This document shows positions 1-7,325 of a stretch of 7,325 bases of DNA, piece after piece (within the stretch, counting starts at the first letter, position 1; each line of letters opens with the position of its first letter). This DNA comes from Verrucomicrobia bacterium TMED40. GTDB taxonomy: Bacteria > Verrucomicrobiota > Verrucomicrobiia > Opitutales > Seribacteraceae. The DNA lies in NCBI GenBank assembly GCA_002167605.1, contig NHCT01000048.1, forward strand, positions 1 to 7,325. Reading direction: 5' to 3'. Below the pieces are notes generated by a model. The model worked only from the letters and a program-made list of their open reading frames with translations. It had not been told where the DNA came from and did not search any database. Both the position numbers and the translations under genes were made by a program.

Positions 1-719
1 TAATCAGTCCCGCCTGTGGGCAGGCAACCTTCGGCTATGTCATCGAGGCAATCGACGCCTGCCTTGCCCAAAGCGTCCATGCGGTGGTCACCTGCCCGGC
101 CAACAAGGAGGCTTTGCAATCCGCAGGCGTTCCCCACCCCGGACACACGGAGATTTTTGCCGAGCGGACCCAAACTGAAAAATTCTGCATGGCCTTTCTA
201 TCCGACAAGATCAATTGCAGCTTGGTCACGGTGCATGCGGGGTATGAGCAGGTTCCGGGCTTATTGAATGAACGAAGAATTGCAGAGGTCATTGAGCTTA
301 CGCGTGAGACCCATAAAAAATTGCTGGGGAAGGAGCCGAGGATCGCGGTGTGTGGGCTTAATCCCCACGCTGGGGAAAACGGGATGTTCGGAAACCGGGA
401 AGAGGAAGGTATCATCCAACCCGCAATTGACGCAATGCGCGCAGAGGGTTGCGATATCGTGGGTCCTCTCCCACCCGATACCGCCTTCACCGAGACCCAA
501 AGACGGCAAACCGATGCTTACGTCTGCATGTATCACGACCAGGGCCTGATTCCAGTTAAGGCGATTGCCTTCGAATCGGCGGTGAATGTCACCCTGGGCT
601 TACCCATTGTTCGCACCTCCGTGGATCATGGCACCGCGTTTGACATTGCCTGGCAGGGCAAGGCGGATTCCCGCAGCCTAAAGTCAGCGGTCCGGCTTGC
701 CTCCCGCTTGGCGATCTAG
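1..719 (+). CDS. pdxA: PdxA-family 4-phospho-hydroxyacid dehydrogenase, C-terminal part (5' end outside window)
   Basis: The frame is open from base 3 to the TAG at 717-719 and gives 238 residues. The family is about 330 long, so roughly the first 90 residues lie upstream of the window. PdxA oxidises 4-phosphooxy-L-threonine with NAD(P) in cytoplasmic pyridoxal phosphate synthesis. Visible motifs, in order, are TCPANKEAL, PGHTEIFAE (substrate-binding His-Thr), VTVHAG, GLNPHAGENG, MYHDQGL and RTSVDHGTAFDIA. The histidines of VTVHAG, NPHAGE and MYHDQG correspond to the three divalent-metal ligands of E. coli PdxA, and all are present, so the enzyme should be active. A Trp replaces the usual Gly in the DIAG segment (DIAWQGKAD), a minor deviation. 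Paralogues of the family (PdxA2/DtnP) act on 4-phospho-D-threonate or D-erythronate in sugar-acid catabolism. The fragment alone cannot exclude that role, and the nearby dehydrogenase remnant keeps it open. The family call is firm; the exact substrate is less so. Confidence 0.93.
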   Translation, partial: ISPACGQATFGYVIEAIDACLAQSVHAVVTCPANKEALQSAGVPHPGHTEIFAERTQTEKFCMAFLSDKINCSLVTVHAGYEQVPGLLNERRIAEVIELTRETHKKLLGKEPRIAVCGLNPHAGENGMFGNREEEGIIQPAIDAMRAEGCDIVGPLPPDTAFTETQRRQTDAYVCMYHDQGLIPVKAIAFESAVNVTLGLPIVRTSVDHGTAFDIAWQGKADSRSLKSAVRLASRLAI

Positions 720-747
720 GAAAACTCTATAAGACCCCCATCCTTTC

Positions 748-2118
748 ATGGCAAAAGTCATCTTTCTTTTCACACTTCAAACCTTGGCAATGATTCAAGG
801 GTTTTCGCAACCACCCCTATTGCGAGACTTCATGGGCATCAACGGACATTTTCATTTCGACCCAAACCAATACGCACAAACCTGCAGACTTGCCCGCAAT
901 TACCATAACCTAAATTGGGACGTAAAAAAGCCCGGTGATCCCATCACCTTTCCCCTGTGCGTAAATAAAGTGAATTGGAAGACTCACGTATACGGCAAAT
1001 GGATAAGCGGGGGCTTCGAGAACAGTCTCTGCGCCATGTTCGGATCCTTTGGGGAGAGCAACAAGGATTATATATCACTGTGGAAAGGTCAGGAGGATTG
1101 GTGCTTTGAATACGGCAAGTCCATGGCGAGCTACTTCGGTCCCTCAGGGAATGAAAAACTAATCACTTCCATTGAGATCGATAATGAACCGGGCAATGAT
1201 TTCGACGACCCCCTGTATCAATCCATTTTTCGGAGCATGGCCAGAGGGATTCGGGCGGGAGATCCGAAAATCAAAATTGTTACTTGCACCGCCCACGCCC
1301 ACCAAGCCGACAAATATTCCAAGGACCTACGAGAGACTTTTTCCGACCCCCAAATCCTCGAGCTTTTCGATGTGATCAACGTGCACACTTACGCCCAACT
1401 GGAAAAAGGCTTAACTAAAAGTCCTTGGACAAGAACCTACCCCGAGGGGGAAGACACGACCTATCTTGAGGTGATTGAGGAGACGATTCAATGGAGGGAT
1501 CATCATGCTCCCGGCAAGGAGATTTGGATAACTGAATTCGGTTATGACTCCTGCACCCCAAGGGTTATGGCCAATCGAACGGGGTGGTTTGAAAAACTGG
1601 ACTGGCGTGGAGTTACGGACCTTCAGCAGGCTCAGTATTTGATTCGCTCCTTTTTGCTGTTTTCCTCCATGAAGGTGGATCGTGCCTATCTCTACTTTTT
1701 CGACGATAAGGATGAGCCACAAGTTCACGGATCGTCCGGTATCACCAGAAACGGAAAACCAAAGCCCAGTTTTCATGCAGTTAGTCAACTCTACCAAACC
1801 CTTGGTGACTACCGGTTCTCACGGATCGTCCAAAAAAATAGCCAGCTCTACCTGTTCGAATTCTTGAAGGGAAAGGACAGGGATCAGGTTTGTTGGGTAG
1901 CTTGGTCACCCACTGGTTTTCGATCGGATCAAAAAGTCAAAAAAAACCACCGGGCAACTGAGATCACACTCGCTGATCTGCCCTCAAAACCAGATCGCCT
2001 GCTCGCTATGCAAACCTCCGGGGAAAGTGAGCCAAAAGACTTCGTTTCAACTTCGGGCTCCATCACATTCGAACTCAGCGAAAGCCCGGTGTATCTGTTC
2101 TTTGAACCGAAGCAGTGA
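748..2118 (+). CDS. Secreted clan GH-A-like glycoside hydrolase, substrate unknown
   Basis: This gene encodes 456 residues. Residues 1-20 look like a signal peptide: Lys3, then a hydrophobic stretch, then a likely cut near GFS-Q, so the enzyme probably acts in the periplasm or outside the cell. The body looks like a (beta/alpha)8 barrel of clan GH-A (GH5/GH39/GH10-like). IEIDNEPG holds the likely acid/base Glu147 after Asn146, INVHTY (His213) marks a middle strand, and IWITEFGYDS holds the likely nucleophile Glu263. Residues from about 355 to the end (YLFEFLKG, WVAWSPTG, ITFELSESPVYLFFE) resemble the small beta-sandwich that often follows such barrels. The early segment MGINGHFHFDP...RNYHNLNWDV resembles uncharacterised PVC-group glycosidases, from memory. 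The ATG at 748 gives a proper signal peptide, but no good Shine-Dalgarno precedes it; GGAAAA overlapping the pdxA stop is too distant. It lies 28 bp after pdxA and may be cotranscribed. I cannot name a GH family or substrate. Confidence 0.82.
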   Translation: MAKVIFLFTLQTLAMIQGFSQPPLLRDFMGINGHFHFDPNQYAQTCRLARNYHNLNWDVKKPGDPITFPLCVNKVNWKTHVYGKWISGGFENSLCAMFGSFGESNKDYISLWKGQEDWCFEYGKSMASYFGPSGNEKLITSIEIDNEPGNDFDDPLYQSIFRSMARGIRAGDPKIKIVTCTAHAHQADKYSKDLRETFSDPQILELFDVINVHTYAQLEKGLTKSPWTRTYPEGEDTTYLEVIEETIQWRDHHAPGKEIWITEFGYDSCTPRVMANRTGWFEKLDWRGVTDLQQAQYLIRSFLLFSSMKVDRAYLYFFDDKDEPQVHGSSGITRNGKPKPSFHAVSQLYQTLGDYRFSRIVQKNSQLYLFEFLKGKDRDQVCWVAWSPTGFRSDQKVKKNHRATEITLADLPSKPDRLLAMQTSGESEPKDFVSTSGSITFELSESPVYLFFEPKQ

Positions 2119-2129
2119 CTTCCCAGCCT

Positions 2130-2301
2130 CTCCGCCAAATCACTGGGAAACGAGGCAAGTGTTCCCTCTTAGCCCTGAAGTTCTTCAAAGGCTCCCGTCC
2201 ATCCGATTGAAAAAGTAAGTCGGGCACCAGCCTCGATCAAATGCGAGCCATGGGCTTAGTCATACTGCCGAGACCGATGAATCCAAACTGAGCTTATCCA
2301 T
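2130..2301 (-). pseudogene. Decayed N-terminal remnant of a beta-hydroxyacid dehydrogenase (HIBADH / GarR / LtnD family)
   Basis: Reading leftward from ATG at 2301-2299, three frames join into one recognisable N-terminus. ATG GAT AAG CT gives MDKL. After one missing base, the frame from 2290 reads QFGFIGLGSMTKPMAR, the GxGxxxxPMA dinucleotide-binding motif of this family. A stop (TGA, 2239-2237) follows. One missing base at about 2241 would restore MARNLIEAG, and that frame reads LIEAGARLTF and then GAFEELQG. TAA at 2171-2169 interrupts it, and EGTLASFPSDLAE follows to about 2130. This matches about the first 57 of roughly 290 residues; nothing of the rest is visible before the glycosidase gene ends at 2118. 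A good Shine-Dalgarno (GAGAGGT, 2313-2307) still stands 5 bases before the ATG, so this was once a real gene start. The family reduces or oxidises 3-hydroxy acids such as 3-hydroxyisobutyrate, tartronate semialdehyde or threonate. I see nothing in 2302-2391 apart from that ribosome-binding site. Confidence 0.8.
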
Positions 2302-2302
2302 G

Positions 2303-2320
2303 CTGTACCTCTCAAGTCAT
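2303..2320 (-). promoter_or_regulatory. Relic Shine-Dalgarno site of the dehydrogenase remnant
   Basis: Read on the minus strand, GAGAGGT (2313-2307) lies five bases before the ATG at 2301-2299. It is the best Shine-Dalgarno match I found in the window. It supports 2301 as the ancestral start and suggests the decay is fairly recent. Confidence 0.5.
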
Positions 2321-2391
2321 CAAAATGGTTCTCTACTTTTTCTTGTGGGTTCAGTTTCAGGATAACACTTCCAAACCTCAACGCAAAGCCT

Positions 2392-3615
2392 TCACAGTTG
2401 GCCTAATGCAAAGGATAAAACACCAAGGAGAACTACAATAAATGGAGCGGGTAATTTCCTAAGGCTCAGGCAGGCAACCGTGAGCAATAAGTACCCGAGG
2501 GACGACGGAACCTCGGCGAGAACCAGGACCACTTGAACCAAAGCTCCTCCCACCAATCCGCCAGCCGTCGCATTCAGTCCGTTCAATGCTTTTCCCGCCC
2601 AAGTGAGATTCCGGAGCCGACCCCAAATTGGATAAACGAAAAAAAGCAAAAGTGTGCCCGGTAAAAAGATCGCAAGCCCCGATATCGCTGCGCCAAGAGC
2701 TTGCCGTCCGCTCCCACCAGTCACCTCGGACAATCCCCCGGCGTAGGCGGCGAAGGAAAACATGGGACCTGGCAATGCCTGAACCAAGCCGAATCCCCCA
2801 AGAAACTGATCGGTGGTCAGGAACTCCCCATGATCCACCAATTCTTGTTGCATCACGGGCACCACAACTTGACCTCCTCCGAACACCAAATAACCAAAGC
2901 GGTAAAAACGTTCGAAGGCACCAACCAAGGAATCGGTCGAAAACTGAAGGGCAATCGTACTCATTCCAGCGAATGCAACAAACAGCATGAAAAGACCCCA
3001 TGGAATTCGGGTCGGTGAAAATTCGGAGTCTCCCCCTTTTTCCGGAGCCTTTCCCAAAATCGCCGCCAACAGCCCTCCTGACGCAAGGATTAGGGGAATG
3101 GCCCAGGGAGAGTTGGCCAGAAGTACGACTGCGAAACCCTGCCCCCACAGTGCCAATGTCAATAAATCGGAAATTACCTTCTTCCCAATTTGCCAAGTCG
3201 CCCAGGCGATGAAACCACCCGCCATAGGGACCAAAAAGGATAACCAATCAGGCCAACGACCATCCGAACCCAGCCCATAGGGTAAAAAGGACAGAGCTCC
3301 CATCACGATGATCATGGGCATCGCCCAAACCAGTAAAGTAAGGCTTGCCAGACGTCGGCCCCCTTTTTCCAAGCCAATTCCGGTGATCACCTGCGTGCTA
3401 GTGGGGCCAGGGAGAAAACTGCAAAGAGCCATCCACTCCATCAGCGATTTTTCAGTGAGGTATTTCTTCTTCTTGACGAGTCGCTCCAAGAAAACGCCCA
3501 AATGAGCCTCAGGGCCGCCAAAAGCAACCAGAGAGCACATAAAAACATCCTTTAGAAATGTTGAGGTAGAGAACGGAATTCCTTCCGTTTCCTCAAGGTC
3601 TTTTGAATCGCTCAC
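2392..3615 (-). CDS. chrA: ChrA-family chromate/anion transporter (two CHR domains)
   Basis: This 407-residue inner-membrane protein has the long, two-domain architecture of the CHR family, which exports chromate by proton-motive force in characterised members. Domain 1 shows FGGPEAHLGVFLERLV (residues 32-47) and PGPTSTQ (69-75). Domain 2 repeats the pattern with FGGGQVVVP (245-253) and PGPMFSFAAYAGG (282-294). A charged cytoplasmic linker of about 15 residues (near 190-204) separates them. Hydrophobic segments run through both halves. The start is GTG at 3615-3613, whose GTGA overlaps the TGA stop of the upstream channel gene, so translation is probably coupled; there is no obvious Shine-Dalgarno. 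It is the last gene of the arsR-arsC-channel operon. That placement suggests ArsR control and leaves open a substrate other than chromate, such as another oxyanion. No chromate-specific regulator (chrB) or reductase is visible here. Family assignment is secure; substrate is inferred. Confidence 0.93.
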   Translation of the reverse strand: MSDSKDLEETEGIPFSTSTFLKDVFMCSLVAFGGPEAHLGVFLERLVKKKKYLTEKSLMEWMALCSFLPGPTSTQVITGIGLEKGGRRLASLTLLVWAMPMIIVMGALSFLPYGLGSDGRWPDWLSFLVPMAGGFIAWATWQIGKKVISDLLTLALWGQGFAVVLLANSPWAIPLILASGGLLAAILGKAPEKGGDSEFSPTRIPWGLFMLFVAFAGMSTIALQFSTDSLVGAFERFYRFGYLVFGGGQVVVPVMQQELVDHGEFLTTDQFLGGFGLVQALPGPMFSFAAYAGGLSEVTGGSGRQALGAAISGLAIFLPGTLLLFFVYPIWGRLRNLTWAGKALNGLNATAGGLVGGALVQVVLVLAEVPSSLGYLLLTVACLSLRKLPAPFIVVLLGVLSFALGQL

Positions 3616-4250
3616 TTCTGCGATTCGAAAAATGTCTTATAAACAAAAAGGGCAAGAAAAGCACCTATGATTTGGGCCACACAAAAGTGTAAAATATCAT
3701 TGGTGGAAATTCCGGCAAAGGTATTGGAAAAGGATCTGCCAATCGTTCCCGCAGGGTTGGCAAAGGAAGTCGAGGAGGTAAACCAATAAGCTGCCCCAAT
3801 GTAGGCTGCCACCGTTAGAGCTACCTTTTCCTTGGATGACAATAAAATGACCATCAGCAAGCCAAAGGTGGCAAGTATTTCACTGACAAACAAATGGGTA
3901 CCACTCCTTGGCTTTTCCGAAAAGTAAACGGGATCCAATTCAAAAATATAATTGGCAAGCATCACCCCAAGGATAGCTCCGGAAATTTGGAGAATAATAA
4001 AAATGGTGCACACCTGTGTTGTTATTTCTTTCCTTACCAGCATGACCATGGAGACCACCGGATTGAAGTGTGAGCTGTGTTCTCCAAAAATGGTAATCAG
4101 GAAATAAAGGGCAAATACGGTGGCCAGGGTATTAGCGAGCAGAGTCAGGGAATCATTGGAACTCAGGTTTTGTCCCATGATTCCCGAACCCACCACCGTA
4201 CAAAACAGAAAGGCCGTGCCTAAGAGTTCAGAAAAATACTTGGATTTCAT
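3612..4250 (-). CDS. Aquaporin/MIP-family channel of the arsenic operon (AqpS-like arsenite channel)
   Basis: This 212-residue membrane protein has the MIP layout of about six hydrophobic segments and two half-helices. The N-terminal helix starts SELLGTAFLFCTVVGSG. The first pore motif is NPV rather than NPA (Asn63-Pro64-Val65, in HFNPVVSMVML). The second is a regular NPA (165-167, in SFANPAGTIGRSFSNTFAGI). Gly168 sits where water-selective aquaporins carry the selectivity-filter Arg, implying a wider pore. The SFANPA..IGRS..NTFAGI segment resembles arsenic-linked channels such as Sinorhizobium meliloti AqpS, which lets arsenite flow out down its gradient after ArsC reduces arsenate. The gene starts 9 bases after the arsC stop and overlaps the chrA start. 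No strong Shine-Dalgarno precedes the ATG at 4250-4248. The MIP family call is firm; transport of arsenite is inferred from the operon and the pore motif. Confidence 0.9.
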   Translation of the reverse strand: MKSKYFSELLGTAFLFCTVVGSGIMGQNLSSNDSLTLLANTLATVFALYFLITIFGEHSSHFNPVVSMVMLVRKEITTQVCTIFIILQISGAILGVMLANYIFELDPVYFSEKPRSGTHLFVSEILATFGLLMVILLSSKEKVALTVAAYIGAAYWFTSSTSFANPAGTIGRSFSNTFAGISTNDILHFCVAQIIGAFLALFVYKTFFESQK

Positions 4251-4259
4251 TTCAGTAAA

Positions 4260-4709
4260 TTATTTCTCCCCCAAAGATTCGGGTAACGTAAGGATATACT
4301 CTTTGATTTCATCACGCACTTTTCGATAACAATCCAATTGAGCCTCTTCGGATCCACCTTGTTCAGCCAATTCCTTTGCCATCTTTGGAGGATCCGGAAA
4401 TCCACTGTGTACCACCTTACAATTTGCGGGAAAGACAGGACAGGTTTCATGAGCATGCCCACAAACGGTAACCACCACATCAAGCTGTGTATCCGCAAAG
4501 TCGCGAATATTTTCTGATTTTTGCTTAATCACATCAACCCCCGCCTCAGCCATGACCTTGACCATATGCGGGTTAAGCCCATGCGTTTCTATTCCTGCGG
4601 AGAAGGCTTCAATAGAATCCCCCTTAAGCTGGCGTGTCCAACCTTCCGCCATCTGACTTCGGCAGGAATTGCCGGTGCATAAATAAAGAAGTTTTAGTTT
4701 TTCAGTCAT
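4260..4709 (-). CDS. arsC: Arsenate reductase, thioredoxin-type (low-molecular-weight phosphatase fold)
   Basis: This cytoplasmic enzyme of 149 residues reduces arsenate to arsenite. The N-terminal P-loop is CTGNSCRSQ, with nucleophile Cys11 and Arg17 spaced as CX5R. The relay cysteines Cys83 and Cys90 lie in VCGHAHETC, seven residues apart, as Cys82/Cys89 do in the Staphylococcus pI258 enzyme. FPDPP supplies the general acid Asp106. This Cys triad marks the thioredoxin-coupled class rather than the glutaredoxin-coupled E. coli R773 class, and rules out a plain tyrosine phosphatase. Length is slightly above the usual 130-140 residues because of a C-terminal helix ending LPESLGEK. ATG at 4709-4707 is 15 bases after the arsR stop; the AT-rich gap has no clear Shine-Dalgarno. 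The product arsenite would leave through the channel encoded immediately downstream. Confidence 0.96.
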   Translation of the reverse strand: MTEKLKLLYLCTGNSCRSQMAEGWTRQLKGDSIEAFSAGIETHGLNPHMVKVMAEAGVDVIKQKSENIRDFADTQLDVVVTVCGHAHETCPVFPANCKVVHSGFPDPPKMAKELAEQGGSEEAQLDCYRKVRDEIKEYILTLPESLGEK

Positions 4710-4724
4710 TTTATTTATTTAGGT

Positions 4725-5099
4725 TTAGCAACACGAAAGAGTTGCCTGTTTTTCTCTCTGACGATTCCTCAGTTCAATCGGGGTACATGAAGTTACTTTT
4801 TCCAATCGCTTCAGATCCTCCAGTAGTTCTGAATCTTCTGAAATTTTTCTTTCTATCCATTTCATGAGAGTGTTGAGATCCTCATCTTGCTGATCGAGCG
4901 AGTAGTGGACCCATCTCCCATCCTTCCGGTTTTTGACAATTTTGGCTTTACTGAGTGCGTTCAAATGATTCGAGGCCGTGGCACCACTAACGCCAAGCCA
5001 TTCATTGATTTGACATACACACAACTCTTTTCTTTTCAGTAAGGAAGCCACAATCCGAAAGCGGTTACGGTCGCCCAGTGCTCTAAATAAATTATTCAA
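4725..5099 (-). CDS. arsR: ArsR/SmtB-family arsenic-responsive repressor
   Basis: This is a 124-residue winged-helix DNA-binding repressor. FRALGDRNRFRIVASLL opens the fold, and the recognition helix region reads LGVSGATASNHLNAL (residues 35-49). The wing follows with KNRKDGRWVHYSL. ELCVCQ carries Cys27 and Cys29, matching the first two As(III)-binding cysteines of the R773 ArsR ELCVCDLC motif. The third cysteine of that motif is absent. Further cysteines lie at 105 and in a terminal Cys123-Cys124 pair. The tail after residue 80 (helical and charged) is longer than in minimal ArsR proteins. The start is TTG at 5099-5097, because an in-frame TGA lies seven codons upstream with no ATG or GTG between; a weak AGAG precedes it. 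It is the first gene of the ars operon, and the perfect inverted repeat just upstream is its likely operator, giving autorepression relieved by arsenite. Confidence 0.94.
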   Translation of the reverse strand: MNNLFRALGDRNRFRIVASLLKRKELCVCQINEWLGVSGATASNHLNALSKAKIVKNRKDGRWVHYSLDQQDEDLNTLMKWIERKISEDSELLEDLKRLEKVTSCTPIELRNRQREKQATLSCC

Positions 5100-5106
5100 G
5101 TAAATC

Positions 5107-5135
5107 TCTATATTTAGTCATCCGACTAAATGCAA
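5107..5135 (-). promoter_or_regulatory. Candidate promoter of the ars operon
   Basis: On the minus strand TTGCAT (5135-5130) is followed after 17 bases by TATAGA (5112-5107), each 4/6 to the sigma70 hexamers. Transcription would then begin almost at the TTG start codon, giving a near-leaderless message. An alternative is TTGTCA (5157-5152) with a poor -10 at 5134-5129 and a leader of about 20 bases. In either case the inverted repeat overlaps the promoter. Confidence 0.3.
5112..5131. promoter_or_regulatory. Perfect inverted repeat, probable ArsR operator
   Basis: ATTTAGTC and GACTAAAT flank the four bases ATCC, a perfect 8-bp dyad 12 bases upstream of the arsR start codon. Dimeric ArsR proteins bind such AT-rich dyads over their own promoter. 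It lies exactly between the candidate -35 and -10 of the minus-strand promoter. It is also about 20 bases upstream of the candidate plus-strand -35, so bound repressor could affect both directions. Binding is inferred from position and symmetry. Confidence 0.6.
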
Positions 5136-5139
5136 TCAT

Positions 5140-5157
5140 CTACCATGTTTATGACAA
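5140..5157 (-). promoter_or_regulatory. Weak PhoB-box-like sequence
   Basis: The minus strand reads TTGTCATAAACATGGTAG. Against the enterobacterial Pho box (CTGTCAT, an A/T-rich spacer, CTGTCAY) the first half matches 6/7 and the spacer fits, but the second half keeps only TG and A. It points toward the ars operon and overlaps the candidate -35 elements of both directions. Chance occurrence is quite possible. Confidence 0.18.
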
Positions 5158-5180
5158 CCAACGCCCGATTTACCTAAAAT
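5151..5180 (+). promoter_or_regulatory. Candidate sigma70-like promoter of the glycosyltransferase-plcP operon
   Basis: ATGACA (5151-5156, 5/6 to TTGACA) and TAAAAT (5175-5180, 5/6 to TATAAT) are separated by 18 bases. Transcription would start near 5187, leaving a leader of about 44 bases before the ATG at 5231. It is the best hexamer pair I found on this strand in the 131-bp interval. Confidence 0.4.
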
Positions 5181-5230
5181 CATTACATTCTACGGGGGAA
5201 ATTGGCGCAAAACTAAGATAAATTTGAAAA

Positions 5231-6439
5231 ATGGGACTAAAATGTGGCGGCATTGAGGTTTGTTTGTTAACTGAAACTTTCCCTCCTGAGGTAAACGGTG
5301 TATCTTTCACTCTCGCCAGATTGGCCAGGGGGTTATCCTCACTTGGTGCAAATGTTAAGGTTTTCCGCCCCAAACGCTCTTATATTGGATCAGGTGAAGA
5401 ACCATGGGAGGAAATTGATATTCCCGGATGCCCCATTCCAAACTATCCGCAGCTCCGGTTCGGACTACCCTGTGCTAAAAAATTAGAAAACTTATGGAGA
5501 AGCAAGCGTCCAGATATTATTTACCTCGCCACCGAAGGTCCGGCAGGATTTTCAGCATTACGAGTAGCTGGAAAACTTCAAATTCCGGTCGTATCAGGCT
5601 TTCATACAAATTTTGATCTTTACCTAAAACACTACCGAATTTCCTTCATTCAACCCTTAATCGACTTTTACTTAAAGTGGTTTCACAACCGTACTTCAGC
5701 GACATTTGCCCCCACTGATTGGATGATCGAAGAGCTGGAAAATAAAGGCTACCGCAATCTGCACATGCTTAGCCGTGGAGTGGACAGGACCTTATTCTCC
5801 CCCAGACGAAGGTCAGAAAAACTCAGGGAAAAATGGGGAGCAAGCAAAACAGAAAAGGTAATAGTCACAGTCTCACGTATTGCGGCTGAAAAAAACCTGG
5901 ACCTTACTTGTTCGCTAACTGATGAAATGATAAGTCAGGGAAAAGCCAAAGCAGGGGTAATTGTTGGGAGCGGTCCTGAACTTAAAAAGCTTAAGCAAAA
6001 ATTCCCGAGATTACACTTCACCGGCTGTCTCTCGAAACAAGCTCTTGCAGAACATTATGCCTCTGGCGATATATTCCTTTTTTCCAGTGTGACCGAAACT
6101 TTTGGTAATGTGGTAACGGAAGCTCTCGCCTCAGGCACTCCTGTTGTCGCGTATGATTACGCCGCTCCGTCTGAGTTTATTGAAGAAAATGTAAATGGCT
6201 TCCTGGCCCCGCTTGGTGATGAAGGTGTTCTCAAAATAAAACTTAACGAAATCCTCAGTCTTAATTTAAGCATCTTATCGAAATTTAAGAAAGCGGCTCA
6301 AAAATCCACCCAAAAAGCGGACTGGGATTTCATTCTACAAAGGTTCCATACAGACCTTTTACAGATTATCAAAAAGGATAAAAACCATAATCTAAGTGAA
6401 TTTTCTCCTTCAAGAAAATCTCAACCTAATCCGGCCTGA
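5231..6439 (+). CDS. GT4-family glycosyltransferase, probably acting on diacylglycerol (Agt-like)
   Basis: This is a retaining GT-B glycosyltransferase of 402 residues. The N-terminal acceptor domain opens with IEVCLLTETFPPEVNGVSFTL, with the glycine-rich loop near Val21-Asn22-Gly23, and carries SGFHTNF (His125). The C-terminal donor domain has TVSRIAAEKNL (Arg216 and Lys221, phosphate contacts), GVIVGSGPE, and the EX7E motif of family GT4 (Glu289 and Glu297 in ETFGNVVTE). It then has ALASGTPVVAYDYAAPSE. No membrane segment is evident, so membrane association would be peripheral. The sequence style is that of alpha-mannosyl- or glucosyltransferases acting on lipid acceptors. The next gene is PlcP-like and overlaps it by one base (TGATG). 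The likely acceptor is therefore the diacylglycerol PlcP releases, as with Agt in phosphate-limited alphaproteobacteria. ATG at 5231 leaves only a few residues before the first beta strand, so it fits, although the Shine-Dalgarno is weak. Sugar donor and linkage cannot be read from the sequence. Confidence 0.88.
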   Translation: MGLKCGGIEVCLLTETFPPEVNGVSFTLARLARGLSSLGANVKVFRPKRSYIGSGEEPWEEIDIPGCPIPNYPQLRFGLPCAKKLENLWRSKRPDIIYLATEGPAGFSALRVAGKLQIPVVSGFHTNFDLYLKHYRISFIQPLIDFYLKWFHNRTSATFAPTDWMIEELENKGYRNLHMLSRGVDRTLFSPRRRSEKLREKWGASKTEKVIVTVSRIAAEKNLDLTCSLTDEMISQGKAKAGVIVGSGPELKKLKQKFPRLHFTGCLSKQALAEHYASGDIFLFSSVTETFGNVVTEALASGTPVVAYDYAAPSEFIEENVNGFLAPLGDEGVLKIKLNEILSLNLSILSKFKKAAQKSTQKADWDFILQRFHTDLLQIIKKDKNHNLSEFSPSRKSQPNPA

Positions 6440-7311
6440 TGAAATCCAAAAAGATAAAACTGAAATACCGAACAGTATTTTTATCTGACACGCATTTGGG
6501 GATGCGAGAAACAGGCATTGAAAAACTTAATCATTTTCTCTCTCATATCTCATGCAAAACCTTGGTTCTTAACGGCGACTTCATTGATGGATGGGCCTTG
6601 GAAGGTAGCGGGGAATGGAAAAAAGCACACACCCGATGTGTACGACTAATTCTTAAAATGGTTGAGAAGGAAAAGACCAAGGTCATCTATCTGCGGGGTA
6701 ACCACGATGATTTTTTATCTCGAATTCTCCCCATTACTTTCGACCGAATCAAAATCTGTGAAAAGTATATTCACAAGGGAAAAGATAAAAAATATCTTGT
6801 TCTTCACGGTGACTGCTTTGACAGTTTCTCCACAAAGCGTAGGTGGATCGCCCGCATTGGTTCAATTGGCTACGACAACCTCATGCGGTTTAATCGTTTC
6901 TACAACAAATACCGTAAACTCAGAGGTAAAAAGCCATTCTCCCTGAGTGCCTGGGCTAAGGCCAAAGTGAAAAGTGCAGTTAATCATGTTCACCGGTATG
7001 AGGATAGCCTCGCCGATATGGCACGGAAACATAACTGTGATGGAATGATTTGCGGACATATCCACGTGGCGGCGGACCGTATGATCAACGGCATTCATTA
7101 TCTAAACAGTGGAGACTGGGTGGAGTCGAATTCAGCAATAGTTGAAGAAAAAGACGGAAGCTTAGAGATTTTAGATTACGAGCAATTCTCTAAGAAGATG
7201 AAAAGGCATAAAGAGTCGGTATATTATCCCCGAGCCAACTTCTCATCAGCAAGCAAAGTAGTTTCAAAAAGACGCAAGACGATTACTCAGAAAATAGACT
7301 CCTTAAATTAA
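6439..7311 (+). CDS. plcP: PlcP-like metallophosphoesterase (phospholipase C of lipid remodelling; COG2908)
   Basis: This calcineurin-like phosphoesterase has 290 residues. The metal-binding blocks appear in order: SDTHLG (Asp17, His19), NGDFIDGW (Asp47), RGNHDD (Asn88, His89), VLHGDCFD (His123) and CGHIHVAA (His207, His209). LNSGDWVES (223-231) follows. The blocks also fit LpxH, the lipid A diphosphatase. However, the length (LpxH is about 240), the insert FNRFYNKYRKLRGKKPFSLS (151-170), and the WAKAKVKSAV and SGDWVES segments are closer to what I recall of PlcP of Sinorhizobium meliloti. PlcP cleaves phosphatidylcholine and similar lipids to diacylglycerol under phosphate limitation. The start codon overlaps the glycosyltransferase stop (TGATG), so translation is coupled. 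The C-terminal 40 residues are basic (KKMKRHK, SKRRK) and could help bind anionic membranes. No signal peptide is seen, so it should act on the cytoplasmic face. The family is certain; the PlcP role over LpxH is likely, supported by the neighbour. Confidence 0.85.
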   Translation: MKSKKIKLKYRTVFLSDTHLGMRETGIEKLNHFLSHISCKTLVLNGDFIDGWALEGSGEWKKAHTRCVRLILKMVEKEKTKVIYLRGNHDDFLSRILPITFDRIKICEKYIHKGKDKKYLVLHGDCFDSFSTKRRWIARIGSIGYDNLMRFNRFYNKYRKLRGKKPFSLSAWAKAKVKSAVNHVHRYEDSLADMARKHNCDGMICGHIHVAADRMINGIHYLNSGDWVESNSAIVEEKDGSLEILDYEQFSKKMKRHKESVYYPRANFSSASKVVSKRRKTITQKIDSLN

Positions 7312-7325
7312 ACTGATTTTTTACG

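Follow-up and report, generated by a model that had tools for sequence, protein, structure and literature searches.

Does the arsenic operon of Verrucomicrobia bacterium TMED40, which lies head-to-head with a predicted lipid-remodelling gene pair, form a joint unit with that pair, and what is its constant partner in related genomes? The toxicity of arsenate is worst where phosphate is scarcest. The locus was analyzed in a 7,325-nt window (assembly GCA_002167605.1, contig NHCT01000048.1, positions 1 to 7,325 of the forward strand), with genes defined by open reading frame (ORF) calls and Pfam and NCBIfam profile searches. The source genome (G000) is 84% complete; the genomes of relatives are referred to as G001, G013, etc.

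Gene content of the two divergent operons

The minus strand carries arsR, arsC, a MIP channel gene, and chrA, and the plus strand carries genes for a GT4 glycosyltransferase (GT) and a PlcP-like protein (Table 1). ORFs and profile matches bear out the first-pass annotation, which had the two groups diverge from a single 131-bp interval (positions 5100-5230). The GT and plcP genes overlap by one base. Past the window's end, the 9.8-kb contig continues in the same direction with pstS (7444-8256), phoB (8296-9084), and phoR, which starts at 9112 and is broken off by the contig end. The GT-plcP pair runs into pstS-phoB-phoR, so that the apparent lipid operon forms the leading part of a phosphate-starvation (Pst/Pho) operon. 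This placement inside a Pst/Pho gene run agrees with the earlier assignment of the pair to the phosphate limitation response. G000 and each of 13 pstS-bearing genomes of the family have just one PstS match.

Table 1. Genes and predicted sites of the arsenic-phosphate locus
Feature	Position	Strand	Basis
chrA-like transporter of oxyanions (chromate family); final ars operon gene	2392..3615	-	PF02417, E=5e-55; TIGR00937 above cut-off
MIP/aquaporin-family channel	3612..4250	-	PF00230, E=8e-16; two Asn-Pro motifs (NPV, NPA) in translation
arsC, thioredoxin-type arsenate reductase	4260..4709	-	LMWPc PF01451; best NCBIfam model TIGR02691
arsR, repressor of the ArsR/SmtB type containing a Cys-x-Cys pair (ELCVC)	4725..5099	-	PF01022; NF033788 above cut-off
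Inverted repeat ATTTAG-N8-CTAAAT, predicted ArsR operator	5112..5131	.	Pattern near arsR across loci
Half-sites ATTACA...GGCGCA with 22-bp phasing; weak candidate Pho box before GT	5182..5209	+	
GT4 glycosyltransferase, predicted lipid glycosyltransferase	5231..6439	+	PF13439/PF00534
PlcP-like metallophosphoesterase (calcineurin-like), predicted phospholipase C-type enzyme	6439..7311	+	PF00149

ArsC scores 147.7 bits against its best model, below the cut-off of 174.3. It contains the CX5R P-loop and both resolving cysteines, presumably Cys82 and Cys89, with roles taken from pI258 ArsC; Cys10, Cys82, and Cys89 are invariant in 11 aligned sequences. The Cys-x-Cys pair is retained in all 11 family ArsRs compared. 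The MIP gene lies directly behind arsC, as in AqpS-type ars operons, and its product is a candidate arsenite exit route with a putative AqpS-like role. The Acr3 model has no match in G000 (84% complete) and none above the cut-off in the 42 family genomes; sub-threshold Acr3-like matches are found in 14 of these 42, in which a further arsenite pump is therefore possible. The chrA gene also follows the MIP gene in G008, G009, G013, G017, G018, G020, G022, G030, G037, and G039, and there is no chrA behind it in G001, G012, G015, G019, G024, and G029.

The GT contains an EX7E motif at residues 289 to 297. Of its four best NCBIfam models, three are lipid glycosyltransferases and all score far under the cut-off. 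When the GT alone is compared with solved structures, every match is another GT4-type enzyme, in many cases a fusion tag on a receptor. In PlcP, the metal-site motifs SD.H, GD..D, GNHD, HGD, and GHIH are invariant among 20 aligned sequences. We take GNHD, in place of the GNRD of LpxH, to be the distinguishing mark; GNRD is present in the aligned LpxH. Over 261 aa, PlcP shares 39% identity with a Sinorhizobium homologue, whose neighbours (by eye, a malic enzyme and a LuxR-type regulator) would mark the studied PlcP locus. PlcP alone has no matches among solved structures.

A role of GT-PlcP in lipid A or another envelope glycoconjugate, with the pair present here for unrelated reasons, is very improbable. 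It might be suggested by the distant relationship of PlcP to LpxH among solved structures and by the fused forms elsewhere in the phylum, which need not be phosphate regulated there: GT and PlcP form one polypeptide in 4 of 6 loci picked for long frames, the 4 being from other Verrucomicrobiota. However, identification of PlcP as LpxH itself is rejected by the scores (30.1 bits for TIGR01854 against a cut-off of 190.35, and 41.2 for PRK05340 against 134) and by the presence of LpxI, carried by 33 of 42 family genomes, including G000, where PlcP is therefore not needed as LpxH. Of the 92 relatives, 30 have PlcP, a distribution too patchy for lipid A, the nearest named GT models are mostly lipid glycosyltransferases, and a second GT-plcP pair in G001 adjoins MlaD-type lipid transport genes.

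Conservation of the junction in the host's family

Among the 18 family genomes with the same type of arsC, 12 have ars genes directly facing phosphate-type genes. The exact arsR/GT-plcP junction of the window is found in three genomes (G000, G001, and G013), and three further genomes have arsR facing porin-pstS-GT-plcP. The order pstS-phoB-phoR after GT-plcP is identical in G001 and G013, where the gene run goes on with pstC-pstA-pstB-phoU and then a Na/Pi cotransporter. The gene opposite ars is a second phoB-like gene in 4 of the 12 (G008, G015, G019, and G024), and its neighbours suggest that it has a phosphate role. GT-plcP was not found in 6 of the 12, indicating that the lipid pair is optional and that the constant partner of the ars genes is the phosphate module. 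The adjacency thus recurs across species and genera and is no peculiarity of a single strain. The joint arsenic-lipid unit proposed in the first-pass annotation stands as far as adjacency goes; a tie to the lipid pair as such is unsupported, as the ars genes are linked to the phosphate module.

arsC of the same type is found in 12 of 13 pstS-bearing family genomes versus 6 of 29 genomes without pstS (Fisher p=1.8e-5, uncorrected for kinship or missing sequence). G006 has pstS, with arsC not found. G012 encodes an ars operon with no phosphate genes on its 5.3-kb contig, and in G022 the ars and phosphate sides are separated by 11 kb containing TonB/ExbB genes.

The two operons might be neighbours by descent only, with ars placed by chance beside an ancestral Pst operon and inherited without regulatory or physiological coupling. 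Every case found lies within one family, with no ars-plcP adjacency found outside it; both sides vary in gene content (GT-plcP, chrA, arsR, and even pst), and the two regulators have separate sites, all of which would fit. Such an origin is nevertheless rather unlikely: the junction survives rearrangement, with ars facing GT, a porin, or phoB2, yet still a phosphate-type gene in 12 of 18 genomes, arsC co-occurs with pstS, and the available part of one report describes the same association around arsenite oxidase in other phyla (PMC3834237).

Predicted regulatory sites

The first-pass annotation placed an operator-like dyad between both start sites. The dyad exists, but it is unevenly placed, 12 bp from the arsR start and 99 bp from the GT start, and looks like a private ArsR operator. 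The same pattern lies 0 to 25 bp from the arsR start in all 11 loci that have arsR and its upstream side, and it is absent from all five arsR-less loci. The dyad is probably ArsR's own operator.

A system in which ArsR also represses the phosphate-lipid operon, making arsenite an inducer of phosphate uptake and lipid remodelling, has a precedent in Agrobacterium tumefaciens 5A, where, in the available part of the report, ArsR1 lies beside phosphate genes and acts over pstS1/phoB1 (PMC7965956). In that strain, the formal phosphate response is governed from a separate pho/pst2 locus, whereas G000 has one PstS match and the dyad at arsR. The start sites in the window are just 131 bp apart, as might be expected for a shared regulator. 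Nonetheless, this option appears improbable, and ArsR as the common regulator was rejected on the position of the dyad and its pattern of loss: loci without arsR and the dyad retain phosphate-type genes. The gap is also wider in the porin-first loci (198 to 206 bp in G009, G035, and G037).

Phosphate promoters in the host's family are marked by a different element, a Pho-box-like repeat phased at 11 bp and separate from the dyad. Half-site pairs scoring at least 14 number 51 at 11-bp and 23 at 22-bp spacing, versus 1 to 8 at each other spacing from 7 to 25; at loci outside the training set, the counts are 30 and 14 versus 0 to 5. An 11-spaced repeat is found at phoB on the window's contig (position 8313, score 14.3), and others occur in the arsR/porin intervals of G009, G029, G035, and G037. 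The arsR/GT interval of the window contains no strong 11-spaced pair, the best one scoring 7.9 on the opposite strand at the GT start codon. Its 22-spaced pair (Table 1) ranks third among such pairs at 19528 contig positions, and seven genomes have TTACA-N16-GG(C/T)GCA at this same junction. The arsR-less intervals have no strong Pho box, and PhoB control of arsC in those loci is therefore unsupported.

Searches for simpler patterns were less useful. The textbook Escherichia coli Pho box (CTGTCAT repeats) matches at best 10 of 14 positions, and this at a site elsewhere, with none reaching 10 at arsR/GT. GTTACA-N5-GTTACA with one mismatch has three matches in the whole G000 genome, one of them at the phoB of the window's contig, versus nine in a backward-read control, which makes this exact pattern uninformative genome-wide. 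A promoter scan of positions 5040 to 5290 yields one sigma-70-like site (5151-5180, plus strand) where chance alone would give 0.7, a signal too weak to be useful.

Comparison with known systems and proposed function

Each component is known separately: arsenic islands that include pst/pho genes, the pairing of ArsC with an aquaporin in phosphate-poor water, and plcP paired with a glycosyltransferase. In the islands, as far as the available text of Li et al. (2013, PMC3834237) covers them, ars genes cluster with pst/pho/phn genes around the arsenite oxidase genes aioBA and are proposed to aid the use of scarce phosphate under arsenic. The window's contig and the 12 family loci share with them an ars operon adjoining pst/pho genes. 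Unlike the aioBA islands, the contig has no aio-like product among its scanned genes, and the sole detected PstS copy of G000 lies within the island; the words "lipid," "glycosyl," and "Verrucomicrob" are absent from the main text of that paper. The locus would appear to work like an arsenic-phosphate island while not being of the aio type. In Halomonas sp. HAL1, according to the available part of PMC4563254, PhoBR controls aioBA through a Pho box in which 4 bp separate two 7-bp direct repeats; PhoB thus acts there on arsenite oxidase, whereas the boxes of the window's family are predicted and their half-sites differ (GTTACA/GGCGCA).

The combination of ArsC and an aquaporin is shared with SAR11, in which an LMWP-type ArsC with an adjacent AqpS-like aquaporin is commoner at low phosphate (Giovannoni et al. 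2019, PMC6426599). The available text of that paper reports just these two as arsenic related and describes no joined phosphate/lipid operon. In lipid remodelling pairs, too, plcP adjoins a glycosyltransferase gene and Pho boxes are predicted, according to the accessible part of PMC4796936; the window differs in having GT first and then plcP, running into pstS-phoB-phoR. The main text of PMC4796936 has no words beginning with "ars." In PMC10315480 and PMC9804370, the match to "arsen" is "arsenal," and PMC5111396 mentions an arsenate reductase once, as unexpressed. The combination of ars, phosphate, and plcP-GT genes was not found in the titles and abstract beginnings of the open-licence papers retrieved.

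With moderate confidence, the gene content suggests an arsenic-phosphate island that would provide a two-sided answer to phosphate scarcity, uptake and lower need on one side and arsenate removal on the other. The fusion of GT and PlcP in four loci also speaks for this reading. Under low phosphate, PhoR/PhoB would become active and increase Pst and GT-PlcP. Phospholipids would lose their phosphate through the action of PlcP, and the diacylglycerol that remains would receive a sugar from GT, so that sugar lipids would take the place of phospholipids. ArsC would reduce the arsenate that comes in by phosphate transport, and the resulting arsenite would take ArsR off the dyad and exit via the MIP channel. 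As ArsR and PhoB would act at separate sites, the two operons would be neighbours under two co-arising signals rather than one unit under one operator. A phosphate-starved cell might thus be ready for arsenate taken up by mistake.

In the literature consulted, joined arsenic-phosphate clusters have so far been described around arsenite oxidase; here, the link is found in Verrucomicrobiota, at the sole detected PstS copy, and includes lipid replacement. Because it would lower the demand that forces arsenate in, lipid remodelling may be a form of arsenate tolerance, a testable idea. A more tentative possibility is that arsenate detoxification is a standing branch of the phosphate-starvation response in the host's family. 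An arsenate reductase and an arsenite channel would then belong to the main Pst/PhoBR locus, back-to-back with it, ArsR would have been lost in some lineages, and lipid replacement would have been recruited to the junction; low phosphate might in this way raise uptake, cut demand, and disarm arsenate all at once.

Gene order of the locus

The contig that carries the locus (G000:C49) is 9791 bases long, with the window covering bases 1-7325, and comes from a draft genome of 2.49 Mb that is 84% complete (G000). A minus-strand ars operon and a plus-strand pair, which encodes a GT4 glycosyltransferase (GT) and a PlcP-like phosphoesterase, diverge from a 131-bp interval. Since pstS, phoB, and phoR continue in the same direction, GT-plcP heads a series of phosphate-starvation genes and is presumably cotranscribed with it. 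On the longer contigs of two relatives, G001 and G013, pstC, pstA, pstB, phoU, and a Na/Pi cotransporter gene come next. PstS gives a single match in G000, and the 13 family genomes with a PstS likewise show one match apiece. The true start of phoB probably lies downstream of 8329, not at 8296. A protein encoded between pdxA and chrA (748-2118) has a subthreshold cellulase/GH5 match (23.0 versus 23.5 bits).

Genes of the locus (contig coordinates) and GT-PlcP fusions in other families of the phylum
Feature	Position	Strand	Basis or location
chrA	2392-3615	minus	ORF and profile searches
Aquaporin-family (MIP) channel	3612-4250	minus	ORF and profile searches
arsC	4260-4709	minus	ORF and profile searches
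arsR	4725-5099	minus	ORF and profile searches
GT4	5231-6439	plus	ORF and profile searches
PlcP-like phosphoesterase	6439-7311	plus	ORF and profile searches
pstS	7444-8256	plus	same contig, beyond window
phoB	8296-9084	plus	same contig, beyond window
phoR	9112 to contig end	plus	same contig; domain scan made on the G001 copy
GT-PlcP fusion	L154 1117-3147		
GT-PlcP fusion	L155 1542-3557		
GT-PlcP fusion	L157 2439-4400		
GT-PlcP fusion	L159 514-2571		

Phyletic distribution of the ars-phosphate junction

The comparison set includes 92 genomes, 42 of them from the family Seribacteraceae. An arsC at least 67% identical to that of the window is found in 18 family genomes; arsC-like matches of 46% or less in other members were left out. 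The surroundings of all 18 genes were annotated by similarity to the window and neighbor proteins. In 12 of these genomes, spread over three genera (g1, g2, and g4), the ars genes directly face phosphate-type genes. The first-pass annotation had called for a search for conserved ars/plcP adjacency, and the exact junction recurs: arsR faces GT-plcP-pstS-phoB in G000, G001, and G013. It faces porin-pstS-GT-plcP-phoB-phoR in G009, G035 (where the porin belongs to the phosphate-selective O/P family), and G037, and porin-pstS-phoB in G029. An arsC without arsR, as judged within the fetched stretch, faces porin-pstS-phoB in G017 and phoB2-phoR2-porin-cotransporter in G008, G024, G019, and G015. The names phoB2 and phoR2 are coined here, and we infer their phosphate role from the neighboring porin, cotransporter, and phoU genes. 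In G008, a 33-residue porin fragment lies between arsC and phoB2, joined straight to the latter (L057 8733-9099). Another G008 contig (L058 1-8615) carries porin-pstS-phoB-phoR-pstCAB-phoU and reaches the phoB2 start. This arrangement suggests a mixture of cells that have and cells that lack the Pst block, or else an assembly effect.

In G022, the junction is not direct: 11 kb with DUF3450, ExbB, TonB, and receptor genes precede GT-plcP-pstS on the same contig, and the G020 contig stops inside the first gene of such an insert. The contigs of G018, G030, and G039 end at the junction, with the facing gene beyond reach; in G030 and G039, a separate contig begins within pstS and continues with GT-plcP-phoB-phoR. 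The ars operon of G012, on a 5.3-kb contig, is not phosphate linked. Within the family, this arsC type is present in 12 of the 13 genomes with pstS and in 6 of the 29 without it (Fisher p = 1.8e-5, with kinship and missing sequence ignored).

An ArsC alignment scan of named genomes gave at least 592 relatives, of which the best 80 were examined together with flanks of up to 10 kb, many stretches being short; this collection may omit records near the window genome and says little about the family. Apart from L071 (uncultured Verrucomicrobia isolate AG-919-G08), which is identical in every base to the contig of G020, a same-genus relative, no member of this sample has a GT-plcP pair beside arsC. 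We take AG numbers to denote ocean single-cell genomes. Single weak matches near arsC include PlcP in L083 (25%) and GT in L087 (24%); response-regulator matches near arsC in other relatives are weak and may be generic. In a Phycisphaerales stretch (L135 10001-20417), pstA-pstB-phoU matches lie ~7-9 kb from arsC, and in a Desulfobulbaceae stretch (L126 7765-10417), a weak (30%) pstS match lies ~2 kb from it. Among 387 genomes of Verrucomicrobiota, PlcP is found in 114 (E <= 1e-40), arsC in 188 (E <= 1e-20), and both in 83. Judged by eye among the matches listed, the two are close together only in G000; the next-closest pair, in G043, is ~20 kb apart, with the weakest arsC matches left unplaced. 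In the genomes covered here, the linkage is thus particular to a single family.

Candidate PhoB and ArsR sites

Half-sites resembling GTTACA or GGCGCA recur at 11-bp spacing in front of phoB, pstC, and porin genes. With a half-site matrix built from ten such sites, chosen for this spacing, 267,617 bases contain 51 pairs scoring at least 14 at 11 bp and 23 at 22 bp, as against 1 to 8 at each of the remaining spacings tested (7 to 25); in a control on reversed sequence, 4 sites are found versus 48. Loci without a training site contain 30 pairs at 11 bp, 14 at 22 bp, and 0 to 5 elsewhere, although their independence is partial because training sites were picked for spacing and some of these loci are closely related to training loci. 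Strong sites (17.5-17.6) lie in the arsR-porin intervals of G009, G035, G037, and G029, and phoB of the window contig has a candidate site at 8313 (score, 14.3). The matrix scan finds no strong 11-spaced site in the arsR-GT interval of the window. This interval retains TTACA-N16-GG(C/T)GCA, in which two helical turns separate the half-sites, and the corresponding junction of six other genomes has it too. This suggests that, in the clade of the window, GT-plcP took over an old phosphate promoter in weakened form. The G022 insert (DUF3450, ExbB, TonB, TPR, and TonB-receptor genes; L052 7985-10914 and L037 282-8560) has strong Pho-box-like sites at 7904 and 7915 (L052) and 6581 (L037) and is possibly a phosphate-regulated outer-membrane uptake system.

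The inverted repeat ATTTAG-N8/9-CTAAA lies 0-25 bp from the arsR start in all 11 loci where both arsR and the sequence upstream of it are present (G000, G001, G013, G022, G020, G009, G037, G035, G030, G029, and G012); G039, where the contig stops within arsR, and G018, where it stops before arsR, were left out. G012 keeps the repeat though its ars operon faces no phosphate genes. The pattern scan finds it in none of the five arsR-less loci, and in 25 loci (316,797 bases) there is one further match, in G009. This is good comparative evidence for a predicted ArsR operator. In the window, the repeat does lie between both start sites, as first annotated, but much nearer to arsR (12 bp) than to GT (99 bp). 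The ars operons without arsR and dyad that face phosphate-type genes (L054, L057, L059, L060, and L062) have no strong Pho box. The arsR genes at L052 7186-7569 and L053 940-1323 are only ~54% identical to that of the window, the adjoining arsC being 91% identical, which suggests that arsR was exchanged while the operon around it remained stable.

Predicted functions and relation to known systems

ArsC has the P-loop and two further cysteines in 11 of 11 aligned sequences. Profile searches show no Acr3 match in G000 and none above the cutoff in the 42 family genomes (14 have subthreshold matches), so the MIP channel is the likely arsenite exit. In its account of the aquaporin beside ArsC in SAR11, PMC6426599 cites this role for AqpS of S. 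meliloti.

PlcP retains all metal-site motifs in the alignment and is 39% identical to a Sinorhizobium protein over 261 residues. It scores far below the LpxH model cutoffs, and for lipid A, an LpxI is present in G000. Three of the four best NCBIfam models for GT are lipid glycosyltransferases, all below the cutoff. Among six loci elsewhere in the phylum, selected for long open frames, four encode GT and PlcP as one polypeptide of 653-685 residues, and two encode PlcP with a different long N-terminal part. These fusions support a shared pathway for the two predicted enzymes. Further open frames of 640-800 aa surround PlcP matches in the phylum. According to passages in the respective papers, PlcP strips the phosphate group of phospholipids to give diacylglycerol, a source of glycolipids (PMC9804370), and plcP of S. 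meliloti is regulated by PhoB (PMC10315480). A second, more distant GT-plcP pair in G001 (53% and 68% identity; L036 8026-12787) adjoins a lipid-transport-like set of genes, which encode an MlaD-type protein, an ABC ATPase, and an ABC auxiliary lipoprotein.

Earlier papers already describe arsenic islands carrying pst/pho genes (PMC3834237), ArsR control of pst/pho (PMC7965956), PhoB control of arsenite oxidase (PMC4563254), ArsC-aquaporin pairs in phosphate-poor oceans (PMC6426599), and plcP-glycosyltransferase pairs (PMC4796936). In the open-licence literature, we found no description of ars genes joined with plcP or the glycosyltransferase, in agreement with the first-pass annotation, which knew of none. 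Judged from gene order and comparative sequence analysis, the locus is a real arsenic-phosphate island across one family, with predicted lipid remodeling as an optional part.
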